Shown here: positions 1 to 46,844 of the stretch, piece by piece
How positions within the stretch are numbered: the stretch's first letter is position 1
How the letters are laid out: each line of letters starts with the position of its first letter
Source: an uncultured Lachnospiraceae bacterium
GTDB taxonomy: Bacteria > Bacillota > Clostridia > Lachnospirales > Lachnospiraceae
Direction: 5' to 3'
NCBI GenBank assembly: GCA_950097145.1
Contig: CATNCF010000023.1
Span: 1 to 46,844 of the forward strand
Length of the DNA stretch: 46,844 nucleotides
Position numbers and translations under genes: made by a program
The notes under the pieces: model-generated
What the model was told of the DNA's origin: nothing
The model's database searches: none
What the model saw: the letters and a program-made list of their open reading frames with translations, nothing else

Positions 1-123
1 ACATGGGGATATAAACTACTGGCGGAAAATGCTTTTAAATTTGAAAGCCTTTTGCCACTGCTCTTGATTTTTATTTTAGCTACTGTTATGTGTAGTATTC
101 TGTTACGAAAAATTGATAAATAG
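1..123 (+). CDS. C-terminal tail of a membrane protein (partial)
   Basis: An open frame enters from the left edge and stops at TAG 121-123, giving 40 residues. It holds one hydrophobic segment (roughly residues 18-35) followed by the short basic tail LLRKIDK. This looks like the last transmembrane helix and cytoplasmic end of a permease, perhaps an ABC-type export permease, but too little is present to name a family. The riboflavin operon promoter lies about 360 bases downstream, so it is a separate unit. Confidence 0.5.
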   Translation, partial: TWGYKLLAENAFKFESLLPLLLIFILATVMCSILLRKIDK

Positions 124-481
124 CAAATTACAAAAATAATATCCTGCGATTTTTCATTTTGGGGATATGCTGTCAGGGCTTACCCAGTTGGCGGCAAATA
201 AAGAAGAATACATTGAAAAAGCAATGCACTTATCTAAGATTCAATTGTCAGGTACGATTTTGATATGTTGTACCGTTCGATTGAAAGGAGAAAAAGGAGC
301 TTCCAAAGCGGATAGCCAGAAAGATGAGAGGTGTTTGAAAATGCGCTCATAGGAGAATAGAACGCAGAACTGCACAATGCCGGAGGAACCTTGTATCCAC
401 AGCGGTTCAGGTTCATTATTTGACGTATAATCCCTGTTTTTCGATGCTGATGAGCTGGAATATTTTTTAAACAAAGACTTG
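124..481. other. Gene-poor stretch with apparent decayed coding remnants
   Basis: No intact gene with a convincing ribosome binding site is visible. Protein-like fragments occur in different plus-strand frames interrupted by stops and frame changes. Examples are a piece with AANKEEYIEKAMHL near 190-235 and one ending FFDADELEYFLNKDLL near 433-485. This pattern fits an old pseudogene upstream of the riboflavin promoter. I cannot name the parent family. Confidence 0.3.
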
Positions 482-510
482 TTGACAGATGCCTGATACA
501 GGAGTAGAAT
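482..510 (+). promoter_or_regulatory. Promoter of the riboflavin operon
   Basis: A consensus -35 TTGACA (482-487) and a near-consensus -10 TAGAAT (505-510) are separated by exactly 17 bases. Transcription would start near 517, about 20 bases before the FMN aptamer, the expected arrangement for a riboswitch-controlled sigma-A promoter. Confidence 0.8.
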
Positions 511-536
511 AAAGCAGGAAATAAGAATGAAATAAA

Positions 537-713
537 AATCTTCAGGGCAGGGTGCCCATTTTACCTCTGTAGAAAATTTTTTAGATTTTGGACAGCAGGA
601 ATTATGGAATTCCCGACCGACGGTGATACCTCATAGAAGGCAAGTCCGTGAGCCGTTTGGCATGATTTGGTGAGAATCCAAAACCGACAGTAAAGTCTGG
701 ATGGGAGAAGACA
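537..713 (+). promoter_or_regulatory. FMN riboswitch (RFN element)
   Basis: Conserved RFN blocks appear in order: TCTTCAGGGCAGGGTG at the 5' end, AATTCCCGACCGACGGTGAT, AAGTCCGTGAGCC, ACCGACAGTAAAGTCTGGAT and GGGAGAAGA at the 3' end. It binds flavin mononucleotide and represses the downstream genes when FMN is plentiful. The loop between GGGTG and GGAATTCCC carries roughly 50 extra bases, making the aptamer longer than usual. It sits directly before ribU and ribDEBAH, its classical targets. Confidence 0.95.
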
Positions 714-741
714 TTTGTTGTGTATATGTAATGATGTATAT

Positions 742-772
742 GCCCTGGATCTCTGTAGATTCAGGGCTTTTA
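742..772 (+). terminator. Riboswitch-controlled intrinsic terminator
   Basis: A 10-bp stem (arms GCCCTGGATC at 742-751 and GATTCAGGGC at 758-767, one G-U pair) is followed by TTTTAT. The aptamer 5' strand TTCAGGGCA (541-549) can pair with TGCCCTGGA (741-749). This offers an antiterminator when FMN is absent, because FMN binding locks the 541-549 strand into the aptamer. Confidence 0.8.
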
Positions 773-840
773 TCTCTATAAAATAAATAATATGCGCACT
801 TTGTCCCACACCCTGCTGGAACGGAAAGGAGAGTTTAATA

Positions 841-1437
841 TTGAGTTCCACTGTAAATATCTGGAAACTGACTATGACAGCCATGCTTTCAGCAATTGCA
901 TTTGTGCTGATGTTCCTGGAATTTTCTATTCCAGTCATGCCGCCGTTTATCAAGATGGACGTATCAGAGCTTCCAGCTCTGCTGGGCGCATTTTCTATGG
1001 GACCGGTGAGCGGGGTGATGATTTGCCTGATAAAAAATCTTCTGCATCTTTTAATGTCAACCACTGGAGGAGTTGGAGAATTGTCTAATTTTCTGCTGGG
1101 AGCTTGTTTTGTACTTCCCGCAGGCATACTTTATCAACAGAAAAAGAGCAAAAAAAGAGCAATTTTCGGAGCGGCATTTGGCTCGCTTCTCATGGCGCTG
1201 GCCAGCATTGGTTCCAATTATTATGTTGTGTATCCTTTTTATTACAATTTCATGTCAGAAGAGGCTGTGCTGCAGGCGTACCAGCTCATTGTTCCAGGAG
1301 TAAAAAATATTCTGGAATGTCTGGTAATATTCAATGCACCCTTTACCCTGGTGAAGGGCCTGATTTGTGTAATTGCCACCATGTTTATTTATAAACCGTT
1401 ATCACCTTTTTTAAAGGGAAATTACCGAAATCGGTGA
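841..1437 (+). CDS. ribU: Riboflavin ECF transporter S component RibU
   Basis: This is the membrane-embedded substrate-binding subunit of an energy-coupling-factor transporter that captures riboflavin outside the cell. The 198-residue protein has about five to six hydrophobic helices and the S-component pattern near the N-terminus (LTMTAMLSAIAFVLMFLEF, then a FIKMDVSELPALLGAF segment typical of RibU). The start is TTG at 841, with AAAGGAGAG about eight bases upstream; no ATG fits better. No EcfA or EcfT gene lies in the window, so it probably shares a housekeeping energizing module. It is the first gene after the FMN riboswitch, which supports riboflavin as substrate. ribD follows after 18 bases. 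Confidence 0.93.
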   Translation: MSSTVNIWKLTMTAMLSAIAFVLMFLEFSIPVMPPFIKMDVSELPALLGAFSMGPVSGVMICLIKNLLHLLMSTTGGVGELSNFLLGACFVLPAGILYQQKKSKKRAIFGAAFGSLLMALASIGSNYYVVYPFYYNFMSEEAVLQAYQLIVPGVKNILECLVIFNAPFTLVKGLICVIATMFIYKPLSPFLKGNYRNR

Positions 1438-1455
1438 ATCTGTCAGGAGGAGAAA

Positions 1456-2631
1456 ATGGAAAGAATGCAAAAAAGTCCCCAGGAATATATGCGTATGGCG
1501 CTTGAACTGGCAGGACAGGGAGAAGGGAAGGTATCGCCCAATCCCATGGTAGGATGTGTGGTAGTAAAGGACGGCAGGATTATTGCAAAAGGTTATCATG
1601 AACATTACGGCGGTTTTCATGCGGAGCGCAATGCCCTTTTACATTGCCAGGAAGACCCCCGAGGCGCAGAGTTGTATGTTAATCTGGAGCCTTGCTGCCA
1701 TTATGGCAAGACGCCTCCCTGTACAGAAATTATTTTAGAGAAAAAAATTAAAAAAGTATATGTAGGCTGTCTGGATCCCAATCCTAAGGTAGCGGGAAAG
1801 GGAGTGAAGATCCTCCGCAGCCAGGGTGTGGAGGTGGAAACTGGCATTTTGGAAGAAGAGTGCCAGGTAAGGAATGAAATATTTTTTCATTATGTAGAAC
1901 ATAAAATGCCTTTTACAGCCATGAAATACGCCATGACCCTGGATGGTAAAATTGCCTGTGAGACAGGGGATTCGAAATGGGTGACAGGAAAAGAGGCAAG
2001 AAACCAGGTACAATGCCTGCGCAGCCGCTATCGGGGAATTATGGCGGGAATCGGCACAGTGCTGAACGATAACCCCATGTTAAACTGCCGGATGGAAGGG
2101 GGCAGAAGCCCTGTGCGGATTATATGCGACGCCAGGCTCCGGCTTCCAAAAGACAGCCAGATTGCAGAAACGGCAGGAGAAATTGAAACAATTCTGGCGT
2201 GGAATGCCAAGGCTGCCGCGGCCTATCATAATAGGACAGAAGAAGGGCTTGCAGGAATTCGGGAGTATCTGGAACAAAAAGGAATTGTTCTGTTGGAAGT
2301 TCCATTAAAACAGGATGATTTGATGCCGCAGCTAGATTTAAGGCAGCTCTTTCAGAGCTTGGGAGAACGGAGCATAGACAGTATTTTGCTGGAAGGAGGA
2401 GGAACTTTAAACGCTTCTGCTCTGCGCCAGGGGCTGGTCCAGAGAGTCTATGCTTTTGTGGCGCCGAAATTGGTGGCAGGAGCTGAGGCAAAATCCCCGG
2501 TGGAAGGAGAAGGCATTCCTAAAATGAAGGACGCAGTGAAATTGACCGGGATAGAGACTGCTGTTTTTGGGGAAGATTTCTGTATCACAGGAAGAATCGG
2601 GAAGGAGAAGCCATGTTTACTGGGATCATAG
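1456..2631 (+). CDS. ribD: Bifunctional diaminohydroxyphosphoribosylaminopyrimidine deaminase / reductase
   Basis: The enzyme carries out the second and third steps of riboflavin synthesis: deamination of the GTP-derived pyrimidine, then NADPH-dependent reduction of the ribosyl side chain. Residues 8-150 form a cytidine-deaminase-like domain with HAE at 55-57 and PC at 79-80 plus Cys89 as the zinc site. Residues about 155-380 form the DHFR-like reductase domain (FTAMKYAMTLDGKIA, then GGGTLNASAL). At 391 residues it is slightly longer than the usual 360-370. A clear AGGAGG site precedes ATG 1456. The last 19 bases overlap ribE, suggesting translational coupling. Confidence 0.97.
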   Translation: MERMQKSPQEYMRMALELAGQGEGKVSPNPMVGCVVVKDGRIIAKGYHEHYGGFHAERNALLHCQEDPRGAELYVNLEPCCHYGKTPPCTEIILEKKIKKVYVGCLDPNPKVAGKGVKILRSQGVEVETGILEEECQVRNEIFFHYVEHKMPFTAMKYAMTLDGKIACETGDSKWVTGKEARNQVQCLRSRYRGIMAGIGTVLNDNPMLNCRMEGGRSPVRIICDARLRLPKDSQIAETAGEIETILAWNAKAAAAYHNRTEEGLAGIREYLEQKGIVLLEVPLKQDDLMPQLDLRQLFQSLGERSIDSILLEGGGTLNASALRQGLVQRVYAFVAPKLVAGAEAKSPVEGEGIPKMKDAVKLTGIETAVFGEDFCITGRIGKEKPCLLGS

Positions 2632-3263
2632 AAGAGACAGGAACTTTATGTGAAATGAAAAAGGGCAGGGTATCCGCCCAGGCAACAATCCGCTGCCATA
2701 AGATTTTGGAAGGGACAAAAGTTGGAGACAGCATTGCAGTCAATGGAATCTGCCTGACCGTAACGTCGCTGTCAAAAGATAGTTTTACGGCTGATGTTAT
2801 GGCCGAAACCATGCGGCGCAGCAGCCTGTCAGATTTAAAGGTGCCCGGCAGGGTGAATCTGGAGCGAGCTATGGCGGCAGACGGCAGGTTTGGAGGGCAT
2901 ATTGTTTCCGGACATATTGATGGGACCGGGAAGATCACAGAAATACGCCAGGAGGAAAATGCAGTCTGGTATACCGTTGCCGCCCAGGAACATCTGCTGC
3001 GTTATCTTGTAGAAAAGGGTTCTGTGGCTTTAGACGGAATCAGCCTGACTGTCGCAGGGGTAACGGAACAGGATTTCCAGGTTTCTGTAATCCCCCATAC
3101 CCGCCAGGAAACAGCTCTGGCAGAAAAGAAACCGGGAAGCATTCTTAACATTGAATGTGACGTGGTGGGAAAATATATAGAAAAATTGCTGCAGGGGAAG
3201 AACAGCAGGAAACCCCAAAGCAGAATTACAGAAAGTTTTTTGATGGAACATGGATTTTGCTGA
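2613..3263 (+). CDS. ribE: Riboflavin synthase, alpha subunit
   Basis: Riboflavin synthase dismutates two molecules of 6,7-dimethyl-8-ribityllumazine into riboflavin and the pyrimidinedione that RibH recycles. The protein begins with the family signature MFTGIIEE and contains two tandem lumazine-binding domains of about 95 residues each. Each carries a DS(I/V)A-type NGICLTV or DGISLTV motif (around residues 45-52 and 140-147). At 216 residues it matches the family. The start at ATG 2613 overlaps ribD by 19 bases and is preceded by GGAAGGAGAAG. Confidence 0.97.
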
Positions 3264-3280
3264 GAAAGGATGTATGGGAA

Positions 3281-4483
3281 ATGAGTAAGAAAACAGATAC
3301 GGTGGAGCAGGCTTTGGAAGATATCCGCCAGGGAAAAATTGTCATGGTGATTGACGATCCCGAACGGGAAAATGAGGGCGATTTTATCTGTGCGGCGGAG
3401 TTTGCCACCCCGGAACATATTAATTTTATGGCAACTCACGGAAAAGGGCTGATCTGTATGCCCATGGACAAAGCCCTCTGCCGCCAGCTTGGCCTAAAAC
3501 AGATGGTGGAACAAAACACGGACAATCACCAGACCGCTTTTACGGTGTCGATTGACGGTATTGATACAGAGACAGGAATCTCCGCGTTTGAACGTTCTGA
3601 AACGGCGCTGCTTACGGTAAAAGACGGTGCGGGGCCGGAAGATTTCCGCAGGCCGGGACATATGTTTCCTTTAGAGGCAAGAGAGGGCGGGGTTTTAAAG
3701 CGTTCCGGACATACAGAAGCCACTGTGGATCTTGCAGTTCTAGCAGGATTAAAGCCCTGCGGCCTCTGCTGTGAAATTATGCGGGAAGATGGAACCATGA
3801 TGCGGACCACAGAACTTCTTGCCCTTGCCGAGAAATTTCAGATGACCGTGATAACAGTGGCGGATCTTGTGCGTTACCGGATGGAGCGGGACAGTCTGGT
3901 ACAGCAGGAGGCTCATGCAAAACTTCCGACAAAATATGGGGAATTTGAGATTTACGGCTATGTCAATAAATTAAACGGCGAGCATCATGTGGCGCTGGCT
4001 GTGGGGGATATTTCTAATGGGGAACCAGTGCTGTGCCGGGTGCATTCGGAGTGTCTTACTGGAGATGTATTTGGTTCCGGCCGCTGTGACTGCGGGGAAC
4101 AATTGGATGCGGCTATGAAGGCAATTGCAGAAGAAGGAAGAGGAATTCTTCTCTATATGCGCCAGGAGGGCAGAGGCATAGGACTGATCAATAAACTGAA
4201 GGCATACGAACTGCAGGAGCAGGGCTTTGATACTGTGGAGGCAAATGTAAAACTGGGGTTTGCGCCGGATCAGCGGGATTACGGGATTGGAGCCCAGATT
4301 CTTCATGACCTGGGTGCAGAAAAACTCCGGCTCCTCACCAACAATCCTAAGAAAATAACGGGACTTTCCGGCTATGGCATTACCATTGAGGAACGTGTGC
4401 CTATCCAGATGCCTGCAAAGAAGACAGACGTATTTTATCTAAAGACCAAACAGCATAAAATGAACCATATGACAAACTATTAA
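3281..4483 (+). CDS. ribBA: Bifunctional DHBP synthase / GTP cyclohydrolase II
   Basis: This fused enzyme feeds both branches of riboflavin synthesis. The N-terminal domain (about residues 5-205, motif [11 protein letters not shown] at 25-35) makes 3,4-dihydroxy-2-butanone 4-phosphate from ribulose 5-phosphate. The C-terminal domain (about 210-395) opens GTP, with the zinc-binding [20 protein letters not shown] block near 252-271 and QEGRGIGL after it. A frame extension to TTG 3257 exists, but ATG 3281 ([10 protein letters not shown]) gives the normal family start and leaves 17 bases after ribE. The gene is 400 codons, typical of Firmicute RibBA. Confidence 0.97.
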
Positions 4484-4521
4484 AATTTACCATACAATCA
4501 TGAGTGAAAAGGAGAATTAAG

Positions 4522-5052
4522 ATGAAAGTATTAGAAGGAAATGTAGTGGCAAATGAAGTAAAAGTTGGAATCGTCGCATCAAGATTTAACGAATTTATTG
4601 TGTCCAAATTGGTGGGAGGAGCCCGGGACGCCTTAATCCGCCATGGTGTAAAGGATGACGATATTACCCTTGCCTGGGTGCCAGGAGCTTTTGAAATTCC
4701 TCTGACAGCACAAAAAATGGCGGAATCTGGAATGTACGATGCCGTTATCTGTCTGGGAGCGGTCATCAAAGGCGCTACAACCCATTATGATTATGTGTGC
4801 GCAGAAGTAAGTAAAGGAGTGGCTTCTGTGGGATTAAAGACAGAAGTTCCTGTTATCTTTGGCGTGGTCACTACAGATAATATTGAACAGGCCATCGAAC
4901 GTGCCGGGACAAAAGCAGGCAACAAAGGCTTTGATGCGGCATGCACTGCAATTGAGATGGTAAATCTTTTAAGAAGCATGAAACCAGAAAGGCGCCAGGA
5001 AAATGGAATATCACAAAATCGATTTAATCAGAATAGCAAGAAGAGAAAATAA
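4522..5052 (+). CDS. ribH: 6,7-dimethyl-8-ribityllumazine synthase
   Basis: Lumazine synthase condenses the pyrimidinedione with DHBP; it normally assembles as pentamers or icosahedral shells. Seen here are [12 protein letters not shown] near the N-terminus, the PGAFEIPL loop, [14 protein letters not shown] with the catalytic histidine, and [20 protein letters not shown] 4522 is chosen because AAAAGGAG lies just upstream; the upstream GTG 4504 has no such site. The protein is 176 residues, about 20 longer than usual. The extra polar, basic tail ([10 protein letters not shown]... ending SKKRK) is encoded by DNA that overlaps the next gene by 50 bases. Confidence 0.95.
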
Positions 5053-6163
5053 TAAGAAAAGAAACTATCTTTTGGTGAATCCTCTCCAGGGCAAACATGT
5101 TCCGGTAAGCCCTGGCCAGGCATTTCAGATGATGGACGCCCTTGCCGGAAAAATAAATTCTGTCTATCCCGGAGAACGGCTGCTGCTGGCGGGATTTGCG
5201 GAGACAGCCACGGCCATTGGAGCAAGGCTGGCCGTAAAGCTGAACACGGGGTATATCCAGACCACCAGGGAACAGGTTCCTGGGGCAGAGTATCTGTATT
5301 TTACCGAATCCCACAGCCATGCTGCAGAACAGAAACTGGTGAAAAATGATCTGGATGAAAAGATTCACCTTTTTGACCGTATTGTGTTTGTAGAGGATGA
5401 GGTGACCACGGGGAATACCATACTTAAAATTGTAAAAATTCTCGAAAAAACCTATCCTTCCACAGTAAAATTTTCTGTGGCTTCTCTGCTGAATGGAATG
5501 GATGAAGAGGCTCTGGAACGGTACAAGAAGCATGGAATCGCCCTGCATTATCTCTTAAAAACAGATCACAGCTTGTTTCCAGCGCAGGCAGAGAAATTCC
5601 GGGGAGACGGCACATATTTTTCCGGCTGGGGTCATGGTTCTGGGACAGTTTTACCTTCGGATTATCAGGATGACGGGCATCGTGTGAAAGAAATAGTTCT
5701 GCCGGGTTATCGGAATGCACGGAAATTTGTAGAGGGCTGTGATTATGGAAGAGCCTGCGAAGCACTCTGGAAACAGGTAAGAACATATATTCCGGCAGCG
5801 GAGGAAATGAGCTTTTTGGTTCTTGGCACAGAAGAATTTATGTATCCGGCGCTTTATACTGCTTTTCGATTGGAAGAAGCAGGCGGTAAGGTATGTTTTC
5901 ATGCCACGACCAGAAGCCCCATTGAGGTCAGCCGGGAAGAAAAATATCCTCTGCATGTCAGATATGAATTGCAAAGTTTTTATGAGAGCGGGCGCAGAAC
6001 CTTTGTGTATGACCTGAAAAAATATGACCAGGTATTGATTTTGACAGACGCTGTGCCTGGCAGCCAGGAGGGCCTGAATTCTTTGGCGGAGGCCCTTCAA
6101 TCAGCAGGAAATAAAAATATAACATGTTTTAGGTGGTGTGAAAATGCAGAGTTCCTATCGTGA
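5003..6163 (+). CDS. PRTase_2 / TRSP phosphoribosyltransferase-like protein of Ter-type modules
   Basis: I recognise this as the orotate-PRTase-like family with a C-terminal TRSP domain, usually found in Ter (tellurite/stress) loci. There it is predicted to help make a nucleoside-like metabolite. Residues about 20-215 carry the PRTase fold: [14 protein letters not shown] near 24-37 and a PRPP-binding-type loop [10 protein letters not shown] at 130-139. Residues about 230-380 match the TRSP part. The chosen start ATG 5003 overlaps ribH by 50 bases and leads straight into the conserved [12 protein letters not shown] block. The gene overlaps its StiP-like partner downstream. The biochemical product is unproven; the family call is firm, the role inferred. 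Confidence 0.85.
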
Positions 6164-7250
6164 AGAAGATGTGATTTTACTGCTGAAAGATATTACCGGA
6201 TTAGTGGAACCACAGTCCACACAGGAAAGAGAACGGCTGATACAGTCAGGGAAGCATTATTGTGAAATGCTTCCCATTGAGTATGTGCCCAGTGGTACGT
6301 ATATGCAAGTCTATCAGGAGGCTCTGAAAAATTATGCCCTGCCAACGGCTCAGGCTGTCTGCAGGCTGGGAGATTTGGCAGTGAGCCAAAGAGGAAGAAA
6401 TCTGGTTCTGGTTTCCCTGGCAAGAGCTGGCATTCCCATTGGCATTTTGCTGAAACGGTATCTTTCTAAGAAATACAAAATCAAAGCTGCACATTATTCT
6501 ATTTCCATTATACGGGGCAGGGGCATTGACAAAAACGCAATGAATTTTTTGCTGAGCCGTTATGAGCCGGAGCGTCTTCTTTTTGTAGACGGCTGGATTG
6601 GAAAAGGCGCTATTTTAAATGAATTAAAAAAAGAACTTGCCGCTTACCCTGGTGTATCCCCGGAAATTGCAGTGGCCGCTGACCCGGCAGGCGTGACAGA
6701 ACTGTGCGGCACCCATGAAGATATCCTGATTCCCAGTTCCTGCCTGAACAGCACAGTTTCCGGACTGGTGAGCCGGACAGTTCTGCGGGGGGACATTATC
6801 GGACCCAAAGATTTTCACGGAGCTGTCTACTATGGAGATTTAAAAGAACAGGACTTGTCTTATGCGTTTATTCAGGCTATCGAAGAAAAATTTGTGATAG
6901 AACCATGGGAAGGCCGGCACAGGAGAGATTGTGAAAAGCAAGTCAAAGAAAAAAGCAAACTGGATTCTGAGCTGTTCCCCACAGGGGAAACCGGGCTGGA
7001 TGAGGTGAAGCGTCTGGCAGGAGAATATGGAATAGCAGATATCAATTTAATCAAACCTGGCATTGGGGAAACAACCCGTGTGCTGCTTCGGAGGGTTCCA
7101 TGGAAGATTCTGGCGGCGCCGGGCTGGAAGAATGATCCTTCTGTGGCCCATATCCTGCGTCTGGCAGAAGAAAAAGGCGTTCCGGTAGAAGAACACCCCC
7201 TGAATCATTACAAGGTGTGTGGCATGATAAAGAAACTTGCAGATGCGTAG
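6144..7250 (+). CDS. StiP-family protein with C-terminal Pelota-like RNA-binding domain
   Basis: The 368-residue protein fits the family annotated as 'cysteine protease StiP'. Comparative genomics treats this family as a PRTase-related enzyme of Ter biosynthetic modules. Residues about 10-250 include SLARAGIPIGILLKRYL (91-107), SIIRGRGID and a PRPP-loop-like LLFVDGWIGKG (145-155). The last 85 residues (GLDEVKRLAGEYGIADINLI to the end) resemble the Pelota/L7Ae-like domain. ATG 6144 is preferred over in-frame GTG 6138 because AGGTGG lies 7 bases before it. It overlaps the PRTase/TRSP gene by 20 bases, a strong sign of paired function. No HAD, ATP-grasp or TerD partner is visible. Confidence 0.83.
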   Translation: MQSSYREEDVILLLKDITGLVEPQSTQERERLIQSGKHYCEMLPIEYVPSGTYMQVYQEALKNYALPTAQAVCRLGDLAVSQRGRNLVLVSLARAGIPIGILLKRYLSKKYKIKAAHYSISIIRGRGIDKNAMNFLLSRYEPERLLFVDGWIGKGAILNELKKELAAYPGVSPEIAVAADPAGVTELCGTHEDILIPSSCLNSTVSGLVSRTVLRGDIIGPKDFHGAVYYGDLKEQDLSYAFIQAIEEKFVIEPWEGRHRRDCEKQVKEKSKLDSELFPTGETGLDEVKRLAGEYGIADINLIKPGIGETTRVLLRRVPWKILAAPGWKNDPSVAHILRLAEEKGVPVEEHPLNHYKVCGMIKKLADA

Positions 7251-7313
7251 CCGGATCCCCCTCTCTTTTTTTGTGCAGAAAATGAGAGGAAACAAAGATC
7301 CCATTATGATAAT

Positions 7314-7454
7314 ATTTAGCATGAGGAGGGACCCAGCGGAGCTGGGAGGAGCCTTTGTGCATTTAGCATGAGGAGGGACCCAGCGGAGCTGGGAGGAGCC
7401 TTTGTGCATTTAGCATGAGGAGGGACCCAGCGGAGCTGGGAGGAGTCCTTGTGC
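7314..7454. repeat. Three tandem 47-bp repeats with internal palindrome
   Basis: Units at 7314-7360, 7361-7407 and 7408-7454 are identical except for one C-to-T change in the third. Each begins ATTTAGCATGAGGAGGGA and contains the inverted repeat CCCAGC-GGA-GCTGGG, so three hairpins can form in a row. The array sits between the StiP-like gene and the AraC-type regulator, in transcribed or leader sequence. It may be a polymorphic minisatellite or a set of protein-binding or attenuator hairpins. Confidence 0.9.
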
Positions 7455-7497
7455 TTAGCGGAACATCCAAAAAAGTAAGAAAGAGGAGAACGATACT

Positions 7498-8349
7498 ATG
7501 GAATGGGTACAAAGACTGAACGAGGCAATGCATTATATTGAAGAACATCTTGACCAGGAGATTGATTATGAACAACTGGGCAAAACAGCCTGCTGCTCTG
7601 CCTATCATTTTCAAAGAATGTTTACTTATATGGCAGGAATGACGTTGTCAGAATATATCCGCAGAAGGAAAATGTCTTTGGCCGCGGTAGATTTGCAGAA
7701 TAGTGATGCAAAAATTATAGAAATTGCAGCAAAATATGGTTATAATTCCCCCACTGCATTTAACCGGGCATTTCAAAGTGTACATCAGATTCCGCCTTCA
7801 GCCGTGAAAAATCAGGGAACTTCCGTGAAATCCTTCCCTCCGTTGTCATTTAAAATTATCATTCAGGGAGGTGAAGAAATGGATTACCGAATTGAGACAA
7901 GGGATGCTTTCCGTATCATTGGAATCTCTCAGCCCCTTTATCAAGATTTAGAAAAAAATTTTGAGATAGTGCCCAGCATGTGGGGGAAAGCAGCAAGCGA
8001 TGGTACAATTGAGAAATTAGCTGGCATGATGAATCAGCAGCCTATGGGGCTTTTGGGGGTGAGCGCCTGCAATGAGGCGGAGCAATGGAAATATTTTATT
8101 GCCGTTTCCAGTTCAAAATCAGATGAAAGTTTTGAAGAGTACACCGTTCCGGCAGGAACCTGGGCGATATTTCAAGGCCAGGGAACTAATCAGTCTGTCC
8201 AGGAACTGGAACAACGGATTGTTACGGAATGGCTGCCAACTTCCGGCTATGAGTATGCCAATGCGCCGGATATTGAGGTATATTTAAATCCAGATCCTCA
8301 AAATGCAAAATACGAGGTATGGATTCCCGTTGTGAAAAAATCAGTTTAG
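7498..8349 (+). CDS. AraC-family regulator with GyrI-like effector domain
   Basis: A Rob/SoxS-type transcription factor. Residues about 5-105 form the two-helix-turn-helix AraC DNA-binding domain at the N-terminus (YEQLGKTACCSAYHFQRMF, then the second motif ending GYNSPTAFNRAFQ). Residues about 124-282 form a GyrI-like ligand-binding domain (YRIETRDAFRIIG ... WAIFQGQG ... DIEVYLNPDP) that in relatives senses hydrophobic drugs or other small molecules. ATG 7498 has AGAGGAGAA upstream. Its target is unknown. The repeat array before it and the convergent lyase gene after it leave it as a single-gene unit. Confidence 0.92.
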   Translation: MEWVQRLNEAMHYIEEHLDQEIDYEQLGKTACCSAYHFQRMFTYMAGMTLSEYIRRRKMSLAAVDLQNSDAKIIEIAAKYGYNSPTAFNRAFQSVHQIPPSAVKNQGTSVKSFPPLSFKIIIQGGEEMDYRIETRDAFRIIGISQPLYQDLEKNFEIVPSMWGKAASDGTIEKLAGMMNQQPMGLLGVSACNEAEQWKYFIAVSSSKSDESFEEYTVPAGTWAIFQGQGTNQSVQELEQRIVTEWLPTSGYEYANAPDIEVYLNPDPQNAKYEVWIPVVKKSV

Positions 8350-8386
8350 TATGTGTTTTGGCACATGTCAGGGAAAAATTAAATAG

Positions 8387-8443
8387 AACAGCATTCGAGA
8401 TATAAAAAACAGCGTTTTGAAAATATCCCGAATGCTGTTTTTT
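8387..8443 (+). terminator. Intrinsic terminator after the AraC-type gene
   Basis: An 11-bp perfect stem (AACAGCATTCG at 8387-8397 and CGAATGCTGTT at 8429-8439) encloses a 31-base loop, with a T-run to 8443. It lies between convergent genes and may serve both, though the T-tract favours the plus strand. Confidence 0.75.
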
Positions 8444-8467
8444 GGCTGAAAATAGATGTGAATCCGG

Positions 8468-9439
8468 CTAAACACGGTAACGTTTTGTTCCAAATACTTC
8501 CGCAAGACGGATAATTTTCAGCGCCCAATTGTAATGGGTCTTATATTCATTCATCCGCTCTTTTTGAAGGCTTCCTGCAACCAGGGAATTTCGGCTGGGG
8601 TTCCAGCTGAGAATATCTCTGGCATCGTTCAGGTCATATTCTGACACTTGATAGGCGGCATTTACTACTGGAATCTGGTTGGGATGGATGACAGTTTTTC
8701 CAATAAACCCGCATAATCTGTCTTGTTCCAATTCTGTTTCCAGCCCCTCCTTCCAGTTTGTGCCGCTGTAGTATTCCCAGACTGGTCCGGAAACCACATA
8801 ATCCATGCCAAATACAGTCATTACATCAGACAGGATGCTGGCAATGGGCCGCAGGCTGTGAATGGATTCTGTACTGTGGCGGCGGAAGCCGAAAATATGG
8901 CACAGATCATTTCCGCCTACCCGGATATTTAGCACCAATTCTTCTGTACGATCCAGTTTTTCTTTTAACGTATATAAAATAGAAGAACGGTGGTTCAAAT
9001 TAATGATGGAAGGGCTTTCAAAGATTGGCATCATATAAAGTTTCTGGGGAGAATGTTCATTGGCCCTCTTTATTTCTTCTATGTATGCGTCTGCGTTTTC
9101 CAGAGAAAATTTTGGGATGGTAAAACCCCAGAGCAGAGAGGAAGCTTCCCCAAGCCGTTTGAGCAGAGAGGGGATCTGCTGGGGATTCCGTACCCGTATA
9201 AATATTTTGGGAAGATAAAAGCTTTCTTCCAAGTGTCTGAAATGTATATTTTTTAGAGAAGAAATCAGAATATGTTCTGCTTCTTCTACATATTCATCAC
9301 GGATAGTGTCTTCCAGGCAGAGGGCCAGGGAGAATAATTTGCCGAACCGTTCCGAACAAATGGATGATACAATGTTTTCGTTGTTGGCAGGGCAGTAGAG
9401 CAGGGCGCCGACACTGTAAGGCAGTATGGAATTTTTCAT
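8468..9439 (-). CDS. HpcH/CitE-like TIM-barrel C-C bond lyase of Ter-type modules
   Basis: The 323-residue protein resembles the citrate-lyase-beta / malate-synthase-related lyase family found in Ter biosynthetic modules. Barrel-strand motifs include SLALCLEDTI near the N-terminus, KIFIRVRNP, LYMMPIFESP, RVGGNDLCHIFG and GFIGKTVIHPNQIPVVN towards the end; the last is shared with CitE-type aldolases. It lies on the opposite strand from the PRTase/TRSP and StiP-like genes, separated by the AraC-type gene, whereas in other genomes these usually sit together. ATG 9439 is preceded by GAAGGAG. The substrate is unknown. Confidence 0.78.
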   Translation of the reverse strand: MKNSILPYSVGALLYCPANNENIVSSICSERFGKLFSLALCLEDTIRDEYVEEAEHILISSLKNIHFRHLEESFYLPKIFIRVRNPQQIPSLLKRLGEASSLLWGFTIPKFSLENADAYIEEIKRANEHSPQKLYMMPIFESPSIINLNHRSSILYTLKEKLDRTEELVLNIRVGGNDLCHIFGFRRHSTESIHSLRPIASILSDVMTVFGMDYVVSGPVWEYYSGTNWKEGLETELEQDRLCGFIGKTVIHPNQIPVVNAAYQVSEYDLNDARDILSWNPSRNSLVAGSLQKERMNEYKTHYNWALKIIRLAEVFGTKRYRV

Positions 9440-9475
9440 AAGATTAAGCTCCTTCTATAGATTTCGCTAAGGTTG

Positions 9476-9504
9476 AGTATATCAAAGGGGCTGGCAGAAA
9501 TCAA
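9476..9504 (-). promoter_or_regulatory. Promoter of the TIM-barrel lyase gene
   Basis: On the minus strand, -35 TTGATT (9504-9499) and -10 TATACT (9481-9476) are separated by 17 bases, about 37 bases before the start codon. The lyase therefore has its own promoter and is not under the FMN riboswitch. Confidence 0.65.
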
Positions 9505-9654
9505 GATGGATTAAGAAATGATGGAGTATGATATTGATGTGAATAAATATTTAATGTCTTTTGGTAAATTTTATGATAAAATGTATGATGGAAATAAACA
9601 ACATTCGAGATTTTTAGATGAAATAGGAAAATCCAACAGGAGGAAAACTACCCA

Positions 9655-10410
9655 ATGGAAGCGTATACAGGATTTGCAGAAGTTTATGATTTATTTATGG
9701 ACAACGTTCCCTATGAGGAATGGAGCCAGTATCTGATTTCCCTGCTGGAGGAATATGGGATTACTTCCGGACTGGTACTGGAACTGGGCTGCGGTACTGG
9801 GAAGATGACACGGCTTCTGGATCAGGCAGGCTATGAACTGATTGGGATAGATCGTTCAGAAGAAATGCTGCAGATTGCAAAGGAGGCAGAGGGGGATCGG
9901 GAAGATATCCTGTATCTTTTGCAGGATATGAGGGAATTTGAGCTGTATGGAACGGTGCGGGCAGTGGTCAGCGTCTGTGATTCCATAAATTATATTTTGG
10001 AGGAAGAGGAATTGGTTCAGATTTTTAAGCTGGTAAATAATTATCTGGATCCGGGAGGCATCTTTATTTTTGATATGAATACTCTCTATAAATATCGGGA
10101 AATCTTAGGAGAGAATACCATCTGTGAGAACCGGGAGGAAGGAAGCTTCATCTGGGAGAATTTTTATGATGATAAGGATCGGATTAATCAATATGACCTG
10201 ACACTTTTTGTGGAAGAACCGGATAGTCCGGGTCTGTACCGGAAGTATGAAGAGACACATTTTCAGCGTGGATATGAACTGACCCATATCAAGGAACTTC
10301 TGCAGCAGGCGGGAATGACCTTCACCGCGGCTTATGACGCCTTTACCAGGGAACCGGTAAAGGCTGACAGCGAGCGGATTTATGTGGTTGCGCAAGAGAA
10401 AGGAAAATAG
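9655..10410 (+). CDS. Class I SAM-dependent methyltransferase
   Basis: A Rossmann-fold methyltransferase of 251 residues. The SAM-binding motif I is VLELGCGTGKMTRLL at 41-55, followed by acidic motif II ending in IGIDRSEEML and the motif around VSVCDSINYIL. The substrate cannot be told from sequence. AGGAGG at 9639-9644 supports ATG 9655. The gene ends five bases before hslO, so the two are probably co-transcribed. About 215 bases upstream separate it from the divergent lyase gene; I see no convincing plus-strand promoter there. Confidence 0.9.
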   Translation: MEAYTGFAEVYDLFMDNVPYEEWSQYLISLLEEYGITSGLVLELGCGTGKMTRLLDQAGYELIGIDRSEEMLQIAKEAEGDREDILYLLQDMREFELYGTVRAVVSVCDSINYILEEEELVQIFKLVNNYLDPGGIFIFDMNTLYKYREILGENTICENREEGSFIWENFYDDKDRINQYDLTLFVEEPDSPGLYRKYEETHFQRGYELTHIKELLQQAGMTFTAAYDAFTREPVKADSERIYVVAQEKGK

Positions 10411-10415
10411 ATATT

Positions 10416-11300
10416 ATGAGTGAATACAGAGATTATATGGTAAGGGCCACAGCAGCGGACAAGCAGATACGCGCTTTTGCAGTAACTTCCAGAGATTTGG
10501 TGGAGCAGGCAAGAATTTACCACAACACCAGCCCGGTGATCACTGCAGCCCTGGGCAGGCTGCTTACGGGCGGCGTAATGATGGGAACCATGATGAAAGG
10601 AGAGAATGATCTTCTGACCCTCCAGATTAAATGCGGCGGAGCTGCAAAGGGAATGACTGTGACGGCGGACAGCCGGGGAACGGTAAAGGGATATCCCCAG
10701 GTAAGTGATGTGATGCTGCCGCCCAATGCAAAGGGCAAGCTGGATGTAGGAGGTGCCCTGGGCCTGGGAATTTTAAGTGTGATTAAGGATATGGGATTAA
10801 AGGAGCCCTATGTGGGGCAGGTGGCCCTTCAGACTTCTGAGATTGCAGAAGACTTAACATATTACTTTGCTACCTCAGAGCAGGTGCCGTCAGCAGTGGG
10901 GCTTGGCGTTTTGATGAACCGGGATAATACGGTGAAACAGGCAGGTGGGTTTATCATACAGCTCATGCCGGATACAGAGGAATCAGTCATTGCAGCATTG
11001 GAGAAAAAGGTGGCAGAGGTAACTTCTGTCACAGATCTGCTGGAACAGGGAATCACACCGGAGGGGCTTCTTACACAAATGCTGGGGGAATTTGATATCG
11101 AACATACAGAAAAGATCCCGGTGAGATATGTGTGTAATTGTTCCAAAGAGCGTGTGACTCGTGCCATTGCCAGCATTGGAAGAATGGATATTCAGGAGAT
11201 GATAGACGACAATGAACCGATAGAAGTTAATTGTCAATTCTGTGATAAACATTATGTATTTACGCCAGAGGAGCTGAAAGAGCTGTTAGAAGAAAAATAA
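10416..11300 (+). CDS. hslO: Redox-regulated chaperone Hsp33
   Basis: Hsp33 is a cytoplasmic holdase switched on by oxidative unfolding. The 294-residue protein starts with the typical MSEYRDYMVRATA and has the conserved NTSPVITAALGRLLTGG block. It ends with the zinc-binding redox switch: a CxC pair near residue 240 (YVCNCSKERV) and a CxxC pair near residue 273 (NCQFCDKHYVF). All four switch cysteines are present. It is spaced five bases from the methyltransferase gene and 19 bases from nadE. Confidence 0.97.
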   Translation: MSEYRDYMVRATAADKQIRAFAVTSRDLVEQARIYHNTSPVITAALGRLLTGGVMMGTMMKGENDLLTLQIKCGGAAKGMTVTADSRGTVKGYPQVSDVMLPPNAKGKLDVGGALGLGILSVIKDMGLKEPYVGQVALQTSEIAEDLTYYFATSEQVPSAVGLGVLMNRDNTVKQAGGFIIQLMPDTEESVIAALEKKVAEVTSVTDLLEQGITPEGLLTQMLGEFDIEHTEKIPVRYVCNCSKERVTRAIASIGRMDIQEMIDDNEPIEVNCQFCDKHYVFTPEELKELLEEK

Positions 11301-11319
11301 TTAAGAAAGGAGCCAGCCA

Positions 11320-13263
11320 GTGAAGGACGGATTTATCAAGACAGCGGCAGTAACGCCCAAAATACGGGTTGCTGATCCAGTATATAACAGAGACAGAATT
11401 ATGGAAAAAATTGAGGAGGCAGAGAAGGAGCGCGCAGTGGTTGTGGTGTTTCCAGAACTGTGTATTACAGGGTATACTTGCGGGGATTTATTTTTGTCAG
11501 ACCCATTGTTAGAGGAGGCAAAAAAGGTATTAATTCAGATTGCTGAGGACACGGCGGGGAAAAATATGCTGGTATTTATAGGGGTTCCTGTAGCATACAA
11601 AGGCAGACTGTACAATACGGCGGCAGCGCTGGCCAACGGAAAAGTGCTGGGGCTGGTACCAAAACACTGTATTCCCAGTTACAATGAATTTTATGAGACA
11701 AGACATTTTGCAGAGGGGATGGAAGAACCGGTGGAGATTGCTTTGACAGAAGAAGTGAAGGTTCCTATGGGATGCCGCATGATTTTTTCACCGGACAGTC
11801 TTCCAGAGTTAAAGATTTGCGCAGAAATCTGTGAAGATCTCTGGGCGCCTAATCCTCCCAGCAGTTCCCACGCCCTTGCCGGGGCAAATCTGATTGTGAA
11901 TCTGTCGGCCAGCAATGAGATTACCGGAAAGGACCGTTACCGGAAGAGCCTGGTGGAGGGGCAGTCGGCACGATTGATCTGCGGTTATGTTTATGCCAGC
12001 GCAGGAGAAGGGGAATCCACAACGGATGTGGTGTTCTCTGGACATAATATGATTGCAGAGAATGGGATTCTGCTGGCGGAGGCAGAACGTTTCCAGAATC
12101 AGTCCATATATACTGAAATTGATATTCAGAGGCTGAATGGACAGAGAAGGAGGATGACGACGTTTCAGGAGGGAATCTACTGTTATCGGGAGATTTCTTT
12201 TCATTTGAAAAAAGAGGGGACAAATCTTACACGTTTTGTTGATCCCATGCCTTTTGTCCCAGAAGATGCGTCAGAGCGGCAGAAACGCTGTGAGGAAATT
12301 TTATCTATTCAGTCTATGGGGCTGAAAAAACGTCTGGAACATACCCACTGTTCCTGTGCTGTAGTGGGGAGTTCCGGGGGATTGGATTCCACGCTTGCTC
12401 TTTTAGTCACGGTGCGTGCTTTTGATCTTCTGGGATTGGATCGAAAGGGAATCAAAGCGGTAACCATGCCGGGGTTTGGCACCACGGATCGGACGTATGA
12501 CAATGCAGTGCATTTCATTCAGTGTTTGGGAACAGATTTCCTGGAGGTGGATATTAAAGAAGCCGTCCGGGTGCATTTTGCAGATATAGGACAGCAGGAG
12601 AGCAATCATGATGTGACTTATGAGAATGGACAGGCAAGGGAGCGGACGCAGATTTTGATGGATATTGCAAATAAGGAAAATGGGATGGTGATTGGTACTG
12701 GCGATATGTCAGAACTTGCATTAGGTTTTGCAACCTATAATGGAGATCATATGTCCATGTACGGAGTGAATGCTTCCGTGCCAAAAACCCTGGTCCGCCA
12801 TCTGGTGGGATATTATGCGGATACCTGCCAGGATGGTCAGCTTAAGGGGATTTTGAAGGATATTCTGGATACCCCGGTGAGTCCGGAACTTCTGCCGCCG
12901 GAACATGGAAAGATTTCCCAGAAAACAGAGGAACTTGTAGGACCTTATGAACTCCATGATTTTTTCCTGTACCATATGCTCCGTTCTGGATTCGGACCAG
13001 ATAAGATTTTCCGGCTTGCCCTGTATGCCTTTGGGACAGGGCAGAATGGCAGAGAGGGAAAATATGCGCCTGAGATTATTTTAAAATGGCTGAAAACCTT
13101 TATCCGCAGATTTTTCAGCCAGCAGTTTAAACGTTCCTGCCTGCCGGACGGGCCCAAAGTGGGCACGGTGGCGGTATCTCCCAGGGGAGATCTGCGGATG
13201 CCAAGCGATGCCAGTGCGGATTTGTGGATGAAACGTCTGGAAAAAATACAGGAGAGTTTATAG
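11320..13263 (+). CDS. nadE: Glutamine-dependent NAD+ synthetase
   Basis: The enzyme amidates nicotinate adenine dinucleotide to NAD+, taking ammonia from glutamine. Residues about 5-290 form the nitrilase-type glutaminase with Glu46 (VFPELCITGY), Lys115 (LVPKHCIP) and Cys171 (AEICEDLW). Residues about 320-640 form the synthetase with the PP-loop GSSGGLDST near 350-358 and GTGDMSELALG. At 647 residues it matches the long Clostridial type. The start is GTG 11320, backed by AAGAAAGGAGC eight bases upstream. The reaction is well established for the family. Confidence 0.97.
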   Translation: MKDGFIKTAAVTPKIRVADPVYNRDRIMEKIEEAEKERAVVVVFPELCITGYTCGDLFLSDPLLEEAKKVLIQIAEDTAGKNMLVFIGVPVAYKGRLYNTAAALANGKVLGLVPKHCIPSYNEFYETRHFAEGMEEPVEIALTEEVKVPMGCRMIFSPDSLPELKICAEICEDLWAPNPPSSSHALAGANLIVNLSASNEITGKDRYRKSLVEGQSARLICGYVYASAGEGESTTDVVFSGHNMIAENGILLAEAERFQNQSIYTEIDIQRLNGQRRRMTTFQEGIYCYREISFHLKKEGTNLTRFVDPMPFVPEDASERQKRCEEILSIQSMGLKKRLEHTHCSCAVVGSSGGLDSTLALLVTVRAFDLLGLDRKGIKAVTMPGFGTTDRTYDNAVHFIQCLGTDFLEVDIKEAVRVHFADIGQQESNHDVTYENGQARERTQILMDIANKENGMVIGTGDMSELALGFATYNGDHMSMYGVNASVPKTLVRHLVGYYADTCQDGQLKGILKDILDTPVSPELLPPEHGKISQKTEELVGPYELHDFFLYHMLRSGFGPDKIFRLALYAFGTGQNGREGKYAPEIILKWLKTFIRRFFSQQFKRSCLPDGPKVGTVAVSPRGDLRMPSDASADLWMKRLEKIQESL

Positions 13264-13327
13264 TTTTTTAATAGAATATTTTTGGTTTATTTATTGCAAT
13301 TCTGCGAGGAAGGACTAGAATAAAACT

Positions 13328-14155
13328 ATGTTTGGATATATTATTGTTAATAAACCAGAGATGAAATTTAAAGAGTTTGACCTTTACCAGTCTTATTACT
13401 GCGGGCTCTGCAGGTCATTGAAGGATGCATACGGCAGGCTGGGGCAGATGACCTTAAGTTATGACATGACATTTGTGATTTTACTGCTCACCAGCCTGTA
13501 CGAGCCAAAAACGGTGGCTGGCGGCAGGAACTGCTCTGTGCATCCTCTGAGGAAGCATTGTGTAAGAATCAATCAGTTTTCGGCGTATGGGGCGGACATG
13601 AACCTACTATTGTCTTATTATAAATGCCTGGATGACTGGGAGGATGAGCATAAAATTAGCAGAAAGGCAATGGCATGTTCTCTGAAGAGAAGGTTTCAAA
13701 AGGCAGCAGAGAAATATCCTGGGAAAAAACAGGTCATCCGGGAGAAGATGGAACAGATTCATGACTGCGAGAAGAAACAATGTTCTGATATAGACCTGGT
13801 ATCTGGATACTTTGGAGAAATTATGGCAGAGATTTTTGCCTGGCGCCAGGACGAATGGGAACAGGATCTGCGCAGTATGGGATTCTTTCTGGGAAAGTTT
13901 ATTTATCTCATGGATGCCTATGAAGATGTGGAACAGGATCAGAAGACCGGGAATTATAACGTGTTTCTAAGGATGTCTCAGCAGGAAGGTTTTGAGCAAA
14001 ATTCAGAGAGAATTTTAAGCATGATGATGTCAGAATGTGCCCGTGCATTTGAACGTCTCCCCATTGTAGAGAATGCGGAAATTCTGCGGAATATATTGTA
14101 TTCCGGTGTCTGGCGTCGGTTTGAGCTTGTGAAAGGCAGGCGGGAAGGAAAATAA
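13328..14155 (+). CDS. DUF5685-family protein
   Basis: I recognise the MFGYIIVNKPEMKFKEF opening and the YYCGLCRSLKDAYG CxxC motif (residues 25-28) of a Clostridial family of unknown function. At 275 residues it is normal size and largely helical, with a second group of cysteines around residues 60-72. It sits three bases before a DnaJ-domain gene, a pairing I recall from related genomes, so a role together with that co-chaperone is plausible. Upstream GAGGAAGGA supports ATG 13328. No enzymatic motif is evident. Confidence 0.8.
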   Translation: MFGYIIVNKPEMKFKEFDLYQSYYCGLCRSLKDAYGRLGQMTLSYDMTFVILLLTSLYEPKTVAGGRNCSVHPLRKHCVRINQFSAYGADMNLLLSYYKCLDDWEDEHKISRKAMACSLKRRFQKAAEKYPGKKQVIREKMEQIHDCEKKQCSDIDLVSGYFGEIMAEIFAWRQDEWEQDLRSMGFFLGKFIYLMDAYEDVEQDQKTGNYNVFLRMSQQEGFEQNSERILSMMMSECARAFERLPIVENAEILRNILYSGVWRRFELVKGRREGK

Positions 14156-14158
14156 ACT

Positions 14159-14827
14159 ATGTATGATCCATATGCAGTACTTGGCGTAGGGAGAAATGCC
14201 TCAGAGGAAGAAATTAAAAAAGCGTACCGTGCCTTAAGCCGGAAGTACCATCCAGACGCCAATGTGAATAATCCCAAGAAAGAACAGGCTGAGGAAAAAT
14301 TTAAGGAGATTCAGCAGGCTTACCAGCAGATTATGCATGAGAAAGAGCGTGGAAATTTCGGTGATTCTGCTTATGGGCATCAAGGCAGTTCCTGGGAGTT
14401 CGGAGATTTTTTCGGAGGTTTTGGGCAGCAGTCCAGGCAAAAGCAGAATCAGGATTCTGAGAGCGCCTATCAGCAGGCAGCGGCCAATTACATACGCAGC
14501 GGCCATTATCAGGAGGCATTAAATGTGTTAGATAGTATCAGAAATCGGGATGCCCACTGGTATTATTTGAACGCCATTGCAAATTCGGGGGCGGGAAATA
14601 ATGTGGCTGCTATGGAATCTGCCCAGCGTGCAGTGGCCATGGAACCGGGGAATCAGCAGTATCAACAGTTGTATGTTCAGCTTCAGAATGGCGGAAGCTG
14701 GTATTACAGCCAGCGGCAGGGCTATGGAAGCCCCATGGAGGGAAGTGGAAGTTTCTGCATGAAGCTTTGCCTCGCAAATATGGTATGCAACCTCTGCTGT
14801 GGAGGCAGCGGCTTTTGTTGTTACTAG
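14159..14827 (+). CDS. DnaJ-domain protein with TPR-like region and cysteine-rich tail
   Basis: Residues 1-65 are a J domain with the HPD tripeptide at 31-33, so it should stimulate an Hsp70 (DnaK) ATPase. The middle is Gly/Gln-rich ([11 protein letters not shown]). Residues about 105-180 look like TPR helices ([17 protein letters not shown]). The zinc-finger and substrate domains of true DnaJ are missing, so it is a specialised co-chaperone. The end is striking: seven cysteines in the last 26 residues, finishing GGSGFCCY. It follows the DUF5685 gene by three bases. Confidence 0.9.
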
Positions 14828-14864
14828 GGCGCTGCTTATAACAATAGATAGAGTGGGTGGAAAA

Positions 14865-15368
14865 ATGGATTATATGGTGTTGTATTCCAGCAAAACTGGA
14901 AATACCAAGAAGGTAGCCACAGAAATTTTCAGTGCACTTCCGGGAATGTCCAAGGATATGCAGAATATAGAGGAATACAGGGGAAAGGATGCAGATGTTT
15001 TTTTTGTGGGGTTCTGGGTAGACCGGGGGACTTGTTCCCTGCCGGTGATTGATATATTATCGGAGCTGCACGGCAAAAAGATTGCATTATTCGGAACCTG
15101 CGGCATGGGGAAGGGTACAGCGTATTACCGGACAATTGAACAAAAAGTAACTGTGTGGCTTCCAGATGATTGTGAATATCTGGGAATGTTTCTCTGCCAG
15201 GGGAAAATGCCTATGAAAGTACGGGAGAAATATGAGATTTCCAGGGAAGATCCCAGAGAAGAAGCATTACGGAAAGAAATGCTTAAAAATTTTGACGAGG
15301 CATTGTTTCACCCCAACGACGATGATCTGTCAGATGCCAGGGCATTTGTGGAACAAATGCTGAAATAG
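14865..15368 (+). CDS. Flavodoxin-family protein
   Basis: A 167-residue flavodoxin-like protein with the FMN phosphate loop YSSKTGNTKKVA at residues 6-17, followed by FVGFWVDRGT and LFGTCGMGKG. It would carry FMN as a one- or two-electron shuttle or act as an FMN-dependent reductase in the cytoplasm. Its partner is unknown. ATG 14865 is chosen because the flavodoxin fold starts there; the frame opens earlier inside the dnaJ-like gene. The upstream site (GAGTGGGTGG) is weak, and translation may be coupled to the gene before it. Confidence 0.88.
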   Translation: MDYMVLYSSKTGNTKKVATEIFSALPGMSKDMQNIEEYRGKDADVFFVGFWVDRGTCSLPVIDILSELHGKKIALFGTCGMGKGTAYYRTIEQKVTVWLPDDCEYLGMFLCQGKMPMKVREKYEISREDPREEALRKEMLKNFDEALFHPNDDDLSDARAFVEQMLK

Positions 15369-15377
15369 ATGTGGATT

Positions 15378-15407
15378 TTGTATACAGTCCCAGGTCTGTT
15401 GTAGAAT
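15378..15407 (+). promoter_or_regulatory. Possible promoter before the oxidoreductase-jetD pair
   Basis: TTGTAT (15378-15383) and TAGAAT (15402-15407) are separated by 18 bases. They lie in the 140-base gap before the Gfo/Idh/MocA gene. The -35 box is imperfect, so this is only a candidate. Confidence 0.35.
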
Positions 15408-15508
15408 TGATTTTATCAGGAATTTGTGACAGCAGTTTCTGTTTCCCAGTGAGGAGAGGTATCTAGGGCATTGAAGAATATCAGAAATAGCAAAAAGAAA
15501 GGAAGAAT

Positions 15509-16480
15509 ATGATGAAATTTGCAATTTTAGCACCAGGGAATATTGCGAAAAGTATGGCAGAGGCAGTGTCAGGATTGGAGAAGATCCAACGTTATGCGGT
15601 GGCGTCCAGAGATTATGGCAGGGCAGAAAACTTTGCAAAGCAGTGGGGATTTGAGAAAGCGTATGGTTCTTACGAGGAACTGGCCAGTGATCCCCAGGTG
15701 GAACTGGTCTATGTGGCGTCGCCCCACTCCCATCACTATGAACATGCCAGACTCTGCCTGGAACATGGCAAACATGTACTGGTGGAAAAAGCCTTTACTG
15801 TAAATGCCCGGCAGGCGGAAGCCCTGATACAATTATCCAGGGAGAAAGGACTATTGCTTGCGGAGGCAATCTGGACGCGCTATATGCCCAGCCGGAACAT
15901 GATAGATGAGCTTTTAGAGAGCGGTGTTTTGGGGAATGTCACCTCTCTTACTGCAAATCTGGGATATGTCCTGTCCCATGTGGAGCGGATGCAGAATCCC
16001 AGTCTTGCGGGAGGCGCGCTGCTGGATTTGGGCGTCTATCCCATTAATTTTGCATTAATGGCGTTCCGGGGAGAAATAAAAGAAATCAGCGCATCCGCAG
16101 TCATGTCCCCTGAGGGTGTGGATTGGATGAACAGCATTACGTTATCTTTTACAGATGGAAAGATGGCAGTGCTTCACAGCGATATGCTGGCCCAGACAGA
16201 CCGCCAGGGGGTTATCAGTGGAGACAAGGGATATCTGGAAGTCCAGAATATCAATAATTGTGAGGAAATCAGAGTGTTTGATTTGGAAAGGAAGATGGCA
16301 GCTCGCTATAAGGTTCCAGAGCAGATTAATGGATATGAGTATGAGGTATTATCCTGTATGAAAGCAATAGAAGAGGGCAAAACAGAATGCCCGGAAATGC
16401 CTCACAGCGAAACTTTGCGGGTGATGAAAGTACTGGATGCTATCCGGCAGCAGTGGAATATGACATTTCCCTGTGAATAA
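15509..16480 (+). CDS. Gfo/Idh/MocA-family NAD(P)-dependent oxidoreductase
   Basis: The 323-residue protein has an N-terminal Rossmann domain (FAILAPGNIAKSMA, then YVASPHSHHYEHA) and the EK(P/A) motif VLVEKAFTVN near 91-100 where the catalytic lysine sits. The C-terminal alpha/beta domain contains GGALLDLGVYPI. Relatives oxidise sugars, inositols or dihydrodiols; the substrate here cannot be assigned. GAAAGGAAG precedes ATG 15509. jetD begins 11 bases after it ends, so the two probably share a transcript although they have no obvious functional link. Confidence 0.93.
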   Translation: MMKFAILAPGNIAKSMAEAVSGLEKIQRYAVASRDYGRAENFAKQWGFEKAYGSYEELASDPQVELVYVASPHSHHYEHARLCLEHGKHVLVEKAFTVNARQAEALIQLSREKGLLLAEAIWTRYMPSRNMIDELLESGVLGNVTSLTANLGYVLSHVERMQNPSLAGGALLDLGVYPINFALMAFRGEIKEISASAVMSPEGVDWMNSITLSFTDGKMAVLHSDMLAQTDRQGVISGDKGYLEVQNINNCEEIRVFDLERKMAARYKVPEQINGYEYEVLSCMKAIEEGKTECPEMPHSETLRVMKVLDAIRQQWNMTFPCE

Positions 16481-16491
16481 GGAGAGGAAAA

Positions 16492-17484
16492 ATGAAGCGG
16501 ATTTCTCTGGAGGAATTGTTAAAAGATTATTCCAAAGAAGCATACAGCAGGCAGTATGCATATGTTATGGATTTAATTGCCAAGGGAGAATTAAAGCCAG
16601 TTAAGAGCGCTGGAACCAATAGCCGGAAGCCGGCTTTGTGCCTTTCTTATTGGCTGCCGGAGAAAGAGGATGCATCCAAAGAAGAATTGGAAGAAGAGCT
16701 GAAGTTTAAGCTTGTACCATTACTGTCTATAGACTACTATCTGTCCCATTTAAAGGAATATAAAAAGGACAGGCCGTGGGTGCTGATGCTGAATCAATAT
16801 CTTATGTCCCAAAGAGACTGTCTGGAACGGCCGGAATCTGTGAATGAACGCAGTTTTGAGATCTGGAATCGTGAGAAATTTCTTACCAGAGAGCAGGGAG
16901 CGAAGATCTTGAAACGGTGCGGGCTCTGCAGAGAAATTCTGAATATATACGATACAGCGGAACCTGTTGCTTACTATTGCCATACCAGGCAGGTTCCTCA
17001 GAATATGCTGATACTGGAGAATAAAGACACTTTTTTCAGTATGCGCAGGTTTATGTTAGAGGGAAATTCCACAATGTTTGGCATGGAGATTGGGACATTG
17101 ATCTATGGCGGTGGAAAACGGATTGTAAAGTCTTTCCAGGATTTTGACATCTCGGTGGAACCTTATATGAGGGCGGAAGAGAATCACATTTATTATTTTG
17201 GCGATTTGGACTATGAGGGGATTGGAATCTATGAGAGCCTGAATCAGCAGTGCCGGGAAAACAGGAAGCCTCTTGTGCTGACAGCGGCCTATGAGAAAAT
17301 GCTTGACAAGGCCAAGTATGTATTGGGGCTGCCAGAGACAAAAGAACAGCAGAACCGGAACCTGTCTGGAACATTTTTCTCTTTCTTTACAAAAGAGACA
17401 GTGAAACAGATGCAGGAAATTCTTAAAAAGAATCAGTATATTCCTCAGGAAATTTTAAACAGCCAGGATTTTCTAGTGTGCTGA
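16492..17484 (+). CDS. jetD: Wadjet anti-plasmid system nuclease JetD (Toprim)
   Basis: JetD is the Toprim nuclease of Wadjet (JetABCD/MksBEFG) systems, which cut circular plasmid DNA after loop extrusion by the SMC complex. The 330-residue protein has the C-terminal DUF2220-type Toprim domain: a glutamate in NMLILENKDTF near residue 175 and the metal-binding DxD in YFGDLDYEGIGIY (about 238-240). The N-terminal arm is helical. AAGGAGAGG gives a strong start at ATG 16492. Unusually, jetABC lies about 9.7 kb away on the same strand instead of adjacent. It is somewhat shorter than many JetD proteins. Identity is good; participation with jetABC here is inferred. Confidence 0.85.
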   Translation: MKRISLEELLKDYSKEAYSRQYAYVMDLIAKGELKPVKSAGTNSRKPALCLSYWLPEKEDASKEELEEELKFKLVPLLSIDYYLSHLKEYKKDRPWVLMLNQYLMSQRDCLERPESVNERSFEIWNREKFLTREQGAKILKRCGLCREILNIYDTAEPVAYYCHTRQVPQNMLILENKDTFFSMRRFMLEGNSTMFGMEIGTLIYGGGKRIVKSFQDFDISVEPYMRAEENHIYYFGDLDYEGIGIYESLNQQCRENRKPLVLTAAYEKMLDKAKYVLGLPETKEQQNRNLSGTFFSFFTKETVKQMQEILKKNQYIPQEILNSQDFLVC

Positions 17485-17680
17485 CTGCATTATATTCAAC
17501 CAAACCTCTTTGTCTATCCGCCCATCAGTCGCGTTGGATTTTCTAGCCGCAGCCACCGCTGCTGCGTCAAAAATCCGCCTTGCAGATGAACAAATATTCT
17601 GCGGAGGTTCACCAGATATCATACGGCTAGTAATAACAGTTTTATGTAAATTTTTCCACTTAGAAGCGTTTCGCAGAGCA
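17485..17680. other. Non-coding gap after jetD
   Basis: No gene is supported here. The sequence contains a GC-rich patch around 17525-17590. An open frame covers 17510-17719 but has no ribosome binding site and runs into the terminator stem. I see nothing further. Confidence 0.4.
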
Positions 17681-17709
17681 AATATCCCGCAAAATTGCGG
17701 GATATTTTA
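17681..17709 (+). terminator. Intrinsic terminator downstream of jetD
   Basis: A perfect 10-bp stem (AATATCCCGC at 17681-17690, GCGGGATATT at 17697-17706) has a 6-base loop and a short T-rich tail. It closes the oxidoreductase-jetD transcript and isolates it from the riboswitch unit that follows. Confidence 0.85.
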
Positions 17710-17765
17710 TTGCCTTTAGTAAAAATATATAAAAAACGACTATGATATTAGTGTAAAACACACTA

Positions 17766-17793
17766 TTGACTTAGAATGAAATAATTATATAAT
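17766..17793 (+). promoter_or_regulatory. Promoter of the giant surface protein operon
   Basis: -35 TTGACT (17766-17771) and consensus -10 TATAAT (17788-17793) are separated by 16 bases. Transcription would begin near 17800, about 25 bases before the purine-type aptamer. Confidence 0.8.
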
Positions 17794-17824
17794 AATACAT
17801 ATATTATGAAAATTGACGAAACAA

Positions 17825-17891
17825 AAATTTATGTATGCTCATAATTGGTTGAGCGTTTCTACAAACCACCGTAATGGTTGACCATAAATTT
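17825..17891 (+). promoter_or_regulatory. Variant purine-class riboswitch aptamer
   Basis: The three-way junction can be traced base by base. P1 is AAATTTATG (17825-17833) with CATAAATTT (17883-17891). P2 is GCTCA/TGAGC (17837-17841, 17850-17854). J2/3 is GTTTCTAC (17855-17862). P3 is AACCA/TGGTT (17864-17868, 17875-17879) with loop CCGTAA, and J3/1 is GAC (17880-17882). The two loops keep GG and CC for the kissing contact. The specificity base equivalent to position 74 is C, as in guanine types. The P1-top pair is G-C instead of the usual A-U, P2 is short and J1/2 is UAU, so the ligand is uncertain. Confidence 0.82.
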
Positions 17892-17942
17892 CAGAAGAGA
17901 ATGGATTCTGATTTTTATGGTCAGCCGTTGCGGTATTTTTTT
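17868..17942 (+). terminator. Riboswitch terminator overlapping the aptamer (ON-switch layout)
   Basis: The 21-base arm 17868-17888, which includes aptamer loop L3, the P3 3' strand, J3/1 and most of the P1 3' strand, is fully complementary to 17914-17934 with only three G-U pairs. TTTTTTT follows at 17936-17942. Because this stem consumes aptamer strands, ligand binding should block it and allow transcription of the gene at 18212. Confidence 0.85.
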
Positions 17943-18211
17943 GCCAATAACACATTGGCGATTTAAAGTGTTAGCGTATTAAACATAGCTTTTTTGTGTG
18001 ATGAAAAATATAAAGCCATATTTTCTATAGAAAACGTGCGGCATGTTCCGTCTTGTATTTTGAATAAATCGCCCGGAAAGACAGAGTTCCTTGAGGGGCA
18101 GGAAAGAAGTCTTTCTGAAATCAAGGGTGGTTTAGATACTGGAATTCATGACATGCTTTGGCAGTCAGAGAATTCTAACCAAAAATTTTTAATGTAAAAG
18201 GAGGAAGAGCT
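17943..18211. other. Leader between riboswitch terminator and giant gene
   Basis: The 269-base leader starts with a compact fold: GCCAAT/ATTGGC (17943-17948, 17954-17959) whose loop AACAC is complementary to GTGTT at 17968-17972, a possible pseudoknot. A TTG-started frame covers 17994-18197 but has no ribosome binding site, so I do not call it a gene. AAAGGAGG just before 18212 is the start signal for the large protein. Confidence 0.4.
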
Positions 18212-21200
18212 ATGAGGAAAAAAAGCAAAATGAGAGCGTATGCATTTCTAATGGCAATGGTTCTGGCAATCACTACTTTTCTGGGTGATGCTTCGGCGTT
18301 TATGCCGGCCTATGCCGCGGGGGAAGATGCGCAGGCTATGGATGACAAATTTATGCCGGATACGCTCAGCAGAGAGGGGGAATCTGCAGGGCAGGAAATT
18401 ACGATTGCAGAGTGGTCGGGTATGGACCCAAATGTGGTACTGCCAAGCACAGCAGAAAAAGATGGTGTGATTGTAGGAACCTGGGGTATAACTTCTAGAT
18501 TGAAAAAAGGAGACTCTCATGCTACCCATGGCTATGGAGCTTCGGGCTGGAATGTTACTGAGACAGAGGCTAATTCCAGAGAAGCCTGGAGTTTTACTTT
18601 TAATGCAGAAGGCTACACGGATCTTAAGTTTTCTGTTACCCAGAGATCGACTGGTGCAGGTCCAAAGAATTTTAAGCTTCAGTATTCATTGGAAAACAGT
18701 GAAGAAATTACAGATATAGGGACTATGTACGAGTTGATTGATAAAGATACTGCCAAGTCTATTGAATGTAAGCTTCCAGAAGAGGTGTATGGTAAGAAAT
18801 TTACACTTTATATCCGGAATGTTGATTCTGCAAGGATAGATGGTAAGACAACCGGCCCTACTGGAATAAATCAGATTAGGGCTATTTCTCTCACTGGTAC
18901 CATGTCAGGCTCCCAGATTGTGACGCCGGAAGAGGGAAAGGAAGTTCAGACAATTGCGGCTGTGAAGAGCGCTGCAAATTCATCAGAGACATCTATGGTA
19001 AAAGGCAGACTTATTTTCAAAGAGGGAGGAAAATATTATTTACAGGACAGCACAGGCGGTCTTGTGGTTTCCTTTAAAAACGCATTGGCGAATCCAAATC
19101 CGGCAGTGGGAGATCTTCTGCAGGTTACTGGTACGTATGCAAAAGAAAGTGGACTGCATATGCTCAAAGAGGCGGATTTGAATGGATTGGAAAAGAGTGA
19201 AGAAGCCCTTCCTTCCGTTACAAAGACTCTTGCTGAGATCTTAGGGGACAGCACGGATACACTGCAGTCCACGCGGGTGCGGGTTGAGAATGTGACACTT
19301 GGCGCCGCGGATGAATCAGGTTATACCACGTTGACGCAGGGAGAGCAGTCTATCAAAGTATATAATATGCCGTCCCTGACTGATATTGTAGAACATGATA
19401 TCGTAACTGTGGATGCAGTGGTATCTAAAAATGAGAGTGAGATTCAGCTTCGTGTGGCAAGCGCCGATGATGTGACTTTAGTAAAGCATATTGAGACATG
19501 CGGAGAAGTTACGGCGTCTGTGAAAGAAGGTTATGTAGATCCCAGAACGGAAGTTGCGCTGTCTTGTGTTACAGAGGGGGCAGCAATTCATTATAGTGTA
19601 GACGACAGGAAGACGTATCAGGTATATAGCAGCCCGATTGTAATTACAAAAGATACTACGATTTATGCATATGCCAAAAAGGACGGTTTTATTGATGGCA
19701 GTGAGAAAATCTTTAACTATTTGGTAGATACAGAGTTTGTACAGCCGGAATGGGATGAATCCGCTCGCGTGAATATTGCGCAGTGGGCCGGAAATGCTGA
19801 TTATGATGCGGCAGGGGTAAATACAGGAAGCATAAAGGGAGATTTGTTTGCTCCTAATGACATGCTTGATGCAGATTCCCTGTTTTCTGCAACTGTAAAC
19901 GGTCAGGCAGTTAAGCCTTATATGACACCAACTACGGCTGGAGCCGCTTATTATATGGGCGGGCAGAATCTTGGCAGTGGTACGGATGATTATATTCAGC
20001 TTGCATTGAGTTCCGCAGGCTTTACGAATATGAAGCTTTCCTTCCGCATGCGTGCCACAAAGGCGGCTGCAGGCGCTTTCCAACTGCAGTATTCCAGAGA
20101 CGGACAGAATTTTAAAGACTTTACCACAGGTACATATGAGTATAAGTATACAGCGTATGGGAGCGGCGGTGTCAGCTCCGATGTTGAAGGGTCCGGAGAG
20201 ATCACAGACGGAGTAGCAAGACCGAGCCTTGCACCAGCAAATTATGTGTCCTTTTCCTTTGATGTGCCGGCGCGGGCGACAAATACGAAACGTTTATATA
20301 TCCGGATGGTGCCAGGGAAAGACAAAGCAGATGGTTCTGGTACAGTTACAGCTGGAAATATTCGTGTGGACAGCGTATTACTTACTGGTAATCCTATACT
20401 GGATGACACCATCTGTAAACCAGTAAAAGCAGATCCGGCAGAACAAGAAGTACCGATGAATACACCGCTGACATTGACAACGGAAACAGAAGGCGCAGAA
20501 ATCTATTATTCTCTGAATAATGGAGAGTTTGTAAAATATGACGAAAGCAAGAAACCAGTGCTTACAGAGTTTCCAGTGAATGTTCGTACCTATGCCAGCA
20601 AAGCAGGCATGACAGACAGCGGGAAACTGCTTTATCGGTACACCCACGCACAGGTTTCTACGGTCCGTGCAACACCCAATGGAGGAGCAGTTGCGGCAGG
20701 CACTGTTGTAAAATTAAACTGCAATACTGAAGGCGCAGTGGTTTACGCTGCAAAGCAGAATGCCGATGAGACATGGGGAGAGTGGACGGCAGTTCCCGAC
20801 AATCATTTAACGCTTACAGAGCTTCCGGCAGTTTACAAAGTGAAAGCGACCAAAGAAGGATATTTGGACAGCAGTGAGCTGACAATTTCTTATACGCTGC
20901 GGGAAAATGAGAAATATAATATTTACTTTGGGCAGATGCATGCCCATACCAGTTATTCAGACGGAGCAGGAAGCGCTGAGGAGGCTTATCAGCATGGAAT
21001 AGCTGTGGAAAATCTGGATTTCTTGTCACTGACAGACCACTCAAATTCCTTTGACAATGCGGATGATGCTTCTATTCTGGATGGTTCGGTAAGTACCGAG
21101 TGGACAGAAGGACATCAGTTAGAAGAAAAGTATACCTCAGAAGATTTTGTAGGGATGTTTGGTTATGAGATGACCTGGTCCAATGGGCTTGGACATATGA

Positions 21201-24200
21201 ATACCTTTAATTCCAGTGGATTCCAGAGCAGAACCCAGAAAGACTTTGCCACCTACAGCACAGCGCTGCAGAATTACTATGCGGCCCTGAAAACGCAGCC
21301 GAACTCTATTTCACAGTTTAACCATCCTGGAACTACTTTTGGAGATTTCAGCGATTTTGCACATTATGATGAGACAATTGACAACCTGGTTACTTTGATT
21401 GAAGTTGGAAACGGCGAGGGCGCTATCGGAAGCAGCGGATATTTCCCGTCTTACGAATATTATCAGAGGGCGTTGGATAAAGGCTGGCATGTGGCTCCTA
21501 CCAATAACCAGGATAACCACAAGGGACGCTGGGGAGACGCGAATACAGCACGTTCTGTTGTGCTGGCAGACAGCCTTACCAGAAACAATATCTATGATGC
21601 AATGCGCAACAACCGTGTGTATGCAACTGAGGATAACGACCTGAGCATTTATTATACCCTGGATGGATTTGAGATGGGTACGGTACTTGAAGATGGAGAC
21701 ACTGGCGAGACGGTGCATTTGAAAGCGGAACTGAGCGATCCTACAGACGCCGGATTAGGAACGGTATCTGTGATTACCAACGGCGGCCTGGTACTTGATA
21801 AGAAGACGCTTACAGGAAATACGGCAACCGTAGAATTTGATGTTGATAACAAGTATTCTTATTACTATCTCAAAGTTGTAGAGGCGGACGGCGATATTGC
21901 TGTGACAGCGCCGGTATGGGTTGGCAGCGTGGAAGAGGCAGGTATCAATAAGCTTTCTTCCAGCACGAAGATTCCTTTGAAAGGGGAACCGCTGGATATT
22001 AATCTTGAGCTTTACAACAATGAAAAAGTAGATATGGAAGTTCAGTCTATTGAATTTAAGGTTGGCGATGAGGTGATTCATACTGTTGCATTGGAAGCAG
22101 GAGAAAAGATTGCCTCCGGAACTACAAAAACATACAGTTTTGATTATACTTATGAAAAAGCAGGCGGCGTGCAGGTAACAGCCGAAGTGCATGCAAAGCT
22201 GAATGGAGTGGATAAAGTTTACGGCTCCTCACTCAGTCTGTTTTATATACTGCCGGAGCTTGTGACAAAAGTTATAATTGACGGAACGCATTCCAACGAT
22301 TATGTATCCGGTAATTATGCCGATTACATGGGTAATTTTGCAAAGATTGCAGAAGCATTAAATAAGAACAATAATATGGAGGTTCATGTCGAAAAGAACC
22401 AGATTACAAGCGAGATGCTTAGAGACTGCGCGCTGTTAGTCATTACTCCGCCTGCGAAAAGAAAAGGCGACACATACGACGTCAGCCATTTTGACGACGC
22501 GTTTGTCCAGATGGTAAAGGATTATACGGATAAGGGCGGAGCGCTGATTGTTTGCGGAGCTTCCGATTATCAGGATACCGCTGATGTGCAGACCTCGAAA
22601 GAAATGAATAAAATTCTTACGGCTATTGGGGCGACAACCAGGATGAACAGCGACCAGGTACAGGATGCGGCAAAAAATGAAAAAGAACCGTACCGGTTAA
22701 GCTTAAAGAATTTCAATGCAGATTCCAAGTATCTGAAAGGAGCATTTGCAGATTCTACGGATGAGGAAGGCAACAAGATAGAAGGGCAGGAATACAGCAC
22801 TTATAGAGGTTGTTCCGTAGCTCTGGATGCAGACGCTGTGACGGCAGGTAAGGCAGAACCGCTGGTAAGTGGTTTTGATACCACAAGTTCTGTTGACTGC
22901 AAGGATGAAAACGGAGGCTCTGTGTCCAATAATCCAACCGTTGTGGAAGCGGGCAAAGTGGTTTCTTTGGGCCATGAGACGTTGACCAGCGGAGCAGATG
23001 TCTTTGTAGCGGGAACGGTATTTATGTCTGACTATGAAGTCAGGGCGGAAGAAGATACGGTGAAGCCGTTCCTTAATAAAACGATTTTAGAGAACATCTT
23101 AAGAGACGTTCAGAAGGCTATGCCTGTAACAGAGATTTCACAGATGCGCAAGGGCGAGATGGGTGATATTTTTACCATTGAAGGCTATGTGACGGCAGGA
23201 ACTGCTGTAAAGGGCAATATTTTCTTTGACACCATTTATCTGCAGGATGATACGGCTGGAGTTACGGTATTCCCATATGCACAGGAAGGTTTGGAAGTTG
23301 GTACGAAGATCCAGGCTACCGGATATGTAGACGCGTATCAGGGAGACAAAGAACTGCAGCTGATGTATACCAAGATTTTAGATGATGAGCCGCTTGTATA
23401 TGAGCCGCAGAAAATGAGCGCTAAGGACGCCATGGATTATGAAAAATCCGGCGGTAAGCTTGTAAAGGTAGAGGGCAAGGTAACAGATGTTCTTTATGAT
23501 GCGGCTGGCACGGGTGTTTCCCAGTTATGGCTGGATGACGGCAGCGGCGAAATAGCGAATGTATTTATTGATGGATATATTTTATCTGCAAAAACACAGA
23601 AAAATGAGCTTGCTTCTGTGGTAGAGATGGGCGCCAATGTATCGGCAGTAGGACTGGTTTATGCACATCCGGAAGGAGAATCTGACGTACCAATCACATG
23701 CTTGAGAGTAAGAAACTGTGACGAGATCGTTCAGACAGCTCCTCCAGTAGAAGCAACAGGAATCACACTGGATAAAACAACAGGCAGTATTAAAGTTGGA
23801 GAAACCTTAACGCTGACAGTCGCCACGGAACCGGCGGAAGCAATAGACACGGTCGTATGGAAGAGTTCAGACGATACGGTTGCCACAGTAAAACATGGCG
23901 TGGTAACAGGCGTGAAAGCTGGAACAGCGACTATCACAGCAACAGCGGGAGAGAAGAAAGCGACATGTACAATAACGGTGACTGATGCGGATACTCCGCC
24001 GACAGGAGTGACAGGGATCACCCTTGACAAAGCGTCAGCCAGCGTGCAGGTTGGAAGGACACTGACACTGAAGGCCACTGTAGAGCCGGCAGGATCAGCA
24101 GAACCCGTGGTATGGAAGAGTTCAGACAATACAATCGCAACAGTAGAAAATGGAGTAGTAACAGGCGTGAAAGCTGGAACAGCGATTATCACGGCAGAAG

Positions 24201-25750
24201 CAGGAGGTAAGAAAGCCGCCTGTGAGATAACGGTGACAGATACTCCTCCAGTAGAAGTAACAGGAATTACCCTGAACAAGCTGACGGGAAGCGTACAGGT
24301 TGGAGGAACGTTGACACTGATCGCCACTGTAGAGCCAGCAGGAGCAACAGACGCAGTAATCTGGGAAAGCTCAGATACCACCATTGCAACAGTAAAAGAC
24401 GGAGTAGTGACAGGCGTGAAGGCCGGAACGGTAAATATTACGGCAGAGGCAGGAAGTAAGAAAGCTACTTGTAAAGTGACAGTAACAGAACTTCCGCCAG
24501 TAGAGGTAACCGGAATTACTTTGAATAAGCTGACAGGAAGCGTACAGGTTGGAGGAACATTGACGCTGATCGCCACCGTAGAGCCGGCAGGAGCAACAGA
24601 CGCAGTAATCTGGGAAAGCTCAAATCCGACTATTGCAACAGTAAAAGACGGAGTGGTAACAGGCGTGAAAGCCGGAACAGCAGATATCACAGCAGAGGCA
24701 GGAAGTAAGAAAGCTACTTGTAAAGTGACAGTAACAGAACTTCCGCCAGTAGAGGTAACCGGAATTACCCTGAACAAGACAGCAGGAAGTATCAAAGTTG
24801 GAGGAACATTGACACTGATCGCCACCGTAGAACCAGCAGGGGCAACAGACGCAGTGATCTGGGAGAGTTCAGATCCGACTATTGCAACGGTAACAGATGG
24901 AGTAGTAACCGGAGTGAAAGCCGGAATCGTAGATATTACTGCTGAAGCAGGAAGCAAAAAAGCAACGTGCAAGGTAACTGTGACTGCGGATGACGAGATT
25001 ATTACACCGCCGGGAGAGGTAGCAGTAACAGGAATTACCCTTGACAAAACCAATGCATCTATTGGAAAAGGCAAGACATTTACACTGAAAGCTACAGTAG
25101 CTCCGGCAAATGCTGCAAATAAGAAGGTAGTATGGAGTTCCTCAAATCCGAAAGTTGCTACAGTAACGAATGCAGGCGTTGTAAAAGGCGTGAAAGCCGG
25201 AACAGCATCAATCACAGCAGAGGCAGGCGGAAAGAAAGCGGTATGTAAAGTCAAAGTAGGAACTGTTACTTTAAATTACAAATCTCTTACAATGAAAAAA
25301 GGCACCAGCACCAAAGCCCTGACAGCAAAATATACGAATGATGCTTATAAGAAATGGAAGTCTTCCAATTCCAAGGTTGTCAAAGTGACTGTGAAGAAAG
25401 GCAAAGTTACTTTGAAGGCGGTGAAGAAAGGAACAGCGACCATTACAGTGACGTCAAAGCTGGGAATGACCGCAAAATGTAAAGTAAAAGTACAGACCAA
25501 GGATGTAAAGACGAAGAAACTGGCGTTAAATAAGAAAAAAGCAACTCTCAAGGTGAAAAAGAGCCTTCAGCTGAAAGTGACCAGAACTCCTGTCACAGCA
25601 AGCGATAAGGTTACTTGGCGTACATCCAATAAAAAGGTAGCTGTTGTCAGCAAGAAAGGTAAGGTAACGGCTAAGAAAGCAGGAAAGGCAACAATTACAG
25701 TAAAAGCAAATGGCAAGAAAGCTTCCTGCAAGATAACTGTCAAGAAATAA
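18212..25750 (+). CDS. Giant secreted PHP-type (CehA/McbA-like) phosphoesterase with OB-fold and Big2 repeats
   Basis: A 2512-residue exported protein. A signal peptide covers residues 1-36 (AYA cleavage motif). Two related beta-rich domains lie near 65-235 and 530-745, with an OB-fold-like segment near 240-370 and chitobiase-type Ig-like domains near 425-510 and 750-895. A PHP metallohydrolase domain spans about 900-1220: FGQMHAHTSYSDG with metal-binding His near 909 and 911, SLTDHSNSF, FNHPGTTFGDF and NNQDNHKGRWG. A glutamine-amidotransferase-like segment lies near 1350-1610, two OB-fold segments near 1630-1840, and eight Ig-like (Big2-type) repeats from about 1845 to the end, the last two very basic. 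No LPXTG or SLH anchor is seen. OB folds plus PHP suggest extracellular nucleic acid or nucleotide hydrolysis, matching the purine-type riboswitch; the substrate is inferred. Confidence 0.85.
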   Translation: MRKKSKMRAYAFLMAMVLAITTFLGDASAFMPAYAAGEDAQAMDDKFMPDTLSREGESAGQEITIAEWSGMDPNVVLPSTAEKDGVIVGTWGITSRLKKGDSHATHGYGASGWNVTETEANSREAWSFTFNAEGYTDLKFSVTQRSTGAGPKNFKLQYSLENSEEITDIGTMYELIDKDTAKSIECKLPEEVYGKKFTLYIRNVDSARIDGKTTGPTGINQIRAISLTGTMSGSQIVTPEEGKEVQTIAAVKSAANSSETSMVKGRLIFKEGGKYYLQDSTGGLVVSFKNALANPNPAVGDLLQVTGTYAKESGLHMLKEADLNGLEKSEEALPSVTKTLAEILGDSTDTLQSTRVRVENVTLGAADESGYTTLTQGEQSIKVYNMPSLTDIVEHDIVTVDAVVSKNESEIQLRVASADDVTLVKHIETCGEVTASVKEGYVDPRTEVALSCVTEGAAIHYSVDDRKTYQVYSSPIVITKDTTIYAYAKKDGFIDGSEKIFNYLVDTEFVQPEWDESARVNIAQWAGNADYDAAGVNTGSIKGDLFAPNDMLDADSLFSATVNGQAVKPYMTPTTAGAAYYMGGQNLGSGTDDYIQLALSSAGFTNMKLSFRMRATKAAAGAFQLQYSRDGQNFKDFTTGTYEYKYTAYGSGGVSSDVEGSGEITDGVARPSLAPANYVSFSFDVPARATNTKRLYIRMVPGKDKADGSGTVTAGNIRVDSVLLTGNPILDDTICKPVKADPAEQEVPMNTPLTLTTETEGAEIYYSLNNGEFVKYDESKKPVLTEFPVNVRTYASKAGMTDSGKLLYRYTHAQVSTVRATPNGGAVAAGTVVKLNCNTEGAVVYAAKQNADETWGEWTAVPDNHLTLTELPAVYKVKATKEGYLDSSELTISYTLRENEKYNIYFGQMHAHTSYSDGAGSAEEAYQHGIAVENLDFLSLTDHSNSFDNADDASILDGSVSTEWTEGHQLEEKYTSEDFVGMFGYEMTWSNGLGHMNTFNSSGFQSRTQKDFATYSTALQNYYAALKTQPNSISQFNHPGTTFGDFSDFAHYDETIDNLVTLIEVGNGEGAIGSSGYFPSYEYYQRALDKGWHVAPTNNQDNHKGRWGDANTARSVVLADSLTRNNIYDAMRNNRVYATEDNDLSIYYTLDGFEMGTVLEDGDTGETVHLKAELSDPTDAGLGTVSVITNGGLVLDKKTLTGNTATVEFDVDNKYSYYYLKVVEADGDIAVTAPVWVGSVEEAGINKLSSSTKIPLKGEPLDINLELYNNEKVDMEVQSIEFKVGDEVIHTVALEAGEKIASGTTKTYSFDYTYEKAGGVQVTAEVHAKLNGVDKVYGSSLSLFYILPELVTKVIIDGTHSNDYVSGNYADYMGNFAKIAEALNKNNNMEVHVEKNQITSEMLRDCALLVITPPAKRKGDTYDVSHFDDAFVQMVKDYTDKGGALIVCGASDYQDTADVQTSKEMNKILTAIGATTRMNSDQVQDAAKNEKEPYRLSLKNFNADSKYLKGAFADSTDEEGNKIEGQEYSTYRGCSVALDADAVTAGKAEPLVSGFDTTSSVDCKDENGGSVSNNPTVVEAGKVVSLGHETLTSGADVFVAGTVFMSDYEVRAEEDTVKPFLNKTILENILRDVQKAMPVTEISQMRKGEMGDIFTIEGYVTAGTAVKGNIFFDTIYLQDDTAGVTVFPYAQEGLEVGTKIQATGYVDAYQGDKELQLMYTKILDDEPLVYEPQKMSAKDAMDYEKSGGKLVKVEGKVTDVLYDAAGTGVSQLWLDDGSGEIANVFIDGYILSAKTQKNELASVVEMGANVSAVGLVYAHPEGESDVPITCLRVRNCDEIVQTAPPVEATGITLDKTTGSIKVGETLTLTVATEPAEAIDTVVWKSSDDTVATVKHGVVTGVKAGTATITATAGEKKATCTITVTDADTPPTGVTGITLDKASASVQVGRTLTLKATVEPAGSAEPVVWKSSDNTIATVENGVVTGVKAGTAIITAEAGGKKAACEITVTDTPPVEVTGITLNKLTGSVQVGGTLTLIATVEPAGATDAVIWESSDTTIATVKDGVVTGVKAGTVNITAEAGSKKATCKVTVTELPPVEVTGITLNKLTGSVQVGGTLTLIATVEPAGATDAVIWESSNPTIATVKDGVVTGVKAGTADITAEAGSKKATCKVTVTELPPVEVTGITLNKTAGSIKVGGTLTLIATVEPAGATDAVIWESSDPTIATVTDGVVTGVKAGIVDITAEAGSKKATCKVTVTADDEIITPPGEVAVTGITLDKTNASIGKGKTFTLKATVAPANAANKKVVWSSSNPKVATVTNAGVVKGVKAGTASITAEAGGKKAVCKVKVGTVTLNYKSLTMKKGTSTKALTAKYTNDAYKKWKSSNSKVVKVTVKKGKVTLKAVKKGTATITVTSKLGMTAKCKVKVQTKDVKTKKLALNKKKATLKVKKSLQLKVTRTPVTASDKVTWRTSNKKVAVVSKKGKVTAKKAGKATITVKANGKKASCKITVKK
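24254..25000 (+). repeat. Three near-identical 249-bp in-gene tandem repeats
   Basis: Units starting at 24254, 24503 and 24752 each encode one 83-residue Big2 domain beginning EVTGITLNK and ending at or near the conserved CKVTVT block. They are far more alike at DNA level than the flanking Big2 copies, suggesting recent duplication. The number of copies may vary between strains by slippage or recombination. Confidence 0.85.
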
Positions 25751-25764
25751 TTTTGGACGGATAG

Positions 25765-26913
25765 ATGAGCAAAATAGGAAAAATAGTAATTTTTATTGCG
25801 GCTGCAACGCTGTTTGTGGGCATACTATATTATGCAAACAATGACAGACCTGCTTATCACAGCAGCGATACAGCCGGTATTGAATATGAAGTAGCAAAGG
25901 TGACGCGGGTACTTGAAAACCGCGTCACCGTAGATGAAGAAATGGAGGGAATCTGGCGGGGCAGTATGACCCTGGAGGTTGAGATTCTCACTGGAAGATA
26001 TAAAGGCGATACTGCGGTGGTGGAGAATTATTTCAGTTCTCTGTATAATGTCCGTGTGGGCAAGGGCGACAAGGTCTCCATCCGAATTGATACTTCTGGA
26101 AAAGGGGAGTACCAGGTTTCCATCTATAATTATTACCGTGTGCCGTGGCTCATTGGCTGCATCTTGGTCTTTGTGGCTCTGCTGGTGATTGTAGGAGGCA
26201 AAAAAGGCGCGAAGTCAGTGGCGGGCCTGTTGTTTACCATGGTATGCATCATCTGGATTCTGCTTCCGCTGTCATTAAAGGGATATTCTCCTCTGGGGGT
26301 TACAATCATTTTGGTTTTGATATGCAATTTTGTTACCTTTTTTCTAATTGACGGAGTCTGCACGAAAACAGTGGTGGCCGCCTTTGGAAGTCTTGGCGGC
26401 GTACTGGTGGGAGCCGTATTTTCTCTTATTGCACAAGGAATCATGTCAGTAACCACCTATCAGATGGATGAGGCGGAAACGCTGCTTCTAATCACAAGCA
26501 CTACAGAATTGGAGGTGAAGAATCTGTTTCTCTGCGGAGTATTGATTGCCTGTATGGGGGCAGTGATGGACGTAGCCATGAGTATTGCTTCTTCTATCGC
26601 AGAGCTTCATGAGGTAAATCCTTCGCTGGGCGCTGCAAAGTTATTTGCTTCTGGTATGAATATCGGAAAAGACGCCATGGGTACGATGTCTAATACACTG
26701 ATACTGGCATTTGCCGGAGGTTCATTTAATATGATGCTGATGATTTACTCATATGGAGTAAGCTTTCAGCAGTTGATGAACACCGATTTTGTGGCGATTG
26801 AAGTGATACAGGCGATCGCTGGAAGTGTGGGTATTATCTGTACGGTTCCCCTTGTGGCGGCTCTGGCTGCAAATGTCTTTAGCCGAAGCAAAGTAAAAAC
26901 CAGGAAAAAATGA
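25765..26913 (+). CDS. YibE/F-family membrane protein
   Basis: The 382-residue protein has an N-terminal membrane anchor (about 8-24), an extracytoplasmic beta-rich segment (about 45-125: AKVTRVLENRVTVDEEMEGIW...) and about seven further hydrophobic helices. It ends with a conserved block including GAVMDVAMSIASSIAELHEVNP and GKDAMGTMSNTLILAFAG, hallmarks of YibE/F. The function of the family is unknown; relatives are predicted multi-pass transporters. It starts 15 bases after the giant gene with a weak GGACGGA site, so it is probably read from the riboswitch-controlled promoter and might handle products of that extracellular enzyme. Confidence 0.9.
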   Translation: MSKIGKIVIFIAAATLFVGILYYANNDRPAYHSSDTAGIEYEVAKVTRVLENRVTVDEEMEGIWRGSMTLEVEILTGRYKGDTAVVENYFSSLYNVRVGKGDKVSIRIDTSGKGEYQVSIYNYYRVPWLIGCILVFVALLVIVGGKKGAKSVAGLLFTMVCIIWILLPLSLKGYSPLGVTIILVLICNFVTFFLIDGVCTKTVVAAFGSLGGVLVGAVFSLIAQGIMSVTTYQMDEAETLLLITSTTELEVKNLFLCGVLIACMGAVMDVAMSIASSIAELHEVNPSLGAAKLFASGMNIGKDAMGTMSNTLILAFAGGSFNMMLMIYSYGVSFQQLMNTDFVAIEVIQAIAGSVGIICTVPLVAALAANVFSRSKVKTRKK

Positions 26914-26925
26914 CAGGAACAGTCA

Positions 26926-27021
26926 AATACCCCGCAGCAGAGCTGCGGGGTATTCGACCCTCGCGGCATTCGCCGAATATCCGCGCAAGCGCGGCTGCTT
27001 GGCTCATTGCTCGCGGGAATA
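26926..27021 (-). repeat. Dispersed palindromic intergenic repeat, copy 1
   Basis: A perfect 13-bp stem (AATACCCCGCAGC at 26926-26938, GCTGCGGGGTATT at 26942-26954) is followed by CCGCG-CAAG-CGCGG and a CTCGCGGG end. Read on the minus strand, the part from ATTCCCGCG through GCAATG, AGCCG and GCGGATATT aligns with 36698-36762, so this is a family of mobile or amplified intergenic elements. The first stem may also act as a terminator after the yibE/F-like gene, though it lacks a T-run. Confidence 0.7.
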
Positions 27022-27062
27022 AAATTTTCAGATTATTCAGGAACGGAAAAGTGATGTAGAAC

Positions 27063-27094
27063 TTCCCGGCAGTGTCAGCTTGCATTGCCGGGAA
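27063..27094. promoter_or_regulatory. Inverted repeat over the jetABC promoter
   Basis: Perfect 9-base arms TTCCCGGCA (27063-27071) and TGCCGGGAA (27086-27094) are 14 bases apart. The -35 box of the jetA promoter falls between and partly inside them. It could be a repressor operator or, as RNA, a terminator of the preceding operon because TGTTTTG follows. Confidence 0.55.
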
Positions 27095-27108
27095 TGTTTT
27101 GCTATACT
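27080..27108 (+). promoter_or_regulatory. Promoter of jetABC
   Basis: -35 TTGCAT (27080-27085) and -10 TATACT (27103-27108) are separated by exactly 17 bases, about 70 bases before the jetA start. It shows that jetABC is transcribed separately from jetD. Confidence 0.65.
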
Positions 27109-27176
27109 AAGAACGTGAAAAAAAGGCTTATCAGGAAAGGCTCCAGAGGAGCTGCGGCAGGATACGGAGGAATTCC

Positions 27177-28796
27177 ATGCAGTATGAATTTTTAAAACAT
27201 TTTCCCAGGCGGATGAAAAATGTGGGACTGTATACCGTACTGGTACAGAACAGCCTGCAGAAGGCATCCTGGAAGAAATATGGTTTTCAGAAGACAGATG
27301 AGCAGTTCAATATGATTTTTGCAGTGCTCCTCTATATTATGGAACAGTCTTTGAAGGAAGAACGCTGTACCATGGATGATATCGGCGCTTATATTGATAC
27401 CATCAATACCCAGTATTTTGAAAAGCATTTGTCCTATGACGACTGCCGTACACTGGGGGATTTTATTGTAAATGTGGTATTGTCCAATGAGGGCAGGACC
27501 ATGTATTTTGACGGTTTTGATTTTGAACAAAAAGCATATCAGATTATAAATATCAGTTATGTAGCAAATCGGATTGTATACAGTGAGCAGGATGTGAAGC
27601 GCACTTCTTATTATCTCACCGATGACGGTTATAATCTCTTGTTATCCACGTTAGAAATTGAAAATAATATGAAGCTGACGATCCATGAGATGATTTTTCA
27701 GATGCATCTGGAAAAACAGAGCTACGATAAAGCAGTAGATGAAATTAAAAATGTATTCAGCCTTCTGCGTATCCAGCTCCAGAAAATTCAGGAGGCCATG
27801 GGAAAAATCCGCAGAAACGCCCTGAATTATTCTGTGCGGGATTACCAGGAAATTTTGAATGAAAATCTTGAGACGATCAGCGATACCAAAGAGAAGTTCC
27901 AGCATTACCGGGAATTGGTAAAGAGCCGTGTCAAAGAGCTGGAGGAGTCCAATATCAATGTGCGCAGGCTCACAGAGAAGGAAGAAGAGAAGCTGAAATC
28001 TTTAAGAGAGATTGAGCATTATTTAAAGAGGACCATCGACGAGCATCAAAAGATTTTAAACAGCCATTTTGATTTGAAATCTCTGTATACCAGAGAACTG
28101 GAAGCTTTATCACAGATGTCTTTTATACAGCGTTTTCCCCTGCGGACAAGCCTGTATGATAAAATCCTGGAAGACCCAGGAGCCATAGGAAGGCTGGAAT
28201 ATTTTCTGCGCCCGCTGTTTAGCCGGGAATTGGAAAAATCCTATAATCTGAATAAAGCGTTTCATTTGCAGCGGCCAGTGCGAAAAACGAAAAAAGAGGA
28301 CGCAGGGGAGCCTTTGGATTTTGATGCCGGAGCCTGGGAGGAAGAACAGGAACGGATGCAGAGAGAAAGGCTTATGCTGTATGAGAAAAGCCTTTCTTAT
28401 CTTTTAAGACAGGCATCGGCGCAGGGAGAAATTTCCTTAAAGGATATTTCCATTTTGGCAATATTAGAAGGCAGGCAGCAGGAGCTGATACCCAATGTGG
28501 AGATTTTTAAGGAAATTATGGTGGAGCTGCTGCGCAATAAAGAGATTGACATTCCAGCGCTGAAGAAGGAACAGAGCGAGTATATCGGGGAACAGACAGG
28601 AGAATTCCAGTTAAATGTGATGCTGCTGCATTTGGCAGAAGAATATCCCCAGTTTCAGGATATTCTGCGGATAGAGACTTACCGTTTGAACGATGGAAAT
28701 GTGGTGGTTTTTCCAGATGTTTTGGATGAAAACGGAGAGAAAAAAACCATACGGTGTTCCAATGTGAAGATACGGGTGATAAAGGAGGGACAGTAA
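27177..28796 (+). CDS. jetA: Wadjet JetA-like (kleisin-type) subunit
   Basis: The 539-residue protein fits the JetA family of type II-like Wadjet systems (DUF5716, from memory). In Wadjet complexes JetA is the kleisin that bridges the SMC heads. Seen here are an N-terminal winged-helix-like region (MQYEFLKHFPRRMKNVGLY... to about 110), long helical and coiled-coil segments (about 190-320), an acidic linker near 380-400 and a C-terminal small helical domain. No catalytic motif is expected. ACGGAGGAATTCC precedes ATG 27177. It is followed after three bases by the jetB-like gene, the usual order JetA-JetB-JetC. Confidence 0.82.
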   Translation: MQYEFLKHFPRRMKNVGLYTVLVQNSLQKASWKKYGFQKTDEQFNMIFAVLLYIMEQSLKEERCTMDDIGAYIDTINTQYFEKHLSYDDCRTLGDFIVNVVLSNEGRTMYFDGFDFEQKAYQIINISYVANRIVYSEQDVKRTSYYLTDDGYNLLLSTLEIENNMKLTIHEMIFQMHLEKQSYDKAVDEIKNVFSLLRIQLQKIQEAMGKIRRNALNYSVRDYQEILNENLETISDTKEKFQHYRELVKSRVKELEESNINVRRLTEKEEEKLKSLREIEHYLKRTIDEHQKILNSHFDLKSLYTRELEALSQMSFIQRFPLRTSLYDKILEDPGAIGRLEYFLRPLFSRELEKSYNLNKAFHLQRPVRKTKKEDAGEPLDFDAGAWEEEQERMQRERLMLYEKSLSYLLRQASAQGEISLKDISILAILEGRQQELIPNVEIFKEIMVELLRNKEIDIPALKKEQSEYIGEQTGEFQLNVMLLHLAEEYPQFQDILRIETYRLNDGNVVVFPDVLDENGEKKTIRCSNVKIRVIKEGQ

Positions 28797-28799
28797 AAC

Positions 28800-29534
28800 A
28801 TGGCATATGAAGCAGAAGAAATCAGGCAGAGCCAGGAAATTTTTTATTATCTGCTGGAACATTATGAACTGCAGGAGGAACAGGAGCAGCTTCTGTACCG
28901 TGCCTATGCAGAGAAAGAAGAAGTCCAGAACCTGGTGAAATCCCAGGGGGAAATTGCGTTGTGCAATGTGGAGCGGTACGGCAATGTAATTTATCTTATT
29001 CCCAAAGAAGAGAATCATTTCCTGGGGTTTTCCAAAGCCCAGTTGAAAAATGCCCTCTGTAAATCCAATGCCACAGATAAGGATTATTACTTGTCACAGT
29101 TTGTGATTCTCACCCTTTTGACAGAGTTTTTTGACGGGCAGGGAAGCAGCAGTAAATCCCGGGAATATATGCGTGTGGGAGAGCTGCAGAATTGTATTTC
29201 CCAGAGATTGAAAGAGGGGGTAAGGAATATTGCGCCGGAAGAGGAGGAGCATGTTGGAATCGCATATTCCAATATGATGGAGGCGTATGAGGCCCTGCGT
29301 TCCGATGAAAAAGGATCCCGGGCCAAAACGACCAAAGAAGGGTTTCTCCACCATATTTTGACATTTTTGCAGAAACAGGGATTGATTGAGTACGTAGAAC
29401 AGGATGAAATGATAAAGACTACCAGGAAATTGGACAGTTTTATGGACTGGAATTTACTGAACCAGAATAATTACCAGAGAATTCAAAAGGTGCTGGGACA
29501 GGCATCGGAGTCCATGGGAGGAGAACATGAGTAA
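28800..29534 (+). CDS. jetB: Wadjet JetB-like (KITE-type) subunit
   Basis: The 244-residue protein between jetA and jetC matches JetB by size and position. In Wadjet complexes this is the winged-helix KITE subunit that binds the kleisin and DNA (I recall this variant as DUF6063). Sequence features are an acidic helical N-terminus (EAEEIRQSQEIFYYLLEHYEL), a winged-helix-like middle (NVIYLIPKEENHFLGFSKAQLK) and a helical C-terminus. AAAGGAGGG precedes ATG 28800. Its stop overlaps the jetC start by 8 bases (ATGAGTAA), ensuring coupled translation. Confidence 0.8.
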   Translation: MAYEAEEIRQSQEIFYYLLEHYELQEEQEQLLYRAYAEKEEVQNLVKSQGEIALCNVERYGNVIYLIPKEENHFLGFSKAQLKNALCKSNATDKDYYLSQFVILTLLTEFFDGQGSSSKSREYMRVGELQNCISQRLKEGVRNIAPEEEEHVGIAYSNMMEAYEALRSDEKGSRAKTTKEGFLHHILTFLQKQGLIEYVEQDEMIKTTRKLDSFMDWNLLNQNNYQRIQKVLGQASESMGGEHE

Positions 29535-32500
29535 GATTAATGCAGTGAGACTGATAAATATCAATTATAATAATAATGCTATCCGCATCAGCGATGAAAC
29601 TTTTCATTTTAATGGGGAAAGCACTCTGATGTCTCTGCGCAACGGCGGAGGAAAATCTGTACTGGTGCAGATGCTGACAGCGCCTTTTGTCCATAAGCGT
29701 TACCGGGACGCCAAGGACCGTCCCTTTGAAAGCTATTTTACCACCAATAAACCTTCATTTATTATGACAGAATGGGTGCTGGATAAGGGGGCGGGCTATG
29801 TGCTTGCGGGCATGATGGTGCGCAAGGCTCTGGACAATGAGGAACATGCCGGGGAAGGACTTGAAATGGTGAATTTTATCAGCGAATACCCCAATCCCTG
29901 CCTTCATGATATCCATCATCTTCCGGTGCTGGAGAAGGGAAAGCGGGAAATTGTTTTGAAAAGCTTTGGGGCCTGCCGCCAGATGTTCGAGAGTTATAAG
30001 AAGGACTCAGCCATGAAATTTTTCTGCTATGATATGGGAAATGGAGCCCAGTCCCGCCAGTATTTTGATAAATTGCTGGAATACCAGATTAATTACAAAG
30101 AATGGGAAGGGATTATCAAAAAGGTGAATCTCAAGGAGTCCGGCTTGTCAGATTTGTTTGCAGACTGCCGTGATGAGAAGGGATTGGTGGAAAAATGGTT
30201 TTTGGATGCAGTGGAAAACAAATTGAACAAAGAGAAAAACCGCATGAAGGAATTTCAGGTGATTTTAGAAAAGTATGTGGGGCAGTATAAGGAAAATCAG
30301 TCTAAAATCAAAAGACGGGATATCATACGGCTGTTTCAGCAGGAAGCCCAGGGCATTCAGGAGAAAAACAACCATTATCTGGAGAGCGAGGAGAATGTTA
30401 AGAGGCAGGAAAACCAGATTGCCTGTTTTCGGGAGATATTGGAAGGGCTTCATCAGCAAACAGGGGAAGAACTCCAGGAAAATGACAGCCAGGCAGAACG
30501 GCTGGAACAGGAATTGGCGCACCTCTTGTATCAGAAACTGTCAGAAGAATATTATCGTCTGGAAGAGGAGAAAAATTTTCACGTGGGAAACCGGGAAATG
30601 ATTTCCATGGAACAGGACGGTTTAGAACGAGAAGCGGAACAAATACAGCGAAACCTTCATGTCCTTGCCTGTGCAAGACAGCAGAAGGCGGTAAATGAGG
30701 AAAAAGCAGATTGGGAATCGGCGCGTCAGCGTTTATTGGTGGCGAGAGAACGCAAGGAGGATTTAGAGCCGGAGCGAGGCAGCCTTGGATATCTTCTGCG
30801 TTGTCATTATCAGTCTGCTTTGGCCCGGACGGAAGAAAAACGCAGAGAAAATCAAGCGCAGTTTACAGTGGCACAAGAACATATGCACAAAGAGCAGGAA
30901 ACCCTTCGAGAACTTGAAGAATCTTTGCGGAATAACGCTTTGCGTATGGGAGAGCTAAAGAGTAAAATTGCAGGTTATGACAGGCAGGAGGAGCAGTTCA
31001 ATAAGCATTTTAAGGAACAGCTTACCAGAAATATTCTAGGCGAATATGAGCCGGGCAGTTTGGAAGTGTTTGGAGAGGTTTTAAAGAAGAAACTGGAAGA
31101 GGCGGCGCGCCAGAAGGTTCGGCAGAACAAGGAGCTGGAACAGAAAAAGACGGAGAGAGTCAGTCTGGAACACAAGATTGCAGGCCAGAAAGAGGATCGT
31201 ACCCGCGGGCTGGCAAGACAGGAGCAGCAAAAAGAACTTCAGGAGAGTTATGAACAGGAACTGAAACAGCGCCAGGCAGTTTTGAAATATCTGGAACTGG
31301 AGGAAACAGCCCTGTTTGAGGAGGAAAAAATTTATCAGGCGGCAGACCGTAAATTAAAGGAAATTGAAATTTTCCGGCGCAGCCTGGAACGGGAAGAACA
31401 TGAGCTGCAGAAGGAATACCAGAGGCTCACGGAGGGTAAAGTGCTGGAACTTCCGCCAGAGCTGTTAGAAGAATTCGAGCGCCAGGGCATCCACACAGTA
31501 TATGGCATGGAATGGCTGAAAAAAAATGGATATTCCAAAAAGAAAAACGAAGAGCTGGTACAAAATCATCCCTTCCTGCCGTATGCCTTAATTTTGTCAG
31601 AGGGAGAGGTGGAAAAACTCTCAAAGCTTACTGGGACAGTCCCCACAGCATTTCCGATTCCTATTATTCTGCGGAAAGATTTGGAACAGCAGGAAGCCAG
31701 GGGCGAAGGAAATGTACTTCATTTCCAAAATCTCAGCTTTTATGTGCTGTTTAATGAAAATCTTCTGGACGAGGAGAAGCTTGCGAAGCTTGTGGCAGAA
31801 AAGCAGCGCCAGATTGAGAAAAAACAGGAAATGATTGCTGTCCGCAGGCAGGAATATCAGGAGTACTTTGCCTGGAAAGAGCAGATAAGAAATCAGAAGG
31901 TCAGCAAAGAAAATTATCAAAAGAACCAGGCGCAGATTGCAGAATTAGCAGAGCAGATTCAGAATCTGGGAAAAGAAATCCGTTCCAGTGCCCAGGAATT
32001 ATCTAAAAATCAAGAGCAGATCACAAATCTGGAAAAAGAAATCCGCGAATTAGACAGGGATATGGAATCTTTACAGCGAAAAAATTCAGAATTTCGAGAG
32101 CTTAAGGCTGCTTATGAAGAATACAGGGAAAACCGCAGACAGCAGGAAAAGCGCCAAAAAGAAGAATTGCGGTTTACAGAAAACCAGAAATTATCCCGGT
32201 TAAAGACAGAAAAGCTTCAGGAACAGATACAGAGCCTGCAGAATCTTATGGCCATTTTAGAACGGGAACAGGAACAGTCCAGCAAGCAGCTGGGACTTTA
32301 CCAGGGATATGAAAAAGTGACAAAAAAAGAGCTGAAAAAATCGCTGCCAGAACCCGTATTAAAACAAATTATTTTGGAAAAAAGAGAGGAGACAGAGCAG
32401 ATAGAAGACTGGCAGGTGAATCTGCCGGAGCTGGAGGCCAGGTTTGCGGCAGTGACAGCGAACATCTCACAGGAAATCCGTGAGCTGGAATCTGCAGAAC

Positions 32501-34005
32501 AGCGGAGCGGAAGAAAATACCAGCAGGCACAGGAAGAATTGGCCCACCTTGCGGAAAAATATCATCTTTCTAAGAAAGACTGGCAGGAAACAGCATACAG
32601 CCGCAGGGAAGAGAACGATTTAGAAGTCCGCCTGGAAGACCGGAGAATGAAAATTAAGGTAAAAGAGGGCCTATGGAATCAGGAAGATAAGCAGATCGCT
32701 CTGTTTCTTCAGCAAATGCAGGAGCGGAACCAGCAGATTAAGGATGGGTGCGGCAAAGGGGAACCTTTGCCCAGAGAGGAGATACCAAAAGAAGATTTTG
32801 ATTCCAGGAAACATCAATTGGACTATCAGTACCAGGAACTTCAGAAAGCTGGGAATGTGCTGCAGAGCCGCCTTCACAGTTATGATGAGAATTTGACAGC
32901 CCTTGCCGAGTACAGTGAATTGACGGTAGAGGAACCTGTGGACTTTGGGCAGGATTTTTCTGTGATGGATACCCGTGCATTACGGAATTTTAAGGGGATA
33001 CTCCTTCGTGATTACAATAAATTCTGCATCGGCCGAAGAGAGGCCAGGGAGCGTCTTGTGCACGTGCTGAACCAGACAGTCCGCATGGAATGTTTCCAGG
33101 AAGATTTTTATCGCAAACCTTTGGAGGCAATGCTTGAATTGTCTGGAGACGCCTCTCAGGTGCAGCGCCAGTTGGAGACTACAATCCAGTCCTATGAAAA
33201 TCTCATGGAAAAACTGGAGGTGGATATTTCTGTGGTAGAGAAAGAGAAGAGCAAGATTGTGGAACTGCTGGAAGAATATCTCAAAGAAGTGCACCAAAAT
33301 CTAGGCAGAATCGATCATAATTCTACCATTACCATCCGGGAACGTCCTGTGAAGATGCTGAAAATTCAACTTCCTTCTTGGGAAGAGAGTGAGAGCATGT
33401 ACCATATCCGGCTGCAGGATTTTATCGATGAGCTCACCAGGAAGGGGATTGCTATTTTTGAGAAAAATGAAAATGCTCAGGAATATTTCGGCACACAGTT
33501 GACCACTAAGAACCTTTATGATACGGTAGTGGGCATTGGCAATATACAGATCCGCCTGTATAAAATTGAAGAGCAGCGGGAATATCCCATTACCTGGGCC
33601 GAAGTGGCCAGAAATTCGGGCGGAGAAGGATTTCTTTCTGCGTTTGTGGTGTTGTCCAGCCTGCTGTATTTTATGCGCAGAGATGATTCAGATTTGTTCG
33701 CAGACAGGAATGAAGGAAAAGTCCTTCTGATGGATAATCCTTTTGCCCAGACCAATGCGGCGCATCTCTTAAGGCCGTTGATGGATATGGCGAAAAAGAC
33801 CAATACCCAGTTGATTTGTTTCACGGGACTTGGCGGAGAGTCCATTTACAGCCGGTTTGATAATATTTATGTGCTGAACCTCATTGCTGCAAGCCTGCGC
33901 CAGGGGATGCAGTACTTAAGGGCGGATCATATGCGTGGAAATGAGCCGGAAACTATAATTTCTGCCCAAATTGAAGTGGTGGGGCAGCAGGAGCTGGTGT
34001 TTTAA
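29527..34005 (+). CDS. jetC: Wadjet SMC-like ATPase JetC
   Basis: A 1492-residue SMC/MukB-type ATPase, the DNA-loop-extruding motor of Wadjet. The Walker A motif is RNGGGKSVL at residues 38-46. The signature motif is NSGGEGFLSAF near 1362, and the Walker B-like strand is VLLMDNPFAQTNAAHLL near 1398, with Asn where many ABC ATPases have the catalytic Glu. Between the heads lie two very long coiled-coil arms rich in Glu, Gln and Arg. A globular hinge-like stretch near 640-760 (VYGMEWLKKNGYSKKK ... LSFYVLFNENLL) separates them. It ends the operon; a strong terminator follows. The nuclease jetD is missing here and found upstream near 16.5 kb. Confidence 0.88.
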   Translation: MSKINAVRLININYNNNAIRISDETFHFNGESTLMSLRNGGGKSVLVQMLTAPFVHKRYRDAKDRPFESYFTTNKPSFIMTEWVLDKGAGYVLAGMMVRKALDNEEHAGEGLEMVNFISEYPNPCLHDIHHLPVLEKGKREIVLKSFGACRQMFESYKKDSAMKFFCYDMGNGAQSRQYFDKLLEYQINYKEWEGIIKKVNLKESGLSDLFADCRDEKGLVEKWFLDAVENKLNKEKNRMKEFQVILEKYVGQYKENQSKIKRRDIIRLFQQEAQGIQEKNNHYLESEENVKRQENQIACFREILEGLHQQTGEELQENDSQAERLEQELAHLLYQKLSEEYYRLEEEKNFHVGNREMISMEQDGLEREAEQIQRNLHVLACARQQKAVNEEKADWESARQRLLVARERKEDLEPERGSLGYLLRCHYQSALARTEEKRRENQAQFTVAQEHMHKEQETLRELEESLRNNALRMGELKSKIAGYDRQEEQFNKHFKEQLTRNILGEYEPGSLEVFGEVLKKKLEEAARQKVRQNKELEQKKTERVSLEHKIAGQKEDRTRGLARQEQQKELQESYEQELKQRQAVLKYLELEETALFEEEKIYQAADRKLKEIEIFRRSLEREEHELQKEYQRLTEGKVLELPPELLEEFERQGIHTVYGMEWLKKNGYSKKKNEELVQNHPFLPYALILSEGEVEKLSKLTGTVPTAFPIPIILRKDLEQQEARGEGNVLHFQNLSFYVLFNENLLDEEKLAKLVAEKQRQIEKKQEMIAVRRQEYQEYFAWKEQIRNQKVSKENYQKNQAQIAELAEQIQNLGKEIRSSAQELSKNQEQITNLEKEIRELDRDMESLQRKNSEFRELKAAYEEYRENRRQQEKRQKEELRFTENQKLSRLKTEKLQEQIQSLQNLMAILEREQEQSSKQLGLYQGYEKVTKKELKKSLPEPVLKQIILEKREETEQIEDWQVNLPELEARFAAVTANISQEIRELESAEQRSGRKYQQAQEELAHLAEKYHLSKKDWQETAYSRREENDLEVRLEDRRMKIKVKEGLWNQEDKQIALFLQQMQERNQQIKDGCGKGEPLPREEIPKEDFDSRKHQLDYQYQELQKAGNVLQSRLHSYDENLTALAEYSELTVEEPVDFGQDFSVMDTRALRNFKGILLRDYNKFCIGRREARERLVHVLNQTVRMECFQEDFYRKPLEAMLELSGDASQVQRQLETTIQSYENLMEKLEVDISVVEKEKSKIVELLEEYLKEVHQNLGRIDHNSTITIRERPVKMLKIQLPSWEESESMYHIRLQDFIDELTRKGIAIFEKNENAQEYFGTQLTTKNLYDTVVGIGNIQIRLYKIEEQREYPITWAEVARNSGGEGFLSAFVVLSSLLYFMRRDDSDLFADRNEGKVLLMDNPFAQTNAAHLLRPLMDMAKKTNTQLICFTGLGGESIYSRFDNIYVLNLIAASLRQGMQYLRADHMRGNEPETIISAQIEVVGQQELVF

Positions 34006-34033
34006 TTTTGATATGAATCTAAGGATTTTATAG

Positions 34034-34084
34034 TTTCAGCCAGGAGGATGGCTCCTCACCCCTCCTCCTGGCTGGAAATTTTTC
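34034..34084. terminator. Terminator between jetC and the amino-acid ABC operon
   Basis: A perfect 12-bp stem (CAGCCAGGAGGA at 34037-34048, TCCTCCTGGCTG at 34063-34074) extends with a one-base bulge. It is flanked by T-rich sequence (AAATTTTTC after it). Lying between convergent operons, it probably ends both transcripts. Confidence 0.8.
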
Positions 34085-34115
34085 TATTTCCATATGTGCT
34101 GCAAAGCAGGATTTT

Positions 34116-34901
34116 TTATCCCTTTGTAAACCTTGAAAGAAACTGCCTGGTCCGTTCTTCTTTGGGATGCTCAAATACTTCCCGGGGATCGCCCTGTTCC
34201 AGGATACATCCGTCATCCATAAATATTACATGGTTTGCCACATCCCTGGCAAAAGCCATTTCATGGGTGACAATGACCATGGTGGTATTTTGTTCCGCCA
34301 GTTCTTTCATTACCTTAAGAACCTCCCCGGTCAGTTCAGGGTCTAAGGCGGAAGTGGGTTCATCAAAACAGAGAATGTCAGGCTGGAGAGCAAGGGCACG
34401 GGCAATTGCCACGCGCTGGCACTGTCCTCCGGACAACTGGTGGGGATAATTTGTCATACGGTCGCTCAGCCCCATCTGCCGCAGAAGTTCTGCCGCGTGT
34501 TTTTCGATCCCTGCATGGATGCTTTTCCGGTCTGCCTTATAATTTGGCTGTTCTTTCGCCAGCAGTTCTTCTGCCAGCATAACATTCTGCAGAGCCGTAT
34601 ACTGGGGAAACAAGTTGAAGGACTGAAAAACCAGTCCAAAATGCAGCCGTTTTTTACGGATTTCAGATTCCTGCTGGGCAACAGGATTATCTGAGTCAAA
34701 CAAAGTCTCTCCATTGACACGGATGACGCCTTTGTCCGGGCGTTCCAGGAAGTTCAGGCAGCGCAGCAGGGTGGTCTTGCCGCTTCCAGAGGAACCTATG
34801 ATAGAAACTACCTGGCCTTGTTCCAGAGAAAAGCTGATATCCTTTAAGACTTCTGTATGGTCGAAATATTTGCGAATATGTTCTACTTCTAAAATTGGCA
34901 T
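34116..34901 (-). CDS. Polar amino-acid ABC transporter, ATP-binding protein
   Basis: The ATPase of a GlnQ/HisP-type importer, 261 residues. Walker A is GSSGSGKTT near 36-44, the Q-loop is in [19 protein letters not shown], the signature is [15 protein letters not shown], and Walker B is [14 protein letters not shown], followed by [12 protein letters not shown] with the H-loop. It is the last gene of a three-gene minus-strand operon (binding protein, permease, ATPase) and begins 16 bases after the permease. The ribosome binding site is weak. Polar amino acids are the usual substrates; the exact one is not determinable. Confidence 0.93.
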
Positions 34902-34917
34902 ATCGTTTCTCTACTTT

Positions 34918-35604
34918 CTATTTAAAATAATCCAGTTTCTTTTCTAACTGTCCTAAAAGGACTGTTAAGATACCATTGCAGATCAGATAATACACTGCTG
35001 TGAAAAACAGCGGCCAGATAGCGCCGGAGATTCCCTGAGAGCCTTTCATAAAAGCCTGTCCTGCCCAGATGATTTCCTGGAGGGCGATGATTCTTGCAAG
35101 GGATGTATCCTTAACCAGTGTGATAATCTCGTTGGACATGGGGGGGACAATCCGTTTGATCATCTGAAGGAGTGTGATTTTAAAGAAGATCTGTCCCTTT
35201 GTCATGCCAAGTACCAGCCCGGCTTCTTCTTGTCCCACGGGCACGCCCTGGATGCCGCCGCGGTAAATCTCTGAAAAATAACATGCATAATTTAGTATGA
35301 AAGATACAGAGGCTGCCGCAAAACGTCCGGTTTCACCACCGCCCCAGATGGGATTATGTAATACCAGTCCTGGAAAATAATAAATAATCAAAAGCTGAAT
35401 CATCAGGGGAGTTCCCCGGATGATCCAGACAATGATTTTGGTAAAATAACTCAGGGGCCTAAACTTTGACATGGAGCCAAAGGAAATAATCAGTCCCAGA
35501 GGAAAAGCGCCGATCAGCGTTACAAAGAAAAGTTTTAATGTCTGCAGAAAGCCAATGTTCAGTGCTTTCAGCACAATAGGAAGCTGTTCTAAAATCTGTT
35601 CCAT
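34918..35604 (-). CDS. Polar amino-acid ABC transporter, permease
   Basis: A HisM/GlnP-type permease of 228 residues with about five membrane helices. It carries the EAA-type loop typical of the family (EEAGLVLGMTKGQIFFKITLLQMIKRIVPPMSNE). An upstream ATG at 35616 is in frame, but the one at 35604 is preceded by GGAGG with a five-base gap, so it is the better start. It works as a dimer with the neighbouring ATPase and receives substrate from the lipoprotein encoded 41 bases upstream. Confidence 0.93.
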   Translation of the reverse strand: MEQILEQLPIVLKALNIGFLQTLKLFFVTLIGAFPLGLIISFGSMSKFRPLSYFTKIIVWIIRGTPLMIQLLIIYYFPGLVLHNPIWGGGETGRFAAASVSFILNYACYFSEIYRGGIQGVPVGQEEAGLVLGMTKGQIFFKITLLQMIKRIVPPMSNEIITLVKDTSLARIIALQEIIWAGQAFMKGSQGISGAIWPLFFTAVYYLICNGILTVLLGQLEKKLDYFK

Positions 35605-35645
35605 GAGTTCCTCCATCTATGCATTTGATGATGCAGACAGGCAGT

Positions 35646-36461
35646 CTACTGTTCAATGACAGCGGCCTGTACCTTGTAAGTCTCTGCACATGTTGTCATG
35701 CTTCCGTCCTTGTAGCTGGAGGAGAAAAATTCATTTAAAGCATCTGTCAGGTCAGAACCTTTGCGGAAGCCCACGCCATATTCTTCATTGTTCAGTCCAA
35801 CGGTGTAGGTCAGGTTATCATAACTTGTTCCTTCACCCACCATGGCTGCAGCCATCAGGGAGTCAATGACAGCGGCGTCAGAGGTTCCGGCAGCAACTTC
35901 CATCAGGGCGTCTGCCTGTGCCTTTACAGCAGTATAGTTTAAATCAAGAGCTTTTACCTGTTCTTCCCCTGCGCTTCCTGCTTCTACCGCAAAGGTCAGG
36001 TCAGAAAGACTGTCTGTATCCTGGTATTTGTCAGCTTTGTCTTTGGGAACAATCACAATCTGCGCGTTGTTGCAGTAGGCATTGGAGCAGGACATAGAGC
36101 TGGTGACTTCATCGGTAAGAGTCATACCGTTCCATACGCAGTCAATGGTTTTTCCATCGAGTTCCATAATCTTGTTGTCCCAGTCAATTTCCACAAATTC
36201 AGCTTTTACCCCAAGGCTTTCAGCAAAGGCTTTTGCCATGTCCGCGTCGAAACCGATCCATTCGCCGTTTTCATCTTTATAGTCCATCGGTTCAAAATCA
36301 GTGATTCCCACCACTAAGGTTCCTTTGTCTTTGACATAAGCCGTGTCACTTTCTTCGGCAGAAGCTTTGCCGGAGGCCTCCTTGCCGTCTTTGGAACCGC
36401 CGCAGGCGGTAAGTGATAATGCCATTACTAAGGTAAGCATAAGTACAAGTATCTTTTTCAT
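35646..36461 (-). CDS. Amino-acid ABC transporter, substrate-binding lipoprotein
   Basis: The 271-residue protein begins with a lipoprotein signal peptide with lipobox LTAC (Cys20), so it should be tethered outside the membrane. After a Ser/Gly/Lys linker, residues about 45-270 form a family 3 solute-binding domain (VVGITDFEPMDYKDENGEWIGF, then FDADMAKAFAESLGVKAEF and DCVWNGMTLTDE). It is the first gene of the importer operon and has an AAAGGA site before ATG 36461. Its promoter is overlaid by a perfect palindrome, implying repressor control. Confidence 0.95.
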   Translation of the reverse strand: MKKILVLMLTLVMALSLTACGGSKDGKEASGKASAEESDTAYVKDKGTLVVGITDFEPMDYKDENGEWIGFDADMAKAFAESLGVKAEFVEIDWDNKIMELDGKTIDCVWNGMTLTDEVTSSMSCSNAYCNNAQIVIVPKDKADKYQDTDSLSDLTFAVEAGSAGEEQVKALDLNYTAVKAQADALMEVAAGTSDAAVIDSLMAAAMVGEGTSYDNLTYTVGLNNEEYGVGFRKGSDLTDALNEFFSSSYKDGSMTTCAETYKVQAAVIEQ

Positions 36462-36508
36462 AATAAGTAAGTCGTCCTTTCGTTTATTCTAAGTAAATAA
36501 CTGCCACG

Positions 36509-36536
36509 TTAATATACTAACAAGTTAGTATATTAA
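36509..36536. promoter_or_regulatory. Perfect palindromic operator in the amino-acid importer promoter
   Basis: Two perfect 13-base arms (TTAATATACTAAC and GTTAGTATATTAA) are separated by AA. The palindrome fills the spacer and covers the -10 box of the minus-strand promoter, so a dimeric repressor (GntR- or MarR-like, by appearance) bound here would block transcription of the importer. Confidence 0.75.
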
Positions 36537-36542
36537 AGTCAA
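36514..36542 (-). promoter_or_regulatory. Promoter of the amino-acid importer operon
   Basis: On the minus strand, -35 TTGACT (36542-36537) and -10 TAGTAT (36519-36514) are 17 bases apart. The predicted start near 36507 lies about 45 bases before the lipoprotein start codon. Confidence 0.7.
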
Positions 36543-36603
36543 GACTTTCTTGAACCTTTACTTATTCTGCGGGCCTGCTGGAGAAAAAAGTATAAAAAGA
36601 TGA

Positions 36604-36632
36604 TTGACATTTTATTATTGTCAGTATACAAT
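36604..36632 (+). promoter_or_regulatory. Promoter of the orphan ABC ATPase gene
   Basis: Consensus -35 TTGACA (36604-36609) and -10 TACAAT (36627-36632) are separated by 17 bases. The transcript would begin near 36640 with a leader of about 180 bases that contains the second copy of the dispersed repeat. Confidence 0.7.
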
Positions 36633-36697
36633 ATAAAAAAAGAATAATAAAAAATATTTATAGTAAATATAAAAAGTTTACGAGGAGATATAATTTG

Positions 36698-36762
36698 ATT
36701 CCCGCGGGCAATGTGCCCGCAGGGAAATGGGCCAAATAGCCGTGCCAGTGCGGATATTTGGC
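36698..36762 (+). repeat. Dispersed palindromic intergenic repeat, copy 2
   Basis: This stretch (ATTCCCGCGGGCAATG ... GCCAAATAGCCGTG ... GCGGATATTTGGC) aligns with the reverse strand of 26926-27021. It is shorter, and it lacks the GC-rich 13-bp stem of copy 1. It contains its own local inverted repeat CCCGCGGGCAATGTGCCCGCAG. It lies in the 5' leader of the ABC ATPase gene. Confidence 0.65.
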
Positions 36763-36817
36763 TGGAGTATAGAAGAGATGTGAGTTTCTTTACATTAGTT
36801 TTGGAAGGAGAGATGAT

Positions 36818-37486
36818 ATGCCAAATTTATTGTTAGAAAATGTAACATACACGTATAAGAATGCGTCAAGAGCTGCTGTTTCAGGAATTTCCTGCAGATT
36901 TGAAGCGGGAAATGTTTATGCCATTGTGGGTCCTTCCGGTTCCGGGAAATCCACCCTGCTTTCCCTGCTGGCAGGACTGGATCTGCCAACGGAAGGCAAA
37001 GTTGTTTTTGATGGGGACAGCCTGGCTGCGCTGGATCTTGATCGTTACCGCCGGGAAAGCATTTCCATGATTTTCCAGTCATTCCACCTTTTTCCGCTGC
37101 TGACAGTTATGGAAAATGTCTGTTTTCCCATGGAATTGTGTAAAGTTATGCCGAAAGACGCAAGGCTCAGGGCGGCGGCTTTGCTTGAGGGCGTAGGCAT
37201 CACAAAAGAACAGATGGATCGTTTCCCCTCAAAACTTTCAGGGGGAGAACGCCAGCGGGTAGCCATTGCAAGAAGCCTTGCCTCCAATGCCAAAATCATC
37301 CTGGGAGATGAACCTACAGGGAATCTTGACGCCGCCAATACGCAGAATATTATTGAGATATTATGCAGCCTTGCTCATGAAAAAGGATACTGTGTCATTA
37401 TTGTGACCCATGACAGTGAGGTTGCCGAAGCGGCGGATGTCGCCCTTCGGATGAGGGACGGGCAGTTTCGGACAGAATCATTATAA
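36818..37486 (+). CDS. ABC transporter ATP-binding protein (MacB/LolD type), without a visible permease
   Basis: A 222-residue ATPase of the LolD/MacB/SalX group. Walker A is GPSGSGKST near 39-47, then FQSFHLFPLLTVMENV, signature LSGGERQRVAIARSL, Walker B ILGDEPTGNLD and the H-loop VTHDSEVA. Members normally pair with an FtsX-like permease encoded next to them. Here the gene is followed at once by asnA on the opposite strand, overlapping by six bases at the stop codons, so no partner is present. TTGGAAGGAGAG precedes ATG 36818. It may serve a permease encoded elsewhere, or be left over from a rearrangement. Confidence 0.9.
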   Translation: MPNLLLENVTYTYKNASRAAVSGISCRFEAGNVYAIVGPSGSGKSTLLSLLAGLDLPTEGKVVFDGDSLAALDLDRYRRESISMIFQSFHLFPLLTVMENVCFPMELCKVMPKDARLRAAALLEGVGITKEQMDRFPSKLSGGERQRVAIARSLASNAKIILGDEPTGNLDAANTQNIIEILCSLAHEKGYCVIIVTHDSEVAEAADVALRMRDGQFRTESL

Positions 37487-38494
37487 CAGCATAATGCCGT
37501 GTTCTTCTGCTTCTTTCACAATTTCTTCCTTCCACATGGAGGATTGTACTTCTCCAATGTGTGCTTTTCTTAAGAAGAACATGCAGATGCGTGACTGTCC
37601 AATGCCGCCGCCGATGGTTAAAGGGAGTTTCTGTTCCAGAATAGATTTCTGGAAAGGAAGTTCTGCACGTTCTGGGCAGCCCGCTTTGTCAAGCTGGGAC
37701 AGCAGGGAGGTTTCATCCACCCGGATTCCCATGGAAGAAAGTTCCAGGGCAATGTCCAGTACTGGGTAATAGATTACAATATCCGCATTTAAAGCCCAGT
37801 CGTCATAATCTGGCGCTCTGCCGTCGTGTGGTTCGCCGGAGGCAAGTTTGTCTCCAATCTGCATAATACATACAGCCCCTTTTTCTTTGGAAATCAGGTA
37901 TTCACGCTCTTTGGGAGAAGAGCTGGGATACATGGTTTCCAATTCTTTTGTGGTAAGAAAGAAAATATCATGGGGCAGAATTTCTTCAATGTAGTCGTAG
38001 CGGATTGCCATGTATTTTTCTGTTTTCCGCAGAACTTTGTAAACAATTTTTACCGTTTCTTTCAGAAAATCCAGATTCCGGTCTTCTCTGGAAATAATTT
38101 TTTCCCAATCCCACTGATCCACAAAGATGGAGTGGATATTGTCAGTGTCTTCATCTCTTCGGATGGCGTTCATATCGGTATAAAGACCTTCTCCCATGGA
38201 AAATCCGTATTTTTTCAGTGCATAGCGTTTCCATTTAGCAAGAGAGTGGACGATTTCTGCCTGCTTTTCATTCTGTTCTTTGATGCCGAATGTGACAGGA
38301 CGTTCCACGCCGTTTAAGTTATCATTGAGGCCGGAAGAGGGGTCGACAAAAAGAGGAGCCGAAACACGGCGCAGGTTCAGGCGTTCAGAAAGGAGATTCT
38401 GAAAAAAATCTTTTACTGTTTTAATGGCAATCTGCGTGTCGTGCAGGCTCAGTGCTGAGTGGTAATTTTTTGGTATCATTAAATGTTCCATCAT
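37481..38494 (-). CDS. asnA: Aspartate-ammonia ligase (asparagine synthetase A)
   Basis: AsnA makes asparagine from aspartate and ammonia using ATP; it is structurally a class II aminoacyl-tRNA synthetase relative. The 337-residue protein carries the family blocks RRVSAPLFVDPSSGLNDNL, SLAKWKRYALKKYGF, GLYTDMNAIRRDE, SIFVDQWDWEK and the class II motif-3-like GGGIGQSRICMFFL near the end. Length agrees with the E. coli enzyme (330). AAGGAG precedes two tandem ATG codons; the first is used here. It is a single-gene unit with its own promoter and runs convergently into the ABC ATPase gene with no terminator between them. Confidence 0.97.
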   Translation of the reverse strand: MMEHLMIPKNYHSALSLHDTQIAIKTVKDFFQNLLSERLNLRRVSAPLFVDPSSGLNDNLNGVERPVTFGIKEQNEKQAEIVHSLAKWKRYALKKYGFSMGEGLYTDMNAIRRDEDTDNIHSIFVDQWDWEKIISREDRNLDFLKETVKIVYKVLRKTEKYMAIRYDYIEEILPHDIFFLTTKELETMYPSSSPKEREYLISKEKGAVCIMQIGDKLASGEPHDGRAPDYDDWALNADIVIYYPVLDIALELSSMGIRVDETSLLSQLDKAGCPERAELPFQKSILEQKLPLTIGGGIGQSRICMFFLRKAHIGEVQSSMWKEEIVKEAEEHGIMLL

Positions 38495-38528
38495 GTACTC
38501 CTTGTGTTATATTTTATATTCGGTAACA

Positions 38529-38557
38529 ATTATATGCCTGCACATATATTTTTTCAA
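38529..38557 (-). promoter_or_regulatory. Promoter of asnA
   Basis: On the minus strand, -35 TTGAAA (38557-38552) and consensus -10 TATAAT (38534-38529) are 17 bases apart, about 35 bases before the asnA start codon. Confidence 0.75.
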
Positions 38558-38565
38558 TAAGTAAG

Positions 38566-38594
38566 TTGAGGTTTTTGCAGAAATGTAATAAAAT
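38566..38594 (+). promoter_or_regulatory. Promoter of the ABC-F gene
   Basis: -35 TTGAGG (38566-38571) and -10 TAAAAT (38589-38594) are 17 bases apart. Transcription would start near 38601, leaving a leader of only about 25 bases. There is thus no room for the attenuator seen in many antibiotic-induced ABC-F genes. Confidence 0.65.
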
Positions 38595-38625
38595 AAGAGG
38601 AGTTTACAAAGGAGACCGCAATGAT

Positions 38626-40182
38626 ATGATATTAGATGTGAAACATTTAACCCATGGTTTTGGGGACCGGGCCATTTTTCATGATGTGTCCTTCCGTCTG
38701 CTGAAGGGAGAACATATCGGGCTTATTGGCGCGAATGGGGAAGGAAAGTCTACGTTTTTAAATATCGTGACAGGAAATCTGCAGCCTGACGAGGGAACAG
38801 TAGAATGGGCAAAAAATGTCCGTGCAGGCTATTTGGACCAGCATACCGTGTTAAAAGCGGGAATGTCCATTGGGGATGTGCTGCGCAGTGCATTTTCGTT
38901 TCTCTATAATATGGAACAAGAAATGAATCAGATGTTTGAGAAGATGGGAGAAGCAAATGAGACAGAATTGGCTCGCTTGATGGAAGAGACCGGTACCATT
39001 CAGGAACTGCTGGATCAGCATGATTTCTATGTAATTGACGCTAAGGTGGAGGAAGTGGCCAGAGCCCTTGGCATTCAGGAGCTTGGGCTTGACACGGATG
39101 TGACAGAATTAAGCGGCGGGCAGCGCACCAAAGTACTGCTTGCAAAACTGCTGCTGGAGAAACCGGACATTCTCTTATTGGACGAGCCCACCAACTATTT
39201 AGATGAGAACCATATTGAATGGCTGAAACGGTATCTGCTGGATTATGAAAACGCATTCATTCTCATTTCCCACGATATTCCATTTTTAAACAGTGTGGTG
39301 AATATTATTTACCATATGGAACATCAGGAATTGAACCGTTATGTTGGTGATTATGATAAGTTTATGGAAGTTTATGAGATGAAAAAGTCCCAGCTTGAGG
39401 CGGCTTATAAGAGGCAGCAGAAGGAAATTGAAGATTTAAAGGATTTTGTGGCAAGAAATAAAGCCCGTGTAGCCACCCGGAATATGGCAATGTCAAGACA
39501 GAAGAAACTGGACAAAATGGAAGTAATTGAGCTGGCGGCCGAACGGCCGAAGCCAGAGTTTTTCTTTCGGAACGCCAGGGCGTCCGGGAAGGTTGTATTT
39601 GAGACAGAGGATTTAGTACTGGGGTATGAGAAGGACAGGCCCTTGTCTAAGCCAATGAACCTGCGGATGGAGCGGGGGGAGAAAATTGCCATTGCAGGAA
39701 CGAATGGGATTGGGAAGACCACGTTTCTTAAGAGTGTACTGGGGCTGATCCAGCCTCTTTCTGGGAAGGCGCAATTAGGGGATTATCTTTACCCAGGCTA
39801 TTTTGAACAGGAAATGCCGGCCAGCGAGCGGAATTGTATTGAGGAGATCTGGGAGACATTTCCTTCGTTCAGCCAGTATGAAGTGCGTTCCGCTCTGGCA
39901 AAATGCGGGCTGACTACGAAACATATTGAGAGTAAGATTAAGGTGTTAAGCGGTGGAGAGCAGGCCAAGGTGCGTTTGTGTAAGCTTCTGAATGTGGAGA
40001 CGAATGTACTGCTTTTAGACGAGCCTACCAATCACTTGGACGTGGATGCCAAGGAGGAGTTAAAACGTGCCCTGAAAGAGTATAAAGGTGCGATTCTGCT
40101 GGTATGCCATGAGTCGGAATTTTATCAGGATGTAGTGAAACAGATTTGGAATATGGAAGAATATTCTCTGTTACAATATTAA
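38626..40182 (+). CDS. ABC-F family ATPase (ribosome-associated)
   Basis: A 518-residue protein with two ABC domains and no membrane segments. Domain 1 (about 1-230) has GANGEGKST, LSGGQRTK and ILLLDEPTNYLD. A charged helical linker (about 235-305, the P-site tRNA interaction motif region) follows. Domain 2 (about 320-515) has GTNGIGKTT, LSGGEQAK and VLLLDEPTNHLD. ABC-F proteins bind the ribosomal E site and either protect from antibiotics or help stalled ribosomes; which applies here is unclear. The frame opens at 38566, but AAAGGAG at 38608-38614 and homology place the start at ATG 38626 (MILDVKHL). Confidence 0.93.
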   Translation: MILDVKHLTHGFGDRAIFHDVSFRLLKGEHIGLIGANGEGKSTFLNIVTGNLQPDEGTVEWAKNVRAGYLDQHTVLKAGMSIGDVLRSAFSFLYNMEQEMNQMFEKMGEANETELARLMEETGTIQELLDQHDFYVIDAKVEEVARALGIQELGLDTDVTELSGGQRTKVLLAKLLLEKPDILLLDEPTNYLDENHIEWLKRYLLDYENAFILISHDIPFLNSVVNIIYHMEHQELNRYVGDYDKFMEVYEMKKSQLEAAYKRQQKEIEDLKDFVARNKARVATRNMAMSRQKKLDKMEVIELAAERPKPEFFFRNARASGKVVFETEDLVLGYEKDRPLSKPMNLRMERGEKIAIAGTNGIGKTTFLKSVLGLIQPLSGKAQLGDYLYPGYFEQEMPASERNCIEEIWETFPSFSQYEVRSALAKCGLTTKHIESKIKVLSGGEQAKVRLCKLLNVETNVLLLDEPTNHLDVDAKEELKRALKEYKGAILLVCHESEFYQDVVKQIWNMEEYSLLQY

Positions 40183-40205
40183 TAGTTAGAAAGGAACGAT
40201 AGTAT

Positions 40206-40598
40206 ATGAAACAGATTATTAAAACAGTGGGACAGATTATGGAAGACTTGAGGGTGTATACAGGCTGGGGATTTGTAGGAGGAGTAAAAGGAGATGCCAT
40301 AACGTTAAAATCGATTCTTGTCAATGAGATTGGGAAAAAGATAGATTTAACTCTGGAAATCTTTGAGGGGGACGTACTGATTAAAGTGACCGCATGGCGT
40401 GACGGCCTTAAGCGGGAAGCTGTGGACCAGGAATTAGAAGTACTGGAGATTCCAGTGGAGGCAGAAATTCAGGATTCAACCTTGATTTTGTGCCATCATG
40501 AGCCCTTTGGCGTGCTGGAACACAGTGTCAAGGGAGTACTGAAACAATGTATTATGCCCATGGTAAATGCGGCTGCAAAATTGACAGAAGAAGAATAA
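40206..40598 (+). CDS. Protein of unknown function (130 residues)
   Basis: I do not recognise this protein. It is soluble, with no signal peptide or membrane segment. It begins MKQIIKTVGQIMEDLRVY, has alternating beta-like stretches (GDAITLKSILVNEI, KIDLTLEIFEGDVLIKVTAW) and ends with LKQCIMPMVNAAAKL. GAAAGGAACG lies before ATG 40206. It starts 23 bases after the ABC-F gene with no terminator between, so it is probably co-transcribed with it. Confidence 0.7.
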   Translation: MKQIIKTVGQIMEDLRVYTGWGFVGGVKGDAITLKSILVNEIGKKIDLTLEIFEGDVLIKVTAWRDGLKREAVDQELEVLEIPVEAEIQDSTLILCHHEPFGVLEHSVKGVLKQCIMPMVNAAAKLTEEE

Positions 40599-40612
40599 TT
40601 TTAGTAAAAAGC

Positions 40613-40699
40613 GGCTGCTGCATGAAGGAGAAACAATGGGATATTCTATCTGTAAAGATATCGTTTCCGATCCTTTTTATTCTCCTGGATGCGGCAGCC
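40613..40699 (+). other. Long imperfect hairpin (candidate RNA regulator or terminator)
   Basis: The 20-base arms 40613-40632 (GGCTGCTGCATGAAGGAGAA) and 40680-40699 are complementary at about 17 positions, plus a G-U pair. The left arm contains the AAGGAG ribosome binding site of the small ORF at 40636, so the fold would hide it. The sequence after the hairpin is only moderately T-rich, so it is not a standard terminator. Confidence 0.5.
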
Positions 40700-40734
40700 T
40701 CTTTCGTTTCCTGAAAGTTGATTTTTATTTGTAA
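40636..40734 (+). CDS. Putative 32-residue small ORF
   Basis: ATG 40636 is preceded by AAGGAG with a five-base gap, a good start signal. The frame encodes 32 residues, starting MGYSICKDIVSDPF and containing PGCGS in the middle and a hydrophobic, aromatic tail (FLKVDFYL). The ribosome binding site is embedded in the stem of the surrounding hairpin. It precedes the YxlE/F/G-like genes. It may be chance; I know of no matching family. Confidence 0.3.
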   Translation: MGYSICKDIVSDPFYSPGCGSLFRFLKVDFYL

Positions 40735-40752
40735 AAGTATCGCAGAAATCCT

Positions 40753-40782
40753 TTGAAAAATTCAGATAAGGTAAGGTATACT
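40753..40782 (+). promoter_or_regulatory. Promoter of the PLDc_N-ABC operon
   Basis: -35 TTGAAA (40753-40758) and -10 TATACT (40777-40782) are separated by 18 bases, some 80 bases before the PLDc_N gene. Confidence 0.55.
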
Positions 40783-40860
40783 TATTACGTCGGCGGTGAA
40801 ATGCTGATAAAAGTTTGGCAAATAAAAACGTCGATATTTAAATACAAGGAGGAATGGAAT

Positions 40861-41064
40861 ATGAATGAAATTCAGGAGTTTTTACCGTTTTTGATACCTC
40901 TCATCGTGTTGGAATTAGCGCTTCTGGTTTATACCCTGCGGCATATTCTCACACATAACAGCTACCGCCATGGAAACAGAGTATTGTGGATTATTGTAGT
41001 TGTGGCAGGAATGCAGTTTATAGGTCCTGTTTTGTATTTTCTGTTAGGTAAGGAGGATGGGTAA
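40861..41064 (+). CDS. PLDc_N-domain small membrane protein (YxlE-like)
   Basis: A 67-residue protein with two membrane helices (about 7-30 and 38-60) and the PLDc_N signature: LIPLIVLELALLVYTL, then the basic turn RHGNRVLWIIVV and QFIGPVLYFLLGK. Despite the name, no phospholipase domain is present. In Bacillus subtilis the similar YxlE lies with the YxlFG ABC transporter in the sigY operon and modulates it or its regulator. ACAAGGAGG gives a strong start at ATG 40861; the longer frame from 40753 lacks a site. The ABC ATPase starts four bases after the stop. Confidence 0.88.
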   Translation: MNEIQEFLPFLIPLIVLELALLVYTLRHILTHNSYRHGNRVLWIIVVVAGMQFIGPVLYFLLGKEDG

Positions 41065-41067
41065 GAG

Positions 41068-41970
41068 ATGAATATGCTTGAGATTTCCCATATTTCCAAA
41101 AAATTTGCAGAGAAAGAGGTTTTGCGCGATGTGAATTTTGCAGTGCCGGAACATGCAGTTTATGGTTTTGTGGGACAAAATGGAGCAGGAAAAACTACTA
41201 CCATGAAACTTATTCTGGGTCTTCTGCCGGCAGGCAGCGGAGAAATATTTGTCAATGGAGAAAAAGTTTCTTTTGGAGAAAATCCTGCAAATTGTTCTAT
41301 TGGGTATCTGCCGGACGTGCCAGAATTCTATCCCTATATGACTGCAGCGGAATATCTAAATTTCTGTGGGGCAATTACCGGAATGGAAGGGCAGGATTGC
41401 AGAAAACGAACGGAAGAACTACTGGAATTGGTGGGTCTTGGGGTGGAAAAACACCGTATCAAAGGATTCTCAAGAGGGATGAAACAGCGGCTGGGAATCG
41501 CCCAGGCATTGCTGAACCGTCCGAAACTGCTGATCTGTGACGAACCTACCTCGGCCCTTGATCCCCTGGGCAGAAAGGAAATTCTGGATATACTGGTTTC
41601 CGTAAGGGAGCAGACTACGGTACTATTTTCTACCCATATTCTGTCCGATGTGGAACGGATTTGTGAACAGTTTGCCTTTCTGCATGAAGGAAGGATTCTG
41701 CGGCAGGGAAGCATGGAAGAACTAAGGAAAAGCTGTGGAGAAGCAGGGTTTGAGATTGAATTGGAGCAGAGACAGGAAGCAGAAAAGTTAATGGAATATT
41801 TTCCAGGAGGAATCCTGCAGGACAGGACATCTGTGTATTATGAGCCGGGTTCAGGACAGAAGATGGAAGGGGTACTGGCCTGGGTTGTGGAGAACGGAAT
41901 CAGGATTCGCAAAGCAGAACAGAGAGGTCTTACGCTGGAGACACTGTTTATGGAGGTGATTGGCAGATGA
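41068..41970 (+). CDS. ABC transporter ATP-binding protein (YxlF-like)
   Basis: A 300-residue ATPase of the drug, bacteriocin and antibiotic-export type. Walker A GQNGAGKTT lies near 36-44, signature FSRGMKQRLGIAQALL near 135, and Walker [14 protein letters not shown]. After the nucleotide-binding domain (about 1-215) a C-terminal regulatory segment of about 80 residues follows, as usual in BcrA/CcmA-like proteins. The signature reads SRGMKQR where SGGQ is more common, a known variation in this subfamily. It overlaps the permease gene by four bases (ATGA) and forms a trio with the PLDc_N protein. Confidence 0.93.
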   Translation: MNMLEISHISKKFAEKEVLRDVNFAVPEHAVYGFVGQNGAGKTTTMKLILGLLPAGSGEIFVNGEKVSFGENPANCSIGYLPDVPEFYPYMTAAEYLNFCGAITGMEGQDCRKRTEELLELVGLGVEKHRIKGFSRGMKQRLGIAQALLNRPKLLICDEPTSALDPLGRKEILDILVSVREQTTVLFSTHILSDVERICEQFAFLHEGRILRQGSMEELRKSCGEAGFEIELEQRQEAEKLMEYFPGGILQDRTSVYYEPGSGQKMEGVLAWVVENGIRIRKAEQRGLTLETLFMEVIGR

Positions 41971-42737
41971 AAACCGGAATTGCATTTTGGAAAAAAGAAT
42001 GGATGGATCTTGTGCGCAGCGGGAAAGCTGTTCTGCTGCTGCTGATTGCGTCGCTGTTCGGAATTATGAATCCGGCCATTGCCAAATTGACGCCATGGCT
42101 GATGGAAACTATGTCAGAATCCCTGCAGGAGACAGGGTTGCATATGACAGAGGTAACCGTCGACGCTATGACAAGCTGGGTGCAGTTTTATAAAAATATG
42201 CCCATGGAGCTAATTATCATTGTCTTACTGCTGGGCGGTATCTTTACCCAGGAATATCAAAAGGGGACCCTTGTGATGGTCTTGACAAAAGGACTGAAAA
42301 GGCGCAGCGTGTATTTGGCCAAAACGTTTATGTGTGCTTTGGCATGGAGCGTATGCTTCTGGCTGTCCTTTTTCATTACCTGGCTGTATAACGATTATTT
42401 TTGGAATAACGGGATTGCAAAACACCTAATAACAACGGCAGCGTTGTTCTGGCTGTTTGGACTATGGATATTTTTCCTGCTTGTATTCTTTTCTGCCATT
42501 GCAAAAGAAACCACCGGAGTGCTGGCAGGCACAGGAATTATTCTTTTGATTTCTTATATAGCGGGAATGTTCCCAAAGATCCAGGAATATCTGCCTACAA
42601 AACTGCTGGAAGCACAGACACTGCTGACAGAATCAGCAGTGCCCGGGGATTTTTATAAAGCGATAGCAGTTGTACTGCTGCTGAATATCGCAGCAGTACT
42701 GACAGGAATGATTTTGTTTGATAAAAAGAATATTTAG
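41967..42737 (+). CDS. ABC transporter permease (YxlG-like)
   Basis: The 256-residue membrane protein has about six helices: one near 18-38, a pair around 85-105 and 115-140, then 155-178, 185-205 and 230-250. Its layout fits ABC-2-type permeases. The cytoplasmic loop KGTLVMVLTKGLKRRSVYLAK is a typical ATPase-contact segment. ATG 41967 overlaps the ATPase stop. With the upstream ATPase it should form an exporter; relatives act on peptides or antibiotics, or on membrane stress. The substrate is unknown. Confidence 0.9.
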   Translation: MKTGIAFWKKEWMDLVRSGKAVLLLLIASLFGIMNPAIAKLTPWLMETMSESLQETGLHMTEVTVDAMTSWVQFYKNMPMELIIIVLLLGGIFTQEYQKGTLVMVLTKGLKRRSVYLAKTFMCALAWSVCFWLSFFITWLYNDYFWNNGIAKHLITTAALFWLFGLWIFFLLVFFSAIAKETTGVLAGTGIILLISYIAGMFPKIQEYLPTKLLEAQTLLTESAVPGDFYKAIAVVLLLNIAAVLTGMILFDKKNI

Positions 42738-42750
42738 TATTTGTTACTTG

Positions 42751-42801
42751 TTACTCCAGCGGTGAAATATCCATGTATTACCTGCTGGAGTAATATTTAT
42801 T
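42751..42801. terminator. Terminator between the ABC operon and the antiporter gene
   Basis: A perfect 10-bp stem (TTACTCCAGC at 42751-42760, GCTGGAGTAA at 42784-42793) is followed by TATTTATT. It sits between convergent genes and may work in both directions. Confidence 0.75.
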
Positions 42802-42804
42802 GTA

Positions 42805-44427
42805 CTAATCTGTCTCTGCGCCGCCGTTGAGTGCCTTTATCACTACCAGCACACCAAGCATCAAAGCGATCCCAATTGGCAGTGCAATCCAGGCGGTCTG
42901 TACAAAGCCCGCGATGATATATGTAATAAAGGAAACGGCCGCTGCGGTTATGGCATAGGGAAGCTGTGTGGAAACATGGTTTACATGGTTGCATTGGGCT
43001 CCGGCAGAAGCCATGATGGTGGTATCTGAGATGGGGGAGCAGTGGTCGCCGCACACAGCGCCCGCCATACATGCAGAGATAGACATAATCATCATATTTT
43101 CATCTCTTCCGGAAAATACGGCAACCACGATAGGAATCAGGATGCCGAAGGTGCCCCAGGAGGTTCCGGTGGCAAATGCAAGGAAGCATCCAACCAGGAA
43201 GATAATTGCCGGGAGCAGTTTTACCAGTCCTGCTGCGCTGGATTCCATAATTCCTGCCACAAAGGCTGCAGCTCCAAGGCTGTCTGTCATTGCTTTTAAA
43301 GTCCAGGCAAGGGTCAAGATTAAAATTGCTGGAACCATGGCTTTGAAGCCTTCTGGAATACATGCCATAGATTCACTGAATTTCAGCACTTTTCTTACTG
43401 CGTAGAAGATTATGGTGATAATAAATGCGAAGAAACTTCCTAAAACCAGCCCCACAGATGCGTCGCTTGCAGAGAATGCTTCCACAAAACCGGCTCCGCT
43501 AAAGAATTTCCCTGTATAAATCATGCCGATTACGCAGGAGATAATCAGGACAATGATGGGGAAGACCAGATCGATTACGGCGCCTTTACTATTTCCGGCT
43601 TCGTCTTTGGCGTTGGCAAAAGGCCGATCTTTTGTGGTAAACAAATCACCTTTTACTGCATTTTTTTCATGCTGTTTCATGGGTCCGAACTCTACTTTTA
43701 ACAACAGCATTCCCACCATCATGACAATGGTCAAAAGAGCATAGAAGTTATAGGGTATGGCACGGACAAAGATAGACAGCCCGTCTTCTCCTTCCACAAA
43801 TCCGGTAACTGCCGCTGCCCAGGATGAGATAGGTGCAATGATACAGACCGGAGCGGCAGTGGCGTCAATTAGATAGGACAATTTTGCGCGGGACACATTG
43901 TGCTTATCGGTAACAGGGCGCATGACACTTCCTACAGTAAGGCAGTTAAAATAGTCGTCAATAAAAATTAATACGCCCAGAAGAATCGTAGCGAGCTGCG
44001 CGCCAACACGGCTTTTGATATGTGTGGTTGCCCATCGTCCAAACGCTGCGGAGCCTCCCGCCTGGTTCATCATGCAGACCATGATTCCAAGAATTACCAG
44101 AAATACCAGAATCCCTACGTTATAACTGTCAGACAGTACGCCGATAATTCCATCCTGGAACACATGGGTAATGGTTTTTTCAAAAGTAAAGCCGGAATAG
44201 AACAAGCCTCCGATTAAGATTCCAATGAACAGGGAACTGTATACTTCTTTGGTGATCAGGGCAAGTACAATTGCCACAATTGGGGGTACCAGCGCCCAGA
44301 ATGTAGCGTGCATGGCTGGCACATATTCTTCTGCTTCTTCTGCTGCAAATGCAAGTATGGGACTGCACAGGATAAGTCCCAGGACTGCCGGCAGGACCAG
44401 CTTCCATCTATGTCTTATTTTTTTCAT
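42805..44427 (-). CDS. NhaC-family Na+/H+ antiporter-like transporter
   Basis: A 540-residue membrane protein with about twelve helices. The NhaC-type signature blocks are FIDDYFNCLTVGSVMRPVTDKH, GTSWGTFGILIPI and GDHCSPISDTTIMASAGAQCNHVNH (given here in parts), with conserved Asp, His and Ser/Thr residues expected at the ion site. Relatives exchange Na+ for H+ or take up amino acids or organic acids. The N-terminus has a cleavable-looking segment (LCSPILAFAAEEAEEYVP). The frame opens earlier at 44496, but AAAGGAGAG before ATG 44427 (MKKIRHRW) decides the start. Confidence 0.92.
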   Translation of the reverse strand: MKKIRHRWKLVLPAVLGLILCSPILAFAAEEAEEYVPAMHATFWALVPPIVAIVLALITKEVYSSLFIGILIGGLFYSGFTFEKTITHVFQDGIIGVLSDSYNVGILVFLVILGIMVCMMNQAGGSAAFGRWATTHIKSRVGAQLATILLGVLIFIDDYFNCLTVGSVMRPVTDKHNVSRAKLSYLIDATAAPVCIIAPISSWAAAVTGFVEGEDGLSIFVRAIPYNFYALLTIVMMVGMLLLKVEFGPMKQHEKNAVKGDLFTTKDRPFANAKDEAGNSKGAVIDLVFPIIVLIISCVIGMIYTGKFFSGAGFVEAFSASDASVGLVLGSFFAFIITIIFYAVRKVLKFSESMACIPEGFKAMVPAILILTLAWTLKAMTDSLGAAAFVAGIMESSAAGLVKLLPAIIFLVGCFLAFATGTSWGTFGILIPIVVAVFSGRDENMMIMSISACMAGAVCGDHCSPISDTTIMASAGAQCNHVNHVSTQLPYAITAAAVSFITYIIAGFVQTAWIALPIGIALMLGVLVVIKALNGGAETD

Positions 44428-44446
44428 GACAGATTCTCTCCTTTGT

Positions 44447-44491
44447 AAAAGACTGCCTCTTAACAAAATTACTTGTGAAGAAGGCAGTCTT
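44447..44491 (-). terminator. Intrinsic terminator between the PqqD-like gene and the antiporter gene
   Basis: Arms 44449-44461 and 44478-44491 (AAGACTGCCTTCTT when read on the minus strand) pair over 13 positions with one bulged base. TTTTAC follows in the minus direction. It separates the OPT-PqqD transcript from the antiporter gene. The antiporter start is only about 20 bases further, so read-through control is possible. Confidence 0.65.
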
Positions 44492-44495
44492 AACA

Positions 44496-44843
44496 TTATT
44501 TTTGCTTTACGTATCCTATGAATTTATTCTGATATAAAATCTGTATATACTTTACAAGCCGTGGAACCACAGGTTCTGCTTTTTCACCAAACTGTGCCGA
44601 CACAAGCTGCGATATCTCATACACATTGCGTCTGCCGTCCATCTGCTGCCAGACATAACTTCCATATTCATCCAGGGAAATATGGCTGACGCGGGGCCGT
44701 TTAAAGAATTTCTGTGCGATCCAGTTGTAAAATCCTTTGTTCAACATATGAACGGTAACGGTTCCTTTTTTATCTGCATCCCAGCTATAGGCCGGGTTAC
44801 AGACCGGAATAAAATCCATAAAATTTTTCTTTTTTCTGCCCAC
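44496..44843 (-). CDS. PqqD-like protein
   Basis: A 115-residue protein whose second half (HISLDEYGSYVWQQMDGRRNVYEISQLVSAQFG to the end) matches the PqqD/RRE-type winged-helix fold. Such domains recognise leader peptides of ribosomally made, modified peptides. The first half is basic and contains a beta-like PVCNPAYSWDADKKGTVTVHM segment. The start is GTG 44843, with AAAGGAG five bases upstream. The gene lies 17 bases after the OPT transporter on the same strand, but no radical SAM enzyme or precursor peptide gene is visible. Its role with a peptide transporter is unknown. Confidence 0.8.
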   Translation of the reverse strand: MGRKKKNFMDFIPVCNPAYSWDADKKGTVTVHMLNKGFYNWIAQKFFKRPRVSHISLDEYGSYVWQQMDGRRNVYEISQLVSAQFGEKAEPVVPRLVKYIQILYQNKFIGYVKQK

Positions 44844-44860
44844 GGATTCTCCTTTAAATC

Positions 44861-46798
44861 TTATGCTTTTTTCTTTTTACGAAAACAGAAGGACCACAGA
44901 GAAAGAGTCAGCAGTGCGAATGCAATTAATCCAATGATATTTCCCACGTTTGCATCTGCAAGGGCAGGGATCATATTGGGCAGGAATTCGCCTACCATAG
45001 TTCCTACGTTTGAATCGCCAACCGGGATAATTGCCAGGATGGCCAAAAAGATTCCTACAAGTCCTTCTCCGGCAATCAGGCCGGAAGAGTATAAAATTCC
45101 ATTGGAATCGGCATCTTTCTTGTCTTTTTCACTAAGGCCTTTTCTTTTCTCAACAATCCATTTTACAACGCCGCCCACCATCATTGGAGTACTCAGATGG
45201 ATAGGAAGGTATAAACCGATGGCAAATGGAAGTACCGGGATTCCCAGAATTTCCACAATAATTGCAATGAATGCGCCGATGCCTACCAGGGTCCAGGGAA
45301 GATTACCGCCCATAACGCCTTCTACAATCATTTTCATCAATGTTGCCTGCGGTGCAGGAAGATTTGTGGAGCCGTAGCCCCATGCAAGGTGCAGCAGATA
45401 TAATACGCCGCCGATAGCAAGGGAAGAGGCTAAGACACCGATCAGCTCACCAATCTGCTGTCTCTTCGGGGTTGCTCCTAAGATATAACCAGTCTTTAGG
45501 TCCTGTGAGGTATCTCCTGCAATGGCCGCAACGATACAGATGACGCCGCCGATAGCGATGGCTGCCGTCATGCCGGCCTGTCCGGTGGAACCAGTTGCCT
45601 TCAAAGCAATGGTAGCGACCAGCAGGGTTGCAATGGTCATACCGGAAACGGGGTTGTTGCTGCTTCCAACCAGACCTACCATACGGGAGGAAACGGTTGC
45701 GAAGAAGAAACCAAAAATAACAATCAGGAACGCCCCAAAGAGATTGATAGGGATTACCGGAACAATCCAGATAGCAAGCGCTAAAATTACAATGCCGCCC
45801 AGAATGAACTTAATATTTAAGTCCTGATTGGTACGCTCATCTGTGGCGGTGCCTTTTCCAAAACCTTTTAATGCATCTCGGAACGTTCTTATAATCAGTG
45901 GCAGAGATTTAATCAGGCTTAAAACTCCGCCGCAGGCAACGGCGCCTGCGCCGATATACTTAATGTAATTGGTCCAGATTGCAAAAGAACCTCCGTCTGC
46001 ATATAATTCTGCAATGCTGACGTCTGCCGGGAACAATACGATGTCCGGCCCAAATAATACAATCATTGGCATTAATACAAACCAGCCCAAAATACCGCCG
46101 CAGAACAAGTAAGAAGAAATCTTCGGCCCGCAGATATATCCAACGCCCAGCAGGGCGGGCAGTACGTCCATACCAATACCAGAACCTTTGTATGCAGGGA
46201 TTTCATAATGTACTTCACTGGGGAATACTTTTAAACCGTCAGTGATAAATTTATAAGCTGCTGCAATGCCAAGGCCTGCAAATACCGTGGAAGCTTTATC
46301 TCCCCCTTCTTCACCAGCCATCAGCACTTCTGCACATGCTTTGCCTTCCGGATAAGGAAGGGTGCCGTGTTCCTGCACAATTAATGCTTTTCTTAAAGGA
46401 ACCATAAAAAGGATTCCAAGAGCGCCGCCGATAAATGCAATCACGGCTATCTCCACCAGAGAAGGAGCGGAAGTACCCCATTCGCTTGCCCACAGAAATA
46501 ATGCAGGCAAAGTGAAAATTGCGCCTGCCGCTACAGATTCCCCGGCAGAACCAATGGTCTGTACCATATTGTTTTCCAGGATGGAATCTTTCTTTAAAAT
46601 CTTCCGAATAATACCCATTGAGATAACTGCTGCCGGAATGGATGCAGATACCGTCATCCCCACACGGAGACCCAGGTATGCATTTGCCCCGCCGAACACA
46701 ATTGCCAGAATAATTCCAAGTACTATGGAAGTTGAAGTGAATTCCGGAAGTGTCTTGCTGGCTGGAACAAAAGGTTTAAAATCTTTGTTCTCATTCAT
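44861..46798 (-). CDS. OPT-family oligopeptide transporter
   Basis: The 645-residue membrane protein has about 14-16 helices and begins with the typical bacterial OPT start (FKPFVPASKTLPEFTSTSIVLG, then GGANAYLGLRVGMTVSASIPAAV). Further family blocks are NNMVQTIGSAGESVAAG, GTLPYPEGKACAEVL and DTSQDLKTGYILGATPKRQQ. OPT proteins import oligopeptides with protons; some relatives take up metal-siderophore complexes. AAAGGAGAG precedes ATG 46798. It is followed by the PqqD-like gene, probably in one operon whose promoter lies beyond the right edge of the window. Confidence 0.95.
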   Translation of the reverse strand: MNENKDFKPFVPASKTLPEFTSTSIVLGIILAIVFGGANAYLGLRVGMTVSASIPAAVISMGIIRKILKKDSILENNMVQTIGSAGESVAAGAIFTLPALFLWASEWGTSAPSLVEIAVIAFIGGALGILFMVPLRKALIVQEHGTLPYPEGKACAEVLMAGEEGGDKASTVFAGLGIAAAYKFITDGLKVFPSEVHYEIPAYKGSGIGMDVLPALLGVGYICGPKISSYLFCGGILGWFVLMPMIVLFGPDIVLFPADVSIAELYADGGSFAIWTNYIKYIGAGAVACGGVLSLIKSLPLIIRTFRDALKGFGKGTATDERTNQDLNIKFILGGIVILALAIWIVPVIPINLFGAFLIVIFGFFFATVSSRMVGLVGSSNNPVSGMTIATLLVATIALKATGSTGQAGMTAAIAIGGVICIVAAIAGDTSQDLKTGYILGATPKRQQIGELIGVLASSLAIGGVLYLLHLAWGYGSTNLPAPQATLMKMIVEGVMGGNLPWTLVGIGAFIAIIVEILGIPVLPFAIGLYLPIHLSTPMMVGGVVKWIVEKRKGLSEKDKKDADSNGILYSSGLIAGEGLVGIFLAILAIIPVGDSNVGTMVGEFLPNMIPALADANVGNIIGLIAFALLTLSLWSFCFRKKKKA

Positions 46799-46844
46799 TT
46801 TGAATTTACTCTCCTTTGTTTTATTTTTTACATTTTAACAAGGA

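Follow-up and report, generated by a model that had tools for sequence, protein, structure and literature searches.

Background

In adenine ON switches such as pbuE, the terminator arm is drawn from the 3' half of the aptamer. Guanine riboswitches have been viewed as essentially OFF devices: in the available sections of the papers cited here and below, guanine-I switches are described as commonly lowering expression and as favouring guanine over hypoxanthine and xanthine by no more than about tenfold (PMC9295807), and the four guanine switches of C. difficile as OFF (PMC11477304). The same available text presents guanine-II of Paenibacillus as a predicted guanine ON switch, and xanthine-II and 2'-dG-III as also consistent with ON control (PMC9295807). 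Within the pocket, U22, U51 and C74 are named as guanine contacts (PMC9295807), and 51 and 74 as the specificity positions (PMC8872408, PMC9295807). The pair A21-U75 is nearly invariant in the other purine classes, and 2'-dG-II has a G-C pair at this junction-proximal end of P1 (PMC8872408); in simulations, A21 stacks on the ligand hypoxanthine (PMC6649850).

We investigated an RNA of this kind in a stretch of 46,844 nucleotides (hereafter the window) from an uncultured Lachnospiraceae bacterium, whose genome assembly is 82.8% complete. A sequence-only reading had proposed a purine riboswitch arranged as a transcriptional ON switch with a guanine-type specificity base, and had considered this combination unusual. 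The reading that we favour, with a probability of roughly 0.65 given the sequence evidence set out below, is that of a guanine-I-type transcriptional ON switch serving nucleoside or nucleic-acid scavenging.

Results and discussion

An aptamer and a terminator that exclude each other

The window contains a single purine-class aptamer above the Rfam cut-off, a match to RF00167 (Purine) at 17809-17904 on the + strand that scores 51.7 bits against a gathering cut-off of 37; one overlapping match of lower score, to a further, unnamed family in a shared Rfam clan, was left out. Its structural elements and those of its surroundings are collected in Table 1. In the parse, P2 of the window copy comprises 5 pairs, the next position placing U opposite U, and L2 and L3 are each one base short, as they are in many Lachnospiraceae aptamers. 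Within the genus, 2 of 29 genomes (our own included) have an RF00167 match, with two copies each, and the TTGAC and TATAA elements of the promoter are invariant across the leaders of all four copies, from the window's species and a sister species. For transcripts truncated after P1, folding gives the aptamer as the optimum in two of these four copies, including that of the window; in the remaining two (L002 and L004) the full canonical aptamer is not the minimum fold, and L004 scores only 40.1 bits against RF00167.

Table 1. Features of the riboswitch locus, in window coordinates
Feature	Position	Strand	Evidence or remark
Sigma-70-type promoter TTGACT-16-TATAAT	17766-17793	+	consensus matches 11/12
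Purine-class aptamer	17826-17890	+	RF00167 match, structural parse, core bases checked
P1	17826-17833/17883-17890	+	parse
Junction-proximal P1 pair	17833 (G) / 17883 (C)	+	A-U in relatives
J1/2	17834-17836	+	parse; bases UAU
P2 and its loop	17837-17854	+	parse
J2/3	17855-17862	+	parse; 8 bases, GUUUCUAC
P3	17863-17868/17875-17880	+	parse
L3	17869-17874	+	parse
J3/1	17881-17882	+	parse; 2 bases, AC
Specificity bases	17860 (U51 equivalent), 17882 (C74 equivalent)	+	bases checked; roles as given in the available text of PMC8872408 and PMC9295807
Terminator 5' arm	17868-17888	+	pairs 21/21; overlaps L3, P3 3' strand, J3/1, P1 3' strand
Inner 6-bp hairpin capping the terminator	17891-17911	+	present in terminator fold and aptamer-forced fold
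Terminator 3' arm (17914-17934) and T-run (17935-17942)	17914-17942	+	pairing, fold, sequence
Ribosome-binding site GGAGG	18200-18204	+	read from sequence
PHP1, putative regulated gene, 2512 aa	18212-25750	+	signal-peptide-like start, CehA/McbA (PHP-type) metallohydrolase domain, Big_2 repeats
YibE/F-like protein	25765-26913	+	PF07907, 261.8 bits; 14 nt after PHP1

The two terminator arms (17868-17888 and 17914-17934) are paired at all 21 of their positions, by 18 Watson-Crick and 3 G-U pairs. The 5' arm begins at the last base of the 5' strand of P3 (17868) and takes in six bases of the 3' strand of P1 (17883-17888). Between 17837-17890 and 17891-17960, unbroken pairing extends over at most 21 pairs; with 17891-17960 dinucleotide-shuffled 2000 times, the maximum was 15. 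The minimum fold of 17820-17942 is the terminator, at -50.7 kcal/mol (z -8.98; none of 200 shuffles as good), compared with -22.9 kcal/mol for the best fold in which the aptamer is forced. No separate downstream terminator of the window copy passed the test of our terminator script, and the aptamer, the promoter and the terminator overlap are retained in all four copies of the two species. As judged from sequence and predicted folds, this is an ON layout: the terminator arm and the aptamer are mutually exclusive, and therefore ligand binding should favour read-through. Most of the sequence-only reading thus stands, namely the purine-class aptamer, the 21-position arm drawn from L3, P3, J3/1 and P1 strands, the transcriptional ON arrangement, and the C at position 74 (17882) of a guanine-type pocket.

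A guanine-type ON layout is common in the family

We searched 397 Lachnospiraceae genomes with the RF00167 profile, 86 of which had a match, and oriented and parsed 114 aptamers, out of 115 rows taken, as a family sample, one row (G164:C337) having been dropped because it lay at a contig edge. First-look candidates were scored only in part (93 per genome in the genus, 9 in the family and 12 in the phylum), which makes absences soft. An aptamer was called ON if the 5' arm of a T-tailed hairpin began 3 or more bases inside it, the hairpin having 8 or more pairs and an energy of -12 kcal/mol or lower, and 'OFF' denotes just a terminator downstream of the aptamer. On these definitions the family sample yields 71 ON and 25 OFF calls, with 18 aptamers showing neither; five sets with shuffled downstream sequence gave 4-6 ON calls of 114. 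Position 74 is C in 112 of the 114, the others being L016, which is probably misparsed, and L011 (G402:C64), whose U makes it adenine-type and the only clear case of this kind in the sample. A phylum sample of 90 rows from among the best-scoring matches listed (30 automatic loci and 60 picked further down), all with C74, comprises 17 ON, 44 OFF and 29 neither, these ON calls carrying no shuffle control, so that some of the 17 may be false. The ON share differs between the two samples (71/114 versus 17/90, Fisher p 5e-10).

Because ON was called in 71/114 and 17/90, the guanine-type ON layout, as defined on sequence, is ordinary in the Lachnospiraceae and also present outside the family. The view that it is rare was rejected on these counts, and with it the one claim of the sequence-only reading that fails, since the available text of PMC9295807 also puts a predicted guanine-II ON switch in print. 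Among the nearest neighbours of the four genus copies outside the genus (7 for each, 28 listings), 26 are ON-layout aptamers, mostly preceding guanine-deaminase-like, xanthine-dehydrogenase-like or permease genes. By downstream group, ON was called for 27/43 amidohydrolase, 15/21 FAD oxidoreductase, 10/14 NCS2-type permease, 5/5 xanthine-dehydrogenase-like, 2/4 MATE and 3/13 Bmp loci, and 57 of the 71 ON aptamers precede guanine-deaminase-like, FAD-oxidoreductase, permease or xanthine-dehydrogenase-like genes. These groups were built by taking the longest ORF near each aptamer and clustering by single-linkage BLAST, a procedure that may miss the true first gene, and representatives of some groups were scanned with profiles. 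For the amidohydrolases, the representative L099 scores 364.6 bits against guanine deaminase, slightly below the cut-off of 375.4, and the xanthine-dehydrogenase-like label is a reading of the protein start alone. In the open-licence literature, covered mostly as titles and the starts of abstracts, we found no account of Lachnospiraceae guanine-deaminase genes preceded by guanine-I ON switches, which is weak evidence of absence. One locus upstream of a gene of the guanine-deaminase-like group (L052, G337:C5:124712-124974) carries tandem purine aptamers 67 bases apart.

We also considered whether Bmp importers elsewhere in the family are OFF-controlled, the direction being reversed in the genus, and this idea was left weak. 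At 10 of the 13 Bmp loci a terminator lies downstream of the aptamer. In an antiterminator test of these 10, L007 alone reached 6/200 shuffles, 8 gave 25-134/200, and L103 was unscorable. Besides copy L004, six Bmp proteins match that of our genome, at 23-29% identity over about 150 residues.

The ligand pocket and its closing pair

By xpt-style numbering, we take window positions 17834, 17860 and 17882 to be the equivalents of 22, 51 and 74; they hold T, T and C, so that the guanine contact bases U22, U51 and C74 are all kept. J1/2 (UAU), J2/3 (GUUUCUAC) and J3/1 (AC) are each common among the 114 Lachnospiraceae aptamers. The comparison with the described classes is as follows: 1) Guanine-I resembles the window RNA in its three-stem junction, J2/3 sequence, U22, U51 and C74, and in the score above the Rfam gathering threshold; the window RNA differs in its ON layout, in a P1 closed by G-C rather than A-U, and in the short L2 and L3. 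2) Guanine-II of Paenibacillus has the same three contacts and a predicted ON switch, but carries a one-base J2/3 insertion according to the available text (PMC9295807), and the assignment was rejected because J2/3 here has its 8 bases without it and J3/1 has 2. 3) Xanthine-II, which carries U51G and has both J2/3 and J3/1 enlarged by insertions, was rejected since 17860 is U and both joining regions have the lengths just given. 4) 2'-dG-II (RF03165) shares the G-C pair adjoining the junction, as far as the available sections describe it (PMC8872408), but has C at 51 and a two-base insertion in J3/1, and was rejected on the U at 17860 and on J3/1 being AC without insertion; in our genome neither RF03165 (150 of 367 first-look candidates scored) nor 2dG-I (150 of 234) gave a match at E<=1. 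5) 2'-dG-III resembles the window RNA in a predicted ON layout upstream of a nucleoside-breakdown gene, but deviates from the consensus in all three joining regions in the available account (PMC9295807); it was rejected, those of the window RNA being ordinary. 6) Adenine ON switches of the pbuE kind differ from the window RNA, which has C, not U, at position 74.

What sets the genus apart is the pair closing P1, which the sequence-only reading had passed over. It is G-C in 4 of 204 parsed aptamers, precisely the four copies of the two sister species (4/114 in the Lachnospiraceae, 0/90 in the phylum sample), and A-U in 109/114 Lachnospiraceae aptamers (109/110 outside the genus, the exception being L016 with its doubtful parse) and in 90/90 of the phylum sample. 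The change sits at a sensitive place of the pocket. A gapped pattern for the G-C variant, which in addition prescribes parts of J2/3, L3 and the length of P3 and hence lets looser variants escape, found 4 loci in a collection of 84,980 species, from which entries close to the window's genome may be missing. Two of the loci are in Lachnospiraceae bacterium B84_9_MI_BP (matching G014), and two chance-looking ones in a Neomarinimicrobiota MAG and in Epilithonimonas.

Separately, position 73 in J3/1 is variable among the 114 aptamers (AC 75, TC 18, CC 7, GC 3), and some loci have a longer J3/1 (CGC, TGC and GGC, two each); the loci showing J3/1 variation include L020, L031, L044 and L060 and may represent further pocket variants.

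Genes downstream of the two putative switches

The gene after the window aptamer encodes PHP1, whose CehA/McbA domain, at about residues 898-1245, matches NF038032 at 120.8 bits (cut-off 80). Its further domains are Big_2, CHB_HEX_C_1 and a borderline tRNA_anti-codon OB-fold match (27.2 bits, cut-off 27). The candidate metal-binding His, Asp and Glu residues, picked by what we take to be the PHP motif, are invariant in 5 aligned sequences; comparison of the domain with solved structures gave 4 rows, each a ubiquitin fusion or a designed repeat protein, and none of them a useful match. The YibE/F-like gene that follows is probably co-transcribed with PHP1.

The second copy in our genome, on contig C28, lies upstream of 12 co-directional genes that probably form one transcript. 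In order, these encode a Bmp/PnrA binding protein, an ABC ATPase, two permeases, uridine phosphorylase, DeoC, cytidine deaminase, adenosine deaminase, DeoB (phosphopentomutase), a YczE-like protein (assigned below the cut-off), an inosine/guanosine purine nucleoside phosphorylase (PNP) and, after a gap of 175 bases, PHP2, a secreted paralogue of PHP1 of 2078 aa. PHP2 scores 63.4 for CehA/McbA, below the cut-off of 80, but the PHP2 pair aligns to PHP1 at 47-48% across the domain. Judged from ORF starts, the same series of ORFs follows the copy in the sister species, with Bmp 93% and PNP 95% identical. Relatives of these proteins also occur in genomes without an RF00167 match: one of PHP1 (60%) in G005 and one of PNP (65%) in G003. 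The stretch fetched from G005 contains one bare GTTTCTAC about 0.8 kb before the PHP1 relative, inside another ORF and with no L3 motif after it. A search of G000 and G014 for guanine-deaminase relatives gave none at E<=0.001; guanine would therefore not be consumed there as in the relatives described above. From their gene company, the PHP proteins perhaps act in nucleic-acid use.

Other features of the window were recorded alongside. Type III Wadjet genes flank the block of riboswitch, PHP1 and YibE/F-like gene, with JetD3 upstream (16492-17484) and JetA3, JetB3 and JetC3 downstream (27177-34005), as if the block lay inside or beside a Wadjet defence operon. An FMN riboswitch (RF00050, 70.3 bits, cut-off 66.2) lies at the left end, at 580-716, and the window also encodes a StiP-type cysteine protease with a PELOTA domain, a tellurite-like stress gene (6138-7250), and the flavodoxin-family protein BilS (14799-15368; NCBIfam 184.1 bits, cut-off 155).

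A proposed mechanism and its competitors

The favoured reading takes the aptamer, the exclusive terminator, the guanine contact bases, the promoter and the gene content from the sequence, and adds guanine as the probable ligand, predicted ligand-dependent read-through and a putative substrate for the PHP proteins. RNA polymerase would first make the three-stem aptamer (17826-17890). With guanine or a close guanine compound bound, P1 and P3 would be held, the 3' arm (17914-17934) could not invade, and transcription would run on into the secreted PHP-hydrolase gene; in the unbound state the 21-pair terminator would form, and transcription would stop near 17942. Together with the switch on C28, this would constitute one RNA-run regulon, in which guanine freed when PNP splits guanine nucleosides reports a supply of nucleic acids or nucleosides, and the output is their digestion, uptake and use. 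Guanine is favoured as the signal because the contact bases checked are those of the guanine type.

A nucleoside might be sensed in place of the base: the natural ligand would be guanosine or 2'-deoxyguanosine, the G-C pair would retune a guanine-I pocket, and the imported substrate would induce its own use directly. We consider this unlikely, although it accounts for several observations. The available sections of PMC8872408 present the replacement of A-U by G-C as characteristic of 2'-dG-II, the G-C pair is kept in all four copies, the C28 genes are nucleoside and deoxyribose genes, and the change of pocket coincides with the change of genes, an argument of the type used for 2'-dG-III, which is also predicted to be ON. 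On the other side, base 51 is U here, and in that same paper, as far as available, replacing C51 by U costs 2'-dG-II 18-fold in affinity, and U51C alone turns a guanine aptamer to dG. Further, J3/1 is without insertion, the 2'-dG searches of our genome gave no match at E<=1 among the candidates scored, and the joint change, being confined to one lineage, may be an accident of ancestry; since all four copies come from that lineage, the association of pocket and genes counts as a single event. The deoxyguanosine option of the sequence-only reading is accordingly mixed in outcome, U51 and the length of J3/1 speaking against it and the G-C pair and the deoxyribose gene on C28 leaving room for it. 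In its fullest form, the idea is of a so far undescribed purine riboswitch variant with U51 and a 2'-dG-II-like G-C floor pair, which would be adapted to guanine nucleosides and induce a regulon of two loci for digestion of extracellular nucleic acids, nucleoside import and breakdown of bases and (deoxy)ribose; this seems to us similarly doubtful.

Still within guanine-I, the aptamer could have the ordinary broad taste of that class and respond in the cell mainly to hypoxanthine or xanthine produced by the regulon's adenosine deaminase and PNP. Both genes do follow the C28 copy, and the roughly tenfold selectivity against these bases reported in the available part of PMC9295807 would permit it, but the contact bases are the same as in aptamers before guanine-deaminase-like genes, and we regard this version as a long shot. 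That the switch is OFF, or the element a decayed relic, is very improbable. The 5-pair P2 followed by U-U and the 40.1 bits of L004 lend this little support, and against it stand the removal of the aptamer when the terminator forms, the window copy's want of a separate downstream terminator passing the script's test, and a core, promoter and overlap kept in four copies.

Conclusions

The ON layout called in 71 of 114 family aptamers, in the company of purine-breakdown genes, qualifies the view of guanine riboswitches as essentially OFF; if the layout works as read, guanine would induce its own breakdown in those relatives. In the G-C variant, nature provides a test of the influence that a single stacked pair below the ligand has on the choice between guanine and nucleoside. 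Finally, the shared switch connects nucleoside use with two giant secreted PHP proteins that otherwise lack an explanation, which provides a direct functional hypothesis for both.
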